Positions 1 to 39,020 of a stretch of 39,020 nt of DNA are shown here, in pieces (within the stretch, counting starts at the first letter, position 1; every line of letters begins with the position of its first letter). The position numbers and the translations under genes were made by a program. The DNA lies in IMG/VR virus record IMGVR_UViG_3300025312_000222, positions 1 through 39,020 of that record; one strand, given 5' to 3'. The DNA comes from a virus. The notes below the pieces were generated by a model. It saw only the letters and a program-made list of their open reading frames with translations, was not told the origin of the DNA and ran no database searches.

Positions 1-6
1 GATATT

Positions 7-77
7 GCCGCCATATTTTAATGGCAAAAATCATGAATGGTACTCATGTAATCCAAGTTCGATTCTTGGTGGCGGCT
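7..77 (+). tRNA. tRNA-Thr (anticodon GGT)
   Basis: The cloverleaf folds by eye. Acceptor GCCGCCA (7-13) pairs with TGGCGGC (70-76). The anticodon stem CATGA/TCATG encloses loop ATGGTAC, giving anticodon GGT. The T arm is CCAAG-TTCGATT-CTTGG, and the variable loop is short. No CCA is encoded. The D stem is A/T-only and weak (TTTT/AAAA). It is the first element of a non-coding block and its 3' end abuts a long unassigned structured stretch. Confidence 0.9.
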
Positions 78-427
78 TTAGATATACACGGACAAGGCTT
101 GGGCCGGTGAAACCTTTATGAGTCCGACACATGATCGGGCATCGAGGACTAATCCGGGTGGGTAGCGAGTGGTGATGTATCTATTAATGTATGAATTGAA
201 ATGCATATGCGGTGGAATTCAATAGCCATCGAGGAACGTTAGGCTACCTTCTTATAATTGAGAGACTTTTTCTTGTCGGAGAAAAAGAAGAGATATAAGA
301 AACGCGAACGAAATAGTGGGAGCGGAGATTCAGTAACCGCGTCAATACCACGGATTCTACGGGGTACAATCTCAAGAGTTCAGTTATTCTAAACTGACAG
401 GTAGAGAGCAGCGGTTAAGTGCCGCCA
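78..427 (+). ncRNA. Candidate large structured RNA between two tRNA-Thr genes
   Basis: About 350 nt with no credible ORF but many self-complementary segments. One long hairpin has TTCTTATA (249-256) against TATAAGAA (294-301), and inside it CTTTTTCT (266-273) against AGAAAAAG (280-287) with a TGTCGG loop. TCAGTT/AACTGA pair near 379-395. GAATT/AATTC flank about 195-220. CGGAC (about 90) can pair with GTCCG (about 133). The GCCGCCA at 421-427 is complementary to TGGCGGC at 70-76, so it could close the whole domain. Giant phage RNAs of the GOLLD and ROOL classes sit in tRNA islands like this, but I cannot assign a family. The boundaries are guesses. Confidence 0.45.
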
Positions 428-491
428 GATTTTAATCTGAGACAGATATATGCACTAGACAAAAGCCTTCGTAATGATATTCATACATGTT

Positions 492-563
492 GCCGCACAA
501 GTTCTGATAGCGGAACCCTGTTTCGTAAACAGGAAGCGCAAAGTGCAATTCTTTGGTGCGGCT
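492..563 (+). tRNA. tRNA-Thr (anticodon CGT)
   Basis: Acceptor GCCGCAC (492-498) pairs with GTGCGGC (556-562), with discriminator T. The anticodon arm CCTGT-TTCGTAA-ACAGG gives CGT. The T arm is CAAAG-TGCAATT-CTTTG. No CCA is encoded. It complements the GGT isoacceptor upstream, so the phage supplies readers for ACG as well as ACC/ACU. Confidence 0.9.
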
Positions 564-589
564 TTGCTTACACTCAATTGTTTAAACAA

Positions 590-661
590 TCCAGGGTCGT
601 CTAACTGGCAGGATGCGATGCTCTGAACTTCGTGATCTAGGTTCGATCCCTAGCCCCGGAA
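590..661 (+). tRNA. tRNA-Gln (anticodon CTG), slightly degenerate
   Basis: Acceptor TCCAGGG (590-596) pairs with CCCCGGA (654-660) with one A-C mismatch. The anticodon arm CGATG-CTCTGAA-CTTCG gives CTG with one T-T mismatch. The T arm CTAGG-TTCGATC-CCTAG is perfect. The two stem mismatches suggest relaxed selection or a need for RNA repair. The overall frame resembles actinobacterial tRNA-Gln. Confidence 0.75.
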
Positions 662-702
662 TATATATAATAAATATCGGTAGCTCTAAACCCGCGACAG
701 TG

Positions 703-725
703 ACCGCTCGAAAGGGCGGTTTTCT
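703..725 (+). terminator. Rho-independent terminator after the tRNAs
   Basis: ACCGCTC (703-709), a GAAA tetraloop (710-713) and GGGCGGT (714-720) form a 7-bp stem including one G-U pair. A short run of T follows. It separates the tRNA/ncRNA unit from the independently promoted RNA gene downstream. Confidence 0.75.
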
Positions 726-736
726 GTATAAAAAAC

Positions 737-765
737 TTGACAAACGTAAATGAATGTGCTATCTT
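737..765 (+). promoter_or_regulatory. Sigma70-type promoter of the 772-1105 RNA
   Basis: A perfect -35 TTGACA (737-742) is followed by a 17-nt spacer and -10 TATCTT (760-765), preceded by TGC. No ORF follows, so it should drive the RNA gene that ends at the terminator at 1073-1100. Transcription is expected to start near 772. Confidence 0.8.
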
Positions 766-771
766 TATATT

Positions 772-1105
772 AACGGTGAAAGCGACGGTAAGTAACCGCG
801 TTGTGACAGACCCGAACGACCGTCTGTTCCCACAGACGGGATTTAGGGAATGTGCTGTTAGTAAGGAGCGAAGGGATGGTGTGGAGCGTTTACCAAGGCG
901 CGGAAGCATATCCTCGGCCCTTGTCACATGGGGTGCATCTTGCGAAGTTGGAGCTAAACCAGAAATGGGGAAGCTAGGTGAAACAACGAGACACAGGCGG
1001 CTCTTAAATACACTTATCCTGTGAAGATAACCAGGGATAGGAGCTTAGAGGTAGGCAACCCTCTCAACGACTATAAAGCCCATCGAGAGGTGGGCTTTAT
1101 ATTAT
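772..1105 (+). ncRNA. Stand-alone structured RNA gene, about 330 nt, family unknown
   Basis: It is bounded by a near-consensus promoter and a strong terminator and has no plausible coding frame. Visible helices are CCGTCTG with CAGACGG (about 820-840, 6-nt loop), a long-range TGTGACA (about 802) with TGTCACA (about 922), and TATCC with GGATA (about 1015-1040). CCTCTC (1060-1065) is complementary to GAGAGG in the terminator loop (1085-1090), a potential pseudoknot. It shares the short string GTAACCGCGT with the upstream structured region (about 333). It is not tmRNA, RNase P or 6S by any motif I can see. Its position beside phage tRNAs is typical of large ornate phage RNAs. Confidence 0.6.
1073..1103 (+). 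terminator. Rho-independent terminator of the 772-1105 RNA
   Basis: ATAAAGCCCA (1073-1082) and TGGGCTTTAT (1091-1100) form a perfect 10-bp stem with an 8-nt loop, followed by ATTATCTT. The loop can alternatively pair with the upstream CCTCTC. Confidence 0.8.
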
Positions 1106-1185
1106 CTTAATAGGCTTTAGTTTGATGTTATGCTACACTAATGCATAAGTACGGCATATTATTATAACTCGAAAGGAAAACTAAA

Positions 1186-1578
1186 TTGAAAATAATTGCA
1201 ATAATCGCGGCAGTTGCATGTTTGGCATTTGTGGGAGCGGGTTGTACTGACTCTGACGCAGATGTGGCCGCAAGGAATATCTCTAAAGCAGCCGAACAGT
1301 TTGAAGTTGCTCGTCGTATTGTATTCGTAAATGGTATTACCGACAAATATCTATTGCAGATTGAGGGTTTGTGTTCTGTAGAAACGAGTGAATCTGCTTT
1401 GGGTGGATCATTGGAAGTCACTTGTAAAGATGGGAAGGGATTCAAAAAATCCTTTTTGGGTTTATCTGATAATGTGACTTACTTTGTTGAACAAATAGAT
1501 AGTATTAAAGTATCTACCACTCGATACCGTGTGATTTTCAAGCCAGAAACAATTGTTCCTAATTTGGACCGACCTTAA
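1186..1578 (+). CDS. Putative small lipoprotein
   Basis: 130 aa starting at TTG, with an SD-like GAAAGGA upstream. The N-terminus KKI/KII is followed by a hydrophobic stretch (residues 3-18) and a cysteine in the context FVGAGC, giving a lipobox-like end to the signal peptide. The -3 residue is Gly rather than the usual Leu/Val, so lipidation is likely but not certain. The mature part is soluble and acidic-to-neutral with two further Cys, and I recognise no domain. It overlaps the next gene by one base (TAATG), so they are co-translated. A phage envelope lipoprotein could act in superinfection exclusion; that is inference only. Confidence 0.7.
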   Translation: MKIIAIIAAVACLAFVGAGCTDSDADVAARNISKAAEQFEVARRIVFVNGITDKYLLQIEGLCSVETSESALGGSLEVTCKDGKGFKKSFLGLSDNVTYFVEQIDSIKVSTTRYRVIFKPETIVPNLDRP

Positions 1579-2090
1579 TGAAATATTCAGTTCTAGTTCC
1601 GGGAGTCGGACCAACTCCATGTGATTTAATGATAGTTGGCGAGGCTCCCGGAAGGGAGGAAATTAAAAAAGGCATTCCTTTTTGTGGTCGCTCTGGAGAA
1701 CTTTTAAATGATGCTCTGAAAAAGGCAGGGATAACCAGGGAGGGAATTTATATAACAAATCGTTTTAAGGGAGATGTTGGGGAAGGTAACCCAACCCCAA
1801 CAAAAGAACAATTAATAGACCACAGTGATTTGTTTTTGGATGAAATTGATGAGATAGTGCAACCAAAATTTATATTAACACTTGGAAAAACAGCAACAAT
1901 ATGCTTTTTGTCTGGAGGAAACGAAGAGAATCGGTTAATGAAAGATTTAGTCGGTAAACCTTTTTATGAACCTTGGAGCAAGGCGCGAATTTATCCTTGT
2001 TACCACCCTGCATATATACTTAGAAACAGGAGGGTAGATGTTGTTAATAAATTTTATTCGGTGGTATATAATTTCATTAATTCGATTTAG
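1578..2090 (+). CDS. Uracil-DNA glycosylase family protein (family 4 / SPO1-type)
   Basis: 170 aa. Motif A is GEAPGREE (residues 21-28), followed by PFCGRSGELLNDAL, which matches the family-4 PFVGRSG segment. Motif B is HPAYILRN (about 143-150). These residues form the uracil pocket and catalytic loop of the UDG superfamily. Family-4 enzymes normally hold a [4Fe-4S] cluster through four Cys. Here Cys15 is present but the usual VKC position reads RFKG, so the cluster is probably absent, as in phage SPO1-like members. It may excise uracil or act in another base-recognition role. The start overlaps the preceding stop and the coding region overlaps the next gene by about 50 nt. Confidence 0.85.
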   Translation: MKYSVLVPGVGPTPCDLMIVGEAPGREEIKKGIPFCGRSGELLNDALKKAGITREGIYITNRFKGDVGEGNPTPTKEQLIDHSDLFLDEIDEIVQPKFILTLGKTATICFLSGGNEENRLMKDLVGKPFYEPWSKARIYPCYHPAYILRNRRVDVVNKFYSVVYNFINSI

Positions 2091-2298
2091 TAAAGCATTA
2101 ATAAAATATTGGAAGAGAATTTTAATTGGTGGACTTATATCTTGGGCAATTGTTAATTTTATATTAATTTCTTTTTTTATTATTTCCGAATGGCAACATT
2201 TTATTTATGACGATTATTTATTTGCAATGATTGCACAAACAATTTTAATGATTTCTTTTCCAGTTGGCGGATTTGTTGCTTATATAAAAAGAAATTAA
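2038..2298 (+). CDS. Small two-helix membrane protein
   Basis: 86 aa. A strong AGGAGG (2028-2033) lies 4 nt before the ATG, inside the UDG gene, which supports the 53-nt overlap being real. There are hydrophobic segments at about residues 2-15, 28-48 and 63-80 separated by basic residues, and a basic C-terminus (IKRN). Function is unknown; it could be a holin-like or exclusion protein. It ends 4 nt into the convergent gene on the other strand. Confidence 0.7.
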   Translation: MLLINFIRWYIISLIRFSKALIKYWKRILIGGLISWAIVNFILISFFIISEWQHFIYDDYLFAMIAQTILMISFPVGGFVAYIKRN

Positions 2299-2966
2299 AT
2301 ATTCCCTGCGTCCCAATGACTAACATTTTCGAATCCAGCAAGATCATATTCATTTAACCGTGGTAATTCAACCATTGGTTGAGTTTTAGGCCAGCCAAGA
2401 GCATTTCTGGCATAGGCGTCTGTATTTTGCGGGGTAGAATTAGGAGATTCTGAAATAAAATTCTCCGTAATACATTTCCAATCAGCATCAATTAATGGTT
2501 TAGCTTTTTGTGGCCAAGGAAGACCATTCCAATGAACAAATGGGGCAAAATTGGTTACTACGGCTTTAGGAATATTTATATCGCTTATATAAAATATTAC
2601 ATCAGCCCAATTGACGGCTTCGGGACGTGGTTCAACAATGCCTGTGTTTGGATTAAGCCATTCAGAAGGAATTTCTCCTTCTAGAATAACTCCGTTGGCA
2701 CCAGATTCTATAACGGCTTGTCTAACGGTCGCAGGAGTAAATGGTCTAGTAAGCCATATTGTATACCAAAGACGGCCTACACAAGCTTCTTTAAGTTCAT
2801 CGGCTACAAACCTATTATAATGCCCATAAGTTTCGTCATTCCATTGAAATGTCACCCATTTGTAACCTTTATTCGTGGCTCTGGTTACAAACTGGTAAGG
2901 GTCCGAGTAATATCCGTTATATAATTCCTCGTTGAGCCAAATACCCTCACCTATCCCGGAAAAGGG
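2295..2966 (-). CDS. TIM-barrel-like hydrolase domain, probably expressed by -1 frameshift from the upstream ORF
   Basis: 223 codons are open from the CCC at 2966 to the stop at 2295. The frame contains no ATG, GTG or TTG before a GTG at 2855, and the residues before that GTG (GIWLNEELYNGYY..., ATNKGYKWVTFQ) continue one fold, so the conventional start would truncate the domain. The frame is reached by -1 slippage at CCCTTTT (2960-2966) near the end of the preceding ORF. The alternating beta/alpha pattern (VTFQW, LWYTIWL, GVILEG, VIFYI, KAVVTNFAPF) resembles glycosidase-type barrels. It sits next to the endolysin, so a cell-wall or tail role is plausible. Substrate is unknown. Confidence 0.65.
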   Translation of the reverse strand, partial: PFSGIGEGIWLNEELYNGYYSDPYQFVTRATNKGYKWVTFQWNDETYGHYNRFVADELKEACVGRLWYTIWLTRPFTPATVRQAVIESGANGVILEGEIPSEWLNPNTGIVEPRPEAVNWADVIFYISDINIPKAVVTNFAPFVHWNGLPWPQKAKPLIDADWKCITENFISESPNSTPQNTDAYARNALGWPKTQPMVELPRLNEYDLAGFENVSHWDAGNI

Positions 2967-3238
2967 CTAGTTTGGGACTCCAATGCAGTAACTCTTTGTT
3001 TTAAACTGGCAAGGTCTGGATTAACTTTGTTTGAACGCCAATTGTCTAAATCTTCTTTAATATCATGAGTAAAAACATCTACTGCTTTTGTATCATCTTG
3101 AAGATCATCTACAGATTTTTTCCATCTAAAAAATTGATCCCAAACAGCATAATCTCCACCATCTGGGCGTTTTATTGTTCTTTTCCAGGCATCTCTTGCA
3201 ATATCTGCACTAAATGCTGCTAATTCTCTAACTGCCAT
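2951..3238 (-). CDS. 95-aa helical protein, zero-frame product upstream of a slippery site
   Basis: Largely helical and charged, with a C-terminal heptad-like segment (LASLKQRVTALESQ) then a short Ser/Pro linker ending in the TAG at 2951. The slippery heptamer lies in the linker, so frameshifting fuses this coiled coil to the following barrel, giving a product of about 310 aa. The zero-frame product alone would be a free coiled-coil protein. It lies 12 nt downstream of the endolysin gene in the same operon. Confidence 0.7.
   Translation of the reverse strand: MAVRELAAFSADIARDAWKRTIKRPDGGDYAVWDQFFRWKKSVDDLQDDTKAVDVFTHDIKEDLDNWRSNKVNPDLASLKQRVTALESQTSPFPG
2960..2966 (-). other. Putative -1 ribosomal frameshift site CCCTTTT
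   Basis: Read on the minus strand in the zero frame as C CCT TTT, an X XXY YYZ heptamer, four codons before the TAG at 2951-2953. After slippage the frame stays open for 223 codons. No obvious stimulatory stem follows directly. A one-base sequencing or assembly error in this homopolymer-rich spot would look the same. Confidence 0.6.
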
Positions 3239-3250
3239 TTAACACCTTTC

Positions 3251-3922
3251 TTAGTAACGGCCACTTGTATGTACGTGATTGGTATGTCCTCCATACGTAT
3301 AAGCATGCAAACCTTTACTTCTACTCCAAATTAAATTACCATAGATTACATAATCAATTTCTGGATCACCTTCCATCTCTTTAAAAAATGCATATGCGTC
3401 TCTATTAGGATAGGGACTAAATCCTAAATCAAATGCATCTGCTGGATAATGAGCATGGTCAGAAAGACGACCGGATGGAAGTCTTGAGGCAGGATTATAA
3501 GTTCCCAGATCGCTTAGACCATATTTGCTTCTGCCTAGGGAATACTCGTCCCAAAGATATTTTGAAAGAGAATTCCACCCTTGATTCGGTTCAACCATTT
3601 CAAATACAGGAGGCGGAGGCGGAGTTTTGCATTGTCTATAAAGATCATGAGATTTGCCATCAAAATATCTTAAAAGTCTTTTATGAGCATATTCATCATA
3701 GACTCTCTTCTTCTTGTTCTTGAGAGCTTTCTTTGCTTTGAATTTCATTAAAGCATTCATTCTTCGCGCACCCATAGTTTGTTTCCATTTCTTGGGCATA
3801 CGATTATATACCTTTATGGGCATCTTATAACATTTTGCGCGTATTAGAGCTCGTCCAACGGCCTCACAATCCGGGCCGGACATATCTTCTTTAATTAATC
3901 TACAGAATTCGGTTGCTGCCAT
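3251..3922 (-). CDS. Endolysin, peptidase M15-type (L,D/D,D-peptidase)
   Basis: 223 aa. The C-terminal half carries the M15/VanY-type zinc site: SDH-AH...AFD (His158, Asp165) and NHVHTSG (His216/His218), the usual pattern of actinophage lysin peptidase domains. The region 188-205 (IDYVIYGNLIWS) is the conserved strand before the last His motif. A pentaproline linker (101-105) separates it from a basic helical N-terminal region (1-100) with several Cys and Lys, likely for wall or polymer binding. It cuts peptidoglycan stem peptides at the end of infection. A TGC-TATAAT element ends 7 nt before the ATG and no SD is present, so the mRNA may be leaderless. Confidence 0.85.
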   Translation of the reverse strand: MAATEFCRLIKEDMSGPDCEAVGRALIRAKCYKMPIKVYNRMPKKWKQTMGARRMNALMKFKAKKALKNKKKRVYDEYAHKRLLRYFDGKSHDLYRQCKTPPPPPVFEMVEPNQGWNSLSKYLWDEYSLGRSKYGLSDLGTYNPASRLPSGRLSDHAHYPADAFDLGFSPYPNRDAYAFFKEMEGDPEIDYVIYGNLIWSRSKGLHAYTYGGHTNHVHTSGRY

Positions 3923-3929
3923 ACCAATA

Positions 3930-3938
3930 ATTATAGCA
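3930..3938 (-). promoter_or_regulatory. Extended -10 promoter before the endolysin
   Basis: On the minus strand TGC-TATAAT is a perfect extended -10. No good -35 is seen. The expected start point falls at about 3923, at or next to the ATG at 3922. Confidence 0.55.
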
Positions 3939-3959
3939 ACTGAAATATTATATTAAAGG

Positions 3960-4048
3960 CGGAAGGAAAGGGGATCGAACCCTTAAGGGCTATTAACCTC
4001 GCTCCCTTAGCGGGGGAGTGCCGTCGCCAACCTTCGGCTTGCCCTTCC
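3960..4048 (-). tRNA. tRNA-Ser (anticodon GCT)
   Basis: Acceptor GGAAGGG pairs with TCCTTCC, with discriminator G. The anticodon arm CTCCC-CCGCTAA-GGGAG gives GCT, with an unusual C at position 33 instead of U. It has a class II long variable arm of about 17 nt and T arm AAGGG-TTCGATC-CCCTT. It is last in the seven-gene array. Confidence 0.85.
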
Positions 4049-4058
4049 ATATTTTGAA

Positions 4059-4130
4059 TGCATCCCCATAGAATCGAACTATGCTCCGTGGTTTTACAGA
4101 CCAGTGTATTCGCCAGAATACCAGAGATGC
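4059..4130 (-). tRNA. tRNA-Tyr (anticodon GTA), class I shape
   Basis: Acceptor GCATCTC pairs with GGGATGC, with discriminator A. The anticodon loop CTGTAAA gives GTA on a stem with one C-C mismatch. The T arm CATAG-TTCGATT-CTATG is perfect. The variable loop is about 5 nt, whereas bacterial tRNA-Tyr normally has a long variable arm. Confidence 0.85.
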
Positions 4131-4140
4131 TTATTTTATA

Positions 4141-4214
4141 TACCACTCGTGAGATTCGAACTCACACTGTCAGGAATCTCAGTCCTGTTTCTCTACCTGT
4201 TGGAATAGAGTGGT
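4141..4214 (-). tRNA. tRNA with Leu anticodon GAG, class I shape
   Basis: Acceptor ACCACTC pairs with GAGTGGT, with discriminator A. The anticodon arm CAGGA-CTGAGAT-TCCTG gives GAG (CUC/CUU). The T arm is GTGAG-TTCGAAT-CTCAC. The variable region is only 5 nt, unlike normal bacterial tRNA-Leu, so the charged amino acid is inferred from the anticodon only. Confidence 0.85.
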
Positions 4215-4382
4215 TTGGTGGAACCATTAAGCTAGCTGGCCCCAGGCATTAGTCTCCGGGCTTATCAGCTTACCCACTTTAGAAGGCAGGAGCCAATTAT
4301 TACGGGCTAAGGAACCCTTTTTACCATCGTTTTGGCTAAGACTCCTTACAGCCCACCGCCTACTTTGATGTTGTCCTTCGAG
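4215..4382 (-). other. Unassigned spacer in the tRNA array
   Basis: About 170 nt between two leucine-anticodon tRNAs. It is G+C-richer than the other spacers. The minus strand carries GGGGCCAGCTAGCTTAATGG just before the Leu(GAG) tRNA, which looks like the 5' half of a tRNA, but there is no T-loop and no partner acceptor strand. It may be a tRNA remnant. Confidence 0.35.
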
Positions 4383-4463
4383 TACCTCTCCTGGGATTCG
4401 AACCCAGACTTGTTTTTTCGAGGGGTTTGAGCCCCCGTCCTCTACCAATTGGGATAGAGAGGC
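4383..4463 (-). tRNA. tRNA-Leu (anticodon CAA)
   Basis: Acceptor GCCTCTC pairs with GAGAGGT, with discriminator A. The anticodon arm GGGGG-CTCAAAC-CCCTC gives CAA. The variable region is about 12 nt, the longest of the four leucine-anticodon tRNAs here but without a clear stem. The T arm CTGGG-TTCGAAT-CCCAG is perfect. Confidence 0.85.
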
Positions 4464-4500
4464 TTAATATCTTTTCTTTCCTTTCTTTTTCTTCTTCATA

Positions 4501-4573
4501 TACTTCCCCTCGGATTTGAACCGAGACTTTACCGGGCTTAAACCGGATGCCTCTGCCGTTGGGCTAGGGAAGC
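4501..4573 (-). tRNA. tRNA with Leu anticodon TAA, class I shape
   Basis: Acceptor GCTTCCC pairs with GGGAAGT, with discriminator A. The loop TTTAAGC on a CCGG/CCGG stem gives anticodon TAA. The T arm is CTCGG-TTCAAAT-CCGAG. The variable region is 5-6 nt. It reads UUA, a common codon in this AT-rich genome. Confidence 0.85.
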
Positions 4574-4657
4574 TTGCTTAATATACCTACCGAAATTCTT
4601 TCTATCTTTTTCTATTTCTTTAAATTCTTTCTTTGCCCATCCTATTTTTTGTTTCAT
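4538..4657 (-). CDS. Possible 39-aa leader-like ORF running between two tRNAs
   Basis: An ATG at 4657 opens a lysine-rich 39-codon frame (MKQKIGWAKKEFKEIEKD...) that fills the spacer and stops inside the next tRNA. The GGGGAGG at the 3' end of the upstream tRNA (acceptor strand) lies 4-5 nt before the ATG and would act as its SD. The composition is purine-rich and coding-like. It may be chance or a translated spacer. Confidence 0.3.
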   Translation of the reverse strand: MKQKIGWAKKEFKEIEKDRKNFGRYIKQASLAQRQRHPV

Positions 4658-4659
4658 AA

Positions 4660-4732
4660 TACCTCCCCTGAGATTCGAACTCAGACTGAACAGGTTCTAA
4701 GCCTGCTTCCTCTACCGTTGGGATAGAGAGGC
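4660..4732 (-). tRNA. tRNA with Leu anticodon TAG, class I shape
   Basis: Acceptor GCCTCTC pairs with GGGAGGT, with discriminator A. The anticodon arm GCAGG-CTTAGAA-CCTGT gives TAG (CUA/CUG). The T arm is CTGAG-TTCGAAT-CTCAG. The variable region is 5 nt. Its 5' half is nearly identical to that of the Leu(CAA) tRNA, pointing to duplication and anticodon drift. Confidence 0.85.
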
Positions 4733-4740
4733 ATATAAGG

Positions 4741-4825
4741 CGGAAGCTACAGGATTCGAACCCGTACAGCCGATTAAGACCATCACCGCTTTCAAGGCGG
4801 ATAAGTACACCAGATACGAGCTTCC
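4741..4825 (-). tRNA. tRNA-Ser (anticodon TGA)
   Basis: Acceptor GGAAGCT pairs with AGCTTCC, with discriminator G. The loop CTTGAAA on a CCGC/GCGG stem gives TGA. It has a long class II variable arm of about 17-20 nt and T arm ACGGG-TTCGAAT-CCTGT. It is first in the array, directly behind the promoter. Confidence 0.85.
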
Positions 4826-4832
4826 ATGTATA

Positions 4833-4861
4833 AGACTAGCATATCAAGTAGCTTCTGTCAA
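4833..4861 (-). promoter_or_regulatory. Promoter of the seven-tRNA array
   Basis: On the minus strand, -35 TTGACA (4861-4856), a 17-nt spacer and -10 TAGTCT (4838-4833), preceded by TGC. The predicted start lies within a few bases of the first tRNA. Confidence 0.75.
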
Positions 4862-5047
4862 GGGCGTTTCGTAATTAATTAATTTATATCTAGCGTGTCT
4901 AGAAATAAATTTATATTTTTCTAAAAATTCTTCTTCATTGTCTGTCCAGAATTCACAAATTTCTGTTCCTGCGACAAGTGGATCTGCATAAGAATATTTA
5001 ATATAAAACCATTCTTTATAATTATGTGGTTTCGAAAATTGTCTCAT
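4844..5047 (-). CDS. Hypothetical protein, 67 aa
   Basis: Small acidic-to-neutral soluble protein rich in aromatic residues (KEWFYIKYSYAD, EEEFLEKYKFISRHARYK). No domain recognised. It overlaps the end of the upstream 80-aa gene by 26 nt. Its C-terminal codons overlap the tRNA-array promoter, and it is the last protein gene of the left block. Confidence 0.65.
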   Translation of the reverse strand: MRQFSKPHNYKEWFYIKYSYADPLVAGTEICEFWTDNEEEFLEKYKFISRHARYKLINYETPLTEAT

Positions 5048-5264
5048 CTATATATTTTCCACTTCTCAAATGATTCATATTATCTGCTAGCCATTTAATA
5101 GGGCAAATCCAATCATCATTGTACCCATGATGTTCTGGAACATCTCCTATCCAGCCACAAAATGGACAGACTCTCGGCAAACCTTTAAAGAATTCTTCTG
5201 CCGCTTCTAATTCTAAATCTATATATGTAGAACCAATCATAAAAGGTAAAAATCTAGTTTTCAT
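5022..5264 (-). CDS. Small zinc-finger-like protein, Lar-type pattern
   Basis: 80 aa. CPFCGWIGD (from residue 33) followed by HHGYNDDWICP resembles the Lar/zinc-ribbon small phage proteins that start with CPFCG. The second knuckle has only one Cys, so metal binding may use His. Lar homologues modulate type I restriction in Rac prophage. The link here is only by motif. Confidence 0.65.
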   Translation of the reverse strand: MKTRFLPFMIGSTYIDLELEAAEEFFKGLPRVCPFCGWIGDVPEHHGYNDDWICPIKWLADNMNHLRSGKYIDETIFETT

Positions 5265-5289
5265 TATTCACCAATCTTTTTTAAATATT

Positions 5290-5802
5290 CTATTTTCTTT
5301 TTAATGATCGTCTTTTTACTTTACCTGTTCTCCCAATTCTTTCTTCACCAAGAGCTTCCGTCGCAGGAGGATTTATTAAATAAGTCAATGCTTGTTCAAT
5401 GAGAACCGGGTCATCATCAAATTTTCCAAGAGCAGAATTGCAACGCCAACACACCAAGCCTCGAACAAGACCAGTCTTATGATTATGATCAACCGCTAGT
5501 TTGCGAGTTTTTGGAGGTTTCTTGCAGATAGCGCAAACACCTTTTTGATGTGTTAAAATTTTATCATATTCCTTAATTGTGAGCGAAAAAAGTGTCTTTA
5601 GACGACGCGCTCTACCATCGGCGGCATGACATTCTTTGCAAACAGGACTACGTTTGCCTCCCCGTCGAATATACCACTCTTCAATAGATTTATATTTTTT
5701 ACAGTCGGGGCATTTAAATTTATTTTTTGAACGAATAAGAGCGTGATCCTTTCGATTATGTCGTCCACAATTACAACCAGGTTTACAAACAATTCTAGTC
5801 AT
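5290..5802 (-). CDS. Recombination endonuclease VII-like HNH nuclease
   Basis: 170 aa. Residues about 75-150 match the Endo VII family: FSLTIKEYDKIL, GVCAICKK, VDHNHKTGLVRGLVCWRCN and LGKFDDDP, that is paired CxxC zinc ligands around a DHxH...RGLxCxxCN core. An extra N-terminal Cys-rich part (CKPGCNCGRH, CPDCKKY, CKECH) forms one or two more zinc knuckles. The C-terminus is basic. Such enzymes cut Holliday junctions and branched DNA before packaging. A homing-endonuclease role is the alternative. Confidence 0.85.
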   Translation of the reverse strand: MTRIVCKPGCNCGRHNRKDHALIRSKNKFKCPDCKKYKSIEEWYIRRGGKRSPVCKECHAADGRARRLKTLFSLTIKEYDKILTHQKGVCAICKKPPKTRKLAVDHNHKTGLVRGLVCWRCNSALGKFDDDPVLIEQALTYLINPPATEALGEERIGRTGKVKRRSLKRK

Positions 5803-5806
5803 TACA

Positions 5807-5863
5807 TTATCTTGTTATTTTAGTGTGTTTTGGATGTTGTCTACGTCTCCGACGTTTTGCCAT
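5807..5863 (-). CDS. Possible 18-aa arginine-rich peptide
   Basis: ATG at 5863 to TAA at 5807 encodes MAKRRRRRQHPKHTKITR. It fits exactly in the gap between the 96-aa gene and Endo VII, 2 nt after one stop and 4 nt before the next start. No SD is visible. An RNA-binding or ribosomal-tail-like peptide is possible, but it could be chance. Confidence 0.3.
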   Translation of the reverse strand: MAKRRRRRQHPKHTKITR

Positions 5864-5865
5864 AT

Positions 5866-6156
5866 TTAAATACTACTTAAATGATATCCCATGTTTTTAG
5901 TATATTCTTTTTGAGCTAATTTAACTTCTTCTTCCTTATCAAGTCTGGGTCTGATAGGTCCATCATCATAAAGAGATTCTTCATCTGCGCCCCAACTTAA
6001 TTGTTGATATCCAGCAGGAGATAATTCTTTTTTTATTTGATAGCCACATTTACACCATTGTTGATAAGAAACTTGAACAGAGGCTCCCGTGATTAAACTA
6101 CAAGCTAATTTGCTTCGTCCATGATCATATTTATGCTTATGTTTAAAAGGCCACAT
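5866..6156 (-). CDS. Hypothetical protein, 96 aa, Cys/His-containing
   Basis: The N-terminus HKHKYDH plus CKCGY at about residue 35 may bind a metal. The remainder is charged. It overlaps the upstream gene by 14 nt in the replication operon. No family recognised. Confidence 0.65.
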   Translation of the reverse strand: MWPFKHKHKYDHGRSKLACSLITGASVQVSYQQWCKCGYQIKKELSPAGYQQLSWGADEESLYDDGPIRPRLDKEEEVKLAQKEYTKNMGYHLSSI

Positions 6157-6349
6157 TTAAATCTTTAAAATACTCTGGCGGGCCATCCCATAATTCTTGT
6201 TCTGTTTCAGGTGTAATATCATGTGTTTTACAATCAAATCCTAAAACTTCAACAATGTCTCTAGGATAAAAACTATGACCTTCTAAAACTTTCTTTTTAT
6301 TATGATATAAAGCCATCCAATCGTCACCCCAATAAACTACGTCAACCAT
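6143..6349 (-). CDS. Hypothetical protein, 68 aa
   Basis: Small acidic soluble protein (MVDVVYWGDDWMALY..., GPPEYFKDL). A GGGAGA SD overlaps the previous stop. No family recognised. Confidence 0.65.
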   Translation of the reverse strand: MVDVVYWGDDWMALYHNKKKVLEGHSFYPRDIVEVLGFDCKTHDITPETEQELWDGPPEYFKDLNVAF

Positions 6350-6529
6350 TCATATCTCCCTTACCGTCACTATTTGTTTAGAATTAACTTTTAATTTGGT
6401 TCTATCTTCAATATGTATTTCATTTGTTTCGGCGTCAAACCACACTCCGCGCTCTTGACCATTTAAAAAATTTCTTAGTGGCTCATCTATGAAAATTATA
6501 TAACCATTAGTTAAAGTCGCTTGAAGCAT
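6350..6529 (-). CDS. Hypothetical protein, 59 aa
   Basis: ATG 6529 overlaps the upstream stop (TAATG) and the stop at 6350 abuts the next ATG (6349). The protein MLQATLTNGYIIFIDEPLR... has a beta-rich, acidic pattern. The perfect packing between neighbours supports it as a real gene. Confidence 0.65.
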   Translation of the reverse strand: MLQATLTNGYIIFIDEPLRNFLNGQERGVWFDAETNEIHIEDRTKLKVNSKQIVTVREI

Positions 6530-7449
6530 TATCTATCTCGCTCCCACTCCGCTTGGCGCATAGTCCACTCGCGAGAAAGACGCTCTACATTTCCGCCATA
6601 AATATCTCTAAGTGCTTTCCAATGGATAACTTCTCTGGTGTGTTTTTCTACTTTGTCATCCCATTCTTTATAGGATTCTTCTTCTTTGGCTAAAGAATCA
6701 ACTAAATCCTTAGTAGCTCTTTCGCCACGCAAAGTCAAGGATTTACTTATATTGCTATACAGAACTCTATATTCAGCATCTCTTAGGTGCGTTGCATTAG
6801 ATAAATTACTCTCCGCGATAGCCAACAGCCACCTAACCCTGCTCAGATAGCTACCAAACGCGCTATATAGCCTCCTAACGGCTTTGTCCCCCAAGTCGGT
6901 GACATCTACTGGCATATCATAGGGATCGGTTTCCGATACACTTTGCGGAATAGGAAGTCCCTCTCTTGATGTCATATTGCTTTCAGGAATCCAGTTGCCA
7001 GCAGGCATAAATCCCCATTGTCCATGTTCATCTTGAATTGGACGTTTCTTTTCTGTTTCTCTTAAATCACTCTCTGAATAACCACCGCTAGAACGGCGAG
7101 GATAAGTCTTAGCTACCTCTTCGGGCACTTTCATTGGAGACTTATCTTCAGTCCAATTTCTTATCCCTTGAATAATTTCAGACTCCCCCGGTGGAGTCCC
7201 ATCATGGTTGTGAACGGCGACTTCGCTTAATACCGGGGAAGAATCTGCAAGCCTAATTATAGCATGAAGATAATCATTGTCCATGCTTTCTTCAATAGCT
7301 AGTTTGGCTTCGTCATAGAAATATTGCGCTAAATCAATCAAATCTTTTTCGTCCTCTGGGAGTTCTCTATCTAACCACCCTCCCTGTGCGACTTCGCTTA
7401 AAATAGCTCTAGCTGTTTGTGTATCCATCAACTTTATTGATCCCTCCAT
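6529..7449 (-). CDS. Hypothetical protein, 306 aa, possible recombination mediator
   Basis: The N-terminal part (to about 110) is acidic and helical. The middle is low-complexity, Pro/Ser-rich. The C-terminal 120 residues are a long helical domain (DKAVRRLYSAFGSYLSRV..., VEKHTREVIHWKALRDIYGGNVERLSREWTMRQAEW). That tail resembles helical phage proteins found near RecA that are proposed UvsY-like mediators; I hold this loosely. The second ATG at 7449 is better placed after GGAG than the first at 7452. MDTQTARAIL at 7425-7396 duplicates the start of the next upstream gene. Confidence 0.6.
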   Translation of the reverse strand: MEGSIKLMDTQTARAILSEVAQGGWLDRELPEDEKDLIDLAQYFYDEAKLAIEESMDNDYLHAIIRLADSSPVLSEVAVHNHDGTPPGESEIIQGIRNWTEDKSPMKVPEEVAKTYPRRSSGGYSESDLRETEKKRPIQDEHGQWGFMPAGNWIPESNMTSREGLPIPQSVSETDPYDMPVDVTDLGDKAVRRLYSAFGSYLSRVRWLLAIAESNLSNATHLRDAEYRVLYSNISKSLTLRGERATKDLVDSLAKEEESYKEWDDKVEKHTREVIHWKALRDIYGGNVERLSREWTMRQAEWERDR

Positions 7450-7627
7450 CATATCTCCAATTCCAAAATTGCCACCATTTTTTATTATCTATAAATTCTT
7501 TTCTTCTTCTATTTGTTTCTATATGAAAACAAGATATACACAATGTATTATATTGTCGTCCATGTCTGGGACAATCAACATATATAGACGTATTATCTAG
7601 AATAACTCTAGCTGCTTGTGTATCCAT
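7409..7627 (-). CDS. Small Cys/His protein, 72 aa
   Basis: It begins MDTQAARVIL, almost the same as MDTQTARAIL in the following gene, at DNA level too. CPRHGRQYNTLCISCFH suggests a small zinc ribbon. It overlaps both neighbours by about 30-40 nt. It may be the product of a local duplication. Confidence 0.55.
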   Translation of the reverse strand: MDTQAARVILDNTSIYVDCPRHGRQYNTLCISCFHIETNRRRKEFIDNKKWWQFWNWRYDGGINKVDGYTNS

Positions 7628-8535
7628 CTTTCTTGTACTTTCCTTTTTATATCCTCTATATTATAGTTGGGGTTATGTCCCAAAGCAAATTTTACTGCAT
7701 TACTTTCAGACAACTTAACAATTCCCTCTTTGTAGTCAGCTTTACACAATTTTTTGTATGGATTCCATTGACAGCTTCCGGTAGACCATCTCATCTCTTT
7801 AGGGCGCTCAGGTAAAACGTCATCCAAGAAACATTGCTTCCAATACTTAAGTGTCTCCTCTGCCTCTCGCACTAATGCTTCGTCCAACTCCACATAGAAC
7901 TCGTGGGTATTTCTGGGGTCTTCTCTGGACACATAATATATCATTCCGCCTTGTGCTGGCATCAACCCTAATTTATTCCATTTCATATGATTATGATTTC
8001 TCATGCACCATAAAATGTATGATTGAAGCTGATAATAATGTTTTTCGTCATAAGATTGACCACCAACTTTCATATATTCTATAACCTTGTTTGCTTTAGA
8101 TTTTATTTCAACTGGAAGAACATAATAATATTCTGGAATTAAATTTAATACAGCATCCAATTTCCCTGTCAACCAAGTGTTTTCATCCTCTATATAAAGC
8201 TGATTCGGTGGTTGTGGGCCAAGAAGTATTCCCATTTTTGCCCAACGCTCAACAATTTGTTCTTCAACACATTTCCCTGCTTCCATGATTCCTATTCCTT
8301 TAGGAGAAATAGGTTCTTGTTCAGGAATATTTAATAATTTATAAAGAGGAGTACATCTACAATTTTGTTCTGCGCCGGGATAAGAACTACAATGAAATGA
8401 AGAAGTGAAATAAGAATTCTCTCGCCACTTTCTTTCTTCTTCTTGTTCATAAGCCTGTTCTGTCCACAAATCAAGTTGCGGTCCTTCTTTAACTTGTCCC
8501 AAGGATTTGAAAAGTTCTCGCCTGCTAATTCCCAT
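7597..8535 (-). CDS. Cas4-family PD-(D/E)XK exonuclease
   Basis: 312 aa. The RecB/Cas4-type core is visible: GKCVEEQIVERW (motif I helix), WLTGKLDAVL (motif II Asp), PVEIKSK (motif III, ExK) and YYQLQSYILWC (motif QxxxY). Cys near residues 50-61 (HC...NCRC) and C-terminal SCQWNPYKKLC could hold an Fe-S cluster as in Cas4. Such proteins occur widely in actinophages without CRISPR arrays and are thought to process DNA ends for recombination or replication. No CRISPR repeats are present here. It overlaps the macro-domain gene by 11 nt. Confidence 0.85.
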   Translation of the reverse strand: MGISRRELFKSLGQVKEGPQLDLWTEQAYEQEEERKWRENSYFTSSFHCSSYPGAEQNCRCTPLYKLLNIPEQEPISPKGIGIMEAGKCVEEQIVERWAKMGILLGPQPPNQLYIEDENTWLTGKLDAVLNLIPEYYYVLPVEIKSKANKVIEYMKVGGQSYDEKHYYQLQSYILWCMRNHNHMKWNKLGLMPAQGGMIYYVSREDPRNTHEFYVELDEALVREAEETLKYWKQCFLDDVLPERPKEMRWSTGSCQWNPYKKLCKADYKEGIVKLSESNAVKFALGHNPNYNIEDIKRKVQERWIHKQLELF

Positions 8536-8992
8536 AAGTTATCGCTACAAATCTGTCATCTAAAATTTTTTCTATTATTGGCTTAACATTTTCCCATTCT
8601 AAGCCGCCATTCCCGCATCCGGGACGCGGCATAACAACACTATCAAAATGCCATAAGTCCGCTTCTTTTTTTAAATCTGTAGCACTTTTTTGTATTAAAT
8701 TTAAATCTGCTGGTTCCCACCAATTATATTTAACTGGCATGGTAATAATATTATTAAATCTTATTTGTTCGCTGTTTTCATCCAGGTCTTGAAGACCCCA
8801 AATAAAAACTTCATTGCCGAATTTTTCTATAGCCTCGCCTAAAATCATAGGAAGAAAAGGCCATCTATTTGCCGCTTCTTTAGCGCAGCCTCGACCCATA
8901 ACTGCTTGTCCATTATTTTTAACATATCCATTGGTAGTAATAACTACTGCATCAGCAGGATAAGTCCATAAATTTCCTGTATCTTCTATCAT
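8525..8992 (-). CDS. Macro domain protein (ADP-ribose binding/hydrolysing)
   Basis: 155 aa, a single macro domain. The sequence DAVVITTNGYVKNNGQAVMGRGCAKEA matches the N-terminal ADP-ribose loop. MPRPGCGNGGLEW matches the catalytic second loop of the Poa1p/ADP-ribose-1''-phosphatase and TARG-like type. The ATG at 8992 overlaps the preceding stop (TGATG) and is preferred to the upstream TTG. Likely roles are recycling ADP-ribose-1''-phosphate from RNA repair or reversing ADP-ribosylation used as host defence. No RNA ligase is seen in this window. Confidence 0.85.
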   Translation of the reverse strand: MIEDTGNLWTYPADAVVITTNGYVKNNGQAVMGRGCAKEAANRWPFLPMILGEAIEKFGNEVFIWGLQDLDENSEQIRFNNIITMPVKYNWWEPADLNLIQKSATDLKKEADLWHFDSVVMPRPGCGNGGLEWENVKPIIEKILDDRFVAITYGN

Positions 8993-9168
8993 CAAGTTTC
9001 CATTATCGCTTCGTTATATTCTTTTGCTGTTCCAAACCAAATTCCGTCACCATATGTTAACCCAGAATCAGCAGATACAATATAAGTTTCAATTTCATCT
9101 TCATAAGTAATAATTATAGTTACATCCCATCTTCTTTCCAAAATTTCTACCGCAAGTGGTCGTCTCAT
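8992..9168 (-). CDS. Hypothetical protein, 58 aa
   Basis: ATG at 9168 overlaps the resolvase-like stop (ATGA) and its own stop overlaps the macro-domain ATG, so it is firmly inside the operon. GAGAGGAAGA precedes it as SD. The pattern MRRPLAVEILERRWDVTIII... is beta-rich and acidic. Function unknown. Confidence 0.65.
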   Translation of the reverse strand: MRRPLAVEILERRWDVTIIITYEDEIETYIVSADSGLTYGDGIWFGTAKEYNEAIMET

Positions 9169-9575
9169 TCTTCCTCTCTCAATAATTCTGGTTGACTAGC
9201 TCTCCTCTTTCTAGCCGCAACCTGTGGCTTGTCTTCCTCTATTATTTTCATTAACTTGCTATACCCTGCCTGCATTAATTTAAAATCTTCTTTTCTTAAT
9301 AAAATAAAATCTTCTCCAAGTGGTTCGATTCTTGCGGCCCAAATTGGAATTGCGCCATCTCCGCCAATATCATAACATGCCTGGATCGCCTCTACAATAT
9401 CGGCAAAATTTATAGGGAATTGATTCTTAGAAGTATATTTAAGACTCCATCTAATTCCATGACCGGTTAAATCTAATTTACTAAACCATACAGAACCAGA
9501 GCCACTTACTCGCTTTAAGCCAAATTCATTAGCCAAGTCCTTCTCAAATTGGTAGCCCTGGTTCTGTGGTGTCAT
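9165..9575 (-). CDS. Holliday-junction-resolvase-like PD-(D/E)XK nuclease
   Basis: 136 aa. N-terminal GYQFEKDLANEF (motif Glu), then SGSGSVWFSKLDL (Asp) and IRWSLKYTS (x-K) match the small Hjc/RecU-like nuclease core. The C-terminus is charged. It is linked to RecA, Cas4-like and Endo VII genes, which supports a role in recombination. Substrate not proven. Confidence 0.65.
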   Translation of the reverse strand: MTPQNQGYQFEKDLANEFGLKRVSGSGSVWFSKLDLTGHGIRWSLKYTSKNQFPINFADIVEAIQACYDIGGDGAIPIWAARIEPLGEDFILLRKEDFKLMQAGYSKLMKIIEEDKPQVAARKRRASQPELLREEE

Positions 9576-10258
9576 TATTTACTACTCGTTAGAATCTTAT
9601 CTACATCAACCTCTTCTTCAGAAACAAAAGAACCAGTTGAGGCTGCTGCACTAGCAAGATAAGTAGCAGTATCGTGAGTGAACTGACCAAAACCATATGG
9701 CAAATTCTCTCGCGTTACACTGAGAGTATTGCCTCTGTTTCTATAGCCGAGCAACTGAGCGCCAGCCCATGCGTCAACACCTACTCCGAGATAAGTAAAC
9801 GTCCATTTACCACTATTTTCCTTGCTTCGGACAAGCGATACCACAGATTCTCTAGTGAAGTCTCTAGAATCGTTTTCCAGCCCGTCAGTTACAACAACAA
9901 CTAGAAATCTATCAACATTTTCGGTTTCAATATTTCTAATAGTTGAACCAACTGCATCAAGTAGCGGTGTATTGCCTCTGGGTCTATAAGTTTCTTCTGT
10001 TAATTCATAAGTATCCGCAACCCTTGTGTTCCTTTCAAGAAAACGAACTCTCTTTTCTTCGCCAATTGGTGAAGAGAAATTAACAATAGTTACAAGAGTA
10101 TTGGGATTTTCATCTTCAATACCCTCTAAATAGGCGTTTACAGAAGCAATAGTTTCTGAACGCCTTTCATTCATTGAACCTGACTCGTCAATAATTACTG
10201 CGACGAGAGTTCTTAATTTAGTGCCAACACTTGTGACACTATCCCTTTTCTTGGGCAT
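9575..10258 (-). CDS. von Willebrand factor A domain protein
   Basis: 227 aa. A complete MIDAS is visible: DESGSMN (Asp24, Ser26, Ser28), Thr97 in RGNTPLLDAVG and Asp125 in VTDGLEN. The domain covers residues about 15-190. The tail (SEEEVDVDKILTSSK) is acidic. vWA domains bind partners through a divalent metal, often with MoxR-type AAA ATPases; none is seen here. It sits directly after RecA with 20 nt overlap, so a regulatory or assembly role in replication is conceivable. Confidence 0.85.
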   Translation of the reverse strand: MPKKRDSVTSVGTKLRTLVAVIIDESGSMNERRSETIASVNAYLEGIEDENPNTLVTIVNFSSPIGEEKRVRFLERNTRVADTYELTEETYRPRGNTPLLDAVGSTIRNIETENVDRFLVVVVTDGLENDSRDFTRESVVSLVRSKENSGKWTFTYLGVGVDAWAGAQLLGYRNRGNTLSVTRENLPYGFGQFTHDTATYLASAAASTGSFVSEEEVDVDKILTSSK

Positions 10259-11288
10259 GTTTCTCCTTTAAGCTGTGACCATTTAATATGGCCTGTTTGA
10301 TTGTTTGCTGCAAATCTGTATTTTCTAAAATTAATTCCCTTAATTTTCTTTCCCCCTGAACTTTATCAAATCCTTCGATAGTATACCATGAACCCCCTCT
10401 TTGGGCAATTCCGTGGTAAATTGCAGCTTTTGTCAGTTCCCACGCCGCATCATAATTTCCTGTTTCAAAATCAAGTCTCATTCTCGCTGAACCATACGGT
10501 GCGCATACTCTAGACTTAGCAACACGAATCTGAAACTCCATGCCCTCTGGGTCAGAGTCACCTGAAATGGTGTCAATGTTTGAGCCACTGTCACTTAATA
10601 CGCCGTTGTCGTCCTTGTATAACCAATGAGACTTTCTAAACTGTAAAGACATAGAAGAGATATATTCAACTGCACGACCAGAAGTAGGTTCTTCTGAACC
10701 CATCATCTTTCCAAATACTTGACGTGTCTGATTAACCAAAATAACTGCATTCTCTACATCATCAAATCTTTCTTGAGCTCGACGCAATACTTTGCCCCAT
10801 GCTCTTGCTTGAATTCCTGGCCTCCACTCCTCTGTCTTGCCAGCCAATTCATCAATAGAGATAGCAGCAGCTAAAGAATCAAGCACGTGAACATTAACTA
10901 CCCCAAGAAGAGATTCAAGTTTTGTTCCGACTTCTTCAATAATAGATCCATCAACAACATGTAGCTTGGACAAATCAATACCTTTGCGCTCGACCCAACT
11001 GGCCAAGAATTGTTTCTCAATATTATAGTAAGCACAGCTTAAACCCATGTCTTGAGCCTGTTTAATAATATTCCAACAAGTTAGAGTCTTAGCGCCTCCA
11101 GGAGGTCCATAGAAATGACTCCATCTGCCTAGAGGAATACCTCCGTAAGTAGCTGCATCCAACTCAAGAGAACCGGTGGGAATTCTAGTTAGTTCAGGAT
11201 ATTCGTTGGCATAGCGAATATCTCCGTCACCATACTTCTTTTTAATTGTGCTCAAAACTTTTTCTAGATTGTCTTTATCAATTGGCAT
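10239..11288 (-). CDS. recA: RecA-like recombinase
   Basis: 349 aa, about RecA length. The start chosen is ATG 11288, two bases after the upstream stop with AGGA in front. The longer frame from 11327 would overlap the previous gene. The P-loop is GPPGGAKT (61-68), with Ala in place of the usual second Gly. Further recognisable parts are the VNVHVLDSLAAAI Walker B region, VILVNQTRQVFG and the SGRAVEYISSM segment. It forms filaments on ssDNA for strand exchange and recombination-dependent replication. Confidence 0.85.
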   Translation of the reverse strand: MPIDKDNLEKVLSTIKKKYGDGDIRYANEYPELTRIPTGSLELDAATYGGIPLGRWSHFYGPPGGAKTLTCWNIIKQAQDMGLSCAYYNIEKQFLASWVERKGIDLSKLHVVDGSIIEEVGTKLESLLGVVNVHVLDSLAAAISIDELAGKTEEWRPGIQARAWGKVLRRAQERFDDVENAVILVNQTRQVFGKMMGSEEPTSGRAVEYISSMSLQFRKSHWLYKDDNGVLSDSGSNIDTISGDSDPEGMEFQIRVAKSRVCAPYGSARMRLDFETGNYDAAWELTKAAIYHGIAQRGGSWYTIEGFDKVQGERKLRELILENTDLQQTIKQAILNGHSLKEKHAQEKG

Positions 11289-11289
11289 T

Positions 11290-11493
11290 TTATGTCCTAT
11301 CTGTGCTATAACCCGTGCATTTGCCATGTGCTTTATGAGAATATCCTGGCCCTGAACATTGATGATCTTGCTCTAACCAAGCTATTCTTTCCTTAAATTG
11401 TCTGTCTCTTTCTTTTCTACTGTACTCATCACATTCAAAAGAGTGTGTCTTAAAATTTTCAGATAAATGTCTAGCATCGCATATACAAGTCAT
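11290..11493 (-). CDS. Small Cys/His-rich protein, 67 aa
   Basis: CICDARH, HSFECDEY and HQCSGPGYSHKAHGKC give up to five Cys and several His, likely zinc-binding. Its start overlaps the DNA polymerase stop by one base and its stop lies just before recA. Function unknown. Confidence 0.65.
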   Translation of the reverse strand: MTCICDARHLSENFKTHSFECDEYSRKERDRQFKERIAWLEQDHQCSGPGYSHKAHGKCTGYSTDRT

Positions 11494-14400
11494 TATTCCT
11501 CCGCTGCTAACTGAGCCACACTGATAACTCTATGCGCTACTGTTGATTCGTATTCTGAATCGTACTGTCCTGATATCAAAATCATGTTACCTTCTGTAAG
11601 TAGATGCCTATATTGTTCATAAGTATCTGAGAAAAATGTTGCCGCATAGTCTGTAGTATTATAGCTCAAATCAACAAAAGCCATTTTATTCTTCTTTTTA
11701 TCAGTAATCTCTCTAACGTTCATAACTTCTCCACCCACCTGAACGCTGCCATCCAATTCTTCTGAGATATATTCGGAAAGAATTTCATTATATTTTTTTG
11801 TTTGGCCATCATCAGACACAATAAAACCCATCAATTCTTTCTCAGCAAAAACCTTATCTTCTGAGGAGATTTCTCCATCTTCTTTTAAGCCTTCTTCATT
11901 GAGAATCCATTCTCTTCTGCCGCCCAATTCATCAAAAGCGCCGGCTCTAAAAAGGGAATTCTTAACTCTCTTATTAAGTTGCCTCTTTTCTACTCTGGAG
12001 AAGAAATCTTCATAGGAACTAAATGGACGCTTCTCTTGAATTTCTTCTACGGCCTTACCTCCAACAAATTTAATTGCTTGTAGACCAAATCTAATTGAAT
12101 TACCGTCAATAGTAAAACCTGTATCAGAGGTATTAATATTAGGCGGCAGAATATTAACACCCACCGTATTTGCTTCTCTAATAGTTTTCATTACCTTCTT
12201 CTGAGAATCAGCACTTGAGTTCATGTTCACTGTGAGTAGCGATGAATAAAATTCTAGTGGATAATAAGTCTTCAACCATTTGTCTTGATATGCTTGCAGA
12301 GAATAACCAGTCGAGTGTGACCTATTAAAAGCATATGTGGTCATGGCAAGAATCTGCTGCCAAATTTCGTCATAAATTCTTTTTTGAATTTTCTTTCCCT
12401 CGCAACCGGCGGCAAATTGATCATAGTATTCTTGCAATCTTTTTTTACCTTCTAAATCTCTAGCAATTCCTTTCGCCACAACTTTCAAAAACTGTGCAAC
12501 ATCCGCTCCAGTTGCATCTAAAGCAAGAGCTCTAAAAATTTGCATAACTTGTTCCTGGAACACCATAAATCCATATGTTGAGCCAATGAATTCTTCAAGA
12601 GACTCGTGCGCCAGTTTCCAATATGTTTTTCCATTCTTTCTATCTGCATACTCAAAAGCGATACCATTACTAAGTGTTCCCGGCCTATGCAAAGCATTAG
12701 CCGCAATAATATGTTCTAGATTTTCAGGTTTAATGTGTTTTAACAAACCTACGATACTGTTACTAGCGAATTGGAATATTCCAACATTAAATCCATCAGC
12801 AAAATTAGCTGTCACAAGTTCATCGCTCTTATAAGGAGATTCAACTACAGGAAATTGATTTACATCTTCAAAATCAATAATCTTACCTGTTCTTTCTTTA
12901 ATCTTTTCAATTGCAAGTTGCTGCATGGTAAGCGCATCAGTTGAAAGACAATCAATCTTAAGAAAACCATAGGGAGAAATAAGCTGCGCATTAGCTCTTT
13001 CTGACCACTGAGTAACCATACCACCATCTTTAGCTTGCATCATAGGTATAACATCTATCGCTGGTCTGTCAGTAATAATTACTGCCGCTGGATGCTGTGA
13101 CTGCCTGGAAATTTGTCCTTCTAATCGCAAGGCATGTTTTCTAACTTGTGGGTATTCCTCTAAGAATTTCTTAAGCACGGGATACGTTGCTTCAAGAGAT
13201 TCAATATTCTCTTCAAAAATAATCTGTGGAATAACATCTGTAGCTCTTTTTACTTTAGCTGCTGGTACATTAAGAACTCTAGATACTTCTTGAATCGCGG
13301 CCCGTGGTTTAAATGATTGAAATGAAGCCACGTTAACTACATATTCATCTCCGTATTTCTCATGAAGATATTGTTTTACTTCGTCGCGGCGATCATCTTG
13401 GAAATCAATATCAATATCTGGCAACTCAGTTCTATAGTCATTCAAGAATCTTTCAAAGAGAAGTTCGTAACCAATCGGATCAACGGCTGTGATTCTGCAA
13501 AGATAATTGACAAGAGAACCAGCAGCAGAACCTCTTCCTGGTCCGACTCGAATACCGTTGTCTTTTGCCCATCTGACCATATCAGCGACAATGAAGAAAT
13601 AATCAAGGACTTTGAGTTTGCGCATAACCGTGAATTCTTCCTCAATCCTGTTGTGATAATCAATATCATCGGTTTTTCCAATTCTCTCTAACCCCTCTTT
13701 ACACCATTGTCTAAGAATTCTTTCAGCTTCTAATGGAGATTTTGTCGCCTTCGGAATTTTTGGTGATTTATCTATAGAAAAATGTTCACACCTGTCAGAA
13801 ATTTTACTTGTGTTATCTATCAACTCATGCACAAGAGTTATCGGAATTTCTGGATGAAAATTTATAAACTGTTCTACTAATTCTTGCTCGTCCATAAGCC
13901 AGTAAGTATTACCAGAAAATTTAAAAACATCTTTGGCAGCATCTTCACGCTGCTCTCTAGACTTATTAGACTGTCCAGTCTGAATCATCACAAGTATGTC
14001 TTGCGTACCATACCAGTCCTTAAAAGGATAATGAGCATCAGTAGCGGCTACCAGAGGAATACCTCTGTTTCCGGCCATGTCTATCAGCTCAATGTTTACT
14101 TTGCGCTGACCTGGATCGTCATGCGGATGAATCTCCATGTAAAGATCATCGCCAAAGATGTCTCGCATTGTGTTTAAATATCTAAGAGCTCCATCACTAT
14201 CCCCTGTAACAATTGACTTAGGAACTATTCCGCTCATGCATGAAGTAGATGCTATAAGACCTTCTGAATAGTCTCTAAGTAATCTCCAATCAATACATGG
14301 CTTATAATAAAAATTTTCTGGTTGCCAAGACAGACTCGACAAGCGCATGAGATTCTTAAATCCTTCTAAATTTTTGGCGAGCAATACTAAGTGAAATCTT

Positions 14401-14645
14401 TTATGATCCTTGTCATGCGTTAAGGCGTCGGTAGTAAAATACATCTCGCATCCAACAATGGGTTTTATTTCATGTTCTTCACAAGCGTTTACATGGTAAA
14501 GCACACCGGCTAAAGAACCGTGGTCAGTTAACGCAAGGGCCGACTGACCTAGTTCTGCGGCTCTAGCGGCATAATGTTCTGCTGTACCTACACCGTCTAG
14601 TAAAGAGAATTCTCCGTGTCTATGTAAATGAACTAATTTGCTCAT
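11493..14645 (-). CDS. dnaE: DNA polymerase III alpha subunit (DnaE-type, C family)
   Basis: 1050 aa, slightly shorter than cellular DnaE. The N-terminal PHP domain has HLHRHGEFSLLDG and ALTDHGSLAG. The palm has GPGRGSAAGSLV (368-379), PDIDIDF (409-415, catalytic Asp412 and Asp414) and KID (Asp565). Fingers and helix-hairpin-helix follow (e.g. YAFNRSHSTGYSLQAY). A C-terminal OB-like region (VQVGGEVMNVREI...) ends the protein. PHP metal residues look largely intact, so a proofreading-like activity is possible. It is the phage replicative polymerase, encoded with primase, helicase and SSB-like protein. No beta clamp was seen in the window. Confidence 0.95.
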   Translation of the reverse strand: MSKLVHLHRHGEFSLLDGVGTAEHYAARAAELGQSALALTDHGSLAGVLYHVNACEEHEIKPIVGCEMYFTTDALTHDKDHKRFHLVLLAKNLEGFKNLMRLSSLSWQPENFYYKPCIDWRLLRDYSEGLIASTSCMSGIVPKSIVTGDSDGALRYLNTMRDIFGDDLYMEIHPHDDPGQRKVNIELIDMAGNRGIPLVAATDAHYPFKDWYGTQDILVMIQTGQSNKSREQREDAAKDVFKFSGNTYWLMDEQELVEQFINFHPEIPITLVHELIDNTSKISDRCEHFSIDKSPKIPKATKSPLEAERILRQWCKEGLERIGKTDDIDYHNRIEEEFTVMRKLKVLDYFFIVADMVRWAKDNGIRVGPGRGSAAGSLVNYLCRITAVDPIGYELLFERFLNDYRTELPDIDIDFQDDRRDEVKQYLHEKYGDEYVVNVASFQSFKPRAAIQEVSRVLNVPAAKVKRATDVIPQIIFEENIESLEATYPVLKKFLEEYPQVRKHALRLEGQISRQSQHPAAVIITDRPAIDVIPMMQAKDGGMVTQWSERANAQLISPYGFLKIDCLSTDALTMQQLAIEKIKERTGKIIDFEDVNQFPVVESPYKSDELVTANFADGFNVGIFQFASNSIVGLLKHIKPENLEHIIAANALHRPGTLSNGIAFEYADRKNGKTYWKLAHESLEEFIGSTYGFMVFQEQVMQIFRALALDATGADVAQFLKVVAKGIARDLEGKKRLQEYYDQFAAGCEGKKIQKRIYDEIWQQILAMTTYAFNRSHSTGYSLQAYQDKWLKTYYPLEFYSSLLTVNMNSSADSQKKVMKTIREANTVGVNILPPNINTSDTGFTIDGNSIRFGLQAIKFVGGKAVEEIQEKRPFSSYEDFFSRVEKRQLNKRVKNSLFRAGAFDELGGRREWILNEEGLKEDGEISSEDKVFAEKELMGFIVSDDGQTKKYNEILSEYISEELDGSVQVGGEVMNVREITDKKKNKMAFVDLSYNTTDYAATFFSDTYEQYRHLLTEGNMILISGQYDSEYESTVAHRVISVAQLAAEE

Positions 14646-14847
14646 GCCTATCTATATGTCTATTCCAAGCGTTAAAAGCTAAAATTCTTGAATTAAATCT
14701 TTTCTTTCCTTTGGCTCCACATTCACAGCGCCAACAGAAACCCCCTTCTCCATATTTGGGGGAGAAGGGGGTTCTGCCGAAATTACTTATAAATGGTATA
14801 TGAAAACTGCCGTCATTTAATTCAATGCCAGCAAGATTATTCATCAA
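14620..14847 (-). CDS. Small C2H2-like zinc protein, 75 aa
   Basis: CWRCECGAKGKKRFNSRILAF then HIDRH suggests a CxxC...HxxxH finger. The start at 14847 or 14844 overlaps the SSB-like gene end, and its stop overlaps the polymerase start. It may bind DNA. No family assigned. Confidence 0.65.
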   Translation of the reverse strand: MMNNLAGIELNDGSFHIPFISNFGRTPFSPKYGEGGFCWRCECGAKGKKRFNSRILAFNAWNRHIDRHEQISSFT

Positions 14848-15538
14848 TCTGTGTTCTTCTTCTAAATGGAGATTCTCTCGCAGGAGTTACTTCATCTTTC
14901 TTTTCAACTCTAACACCCCACGATTCATATGCAGAAGGAACTGTCAATTCAGTAAGATCAAACTTCTCGTCTTCTAGTTCCTTGTCTGCGGCAGACATTG
15001 ACTGTGGGCCTCCATCTGGGTCGGCAGGAGAAATAAAATACTTAGTGTCGAATTTCTCTCCAACTCGCTTAATTTTGAAATCTCTAGATTTTAGACCTTT
15101 CCAGTCAAAATCTTTTTCCTGTAAATCCTGCAAAACTTCAAAAGAAGCATCCCAAACTACTACTGCATCATCAAAACCAACAGTTTCCCATTTGGTTCCA
15201 ACTTTCTCTTGGATAGGAGCGTCACGCTGAATCATATTAATTTTGCCTCTAAATTTAATATCAACTTCTTGCTCACAACCTGGACAATCCTTGCCTAAAT
15301 TGCGACGACCTTCATCATCTTGATCAATGCAAGGAACCTGTAACGGGAAACTACGACCAGGAACTTTAACTAAATGTACCCATCCGCAGGCTACGTCTTC
15401 ACCTTCTTCAAGGAAACGAACAACGGCTGTTTCACCAGCGCCGAGACGAAAATATCTTATATATTCGCCCCCTCCTGCTTCTCTTCTTCTTTCAATATCT
15501 TCTTTTGCTGACGCTAATGCGCCGAACCCTCTAGCCAT
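14837..15538 (-). CDS. ssDNA-binding protein (phage gp32/SSB-like)
   Basis: 233 aa. EYIRYFRLGAGETAVVRFLEEGE starts an OB-like region, and CIDQ...CPGCEQEV contributes Cys that may bind zinc. The fold continues to about residue 170 (VVVWDASFEVL, DFKIKRVG), then an acidic, low-complexity C-terminal part ending TQIDE. The layout (basic start, OB core, acidic tail) and position next to primase and polymerase fit the actinophage SSB-like family. An ATG after AGGAGA starts it. Confidence 0.7.
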   Translation of the reverse strand: MARGFGALASAKEDIERRREAGGGEYIRYFRLGAGETAVVRFLEEGEDVACGWVHLVKVPGRSFPLQVPCIDQDDEGRRNLGKDCPGCEQEVDIKFRGKINMIQRDAPIQEKVGTKWETVGFDDAVVVWDASFEVLQDLQEKDFDWKGLKSRDFKIKRVGEKFDTKYFISPADPDGGPQSMSAADKELEDEKFDLTELTVPSAYESWGVRVEKKDEVTPARESPFRRRTQIDE

Positions 15539-15564
15539 AATTTCTCCTTTGTTTGTTTTATTGG

Positions 15565-16584
15565 CTATATAAATTGTAGCAAACTAGACTTCTTACTTTG
15601 TAAAAGCCATGCTAATTCTGTCGCGTCCATGTCGGCAGGATCTTTATCATGATTAGGAATAACACTGGTTGGTATAGAATTGCGAAGTTTTTTTGCTGCA
15701 TTGACAGCATCCTCTTCTTCATCAAAAATTAACACAACTTTTTGTCCATATTTTTTGATTAATTCTGCTTGTTCATCAGAAAGAATTTTGCCAGAAATAC
15801 CTACTGTATTCGTATAACCATATTGATGAAGAGCAATTGCATTTAGTTCTCCCTCGCATACAAATAACTCATCACTTTGAGTAATTTTGCTCAATCCGAA
15901 AAGAATCTTTTTCGTTTGATAAGGATTAAAACCATACTCTGGGCCACCCAACACTATATACCTAGGCAATTTATTTACAGCTCGACCTTTGAAACCAACA
16001 AGTCCGCCCTCTTCGTTCCTTATAGGAATAGAGATTCTTTCAGAAATCTTATCCCATCCAATTTCAAACTTATCTAAGACTTCCGGGCTGAATCCTCTGT
16101 TTAGCATATATTCTATGGGGGCGTCAATAGAATCTCTTGTGTCGCCTGAATATTTAAACCAAGCTATAGCACTCTTCCAGTCTATTTTTCTGCGCGTCGC
16201 TTCTATTTCATCAATAACTGGCAATGGACCATCAGTTTTTGTCTCTTCTTTTTCTCTTAATATTCCTTTAACATTATCTAAAATTGTTTTTTGGTCTGGA
16301 ACCGATGAGCCGATGAATCTTTCTTTAATCCATATGGCTGATTGAAACGGAGATACATTTTCTAATTCTGCTAAAAAACCTACTGCATTGCCATGCATAC
16401 CACAACTGAAACAATAAAATTTGGTAGTTCCTTGTTCCATAGAGGCAGAAGGATTTGCATCGCCGCGATAATGCTGATCTGAAAAACAGGAATACCAATA
16501 ATCTTTTCCGTCTTTGCGGACGTTATTCATCCCCAGTTCATTTAGAAAATCTTCTACTTCTATTTTACTTAAATCAAGAGTCAA
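15565..16584 (-). CDS. DNA primase (DnaG-like)
   Basis: 339 aa. The N-terminal zinc finger is of CHC2 type: Cys33, His38, Cys58 and Cys61 in YWYSCFSDQHYRGD...KFYCFSCGMHG. The RNAP-like/TOPRIM core has ISIPIRNEEGGLVGFKGRA, then LFVCEGELNAIALHQYG and VVLIFDEEEDA. It lacks the long DnaG C-terminal helicase-binding domain, as phage primases often do. It makes RNA primers for the DnaE-type polymerase. Confidence 0.9.
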   Translation of the reverse strand: MTLDLSKIEVEDFLNELGMNNVRKDGKDYWYSCFSDQHYRGDANPSASMEQGTTKFYCFSCGMHGNAVGFLAELENVSPFQSAIWIKERFIGSSVPDQKTILDNVKGILREKEETKTDGPLPVIDEIEATRRKIDWKSAIAWFKYSGDTRDSIDAPIEYMLNRGFSPEVLDKFEIGWDKISERISIPIRNEEGGLVGFKGRAVNKLPRYIVLGGPEYGFNPYQTKKILFGLSKITQSDELFVCEGELNAIALHQYGYTNTVGISGKILSDEQAELIKKYGQKVVLIFDEEEDAVNAAKKLRNSIPTSVIPNHDKDPADMDATELAWLLQSKKSSLLQFI

Positions 16585-17049
16585 TTAAGCTCTCCAATCA
16601 TTCGTAGCGATTGTTTCCCATTCAGAACTAACTTCGTAGTTATCATCAAAAACATTTATTGAATAATAAAGCTCTTCTTCCTTATCTACATCATAAGCCC
16701 AACCTCCATAATAACCATTGCTAGAATTTCTAAATACAAGATCAATTACACCGAGATCAGTAAAAATTTTATACCCATAAGCAGAATCATATTGTTGTCG
16801 AGTTCTATTATCGTCCGGCACTGGCATATCAATTTTTTCAATAGAAATAATTACTCCTGGGGTAGCACTAACAGCCCCAATAATATCTGCCCACCAAGAT
16901 TCTGAGCAGCAATCTCCTTCGGTAGCGACATATTTATCTTCGCCCCCTCCCAAGGAAAGCCTTAAATCTCTTTGACGATTTTTAGATACAGCAAGACTAT
17001 GGAGCACCTTGCCCTCTAAATTTTGAAATGGTTCGTCATAATAACCCAT
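16585..17049 (-). CDS. DUF7448-like protein, 154 aa
   Basis: It contains EGDCCSESWWADIIG followed by beta strands and an YGYKIFTDLGVIDLVFRNSSNGYY segment. This is the arrangement of a phage/bacterial domain of unknown function built around GDCCSES; naming it DUF7448 is from memory and unverified. It directly precedes the primase with no gap. Confidence 0.6.
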   Translation of the reverse strand: MGYYDEPFQNLEGKVLHSLAVSKNRQRDLRLSLGGGEDKYVATEGDCCSESWWADIIGAVSATPGVIISIEKIDMPVPDDNRTRQQYDSAYGYKIFTDLGVIDLVFRNSSNGYYGGWAYDVDKEEELYYSINVFDDNYEVSSEWETIATNDWRA

Positions 17050-17058
17050 TGTCTCCCC

Positions 17059-17208
17059 TTATTGAAGTTTTTCCAATGTAGTTTCCGCAGTTTTTTTATC
17101 TTCAAATAAAAATACAGTAGATTCATCTTCTGTACGAAAAATTTTATATTTAAAAACTCTTCGTCCCGGTCGCCAAATTGGTTTCTTTAATTTTTTTATT
17201 TTATACAT
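17059..17208 (-). CDS. Hypothetical basic protein, 49 aa
   Basis: Start at 17208 (MYKIKKLKKPIW...) after AAAGGG, rather than the upstream ATG at 17241, which lies in the terminator stem. The N-terminal half is very basic, the C-terminal half acidic (FEDKKTAETTLEKLQ). No family recognised. Confidence 0.5.
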   Translation of the reverse strand: MYKIKKLKKPIWRPGRRVFKYKIFRTEDESTVFLFEDKKTAETTLEKLQ

Positions 17209-17220
17209 AAACCCTTTCTT

Positions 17221-17268
17221 AAAAAAGATAACTGCCCCCACTAGGAAACTTAGCGTTTTCCGGGGCAG
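17221..17268 (-). terminator. Terminator downstream of the tmRNA
   Basis: On the minus strand CTGCCCC (17268-17262) pairs with GGGGCAG (17238-17232), with a second GGAAA/TTTCC helix inside, and TTATCTTTTTT follows. A small TAGGA/TCCTA hairpin lies just upstream (17283-17298). Confidence 0.75.
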
Positions 17269-17316
17269 CCTCTTTCTCTGACCTATAGGATGAATCCTAG
17301 TTTCCGCTTTAGTCTA

Positions 17317-17693
17317 TGGACGCGAGGAGAATCGAACTCCTGTCTTACATATCATAACATTAAATCTTATAGCAGCTTTTGGGGGCACCAAGTGCGGTTT
17401 ATCCAACTCCACCTTATCGTCTTTCCGATTCGTCAGACCCGATTCGCCGGGGATTCCACTTAGTCTTTCCTAAGAGTCAGGAAGATGCTTCAGATTTTAT
17501 TCCGACGCCCTCCGCCACGCTTAATTTCTGTTCGATGGTATTAAGCGAAAACCAGTTCTCGCGCAGGAGCTACGGTAACTGCTCCGGCGAAGAAAAGATG
17601 TGTTACATCTTTTGCGTTTATTTGTTTTGACATTAGGCTGTCAACCGCTGCAATTTAATATCTGTTTTATATAATCGAAACCTTTACGCGCCC
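17317..17693 (-). ncRNA. ssrA: Phage-encoded tmRNA with 24-residue tag
   Basis: 377 nt. The 5' end GGGCGCG (17693-17687) pairs with 3' CGCGTCC (17324-17318), with discriminator A and CCA not encoded. TTTCGAT follows the 5' acceptor as in all tmRNAs. The T arm AGGAG-TTCGATT-CTCCT precedes the 3' acceptor. The tag frame runs from GCA (17615-17613) to TAA (17543-17541): it starts AKDVTHLFF, ends ARELVFA and has 24 residues, compared with about 10-12 in typical bacterial tags. Long tags are known from mycobacteriophage Bxz1-type tmRNAs. The hydrophobic end should be a degron. It starts one base after the stop of the upstream gene and may be processed from the operon transcript. Confidence 0.9.
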
Positions 17694-17924
17694 TTACGCC
17701 TCCATTAATAGACTTTCATCTTTATCTGATACTACTACTTCAAAATATAGCATGTCCTCTACCTCTTTGTCAAGGAACTGCTTGCGTTTTTGTTGTCTTC
17801 TTAACTTTTCGTGATACTTTATGTTCGCGCACACAACACCGCTGCTTGTAACGAAACCATGACCTTTTTTGCCAAGTAACGGCGAACCGCATATGCTACA
17901 TCTTCTTCTGTAATTTTTTGCCAA
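17694..17924 (-). CDS. Small zinc-ribbon-like protein, 76 aa
   Basis: CSICGSPLLGKKGHG and a later Cys (VVCAN) suggest a small zinc ribbon, then a basic helix (KLRRQQKRKQF) and an acidic C-terminus. It lies between nrdJ and the tmRNA with no spacer on either side. Function unknown. Confidence 0.65.
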   Translation of the reverse strand: MAKNYRRRCSICGSPLLGKKGHGFVTSSGVVCANIKYHEKLRRQQKRKQFLDKEVEDMLYFEVVVSDKDESLLMEA

Positions 17925-19787
17925 TTATGCTGTCACCTTTTCTTTATCTACTGTGAATACGGTTGATTTTTCAAATAATTTATCTAAACCGATTGCCACA
18001 TGCTCTGGAATTTCACATTTTCCATTTAAACAATTGGCTTCGTCTCCATTACGTTCTTTACGTTTAATCTTATCTTCTGGTGTAGATTTTAGCACAGATG
18101 CTATATCTTCTAGGAGAACAGGTTCAAATGGTTCATTTTCTCTACTTCCCCACCTGTAGAACGTTGTGCCTTTAAGTGAGGGTAAATACTTGAGCCAAAT
18201 ATCCGATAAATCTTCCATAGGAAAATCATTTGCAAGATTAATTGTTTTAGAGACAGCATTATCAACATGCTTTTGTACAATTTCTTGCATTTTGAAATGA
18301 GTATCAACTGAAATGTCTGCTGCTCCTTCACATAAGTCACCAAATTTCTCATAAGCTGGCTCAATTACTAATACTTTCTCAATAACTGTGTCGAGGCTAT
18401 CGTTAACGGTCTTAATCCTACGGTAGTAAACTGGAGCCATATAGGGTTCAATTCCTGTTGAAACGCCGGATACGATACCAGTTGTACCTGTAGGCGCAAC
18501 GGTAAGCAAGGCGCAGTTCCGTATACCATATTCTTTTACCTTTCTTCTTATAGCCGGTTTCATTGTTCGCATAAATCCACTATCTACAAATTCTGGCTTG
18601 AAGGCGGGAAATGGACCCTTCTCAATAGCTAAATTTATTGAAGTATCATATGCAGCATGTTTAATGTACGAAAACAGTTTATCAACAAATTCTTGTGCCT
18701 GTGTTGAGGAATATTTAAGACCGAGTTCAAGCAACATTGTGTGAAGGCCCATAACTCCAAGCCCGATGCGCCGAACTTCTTCACAATTCTCTTTAATTTT
18801 GTCGAATGGATAATGATTTACTGTAAGAACATTATCTAAAAATCTTATTGCTATTCTTATCGTTTCTTCCAAAGCTTCAAAATCAAATGATTCATCTTTA
18901 ACAAAACGAGGAAGAACAAGAGCGCCGAGACAACAGCAACCATAGGGTTCCAGCCAGATTTCTCCACAAGGATTAGTTGATACAAGAGGAGTCCGATAAA
19001 ATATATTATTGAAGCTGTTAGCCAAAAATCCATTGAGAACACCCGGCTCTCCATTATTCCATGCATTTTTGACGATTGTTTCCCAGAGTTCTCTAGCGCT
19101 AATTGTGTCGCCGGTTTTTCTACCTGACCATTCAAGTTCTATTTCACCATTTTCTTCAACTAAGTTAATAAAATCACTAGTATTCATATTTATAATAACA
19201 CTAATGTTCGTATTTGATAACTGTTTATCAATAAGCTTAGAATTAAGAAATTCCCATATGTCTGGATGAGTAACATTAAGACAAGACATTTTGGCCATTC
19301 GTCTACCGCCCCCGGCAACCAATTCGTGACCCACCTCGTTATCCATTCGCATTAATGAGACAGGCCCAGTTGCTTGACCTCCTGTTCCTTTAATTGCTGA
19401 ACCACGCGGTCTGATTGGGCTGAAATTAATTCCAACTCCACCCCCCGTGCCGGAGATAATAAGTGACTCCTTAAGTAAATCTCCCCAACCTTCTCTAGAA
19501 TCTCCAACAGGAATGACAAAGCAATTGAGAAGCTGCCCCTTCGGTCTTCCTGCTCCATACCAAATCCTTCCTCCTGGCATAAATCTATTGGATGTAATTT
19601 CATCAAAGAAACGCATTTGCCATTTCTTTCTTTTATCGCCTTCTTCTGCCGCCGCAACATGTTCTGCCACCCGTAGGCTAGCGCCAGTCCAATTCTCATT
19701 TTCATCTATAGCATATGATCGCCTAAAAACATCTTCCCCTAAATCATCTAAAACAAAGGGGACAGACCCCTTGGCGGTTACTTCCAT
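17925..19787 (-). CDS. nrdJ: Class II (B12-dependent) ribonucleoside reductase
   Basis: 620 aa. Residues 86-90 LLNCF hold the first redox Cys (89). SGTGGGVGINFSPIRPRG lies at 112-129. The catalytic NPCGE is at 272-276 (Cys274, Glu276), followed by a Cys cluster at 283-286 that supplies the partner Cys. Glycine-rich APTGTTGIVSGVSTGIEP binds substrate phosphate. The C-terminal NCLNGKCEI is the CxnC reductant pair. It makes dNDPs/dNTPs using adenosylcobalamin, so a B12-containing host is implied. It pairs functionally with ThyX and the HD nucleotidase. Confidence 0.9.
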   Translation of the reverse strand: MEVTAKGSVPFVLDDLGEDVFRRSYAIDENENWTGASLRVAEHVAAAEEGDKRKKWQMRFFDEITSNRFMPGGRIWYGAGRPKGQLLNCFVIPVGDSREGWGDLLKESLIISGTGGGVGINFSPIRPRGSAIKGTGGQATGPVSLMRMDNEVGHELVAGGGRRMAKMSCLNVTHPDIWEFLNSKLIDKQLSNTNISVIINMNTSDFINLVEENGEIELEWSGRKTGDTISARELWETIVKNAWNNGEPGVLNGFLANSFNNIFYRTPLVSTNPCGEIWLEPYGCCCLGALVLPRFVKDESFDFEALEETIRIAIRFLDNVLTVNHYPFDKIKENCEEVRRIGLGVMGLHTMLLELGLKYSSTQAQEFVDKLFSYIKHAAYDTSINLAIEKGPFPAFKPEFVDSGFMRTMKPAIRRKVKEYGIRNCALLTVAPTGTTGIVSGVSTGIEPYMAPVYYRRIKTVNDSLDTVIEKVLVIEPAYEKFGDLCEGAADISVDTHFKMQEIVQKHVDNAVSKTINLANDFPMEDLSDIWLKYLPSLKGTTFYRWGSRENEPFEPVLLEDIASVLKSTPEDKIKRKERNGDEANCLNGKCEIPEHVAIGLDKLFEKSTVFTVDKEKVTA

Positions 19788-19859
19788 CGTTACTCCTTAT
19801 TTAAATTTTTAACAGACCACTAATAATACAGTATCTCACTACCGCATGGGTTTTGATTA

Positions 19860-20045
19860 TTACAATAGTTTTGTTGGTTTTCCATCTGACAACCTAAGAA
19901 CAACAAATTTACCTCTTCTCCATAGCCAGCGTTCTCTAAGAGTCATTTTTCGTGATGTTCCATCTGGAAATATAAGAGTGTTTTGTGATCTAATAATTGG
20001 TTTTACCTGCCCCCTTGTTACTATTGGGTCTAAGAGATATTCCAT
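19860..20045 (-). CDS. Hypothetical protein, 61 aa
   Basis: The start at 20045 is set by a strong AAAGGAGG seven bases upstream. A longer in-frame ORF from 20201 reads through the HNH gene and is unlikely. MEYLLDPIVTRGQVKPIIR... then a basic segment (TSRKMTLRERWLWRRGK). Function unknown. Confidence 0.6.
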   Translation of the reverse strand: MEYLLDPIVTRGQVKPIIRSQNTLIFPDGTSRKMTLRERWLWRRGKFVVLRLSDGKPTKLL

Positions 20046-20061
20046 TCCAATGCCTCCTTTA

Positions 20062-20472
20062 TTAGTATACTTCAATATCACATGAACCACATGTTCTACA
20101 GCGTCGTCGCACTCCTTCGCCATGATGACCTGTTCTAAGTTCAAGATTTTCAATACGATTATCGTCCTTAATGCCATTAATATGATGAATAGTTTCATCA
20201 TCTAGTAATGAACGTCCAAAATATTCTTCCATTATAAGGCGATGTTCTTGTCCAACATAATAACTATTGCTATTGTTATGAACAAATACAACAATGTACC
20301 CATCAACAGAACGCAAGTTACAACGAAGACCGGGAGTGCGCTGACGAATAAAACGAACAGGAATCAACTCGTTGCCTTTAAGTTGTTGTTTATAATGCGC
20401 AGAACATAGCCCTCGTGCTCTTATCTTTCTACCGCATTCTTTAAAAATACATATATCTTTACTTTTATTCAT
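20062..20472 (-). CDS. HNH homing-type endonuclease
   Basis: 136 aa from ATG 20472, which overlaps the thyX stop by 8 nt. A zinc-like N-terminus ([20 protein letters not shown]) is common in phage HNH proteins. The HNH_3 core is [17 protein letters not shown] preceded by [13 protein letters not shown]-terminal CRTCG. Free-standing HNH genes next to thyX are frequent mobile homing genes; no intron is visible. Confidence 0.8.
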
Positions 20473-21094
20473 CGCCCCAAAGAGCTTCCGATATAATTGG
20501 GAACTGTTCAATAAATATTTTTTTAATCTCTGCGACAATATCTGAATGTTCTCTTTGTGTACCATGCTCTGGTATTCTCAAGCTTAAATAATGAATCCAA
20601 GAACGTATTGTTCCATGCATATAAATTTTAGTTTCTGTTGTTGACGGAAGTAAAAATCTTGCGCTTTCTTTTGCAAAACCTTTATCTAAAGCTTCTTTAT
20701 AAAACATAAAACACGCATCGGCAATAAATTTTTGTGTTCTTAAAAACCATTCTTGATCTTTCTGAGACATATCGTCCATAGAATTTTGTCTGTTTTTATT
20801 ATCTTGACGCCGACCAAGATAAACAACATAATTACCAACTTCTGCATATCTCTGACTAAATTCTTGAAATGTAAATGATCTATGTCTTAGAAATTGTGGC
20901 GCAAGAGCTCTAGAAGTTGTAATTTCCACAACCATATCTCCCATTTCAAATGGACTCCAATGGCCCTCTCTAATCATATACTTAAGAAGACCAGCAATGT
21001 TTGGATTGTCCTGTTGGGGACTAGAAACACGCGCACAATATGCAATGGTTTCTTCTGCGTTAGGAGTAACTGAAATTAACTTGGTATAGCTCAA
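20465..21094 (-). CDS. thyX: Flavin-dependent thymidylate synthase
   Basis: 209 aa. The ThyX signature is at 70-83: [14 protein letters not shown] (RHRxxSxxxxSxRY type, with the first Ser replaced in a FTF context). The C-terminal [13 protein letters not shown] segment completes the active site. It methylates dUMP to dTMP with FADH2 and methylenetetrahydrofolate. It sits with NrdJ in the dNTP-supply part of the operon. Confidence 0.9.
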
Positions 21095-21489
21095 TTTCTG
21101 TACCTCTTTTTATTAACTCCGGCACGCAAAACATTTATTCTTCTATTTTTTAATTCTTCTGGATCGTATATTTCTTTAGTAAAGGCATTAACCGCTTCAT
21201 CTAAATCTTCTCTAGAGATATATACATAATCATTCTGAGTACCATTCTTATATCTATTTTGAAGAGCATCAAACGCCTCTGCCAATGACATAGCTTTTTT
21301 GTCTTTACGACCAAAAACTATCCATCCGTCAGACCACGTTTCATAATTATGATAAGGCCGACTGTTATGTAATTCAAAACCGCATCGTCTTAGAATCAAT
21401 TGTTTAATTCCGTCTTCCATTCCGATACTACTTGATAAACGCAAGTCTAAATCTATTGGATTTAATTGACTCATAGCTTTATTAGGCAT
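21091..21489 (-). CDS. Hypothetical protein, 132 aa
   Basis: Start at ATG 21489 (MPNKAMSQLNPIDLD...), overlapping the upstream stop by 8 nt with AAGGA in front. Mixed alpha/beta: HNYETWSDGWIVFGRKDKK, then helices, and a basic C-terminus ([18 protein letters not shown]). No family recognised. Confidence 0.6.
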   Translation of the reverse strand: MPNKAMSQLNPIDLDLRLSSSIGMEDGIKQLILRRCGFELHNSRPYHNYETWSDGWIVFGRKDKKAMSLAEAFDALQNRYKNGTQNDYVYISREDLDEAVNAFTKEIYDPEELKNRRINVLRAGVNKKRYRN

Positions 21490-21832
21490 TTGTCCATTTT
21501 CCTTCTTTGTTAATCTCAATTTTTAAATTTTTCAATTCCATTGCTTTTTCTACCCTTTCTTCGACAGTTTCCATTATTCCCAACATTTCTGCCGATTTTA
21601 TTCTATGCCATTTTTTCCATTCTTGAGTTTCCAACATTCTTCTAAATGCTTTTTTCTTATTCTGCTCCAATGATCTTTGATCCTGTGATTGACCTATTGC
21701 TCCAGATTCAGGGTGCGTTATTCTGCAAGCAGTAGCTACCTTGTCTCGTTTTTGCCCACCAGATTTTCCTGATTTAAATGTTTCTATTTTTAAATCTTTT
21801 TTAGTTACTGAAAACAGTAGTTCTTTCGACAT
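21482..21832 (-). CDS. RF-1-like GGQ domain protein (codon-independent release factor type)
   Basis: 116 aa from ATG 21832, with AGGAG six bases upstream. Residues 21-48 show SGKSGGQKRDKVATACRITHPESGAIG, the class I release factor catalytic domain with GGQ at 25-27. SQDQRSLEQNKKKAFRRM follows as in RF1/RF2. The codon-recognition domain is absent, as in ArfB/ICT1 rescue factors, though the basic ArfB tail is not obvious. It probably hydrolyses peptidyl-tRNA on stalled or ending ribosomes. It overlaps the helicase end by 32 nt. Confidence 0.85.
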   Translation of the reverse strand: MSKELLFSVTKKDLKIETFKSGKSGGQKRDKVATACRITHPESGAIGQSQDQRSLEQNKKKAFRRMLETQEWKKWHRIKSAEMLGIMETVEERVEKAMELKNLKIEINKEGKWTNA

Positions 21833-23060
21833 TTTCTCTCCTATTCTTCCAAAATCTAGTTTCTTCCCATGCGCCAAACGTCATTGTCTCTGGTTCCCAC
21901 CAGAGATCAACATTTCCTACTGCCCCGTCTCTATTCTTTAATAATCTCAATTCCATTTTCTTTTCCTCTCTCATTTCATCATCGGAATGAAGTCCAAAAA
22001 CCAAATCTGCATCTTGAACTGCGCTAATACTGCCAGCAATATTTTCAAGTGTAGCACCTTGCTGAAATGATGCTCTGTTCGCCTGTCCTACTCCAATAAT
22101 AGGTATTTGTAAAGTTCTAGAAATACTTTTTAATTCCTGAGTCAAATAAGATAATTTCTCCCATTGCTGTGAATAAGAACTTCTTGCGCTCATAAGATTC
22201 ACATAATCAAGACAAAGAATATCTGGTCGCCATCTGGTCAGTTCGGCAAATACTCTGTCTACTGTACAGCCTCGAACATCATCCATGACAATAATATCAT
22301 TAGGACGAATTGCAACTTCTTTAGCTTTTTCTTTCCAGGCTTTGATCTCTTCTTCACGGAGAGTATGACCCTTAAGATCATTGTAACGAAATTGCATTAG
22401 CATTGTGTCCCATTTTCTAAACAATGCGTTTGCTTCCATTTCTAAAGAAATATACATGGGAGTTTTATTTTGCATCCAAGCATTAAATAAAAGCCATTGT
22501 GATAAAGTTGATTTACCAACAGAAGTAGCTCCAAATATAGTTACATATTCATGTGGCTGAATTCCAAATGTAAGATTATCTATAGCAGGAATTCCGGTTC
22601 TAATAAATTTTTCTTCGACGGGATTCTCATATTCCCAAATTCTTTTTTCCATGTCTTTAAAAGCATGTAGTTTGGCTGTTGGAAGAACAGTTGCCAAGCG
22701 CCTAGATTCTTCCATAAACATTTGGTCAACTTCCTGTTCGCTATCCGGATTAGCCAATTCTTCAGATATCCGAATAACAGCTTCCGCGCCATAACGATAC
22801 ATTACTTGTTTCTTAAACTTATCTTTAAGAAAGGCGACAGATTCTCCGCTAACTTCAAAATTAAAATCAGGAAATTCTGCATAGATAGTATCAAACTCGG
22901 GTGCAATCTTATATTGCCTATAATGATCAGTCATAAAGCGCCATATCTTGCGAATGCGTTCATCAGAGAAATGATCCTCTCTAATTCCTTCGGCCATTAA
23001 AGTATTTACTTGTCCCGTTCTCGCCACTCTACTAATTAAAACTCGTTCATAATCTGGCAT
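21801..23060 (-). CDS. dnaB: Replicative DNA helicase (DnaB-like)
   Basis: 419 aa. The N-terminal helical domain (1-130) carries a DnaB-like fold (EGIREDHFSDERIRKIW). The RecA-type motor has Walker A GATSVGKST (177-185), Walker B DILCLDYVNL and later VGQANRAS and LVFGLHSD motifs. It unwinds DNA at the fork with the phage primase and DnaE. SD AGAGGTGAT precedes the ATG. It is the first gene of the long leftward operon. Confidence 0.9.
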   Translation of the reverse strand: MPDYERVLISRVARTGQVNTLMAEGIREDHFSDERIRKIWRFMTDHYRQYKIAPEFDTIYAEFPDFNFEVSGESVAFLKDKFKKQVMYRYGAEAVIRISEELANPDSEQEVDQMFMEESRRLATVLPTAKLHAFKDMEKRIWEYENPVEEKFIRTGIPAIDNLTFGIQPHEYVTIFGATSVGKSTLSQWLLFNAWMQNKTPMYISLEMEANALFRKWDTMLMQFRYNDLKGHTLREEEIKAWKEKAKEVAIRPNDIIVMDDVRGCTVDRVFAELTRWRPDILCLDYVNLMSARSSYSQQWEKLSYLTQELKSISRTLQIPIIGVGQANRASFQQGATLENIAGSISAVQDADLVFGLHSDDEMREEKKMELRLLKNRDGAVGNVDLWWEPETMTFGAWEETRFWKNRRENVERTTVFSN

Positions 23061-23092
23061 TTATCACCTCTTTCATTAACGTTGATAACCTA

Positions 23093-23101
23093 GATTAGCA
23101 T
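23093..23101 (-). promoter_or_regulatory. Extended -10 promoter of the leftward replication operon
   Basis: On the minus strand TGC-TAATCT lies about 30 nt before the helicase ATG. No clear -35. It fits the TGC-TAnnnT pattern seen at other gene starts here. Confidence 0.45.
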
Positions 23102-23162
23102 ATTTAATCTCTGCCCGCTTATTTAAATATTGTTAAGGTTTCATAAAGTTAATGAAATTTAT

Positions 23163-23190
23163 TTGACAGATTTTTAAATGACGCTATAAT
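23163..23190 (+). promoter_or_regulatory. Consensus promoter of the rightward late operon
   Basis: TTGACA (23163-23168), a 16-nt spacer and TATAAT (23185-23190) are both perfect hexamers. The start point is near 23197, just before an inverted repeat. It sits in the divergent region between helicase and terminase genes. Confidence 0.8.
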
Positions 23191-23198
23191 GCTTTCAA

Positions 23199-23250
23199 GG
23201 AGAAGTTAAGTATTGGTGTTTTAATCTTTAAACTTCTCCGGGGGTCTTTT
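23199..23250 (+). terminator. Leader hairpin with U-run (attenuator-like)
   Basis: GGAGAAGTT (23199-23207) and AACTTCTCC (23231-23239) form a perfect 9-bp stem with a 23-nt loop, followed by GGGGGTCTTTTTC. It begins almost at the predicted transcription start, so it would end or pause transcription about 50 nt in, or make a short RNA. The 5-nt G run before the T run is unusual for a terminator. Confidence 0.6.
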
Positions 23251-23288
23251 TCTATTATAAAATCAGTTGTATTTGATAAAATTAATAT

Positions 23289-23744
23289 ATGTCATCAACT
23301 GGTTGGACTTTAGAAAGACGTGAGCAGCAAAGAGAAGTTGCTAAGCGTCTTGTAGAAGAAGGTAAATTTGGAGGCAAAGGTAGAGGTCAAGGAAGACCTA
23401 GAAAGAAGCGTGCTTCTGAAGTTGTTGCAGAAAAAGTAGCTGATGAAGGTCAAGAAATATTTGATCGCCTTATGGAAATAACTAGAGGCGGAAAGAATAA
23501 TGATTCCATCGCCGCTGCAAGAACTCTTCTTGATACAGAAGAAAAAGAAAGAAAACTTCAATTAGAAGAAGAACAAAATATCGAAGACATGCGTGGAAAT
23601 GATTTAGCAGAATTAATTTATAGTCAACTTTTAGAATTGAGTAGTGATGGAACAATCAACCTTCCATTTTTCGAAGGAGAGTTTATCCCAATTGAAGAAG
23701 GAAGATCAGATAGCTTTAGCGAAGAATCTGAAACTTCTAATTGA
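23289..23744 (+). CDS. Putative terminase small subunit
   Basis: 151 aa. A basic N-terminal part (RREQQREVAKRL..., GRGQGRPRKKRASEV) could bind the packaging site. A helical middle (EIFDRLMEITRGGKNNDSIAAARTLLD) is like small-terminase oligomerisation helices. The C-terminus is very acidic (ESETSN). Its place directly before TerL is the main argument. No strong SD. Confidence 0.65.
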   Translation: MSSTGWTLERREQQREVAKRLVEEGKFGGKGRGQGRPRKKRASEVVAEKVADEGQEIFDRLMEITRGGKNNDSIAAARTLLDTEEKERKLQLEEEQNIEDMRGNDLAELIYSQLLELSSDGTINLPFFEGEFIPIEEGRSDSFSEESETSN

Positions 23745-25428
23745 GAAAAATAAAACTCTTGGTCCTCAAACTGATGAAGAATTACATAAATGGATTCTAG
23801 ATAATTTAGGTCTTAATATACCGAAAGTTGCAGTCTGCGATGATCACCAGACACCTTTCGATTTTGTCGCAGATATATATTTTGAACGTGTAGATTCCGC
23901 CATTGCCATAGCTAGTAGAGATGGTGGAAAAACTATGGCCTCGGCTCTTATTCATCTTTTGAATTCTCTTTTTAAACCAGGCTGTGAATCAATTACTGTA
24001 GGTGCAATTTGGGCACAATCCAATAGAGCTTATGATAATTTGAAAAAATTAGTAAATAAGCACGGAAATGTTCCTAGTATTGATAAACATCCAAAAATAA
24101 TTAGAACTACTCAAGAAAAAACTATTTTTGATAATGGATCAACTGTAGAAATTCTCCCTGGAACAATTGCAGCAGTTAATGGTCCACACGGACAAAAACT
24201 TCATAGGGATGAAGCGGAACTTATGGATACCGAGGTTAACAAAGAGGCCAATAACATTTCGTCTTCAAAAATAATTATTGATGAGAATGGAAATGAAAGA
24301 AGAATTAAAGCTCAGGATTGGATTACTTCAACAAGAAAATGGGCTCATGGACCGATGCAACAATATGTTGAAGAAATTCAAAAAGCAATTCAAAATGGGT
24401 TTAAACCAACACATAGATTGTATACATGGTGCGTTTTTGAAGTAGCTCAAAAAGTTGACAATTGTAGAGTTGCTTATCCAAATCTTCCAGAAGAAGGAAA
24501 GTGTGAATGTCAGAAAGTTGTCAAAGGGGAATGGGATGACGAAACTCCTAGAAGATTTAGCGAGGTATGTCGCGGACGACTTGCAAGATCAGAAGGGTAT
24601 ACGACACTAGATGATATCCATAAAAAATTCTTAGAGAATGATAGAGACACATGGGAAGCGCAGAAAGAATGTTCTAAGCCAGAAGTTGGTGGACTTATAT
24701 TTCCAATGTTCACAAGACAACGTTACGGAATTAAATTTTATGATCCAGATCCAATCTACGGCGATATCTATATGTCAGTAGATTACGGCGGAACAAATCC
24801 ACACGCTGTTAATTGGTATCAAGTTCTTGATCACGATCTTGATGTTTACGGGCATGATCAAGATGGCAAAGAAGAACCGATTAAAAGACTTAAGACAGGA
24901 ACAGTTGTATGTTTTGATGAAATATATAGAGCGGAAATTGGAAATGTAGAATTAGCTGAACTCGTTATTAAGAAAGAAGCAATCTGGAAACAAAAATATC
25001 CTAAATTTAAGATTAAAAGAAGATTTGCCGATGTTGCTGCCAAGGCTGCTAGAAAAGATTGGGAAAAACACAAGCCGCCTCTTTACACAGTTTATTATGT
25101 GACAAGGGAAGTAGAAGAGCATATTAAAACTTGTAAAGATTTGCTAAATGTTGACTTATTTGTTGTCGCTACAGACAAGTGTGAAAATTTTTGCAACGAA
25201 ATTGAAAGTTGGCCTTGGCAAAAGAAAAAACCAAATACTGTTGACGAACCAGTAAAGCCAGTAGATGATTTTAACCATTGCATGTCAAATTTTAGGTATG
25301 CTATGGAAAATATAAAATACATAGAAAGAAGAACTCCAAGCAATAGTAAGCCAAAATTTGGTAGAAAAAAGCATATAATGAAGAATGTAGCTAAATCTAG
25401 TGCTCCGCGCTACTTGCCCAGAGGTTAA
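23644..25428 (+). CDS. terL: Terminase large subunit
   Basis: 594 aa as drawn. The ATPase domain has Walker A ASRDGGKT (90-97, deviant) and Walker B LHRDEAEL (about 186-193). The nuclease domain begins with YMSVDYGGTNPHAV (first catalytic Asp), and later an RRFADVAAKAARKDW segment. It cuts concatemers and drives packaging into proheads. The drawn start (GTG/ATG at 23644) overlaps TerS by about 100 nt with a poor SD. An internal TTG at 23692 behind AAGGAG is an alternative. Confidence 0.9.
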   Translation: MMEQSTFHFSKESLSQLKKEDQIALAKNLKLLIEKNKTLGPQTDEELHKWILDNLGLNIPKVAVCDDHQTPFDFVADIYFERVDSAIAIASRDGGKTMASALIHLLNSLFKPGCESITVGAIWAQSNRAYDNLKKLVNKHGNVPSIDKHPKIIRTTQEKTIFDNGSTVEILPGTIAAVNGPHGQKLHRDEAELMDTEVNKEANNISSSKIIIDENGNERRIKAQDWITSTRKWAHGPMQQYVEEIQKAIQNGFKPTHRLYTWCVFEVAQKVDNCRVAYPNLPEEGKCECQKVVKGEWDDETPRRFSEVCRGRLARSEGYTTLDDIHKKFLENDRDTWEAQKECSKPEVGGLIFPMFTRQRYGIKFYDPDPIYGDIYMSVDYGGTNPHAVNWYQVLDHDLDVYGHDQDGKEEPIKRLKTGTVVCFDEIYRAEIGNVELAELVIKKEAIWKQKYPKFKIKRRFADVAAKAARKDWEKHKPPLYTVYYVTREVEEHIKTCKDLLNVDLFVVATDKCENFCNEIESWPWQKKKPNTVDEPVKPVDDFNHCMSNFRYAMENIKYIERRTPSNSKPKFGRKKHIMKNVAKSSAPRYLPRG

Positions 25429-25434
25429 GGATAT

Positions 25435-27072
25435 ATGTCAGAATTTGAAAATTTAGGTGGCATGGTTAGTCTTGTTGACTCATTAAGAAATGGTCGTACA
25501 GTGACAGAGACTAAGAAATATGCAGCCAGGTTAGCCCAGGATAGAAAATTCGCTACCACAATGGGACAAACTGGTTCATGGGTTAATTGGGGCGAGTGGG
25601 CTGATATTCTTGGTCAGCCATTTAATGTAACAAGAATTCCTCTTTCTAAGCTTGAACAAATGAGACGTGATCCAATTATTGCGTTCGGGTTAATGTTTGT
25701 TAAGGTTCCGTTAATTAGAGCCAACTGGCACATAGATTCAGTTGATCCTCAAAGAGCAGCATTTATTGAAAATGCTTTGAGAATGATTTACGGAAGATTT
25801 GTTTTAGCTTATTTAAACTGTTTAGATTATGGTTATAGTCCTATTGTTAAAAGATTTGAATACGCTAATCCAGATTGGACATATTTAGATCCTATTACAA
25901 ATGAAGAAAAGCAAGTATGGCCGGAAGGAATCAATGCCCTTATTTGGAAGCCATTCATAGCATTGAATCCGCGTAAGTCTAGACCTAAATTTAACTCTAA
26001 AGGTGAATTCGCAGGAATAGATCATGCCCCGGGAACAGATTTTAATTTTGGTGTTTTCGCTGGAAATTCAGGTCGTCCGGCAGATGTTCCTTTGGATTGG
26101 GCACTTTGGGCAACAAATGAAAAAGATTCAGAATTCGGTTCTCTATACGGTTATCCCAGAACTGGATATGCATATCGTTACTGGTGGTCATATTGGTACA
26201 AGTTCGGACTTTCGGATAGAGCATTTGAAAAATGGGGTGACCCTCCATTTGTTGTATTCCACCCTGCTGATGAAGGTGTAGAAGATTCAGATGGTAACCC
26301 TATTGATTTCGGGGATGAAGCTCTTGCCGTAGCCGAGCAGTTGCGTTCAGGTGCAAACGTAGCCATGCCTTCGTCTGTTATCAGAGGCTATGCCGAAGAT
26401 AGACCAACAAATGTAAGAGAATGGGATTTCAAACAAGTTGAATCTACAGCTAATTTTGCTGCGCTCAATGAATCATTTGAATATCTTGACGTTCAAAAAT
26501 TGCGATCAATTATGGTTCCGGAACAGGGATTAATAGAAGGAAAAGGCGGAAGTAGCTCTAGAAATGTTGCCGCAGAATTTGGGGATTTATTAAAAGAATC
26601 TCAGGCAGTTGTAATGGAAGAAATAGACGATCATATTAATAGATTTATGATTCCACAACTTCTTGAAGCTAATTTTGGCCCTGGTGGAGCTAGTTGTAAA
26701 AAAGTAACAACTGGTTTTGATCCTCAAGACCTTGAAACAATGCGCTCAATCGTTACTGGCGTGGCCAATACCAAAGGAGAAATCGCTGAAGTAGACATGC
26801 AGAGACTTCTTGATAATCTTGGTATTCCTTTGCTTACTCATGCTGCTATTGAACGTAAACTTCAAAAAATCGCTGACAGAGAAGACGAAGAGTGGGCTAT
26901 GAAAGTTAAAACAGCGGCATTGAAAGGACATAAAATTGAAGTTCCTGCTGGAAGCGAAGCGGCAAAATTAGCAGATTTTAATTTCTCAGAGGATGAGAGA
27001 AGTTTACTTGGAAAACTTTTTGATAGAATTGCAGGAAGAAATATAAATACGACAGAGGAAGAAGTTGACTAA
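25435..27072 (+). CDS. Portal protein
   Basis: 545 aa. Follows TerL by 6 nt. It contains DPIIAFGLMFVKVPLIRANWHI, YLNCLDYGYSPIVKRFE, VVFHPADEGVEDSDGNP and a C-terminal helical region, in the style of phage portal (Mu gp29-like/actinophage) proteins. It should form the dodecameric ring at the capsid vertex through which DNA passes and to which TerL docks. The start is unambiguous, just after a short ATAT spacer. Confidence 0.8.
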   Translation: MSEFENLGGMVSLVDSLRNGRTVTETKKYAARLAQDRKFATTMGQTGSWVNWGEWADILGQPFNVTRIPLSKLEQMRRDPIIAFGLMFVKVPLIRANWHIDSVDPQRAAFIENALRMIYGRFVLAYLNCLDYGYSPIVKRFEYANPDWTYLDPITNEEKQVWPEGINALIWKPFIALNPRKSRPKFNSKGEFAGIDHAPGTDFNFGVFAGNSGRPADVPLDWALWATNEKDSEFGSLYGYPRTGYAYRYWWSYWYKFGLSDRAFEKWGDPPFVVFHPADEGVEDSDGNPIDFGDEALAVAEQLRSGANVAMPSSVIRGYAEDRPTNVREWDFKQVESTANFAALNESFEYLDVQKLRSIMVPEQGLIEGKGGSSSRNVAAEFGDLLKESQAVVMEEIDDHINRFMIPQLLEANFGPGGASCKKVTTGFDPQDLETMRSIVTGVANTKGEIAEVDMQRLLDNLGIPLLTHAAIERKLQKIADREDEEWAMKVKTAALKGHKIEVPAGSEAAKLADFNFSEDERSLLGKLFDRIAGRNINTTEEEVD

Positions 27073-29377
27073 TAAACTTGCGGCTTGCTTGATTCTTGGG
27101 GATGCCTACCGCGAAGAAGAATTAGAGGAGTTATTTAAATCTCTTGAACCACATGTTCAAGGGATTTTTGTTGCGTTCAATGGCTCAAAATATGATGCAG
27201 GAGCACCATACGCTCTATTGCAAAATTTTGTAAATATTCCTGTTATAACAAAAACTTTTAAATGGGAAGATAATTTCGGCTTAGCTCGTCAGCAGTCCTT
27301 TGACATGGTTCCAAAGGATGAATATGATTGGATGGTGTGGATTGACAGCGATGATGTTTTCCATGCGCCAAATGGTCTTGAAGGAATGTTTGAATCTCTT
27401 GATGAATATACAAAAGGCATATTCATTAAATATAACTATGCGGTTGAGCCAGATACAGGTTTAGTTGTAGTTGAACAATGGCGCGAAAGAATTTTATCTA
27501 CAGATATTGATTGGGGATGGAGATATCCTTTACATGAAGTGTGTGCTGCTCCGCCTGGGGTTCAATTCGCCCGCAGAGATGATTGCTGGATTGAACATCT
27601 AAGAAAAAGTGGAGAAGACAGAGGAGCCAGAGACAGAAACAGAAGAATTCTTTCCAAATGGATAAAAGAGGAACCCGAACAACCAAGAGCAATGTTTTAT
27701 TTTGCTGGCGAAACCATGGCTGAAGCAGACTCTATGGAACCAGGAGCGGATAGAAATCAAATAATTGATGCCGCTATACACGCTTTTGAAAAATATAAAG
27801 AAATGGTTCCAGAAATAACTGATGATTATTATCTAGCTAATACACGCATTTCTGATCTTTATAGAATGAAAGGTGATCACCCCAGGGCGATTGAGTCTGA
27901 TTTAACTTCTATCGCAATTTATCCCGATTGGCCCGATGGATATATTGGCGCGGCCAAATCATGCATGGAGATAAATGATTTTAGGCGTATGAAGGCTTTT
28001 TCTGATATTGCCACAAGAATAGTTAAGCCAAATACAGTGGCTTCTATCGAACCGATGATGACAGGATTTTATCCTTATTTTCTTAGGGCTCTAGCTTGTG
28101 AACATCTAGGGGAATTTGATCAAGCAATTAAAGATTATAAAAAAGCTAAAACATTTTGGAATCCACCAAGCGGCTTAATAGAAGATAAAATTAAACTTAT
28201 AAGAAAAAAGAAATTTGGAAATGCACCAGAAGAAATTAATAATCAACGTAAAAAATTAAGAGGGACGAATAAAGACAAAAGTATTTGTTTTTATACTTCA
28301 CCTATCCCAGAATTGTGGCATCCAAAAACAATTGAAGAGGAAGGTTCGGGTGGAGCAGAAATATGTGTTATGGAAATCGCCAAAAGATTTGCAGCGGATG
28401 GCTGGAGAACAGTTGTTTTTGGTACACCAGGGGAACATGCTGGAGTTTATGATGGAGTGGAATATTGGAAATCAGAAAATTATTTGCCATCCGAACCATT
28501 TAAAATTTTTGTTTCATCTAGAGCTCCTGCTCCATTTGAAGTAGATATTAACGCTGAACAAAAATATTTTTGGGCGCATGATGTTAATATTGGGGAAACA
28601 TTTTTTCCTATAAAAGATAAGCCAGATAAAATAATAGGTTTAACTAATTGGCACATCAATCACATGTCAAAACTTTATGATATCGATATAGATAGATTTA
28701 TAATTATTCCAAATGGAATAAATTTAGATAGATTTCCGATAGATAGATCAAATGATGGTTCAGCCGAACCTAAATTTATATGGTCATCTTCTCCAGATAG
28801 AGGTTTAGATGTTCTTTTGGGGTTGTGGCCCACTATTAAAAATAGATATCCTGATGCCGAACTACATGTTTATTATGGTTGGAATTTAATAGATAAAATT
28901 ATTAATAATTTAAGAAATAGAGGAGCAACAGGTAGTTATCTTGAATATATTAAAAGCCAAATTGTTGGGAAGATGCATGAATTAGGAAATGAGGAAGGCG
29001 GTATTTTTAATCACGGAAGAGTTAATCAAAAAGAATTAGCAAAAGCTATGTATAAATCAAATTTTTGGGCATACCCAACTTCATTTTGTGAAACTTTCGC
29101 AATTACAGCTATTGAAAATCAAGCGGCAGGGGTTATTCCAATCACTTCGAAATTAGCGGCGCTAAACGAAACAATAGACAATAAAGATTTATTAATTGAA
29201 GGTTGGCCAAATAATCTTGATTATCAAAATAGATGGCTTAATCTTTTATTTGGTTTGTTAGAAACAGATAAAAAAGTTATAATGAGACTAAGAGAAAATA
29301 ATCGTAATTTCGCTTTACAATTCACATGGGATAATGCTTACTCCAGTTGGAATAATTTAATAAAAGATACAGAATGA
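27065..29377 (+). CDS. Bifunctional glycosyltransferase: GT2-like, TPR, GT4-like
   Basis: 770 aa from TTG 27065, overlapping the portal stop. Residues 1-200 form a GT-A fold with the DxD-like motif DSDD (94-97) and a HxxR-type tail. Residues about 215-390 are helical TPR-like repeats (AIHAFEKYKEM, AIESDLTSIAIYPDWPDGY, AIKDYKKAKTFWNP). Residues about 405-765 are a GT-B (GT4) domain with IIPNGINLDRFP, IWSSSPDRGLDVLL and the ETFAITAIENQAAG nucleotide-sugar site. It probably builds a glycan on a virion protein or modified DNA base. The size and gene position next to portal favour virion glycosylation. Confidence 0.85.
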   Translation: MTNKLAACLILGDAYREEELEELFKSLEPHVQGIFVAFNGSKYDAGAPYALLQNFVNIPVITKTFKWEDNFGLARQQSFDMVPKDEYDWMVWIDSDDVFHAPNGLEGMFESLDEYTKGIFIKYNYAVEPDTGLVVVEQWRERILSTDIDWGWRYPLHEVCAAPPGVQFARRDDCWIEHLRKSGEDRGARDRNRRILSKWIKEEPEQPRAMFYFAGETMAEADSMEPGADRNQIIDAAIHAFEKYKEMVPEITDDYYLANTRISDLYRMKGDHPRAIESDLTSIAIYPDWPDGYIGAAKSCMEINDFRRMKAFSDIATRIVKPNTVASIEPMMTGFYPYFLRALACEHLGEFDQAIKDYKKAKTFWNPPSGLIEDKIKLIRKKKFGNAPEEINNQRKKLRGTNKDKSICFYTSPIPELWHPKTIEEEGSGGAEICVMEIAKRFAADGWRTVVFGTPGEHAGVYDGVEYWKSENYLPSEPFKIFVSSRAPAPFEVDINAEQKYFWAHDVNIGETFFPIKDKPDKIIGLTNWHINHMSKLYDIDIDRFIIIPNGINLDRFPIDRSNDGSAEPKFIWSSSPDRGLDVLLGLWPTIKNRYPDAELHVYYGWNLIDKIINNLRNRGATGSYLEYIKSQIVGKMHELGNEEGGIFNHGRVNQKELAKAMYKSNFWAYPTSFCETFAITAIENQAAGVIPITSKLAALNETIDNKDLLIEGWPNNLDYQNRWLNLLFGLLETDKKVIMRLRENNRNFALQFTWDNAYSSWNNLIKDTE

Positions 29378-29490
29378 TTTTAATAGCCTCACAAATTATA
29401 TTGTTGTTGCTTTCACTATATGCATTGTCTTGTATTATTTCGTTTACCTTGGGTCTTTATTTGGGATATTGGATTCGTCAACATGAATAA
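29374..29490 (+). CDS. Tiny membrane protein, 38 aa
   Basis: ATG overlaps the glycosyltransferase stop (ATGA). One long hydrophobic helix (ILIASQIILLLLSLYALSC then IISFTLGLYLGYW) and a charged end (RQHE). Its stop overlaps the next ATG by 8 nt. The tight packing supports it as a real gene. Role unknown. Confidence 0.6.
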   Translation: MILIASQIILLLLSLYALSCIISFTLGLYLGYWIRQHE

Positions 29491-29659
29491 AGAAAGTTTA
29501 ACTACAATACTTGCTTTATTAATCGCCGTTGTTTGGTCTCTTGTTGCTATTTCAAGCGTTATAACAAAAGAATATAACTCGCTTGGTATAATTACACCAG
29601 TTATGTTAATTGTTGCTGGATTTCTTTTTGGATACAAAAAAAATGGAAACAACAAATAA
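29483..29659 (+). CDS. Small two-helix membrane protein, 58 aa
   Basis: MNKESLTTILALLIAVVWSL then a second helix (IITPVMLIVAGFLFGY) and a basic tail (KKNGNNK). The start at 29483 is chosen because of the ATGAATAA overlap with the previous stop. Holin-like topology, but the better holin candidate lies at 30054. Confidence 0.65.
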   Translation: MNKESLTTILALLIAVVWSLVAISSVITKEYNSLGIITPVMLIVAGFLFGYKKNGNNK

Positions 29660-29985
29660 TGAAAAAAATATTAATACCCTGGAAATTAGTTTCTGAAGAA
29701 ACAAAATTGAAGATAGTTAAATGGGCCTATTTGATAATTGTTATTGCTGCAACTATTACTTTAGCTTTCATTATTAATGAAAATCAAAAATTAGTTTCAG
29801 ATATTCAAAATAACAGAAAACAGACAACATATATTCTTTGTTTAGAACAAAATATAAGGCATGATGAATTAATTAAATTTTTAAAAAATGAAAATACTTT
29901 AACGCCCGCAATAGAAGAATTTGTTAATATTTTGTCTCCCAACAGAAATTGTGATACCGTTGTAATTAATTTATTTGATTCATAA
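29659..29985 (+). CDS. Single-pass membrane protein, 108 aa
   Basis: A basic N-terminus, one TM helix at about residues 24-42 (AYLIIVIAATITLAFII), then an outward, charged helical domain with two Cys. Such N-in/C-out proteins near holins can be spanin-like or antiholin-like. The evidence is only topology and position. It overlaps the previous stop by one base. Confidence 0.6.
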   Translation: MKKILIPWKLVSEETKLKIVKWAYLIIVIAATITLAFIINENQKLVSDIQNNRKQTTYILCLEQNIRHDELIKFLKNENTLTPAIEEFVNILSPNRNCDTVVINLFDS

Positions 29986-30053
29986 CCAACGAATGATTAG
30001 TTTTTCATTTAGTTCAATAAAATTTAATATATAATTATCCAAGGAGGTGAATA

Positions 30054-30464
30054 ATGAATCTTAAAAATCTATTGTCATCAGCAGGTCGTGCTTTTATTGC
30101 AGCTTTTGCTGTTTCTGCGTTAACTCTTTCTACGGGTATTCTTGCTGCTCCAAATCTCAATGAAGCATTCGCTTTAGGAGTAGCAGCTTTGTTTGCCTCT
30201 GTCGCAGCAGGCATAAAGGTACTTCAAGAATTTGTGCCACAGTTGCGATTTGGAAATTATGTTGCACAACCTTTTGGAGCCTATCTTGATGCCTTTCTGC
30301 AAGCTGCATTAGGAACTTTCTTAGTTCTACTTGTAGGTATTCTCAACGCTCCAGATTTAGCGACTGCTAAAGCTCTCGCTACGGCAGCATTTATTGGTGC
30401 ATTAATGGCTGGATTCCGAGCACTTCAAGGCTTGGTAACACCGGGAGAATTACCTAGTCCTTAA
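30054..30464 (+). CDS. Holin-like membrane protein with internal repeat
   Basis: 136 aa, four hydrophobic helices. Each half has a similar Ala-rich segment: LNEAFALGVAALFASVAAG (about 36-54) and LATAKALATAAFIGALMAG (about 101-119), both followed by a (K/R)-V/A-LQ motif, pointing to duplication of a two-helix unit. The full AAGGAGGTGA SD six bases upstream predicts very strong translation. It should form membrane lesions that let the endolysin out. Confidence 0.7.
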   Translation: MNLKNLLSSAGRAFIAAFAVSALTLSTGILAAPNLNEAFALGVAALFASVAAGIKVLQEFVPQLRFGNYVAQPFGAYLDAFLQAALGTFLVLLVGILNAPDLATAKALATAAFIGALMAGFRALQGLVTPGELPSP

Positions 30465-30465
30465 A

Positions 30466-30690
30466 ATGGCAATTAAAAAATCAAAAACAGAAACTCTTGA
30501 GGAAAAACGAGAAAAAGAAGACATGCAAAAATTTATTGATAATAGAAAAATACGTTTCAAGGAGTTATTGGGCGAAGATTGTGAATATATTGATGCATTA
30601 GTAATTAATACTCTAATATCTCCTTGGGACGTGCAGTATTTATTAGAAAAAGGTTGTCCTTGCGAGTTAGTGCCGAAGATATTACTTTAG
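30466..30690 (+). CDS. Hypothetical protein, 74 aa
   Basis: Lys/Glu-rich helical N-terminus (MAIKKSKTETLEEKREKED) and a compact C-terminal part with two close Cys (KGCPCELVPKILL). It starts just after the holin stop. It is the last gene before the structured intergenic region. No family recognised. Confidence 0.6.
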   Translation: MAIKKSKTETLEEKREKEDMQKFIDNRKIRFKELLGEDCEYIDALVINTLISPWDVQYLLEKGCPCELVPKILL

Positions 30691-30756
30691 AAAGGATGAT
30701 GCCTTGTGTGGCCACAAATTAGTGACCCAATACCAAATGTAATATATGGCAGGGAG

Positions 30757-30870
30757 GGCGGGATGAATATCTAGGCATTTGCCTAGAGAGCGGTTGAGCG
30801 TCAGGTACGTCCCCACCTGTTTAAGCTCCCGCCAAATGACCGGAGTTAAGCGCCGCACTTGCTCCGGTCA
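30757..30870 (+). ncRNA. Structured intergenic RNA element, family unknown
   Basis: GGCGGGA (30757-30763) pairs with TCCCGCC (30827-30833) to close a junction. It holds a perfect 7-bp hairpin TCTAGGC-ATTT-GCCTAGA (30770-30787) and a CAGGT/ACCTG hairpin (30802-30819). A separate perfect 9-bp hairpin TGACCGGAG/CTCCGGTCA (30837-30870) follows. No ORF is present. The HD-domain gene starts 25 nt later. It could be a cis-regulator, a small RNA or an intergenic processing site. A TAATAT at 30740-30745 may be its -10. Confidence 0.6.
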
Positions 30871-30878
30871 TCTAAATA

Positions 30879-30887
30879 TGCTAACAT
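30879..30887 (+). promoter_or_regulatory. Extended -10 before the HD nucleotidase
   Basis: TGC-TAACAT with TTGCTC 17 nt upstream of the -10. The expected start is at or next to the ATG at 30895, and no SD is visible, so a leaderless transcript is possible. Confidence 0.4.
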
Positions 30888-30894
30888 TATAATT

Positions 30895-31443
30895 ATGAGA
30901 GATTTAAACGGTAGCATAATTACATATACAGGTCGATTATTTTGGCCTCTAAATCCACAACTTGAAGATATTAACGTATTAGATATTTGTCATTCTTTAA
31001 GTCAACAAGGAAGATTTACGGGGCATACAACTGAATATTATTCGGTGGCTCAACACAGTTGTTTAGTTCATGATATATTGCCGGGTAATTTAAAACTTGC
31101 AGGGTTGCTTCATGATGGCTCTGAGGCTTTCTTAATCGACCTAGCTCGTCCAGTTAAAGAACAAGTAGAAATGAATTTTTTCAGAGAAGCAGAAGATAAA
31201 TTAATGTATTATATTGCTATTAAATTTGGTTTTTCTTATCCACTTGATAAACAAGTTAAAATTGCAGATAGAATACTTTTGAATACAGAATATAGAGATT
31301 TGATGACAAAAAATAAATTAAGAGAATCTGATTTCAACAGTGATAAGCCCTTAGAAGAAAGAATTATACCCTGGTCGCCGCCGGAGGCAAAATATGGCAT
31401 GATTCATCGTTTGGAAAAATTGGGAATAGAAGTAAGAAGATAA
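30895..31443 (+). CDS. HD-domain nucleotidase (YfbR-like)
   Basis: 182 aa from ATG 30895; the upstream in-frame ATG at 30859 lies in the RNA hairpin. HD residues: His33 (DICHSLS), YSVAQHS, LLHDGSEAFLIDL (His73-Asp74) and IADRILLNTEY (last Asp). This is the YfbR/5'-deoxynucleotidase pattern seen in many phages. It probably hydrolyses dNMPs, adjusting pools together with NrdJ and ThyX. Confidence 0.8.
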   Translation: MRDLNGSIITYTGRLFWPLNPQLEDINVLDICHSLSQQGRFTGHTTEYYSVAQHSCLVHDILPGNLKLAGLLHDGSEAFLIDLARPVKEQVEMNFFREAEDKLMYYIAIKFGFSYPLDKQVKIADRILLNTEYRDLMTKNKLRESDFNSDKPLEERIIPWSPPEAKYGMIHRLEKLGIEVRR

Positions 31444-31451
31444 GGAGAACA

Positions 31452-31697
31452 ATGAATACTGAATATGACAGAGATTACGACGATGAAAATGATTATTATA
31501 GTTATGAAGAAGATGAAGATTTTTATATAGACCCATCATATGACGACGAAGAAGAGAATGATACATGGAATTGGGATGATTCGGACGAAGAAGATTATGA
31601 AGACTTTGGCGGCTCTTTGGTTCCCAATGGTGTTCGTCCCAATGGACCTCTTCTTAGTTCATCAGTCAAAATAGAAAAAGAATTAGTTTTGATTTAA
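31452..31697 (+). CDS. Extremely acidic small protein, 81 aa
   Basis: The first 52 residues contain about 27 Asp/Glu with interspersed Tyr and Trp and one Arg. The C-terminal third is neutral (GGSLVPNGVRPNG..., KIEKELVLI). AGGAG precedes the ATG. Such charge is typical of DNA-mimic inhibitors of restriction or histone-like proteins, but there is no sequence homology I can state. It is in tandem with the next gene (stop TAA then ATG). Confidence 0.65.
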   Translation: MNTEYDRDYDDENDYYSYEEDEDFYIDPSYDDEEENDTWNWDDSDEEDYEDFGGSLVPNGVRPNGPLLSSSVKIEKELVLI

Positions 31698-32423
31698 ATG
31701 AGTGTTTGGGAAACAAGTGAATTAAATAGCTGGCAGAAACCAGCAGTTGAACAAATAATTGAAGACTGTACTTTTCCTTGGTCTCTTCTTGTTCCAGAAA
31801 TTAATTTAACTAGAGGGGTTCCATACGTTCCTGTTAAATCTAGTGATTTAAGCCGATTTAGACAAATGTTCGAAGAAGGTGTATATCATGTACATGAAAC
31901 TGCTGTTGGAGAAAATGAAAATTTTGAAGGTCATATAATTTCTATCGGCAGAAATCAAGTTTTAGGATTATTTTGGTCAGACGGAAGAATAGAAATTGAG
32001 CAATCTATCACGGATGTTCAATTAATAAAAGAGATTTTCTTAGCAGAAGCCGCTCATTCCGTAGATTATTTTCTTCCATTAAGTGAAAATCAAAAATGGT
32101 TGTTAGCCGGATTATTTCACCCAGATGGAATAGATGATCATACATGGTGGGAAATTAAAGACTATGGGGCAGAATATTATTCTCTAATTGGAGAATCGTT
32201 TATGGCCTTATTTACACTTGCTTATTCAAATATAATACCTTGGCAAGAATCTTTTGTACACAAGGCAACATCAAAAATGGTTCCAGAAGTTTATAAAATT
32301 CTTCTAGTTGAACCAGAAGTAGAGGAACCTATTCCCGAGCCTGTTCCGAATTCATCAGATTCGTGGCTTTTAGAATTATTGGAGAAACTGCTTGAATGGC
32401 TAAAAAATCTATTGAAGTTTTAG
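31698..32423 (+). CDS. Hypothetical protein, possible degenerate metallopeptidase-like fold
   Basis: 241 aa. EAAHSVDYFLPLSENQ (about 117-132) followed by ESFMALFTLAYS recalls the HExxHxxD...EAFAxAY layout of anthrax-lethal-factor-like phage peptidases, but the HExxH is not intact. A proline/glutamate linker precedes an amphipathic C-terminal helix (SWLLELLEKLLEWLKNLLKF). It overlaps the next gene by 28 nt. May be structural. Confidence 0.5.
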   Translation: MSVWETSELNSWQKPAVEQIIEDCTFPWSLLVPEINLTRGVPYVPVKSSDLSRFRQMFEEGVYHVHETAVGENENFEGHIISIGRNQVLGLFWSDGRIEIEQSITDVQLIKEIFLAEAAHSVDYFLPLSENQKWLLAGLFHPDGIDDHTWWEIKDYGAEYYSLIGESFMALFTLAYSNIIPWQESFVHKATSKMVPEVYKILLVEPEVEEPIPEPVPNSSDSWLLELLEKLLEWLKNLLKF

Positions 32424-33205
32424 TTTTCTGCCCGACAAATAGATATGGTTCACTTGATATGTTGTTCTCTTCTTTGAAGAGACAGAATTATCCTTACGTT
32501 TTGTGTATGGCTGATGAATTAATGAATCAACGCATCTATGTTTATGAAGAGCACGATATGCTTAACAATACTATTTTTGTCGAATGCGTTAAGCAACCAG
32601 GAAATGCGCGAGCTCTAGCGCAAGCCTATAATAATGCCGCAGATTTAGCAGCTTCTATGGAATTTGATTTAATGATTAGTATGCAAGATTATTTATGGAT
32701 TCCAGACAACGGTATAGAACTATTTGTAGAAGATTACGTAAACTATCCAAACTGTCTAATAACAGGTCTTGTGTCGCTCTCAGCGGCCCCCTCTGACCAA
32801 GATATAACAAATCCATATGGGATGTTCAGTATTTTTGCTGAACCGCTTTCGACACGGCCCGAAGGTATAAGTTGGCATGATGTTAGAGAAACAAATTTGT
32901 ATCCAGGAGACAAACAAATTGTGGCCTGCGCTCCTGAACATTGGGAAGCGAATTGGGCGGCAATTCCTGTACAATTATTAAAAGATGGAATAAGATGGGA
33001 TTTGAGCTATGATGAAGGAATTGCTTATGAAAATATTGATTTTGCTAAAAAATGCGAATTGGAGTACGAAACTCCATGCATACTTGATAAAAGGAATCAC
33101 GCCGTGGGAATCCCGCATAGAGAAATTTGGCCAGAAGAAAAAGAACAATTAAAAAGATATAATAATCGGTGGATTCATGAAGAAAAATGGGGAAAACTTC
33201 GATGA
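32396..33205 (+). CDS. Glycosyltransferase-like protein (GT-A fold)
   Basis: 269 aa. VLVFCPTNRYGSLDMLFSSLKRQ is the first beta-alpha unit. ECVKQPGNARALAQAYNNAADLA matches the GxxxAxNxA helix of family 2 enzymes. MISMQDYLWIPDNG is the DxD position, here QDY. WDLSYDEGIAYENIDFAKKCE resembles the acceptor-site ED motif. It is part of the sugar-modification island. Confidence 0.7.
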   Translation: MAKKSIEVLVFCPTNRYGSLDMLFSSLKRQNYPYVLCMADELMNQRIYVYEEHDMLNNTIFVECVKQPGNARALAQAYNNAADLAASMEFDLMISMQDYLWIPDNGIELFVEDYVNYPNCLITGLVSLSAAPSDQDITNPYGMFSIFAEPLSTRPEGISWHDVRETNLYPGDKQIVACAPEHWEANWAAIPVQLLKDGIRWDLSYDEGIAYENIDFAKKCELEYETPCILDKRNHAVGIPHREIWPEEKEQLKRYNNRWIHEEKWGKLR

Positions 33206-33936
33206 GAATTGGGATCGTTACAGTTTGTTTCAATGAGCCTGACTTTATCGGTCCCTGTATTAAACAATTTGATGGATTTAATTTTCCTCACTTAATTCTA
33301 GTATCTTCTAAACCCTGGCGCGGAAATTATGAGATGGATGATACTTGGGCTAGAGCAAAAATGTTTCTCGATAATGGTCAAGTAATAATTGACGATTGGT
33401 CAGATCAGGCCACCCAATTTAATTTTGGTTTACATTTATTAAATGAAGAAATGGTTGATTGGGCGCTAATTGTAGATGCAGATGAATTTTATACAGCAGA
33501 AGATATAGGTCGTCTTGTAGGGCAAATTAGAACCACAGAAAGAGATGCGATTACTGCTACAAACATGAGTGTATATTGGAAATCACCCGAAAATTTAATT
33601 ATTCCCGAACAATATGATTATCCAGTAATTGCTATAAAAACTAATAAAAGGTTTAAAGATAAAAGACAGGTTGAAAATAGTTGCACTACTGCTGGCTCGC
33701 AGAACGTAACTCTTCATCATATGTCATATGTAAGAACAGACGAACAGATGAAGAAAAAAATAAAGACATTTGAACATTCACATGAATTTGACACTGATTT
33801 TTGGTACGAAAATAAATGGGAATGGTGGATGCCTGGACAACATTATTTACATCCAACTGTGCCTTCAAAATTTGAATCAACTGTAGAAAATCCAGCGCCA
33901 GAAGAAATAAGAAATTTAATTAAATGGAATTCTTAA
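33202..33936 (+). CDS. Glycosyltransferase (GT2/GT92-like)
   Basis: 244 aa from ATG 33202, overlapping the previous stop (ATGA). RIGIVTVCFNEPDFIGPCIKQF opens a GT-A fold, DWALIVDADEFY gives the DxD metal motif, and KNKWEWWMPGQHYLHP lies near the end. Similar proteins sit in phage and bacterial glycan clusters. Donor and acceptor unknown. Confidence 0.75.
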   Translation: MRIGIVTVCFNEPDFIGPCIKQFDGFNFPHLILVSSKPWRGNYEMDDTWARAKMFLDNGQVIIDDWSDQATQFNFGLHLLNEEMVDWALIVDADEFYTAEDIGRLVGQIRTTERDAITATNMSVYWKSPENLIIPEQYDYPVIAIKTNKRFKDKRQVENSCTTAGSQNVTLHHMSYVRTDEQMKKKIKTFEHSHEFDTDFWYENKWEWWMPGQHYLHPTVPSKFESTVENPAPEEIRNLIKWNS

Positions 33937-33939
33937 AAG

Positions 33940-34521
33940 TTGTTTGTCTTGATTAAAGCATCTATAACACCAGAAGAAAGCATTTTACAAAATTTAGATA
34001 CGTGGTGCTATGAAGTGGGAACTAGATTTGAGTATATGAATATTGAAGCTGCCCTGGATTGTATTAACTATATTGATGATTTAGGACTCGATTATCAAAT
34101 TGCTGATTTAGGTTGCGGAGACGGAGCAGCAACAAAAGTTTTTCATGAAAATAAATTTTTAACTCTTGCTATTGATATTAATGAATATAAATTAGAAAAA
34201 GTTCCAGGAACAAAGATATGTATAGACTTATTGGAGTTTTTAGAATCTACTAAAAAGTTAAATAATATTTTTTCTCATCATGCTTTTGAACATATAATTG
34301 ATATTGAAAGAGCAATAAACATTATTGGAGAAAAGATGAATGTTGGATGTTTATATTATGTGATAGTTCCAGCAGGAGACTATTTACATTCAGTACATCA
34401 TGTTGTATTTGAGTCACCAAAGGAATTATTGCCCAAAGGATTTAAGCCACTTAAATTAGAAAAACAATATAGAGACGAAATGGAATTTATATGTGTTGCA
34501 CAGAAATTAGGAAAAGAATAA
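33940..34521 (+). CDS. SAM-dependent methyltransferase
   Basis: 193 aa, TTG start. Motif I IADLGCGDGAATKVF binds SAM, then TLAIDINEYKLE (acidic end of beta 2), IFSHHAFEHI (motif II/post-II) and a C-terminal FICVAQK strand. Class I fold resembling UbiE/type 11 enzymes acting on small molecules or sugars. It probably decorates the glycan made by the neighbours. Confidence 0.75.
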   Translation: MFVLIKASITPEESILQNLDTWCYEVGTRFEYMNIEAALDCINYIDDLGLDYQIADLGCGDGAATKVFHENKFLTLAIDINEYKLEKVPGTKICIDLLEFLESTKKLNNIFSHHAFEHIIDIERAINIIGEKMNVGCLYYVIVPAGDYLHSVHHVVFESPKELLPKGFKPLKLEKQYRDEMEFICVAQKLGKE

Positions 34522-34522
34522 C

Positions 34523-35185
34523 ATGCCTTATACCTGGGAAGAAATTGAAGCAGACAGAGAAGATATCGCAGAGCGCTTTAAATGGTTATTTTTTTATGAT
34601 GTAAATACAATTGACCCTAATACTTGGATGGGCCGAAGAATTCAAAAAAATCCTCTTGATTTGTTTATTTACTCTGAAATAGCGCATGAAGTTAGGCCAA
34701 CTGTTATTATTGAAACTGGCTCTTTTTATGGAGGGAGTGCAGTTTGGTGGGCAGATATGTTGAGTTTAATACATGGAGATAAATCGGGAAAAGTTATTTC
34801 TATTGATGTAACTCCTCAAGAACCAACAGACAGAAATGTAACATTCATTAATGGCAGTAGTCTTGACCCAAATATTGTTAATATAGTCAATTCATATATT
34901 GCGCCCAACGATATAGTTCTTGTTAATCTAGATTCATTGCATGACATGAATCATGTTTATCGCGAGATGGATATATATAATAATTTTGTCACGCTCGGTT
35001 CTTATATGATTGTAGAAGATGGAATTATAAATGGACATCCCACACACACAGAATATGGTCCTGGACCTTATGAAGCTTGTGAATTATTTTTATCTGAACA
35101 TCCAGAATTTGAAGTTGATTATTCCAGAGAAAGATTAATAGTCACAGCCAATCCAACGGGGTTTTTAAAAAGAAATGAAAATTAG
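34523..35185 (+). CDS. CmcI/rhamnosyl-O-methyltransferase family protein
   Basis: 220 aa. IIETGSFYGGSAVWWADML, GKVISIDVTPQ, VLVNLDSLHDMNHVYREMD and YMIVEDGIINGHP match the cephalosporin hydroxylase (CmcI) family, whose members include sugar O-methyltransferases. It could methylate a sugar of the virion glycan. It overlaps the next gene by 11 nt. Confidence 0.8.
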   Translation: MPYTWEEIEADREDIAERFKWLFFYDVNTIDPNTWMGRRIQKNPLDLFIYSEIAHEVRPTVIIETGSFYGGSAVWWADMLSLIHGDKSGKVISIDVTPQEPTDRNVTFINGSSLDPNIVNIVNSYIAPNDIVLVNLDSLHDMNHVYREMDIYNNFVTLGSYMIVEDGIINGHPTHTEYGPGPYEACELFLSEHPEFEVDYSRERLIVTANPTGFLKRNEN

Positions 35186-35717
35186 TTTAGTTATTCCACA
35201 TTTTCCTTCCATAGCTACAGATATTGTTCTACATAATTCTCTTGAATCTTTTAAAGGACATTATGATGAATTAATTATTATATCGAACGAAGGAATGGGA
35301 TATGGCCCAGCAGTAAATATGGGCCTAAAATATACAACTGGAGACTATATCATTGTTTCTAACAATGATATAGAATTAAAGAGTGGTTCTTTTAAAACAT
35401 TACCTTGGGACAAAGGATTTTCTGTGCCAACGATAGAGCCAGAACCTAGAGATTATCTGCCTAGGTCTATATTTTGTATGCCTCGTTGGGTTTATGATTT
35501 GATTATGAATTGTGATGGATTCTTTTATGACCCTATATTTGAATGTGGTTTTTGGGAGGACGACGACCTTCATAAAAGAACAACAAATATCCCAATTATA
35601 AGAGAAGGATCAATCACGGTTAATCATTTAAATGGCGGCGGAATGACTATGAAACAGATGGGAGAACAACGTTGGATGGATATCAATCGAAAAGTCTTCC
35701 TTAAGAAATGGGGCTAG
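35175..35717 (+). CDS. Glycosyltransferase family 2 protein
   Basis: 180 aa. MKISLVIPHFPS, GYGPAVNMGLKYTTGDYIIVSNNDIEL (donor site with NDxxL) and CGFWEDDDLHKR (catalytic ED) are classic GT2 motifs. Shorter than usual, keeping just the catalytic core. Last gene of the rightward block; its end overlaps the convergent gene by 17 nt. Confidence 0.8.
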   Translation: MKISLVIPHFPSIATDIVLHNSLESFKGHYDELIIISNEGMGYGPAVNMGLKYTTGDYIIVSNNDIELKSGSFKTLPWDKGFSVPTIEPEPRDYLPRSIFCMPRWVYDLIMNCDGFFYDPIFECGFWEDDDLHKRTTNIPIIREGSITVNHLNGGGMTMKQMGEQRWMDINRKVFLKKWG

Positions 35718-35901
35718 AATATTTATTCTTCGCCATATCCATGTCTTTTTCTATTTTTCTGGCGTTAAATTCAAGAACACGGCCATAAGCTAAAATTGCG
35801 CCATAAAGAATATCTCTGTCAGATTTACTTGTACTAATTGAGCAAGCCCACAATTCTATATATGCGCGGTATTTATCCCTTATAAATTCTTCAGATTTCA
35901 T
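35701..35901 (-). CDS. Hypothetical protein, 66 aa
   Basis: Helical, basic-acidic mixed (MKSEEFIRDKYRAYIELWACSIS..., RKIEKDMDMAKNKY). Its ATG directly follows the stop of the lysozyme-like gene. Resembles no family I know. Confidence 0.6.
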   Translation of the reverse strand: MKSEEFIRDKYRAYIELWACSISTSKSDRDILYGAILAYGRVLEFNARKIEKDMDMAKNKYSSPIS

Positions 35902-36273
35902 TTAGCACAAACTATGAGCAGTCCAAGGATTCCAATAGGTTCCACCACGAGATATAAACCAGGCTACTCTTGTATTATATTTCGGATGATAAATCCATTT
36001 AAAATTAATTTTCATAGATTTATCACCAAGTCTTACTATTTCTCCATCCCAAACACTCTTTTTAATTTGGAATAGACCATGATCTCCCCAAGGAGAAACA
36101 GCGTGCGGCCTCCAATGAGATTCATTCCAAGAAATACATCTGGCCTTGTCTGAATGTTTTTTAAATATTGAATTAATTGTTTGTCTTATTGTTGGTTTTT
36201 CTTTTGCCGCAATTGGTTTTGCAATTATTAATACAGAAAATATGATAACTGATAAAGTTATTAATTTTTTAAT
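35902..36273 (-). CDS. Secreted lysozyme/transglycosylase-like protein with ATT start
   Basis: 123 aa, with no ATG, GTG or TTG possible. The frame is closed upstream by TAG and the only well-placed initiator is ATT (36273-36271), 7 nt after AAGGAG. It gives an ideal signal peptide: KK, hydrophobic LITLSVIIFSVLIIA, then AA before KEKP. The mature part has CISWNESHWRPHAVSPWGDHGLFQI (Glu51 catalytic) and NTRVAWFISRGGTYWNPW, the lysozyme-like/SLT goose-type pattern with two Cys. It may cleave glycan strands from outside the membrane. Confidence 0.75.
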   Translation of the reverse strand: MKKLITLSVIIFSVLIIAKPIAAKEKPTIRQTINSIFKKHSDKARCISWNESHWRPHAVSPWGDHGLFQIKKSVWDGEIVRLGDKSMKINFKWIYHPKYNTRVAWFISRGGTYWNPWTAHSLC

Positions 36274-36277
36274 GAGA

Positions 36278-36511
36278 TTACTCCTTATTAGATTTAATGG
36301 TTGCCAAACCTTTTCCTGGCCGAAGGTCTGATTCTATCATCCAAATCTTCAACCCTTCCACTTGTTCTCTTGTCCAATAACGCCAATTTCTTTCATCACG
36401 CTGAGGTAATAGATGATTTGGAACAATTCCTTTATATATCCATATACGAATAGAATGGCTTACGCGATTTAATTCTTCAGCAACTTCTCCAATATACATT
36501 CTTTCATTCAT
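36278..36511 (-). CDS. MerR-like helix-turn-helix DNA-binding protein
   Basis: 77 aa. MYIGEVAEELNRVSHSIRIWIYKGIVP plus RNWRYWTREQVEGLKIWM is the MerR/excisionase-type winged HTH, without an effector domain. Its stop overlaps the SD of the lysozyme-like gene, so these two are coupled. It might regulate late genes. Confidence 0.75.
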   Translation of the reverse strand: MNERMYIGEVAEELNRVSHSIRIWIYKGIVPNHLLPQRDERNWRYWTREQVEGLKIWMIESDLRPGKGLATIKSNKE

Positions 36512-36529
36512 AATTATATTATAGCATAG

Positions 36530-39020
36530 TTAAGCGTCACCTAATTGAAAACTTCTAAATTTAACTCTTGTTAAATCTACTGCACCTCCTGGAGCAAATA
36601 CAGCAACAAAATAGCCTGAAAAACCGAATGCACCCTGATCTTCCCAAAAAGCGACAAGAGTATCTTGAATGGTCAGGACCGACTCGCCGTGATCTGACCA
36701 TTGGTAGCCAGAAATATCAGGTGTGTATACATCAGTAGGGAAACGTTGACCGAGAAGATCCCATGTATTCCCTTCCGAATTAATCTGGGCAACATACACG
36801 CAGTCAACGCCTGAACCAAAGTAGCCTAGGCGTGATGAAAAAATGGGGCGACCGTTAAATGCTTGAAGACGACAGCCTTGTGTCCAGCCTCCTCCCCACG
36901 GGATAAATGTGTTCCCGTCAAAGTCGTTGGTTGCGTGTGGGAATCGGTTAGGATAATTTTGTCCGTATGTAACACCTTCGATGATAAGTTGCTCATGATG
37001 CCAATCTCCGATTCCGTCACATTCTGCATACCACCATGATCCAAGATCGCCAAGATCCCCGCTTCCACTAATCTGACCCACCCCGTTCCACCAGAAGCTA
37101 TGAATAATAGCGGGCGTTTCACTAGGTCCATCGTGATGGCAGAAGACAATGTCTTGGGGAACGAAGATATCCTGAGTTGCGGATCCATAATTGCCTTGTG
37201 GGTCACCAGGAGATCCGACCGTGAATATAGAAGGGTTAGTTGTACCAACTGGATCTGGAGCTGGAGACGGATGCGGAAGCTGCATGTCTTCCCAATTAGA
37301 TCCTGCCCAACGCCAAAGAAAAAAATATGACTCATTCGGTGGTATCTCATCTGGATCAATCTCTTCAAATAGAACATATGGAATTCCTAATGGAGACGCT
37401 CTTACCCGCATTCGGTAGTCAAAATCTCCGACTCGCGTTGGTGCTGTTGCACTTGGATACGCAGTTTGTCCAGAACCTAACTCGGTGAGCGTATCAGCGG
37501 ATGTATCGTACTTCTTGCATCTCCACCACCATCCGCCTGCACCAAAGTCATCAGATACTCTATTTTCACCCCAAATAATCCAAACGTCTTCTCCGTCAGT
37601 GTCCATGTTGGGAGAGTTGAAGATGTGGGTAGTAGATGGAGCGCCGTTGCCTGTCACATTGTCTTCGATCAAGCTCCACGTCTGACTACCAGCGTCCCAT
37701 TTTTTCAACACTAGCCACCAGTCGCCGCCTGTACCAGTTCCAGACTGTTCGACCCAGAGAATGTAAATATCACCATTGTCAATGACGACAATGTCTTTCA
37801 TGAGGATATCGTTATTTATTCCTCCACGATCCAATGCATGGTCTGTAAATGGCCATCCGGTGTCTCCCAATGGTATATCTCCGTTCACAGACTCCATTCT
37901 TCCATCAACAAGTTGATATTCCCACACGTTCAGAACTAATTCCTCACCTGTGGGATCGTCCATAATAAGCACATCATCGAAAATATACAATTTATCACCA
38001 TGCGTACAGCCCATGAGGTTAGAGAAATCGTTGAACTCCCACTTCTCTTGGTTGAACTTTGACATCTTCCAACTCGGAACTGGGTCGTACCCGGACACTG
38101 GACAAAATCTAACTTTCTGTACTTCTAGCCATCGGTCAGGCGGATTAGTTGGAATAGACGGCTCCCAGGAGAGTTCGTTACCGATCTCGAACGATACGAT
38201 GTCACCCCCTTTGAGCTCAACATAACGTGGCGCACCGTCATCTTCGATAGCTCTGCCAGGCGAGATGACGAAACCAAATCCGCCGGTCGTGAGTAACATA
38301 TACTCCGATGTCATCGCCACCCATTTCTGAGTATTGTTCGTATTCCAATAGACAGGAAGACCTACTCTGACAGGCACTCCATTGACACGCATGACCACGA
38401 CAGAACTAGAATTAGTCTTTGCGGATCCAGAGTTGAAACGAGCGAGAATATTTACTTCGTACTTTCCCGACAACCCTGGCTCTATCTCGAATGTCTTAGT
38501 ATAATCTAGCGTACCCTTGCGTTCCTCCTTGTTTGGATCAAGAGTCTTATACTGTGTGTCTTTGACCCAATCAGTATCAACGATGCTCGTCGTTGCGCTT
38601 CCATTGTTGATTCCATCTGCTGCATTGAAGGTCGTCCAATCGCGAAGCGTCACTCTCATTGTGAATAATCCTTCTGTGGGGTCATTTGGCTGAGAATTGT
38701 TCGATACTCGAACATAATAGATGTCACCGGCCGATGCCGTCCACTCTCTGAGCCAAGGTTCCCATCCACCTGTTTCGTCATATGATGGATGATTCGAGTA
38801 CGGACCTGTATCACTGATACTTCCGACATAGCTCGCAGTTAGAATATCGTCCAAATCATTAACTGGATCGGAAATAGGTCCATAGATATCTAAGAAATGT
38901 CTGTACTCCGCTTCAATACCATAGCCAGATGGATTCAAAATCGAAAGAGAAACGTACCCATCATCAGGTACTTCAATTCTATACCATACAGACGGAGAAT
39001 TGTCTTCAGATTGGCTGGTT
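36530..39020 (-). CDS. Large tail-fibre/receptor-binding-like protein (5' end outside window)
   Basis: The frame is open from the window edge to 36530, about 829 codons; the TTG at 38938 is not a credible start since VWYRIEVPDDGYVSL precedes it in frame. It begins with a PPC-like beta-sandwich (WLREWTASAGDIYYVRV), then a jelly-roll region (about 160-290), then repeated blades with Trp motifs (WVEQSGTGTGGDWWLVLKKW, WIIWGENRV, WWWRCKKYD) as in beta-propellers. Likely sugar- or receptor-binding. The region is visibly richer in G+C than the rest of the window. Confidence 0.7.
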   Translation of the reverse strand, partial: TSQSEDNSPSVWYRIEVPDDGYVSLSILNPSGYGIEAEYRHFLDIYGPISDPVNDLDDILTASYVGSISDTGPYSNHPSYDETGGWEPWLREWTASAGDIYYVRVSNNSQPNDPTEGLFTMRVTLRDWTTFNAADGINNGSATTSIVDTDWVKDTQYKTLDPNKEERKGTLDYTKTFEIEPGLSGKYEVNILARFNSGSAKTNSSSVVVMRVNGVPVRVGLPVYWNTNNTQKWVAMTSEYMLLTTGGFGFVISPGRAIEDDGAPRYVELKGGDIVSFEIGNELSWEPSIPTNPPDRWLEVQKVRFCPVSGYDPVPSWKMSKFNQEKWEFNDFSNLMGCTHGDKLYIFDDVLIMDDPTGEELVLNVWEYQLVDGRMESVNGDIPLGDTGWPFTDHALDRGGINNDILMKDIVVIDNGDIYILWVEQSGTGTGGDWWLVLKKWDAGSQTWSLIEDNVTGNGAPSTTHIFNSPNMDTDGEDVWIIWGENRVSDDFGAGGWWWRCKKYDTSADTLTELGSGQTAYPSATAPTRVGDFDYRMRVRASPLGIPYVLFEEIDPDEIPPNESYFFLWRWAGSNWEDMQLPHPSPAPDPVGTTNPSIFTVGSPGDPQGNYGSATQDIFVPQDIVFCHHDGPSETPAIIHSFWWNGVGQISGSGDLGDLGSWWYAECDGIGDWHHEQLIIEGVTYGQNYPNRFPHATNDFDGNTFIPWGGGWTQGCRLQAFNGRPIFSSRLGYFGSGVDCVYVAQINSEGNTWDLLGQRFPTDVYTPDISGYQWSDHGESVLTIQDTLVAFWEDQGAFGFSGYFVAVFAPGGAVDLTRVKFRSFQLGDA

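Follow-up and report, generated by a model that had tools for sequence, protein, structure and literature searches.

A candidate orphan RNA gene beside a divergent RNase P RNA in a phage tRNA island

Genomic setting of the locus

The window analysed here is an entire IMG/VR virus record of 39,020 bases, from a phage that encodes a terminase, a DnaE-type polymerase, RecA, a class II ribonucleotide reductase, ThyX and a tmRNA. No close relative was found among named phages. Three larger viral records share about 77% of terminase residues with it; of these, G001 (IMGVR_UViG_3300001372_000001) alone extends over the region discussed below; searches via the neighbouring proteins (terminase, RecA, uracil-DNA glycosylase and the protein encoded at 2295-2855) also led only to G001 for this part of the genome.

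The locus lies in a tRNA island, and all of its features are on the plus strand. A divergent RNase P RNA (81-490) stands between two tRNA-Thr genes, the second of which occupies 492-661 together with a tRNA-Gln gene. The operon of tRNAs and RNase P RNA ends in a terminator at 702-721, which has a counterpart in G001. It is followed by a promoter at 737-765, a segment of about 334 nt at 772-1105 that is the main subject of this analysis, and an intrinsic terminator at 1072-1101. Further downstream, a three-gene operon (1186-2298) encodes a PF25682 (VG64-like) lipoprotein, uracil-DNA glycosylase and a small membrane protein; a good promoter was not seen directly before it. The VG64-like protein (1186-1578), members of which occur in 797 phage records, is up to 66% identical to mycobacteriophage proteins, and the copy in the window begins with a lipoprotein-type signal. 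The stretch between the segment and this operon (1116-1185) contains TTTAGTTT/AAACTAAA, a perfect 8-bp match, which could form a hairpin and so occlude the region between the Shine-Dalgarno sequence and the start codon at 1186.

Transcription signals and composition of the segment

The promoter is of the sigma-70 type, TTGACA-17-TATCTT, as an earlier sequence-only reading had stated, with a TG before the -10 hexamer (TGcTATCTT), and transcription is expected to start near 772. The 39-kb window holds nine promoter sites that match at least 10 of 12 bases, this one among them. Another of the nine, at 17773 on the minus strand, combines TTGACA and TG in the same way and is located some 80 nt upstream of the tmRNA gene (17317-17693, minus strand). 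The tag of this tmRNA is AKDVTHLFFAGAVTVAPARELVFA, and the tmRNAs of G001 and G003 carry different tags. In G001, a GTGCTAT(A/C) -10 element occurs at the same place, after the tRNA-operon terminator.

The hairpin at 1072-1101 is the strongest hairpin terminator of the window, with 13 pairs, five of them G-C; only one other stem of at least nine pairs in the window has five G-C pairs. It had been described as a perfect 10-bp terminator, which was an undercount, as the stem consists of 11 perfect pairs followed by U-G and C-G, the last closing a GAGA tetraloop. The two signals thus frame a unit of about 334 nt, close to the 330 nt claimed before.

The composition of this unit is extreme. Its GC content is 0.52 against 0.38 for the window, the highest among all 775 intervals of 300 nt, and its bases are 31% G, 29% A, 21% C and 19% U. 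High G and low U are not combined to this degree in any of the 3098 intervals of 300 nt taken from the two strands. A make-up of this kind resembles that of large structural RNAs (rRNA-type composition). The reading frames of the segment have codon scores that are near zero or negative, compared with 0.3-0.7 for the genes of the phage, and its open frames gave no Pfam, PHROGs or tblastn match. Signals, composition and the missing coding signal together support the proposal that 772-1105 is an independent non-coding transcription unit adjoining phage tRNA genes, and no ordinary protein gene was found in it.

Predicted folding

With the terminator included, the segment folds better than its shuffled versions (z from -2.4 to -3.0). 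With the terminator excluded (772-1070), it folds no better than shuffles (z -0.53). In the same test, the phage tmRNA reached -3.5 and the phage RNase P RNA -2.1. The signal that remains is confined to a 5' domain at 800-930, which alone has a z of -2.23, with 8 of 300 shuffles as good. Pair probabilities place in it a hairpin at 820-839 inside the helix 811-813/846-848, a second hairpin at 886-901 on a stem of 873-882/906-914, and a possible closing helix at 803-808/922-927. A predicted 3' domain (931-1070) holds a GNRA hairpin, CCAGAAATGG, at 959-968 and a hairpin at 1013-1041; the stability of 928-1070 is at shuffle level (z 0.06).

The proposal of several helices is partly supported: the 5' domain folds better than shuffles, and 772-1070 as a whole does not. 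The long-range complementarity of TGTGACA (802-808) and TGTCACA (922-928) is present as described, but a long-range match of 7 bp turns up at least once in 59% of dinucleotide shuffles, so that this helix stands at chance. The proposed pseudoknot with the terminator loop needs GAGAGG at 1085-1090, of which the first four bases form the GNRA loop and the last two are already in the stem. Because this loop is a GAGA tetraloop closed by C-G, the pseudoknot would have to open the top of the stem; it is possible but not supported. The term 'structured RNA' is partly supported, by the composition and the 5' domain and not by overall folding energy, since only 800-930 beats shuffles once the terminator is removed.

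The neighbouring RNase P RNA

The sequence-only reading had overlooked the RNA at 81-490. Its comparison with G001 identifies it as a phage-encoded RNase P RNA of divergent sequence, located within the tRNA operon, with a core at about 187-488 and a conserved 5' element at 81-183. The G001 segment that separates tRNA-Thr from the following tRNA matched the class A model RF00010 over its full length at 71.6 bits (E 1.6e-21), short of the 100-bit cut-off, and 81-490 is homologous to this RNA at the same site (E 8e-32). Rfam misses the RNase P RNA at 81-490, and a profile built from 21 viral RNase P RNAs found 355-466 of the window with an E of 1.6e-4.

The homologue of 81-490 lies at L008 10353-10769 (minus strand). 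Between the tRNA-Thr gene and the RNase P RNA is an element of about 103 nt that is conserved, at 81-183 in the window and at about 10667-10769 of L008 (minus strand). It is closed by AGATAYAC/GTGATGTATCT, ends in a shared 26-mer and has no Rfam match. At about 10270-10345 of L008 (minus strand) lies a tRNA-Thr(CGT) with a degenerate fold, which was missed by ARAGORN and is syntenic with 492-563 of the window.

The letters of the core have changed while the pairing has been kept. The sequences of P1 and P2 are quite different in the window phage and in G001, with perfect pairing in both, and P3 differs by one A-U to U-A change. The P4 helix is among the most conserved parts of the RNase P enzyme. 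Here, 81-490 has GAGGAACGTTAGGC / AGACAAAAGCCTTCGT in place of the canonical P4 and CR-V nucleotides, and ACAGAA is changed to ACAAAA. P4 shows A-U to C-G and C-G to A-U changes and one C-G to U-U change, with the bulged U kept; most of the rewriting of this helix consists of paired changes. That pairing was kept while the letters of P1, P2, P3 and P4 changed indicates that 81-490 is under selection for its fold despite the altered core, and it may still cut tRNAs.

RNase P RNAs of this kind are found in other viral records. A motif scan of IMG/VR for RNase P RNA yielded 56 stretches, and 29 records were then tested. A class A RNase P RNA match was obtained in 26 of them, 18 above the Rfam cut-off, and most of the 26 have tRNA genes close on one or both sides. 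Some of these RNAs are only 207-235 nt long. Examples, drawn from G001 and G006-G030, are G021:C1:82201-82407, G027:C1:101792-102012 and G011:C1:305811-306131. Phage hallmark genes were confirmed in four of the 26 (G001, G021, G024 and G027), and the assignment of the others to viruses rests on the IMG/VR classification. Named phage records contain almost no RNase P RNA. A literature search found no paper on a phage-encoded RNase P RNA, which does not show that none exists; RNase P RNA may be a so far undescribed trait of phages that have large sets of tRNAs.

Search for relatives of the segment and comparison with known RNAs

The segment at 772-1105 was compared with Rfam covariance models, GOLLD and ROOL included, by cmscan of 766-1110 and 70-1300. 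At the gathering thresholds and at E values up to 10, chance hits only and no family match were obtained, in agreement with the statement that no known RNA class fits. Inspection of the segment by eye revealed no group I or group II intron core and no self-cleaving ribozyme motif. Searches with blastn against named phages and plasmids gave no homologue, and the terminator hairpin alone was matched. No homologue was found in the related viral records or in 40 further records, 25 of them viral with RNase P RNA. Pattern scans of IMG/VR, which as exact-pattern scans reach only near relatives, gave one match with GGTGAAACAACGAGACA, within a gene of an unrelated contig, and 26 matches with TAAACCNGAAANGGGGAA, none of them alike. 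The VG64 and uracil-DNA glycosylase genes do not travel with this RNA in named phages.

In G001, the nearest sequenced relative, the segment is absent from the same site; the conserved tRNA-operon terminator is followed directly by a promoter of similar core (GTGCTATAAT) and protein genes. G001 has the same tRNA island and yet no such RNA, which weakens the argument that a phage would retain a gene of this type only for its usefulness.

GOLLD and ROOL resemble the segment in being long non-coding RNAs in units of their own adjoining phage tRNA genes. A setting near tRNA genes has been reported for both (PMC12286853), and here tRNA-Thr and tRNA-Gln lie at 492-661. Many GOLLD members are longer than 800 nt (PMC12286853), whereas the segment has about 334 nt, and it has no covariance-model match to either family even at E values up to 10; the kinship to GOLLD and ROOL suggested earlier is thus not borne out. 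Elaborate pseudoknotted structures supported by covariation, and homo-oligomeric cages, are features of GOLLD and ROOL.

Class A RNase P RNA (RF00010), represented by the neighbour at 81-490, shares the tRNA island and a similar length class with the segment. The segment differs in having no GAGGAAAGUCC and ACAGAA core in the right order, and this P4 core with ACAGAA in order and closing P1/P2 helices was not found in it; nor is it found by the viral RNase P profile. Two short motifs, GGGGTGCA and AGACACAGG.CGGCTCTTA, were considered as RNase P motifs in 772-1105 and ruled out by the same profile. Riboswitch and attenuator leaders share with the segment a promoter, a structured leader and an intrinsic terminator, with an operon 80 nt further on. 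The segment differs from them in having no family match and no competitive antiterminator that could be found.

Possible nature of the segment

The segment is a credible but unproven orphan RNA gene. We give a probability of about one half to the reading that it encodes, as a gene standing by itself, a trans-acting non-coding RNA of about 334 nt and is part of the translation-RNA island of the phage. In favour of this reading are the promoter and terminator at matched distance, the base composition and maximal GC content, the missing coding signal and protein relatives, the z of the 5' domain, the stability of the terminator, and the adjoining tRNA genes and RNase P RNA. Against it stand the lack of a homologue among the records searched, the absence of the RNA from G001 and the z of -0.53 for 772-1070. 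Host-type RNA polymerase would start at the sigma-70 promoter and stop at the intrinsic terminator, and the product would belong to a phage set of translation RNAs together with the tRNAs, the RNase P RNA and the tmRNA. It would fold at least in its 5' domain and may be stable and accumulate during infection. At a guess, its target could be the tRNA or ribosome machinery, on which it would act as a structural RNA, a role also suspected of GOLLD and ROOL. Sequence statistics are the basis for the boundaries of the unit and for calling it non-coding; its transcription and role are inferred.

The main rival, to which distinctly less probability is given, is that 772-1105 is a long cis-acting leader, similar to an attenuator or riboswitch, in which the promoter at 737 serves the operon at 1186-2298 and the terminator is switched. 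The end of the terminator and the start codon of this co-directional operon are 80 nt apart, for which no promoter of its own was recognised, and the promoter at the same site in G001 drives protein genes directly. Possible attenuator elements are also present at 1047-1095: the terminator loop and 3' arm (AGAGGTGGGC, 1086-1095) have a near-copy 39 nt upstream (AGAGGTAGGC, 1047-1056), a 9/10 match that occurs in 1% of shuffles, and CCTCTC at 1060-1065 is able to pair with either copy, including GAGAGG at 1085-1090. However, the local fold has -24.3 kcal/mol with the terminator and about -7 before its 3' arm is made, and none of the alternative structures approaches the terminator in stability. 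The hairpin at 1072-1101 is therefore expected to be a constitutive end, the alternatives found in the leader all being much weaker. The segment matches no known riboswitch or leader family, and the gene content downstream in G001 is wholly different, so that no leader is conserved with its gene.

It is unlikely that the segment is non-functional, that is, foreign or decaying DNA that came to lie by chance between a promoter and a terminator. The chance-level fold without the terminator, the chance-level long-range helix, the failure to find homologues and the absence from the nearest relative would all suit such an origin, but promoter, terminator and extreme base composition coincide on one non-coding segment, and no foreign source was matched among named phages and plasmids.

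Slightly less likely again is that a known RNA (RNase P RNA, tmRNA, GOLLD, ROOL or an intron) is present here in a form so divergent or degraded that the models fail to recognise it. The negative Rfam result carries little weight here, because Rfam also misses the true RNase P RNA of the same window, and the short look-alikes GGGGTGCA.TCT and AGACACAGGCGGCTCTTA recall RNase P RNA motifs. However, the profile that finds the RNase P RNA at 355-466 does not find 772-1105, the segment has no similarity to the RNase P RNA of G001, and the order of the motifs does not fit. A tmRNA is opposed by the lack of a T arm or tag frame, and ARAGORN already places the phage tmRNA at 17317-17693.

A short mRNA with structured untranslated ends, encoding a 33-residue peptide, is improbable: the frame (863-977, with AAGGAG at 863-868, ATG at 876 and a stop at 975-977), which had been missed before, does open with AAGGAG 7 nt before its ATG, as in strong ribosome sites of the phage, but it is probably due to chance, as 3.6% of shuffles yield the same arrangement, its codon score is -0.14 (852-974) against 0.3-0.7 for real genes, and it has no Pfam or PHROGs match.

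Returning to the stand-alone gene, an extended form of this reading is that the phage carries a full RNA-based island for tRNA maturation, composed of tRNAs, a phage RNase P RNA whose P4 is rewritten, and, at 772-1105, a new class of RNA acting together with it, for instance as a cofactor, a substrate-recruiting RNA or an antagonist of the host enzyme. This extension is highly speculative.

Significance

The RNase P RNA at 81-490 is a stronger finding than the segment at 772-1105 itself, and it raises the interest of that segment. The tolerance of paired P4 changes in one viral RNase P RNA makes the limits of the core directly testable. That phages with long tRNA arrays also carry RNase P RNA suggests that they take over tRNA maturation in addition to tRNA supply. 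If it is transcribed and folded, the RNA of 772-1105 would add an unassigned class to the small number of large RNAs that phage tRNA islands are known to encode.
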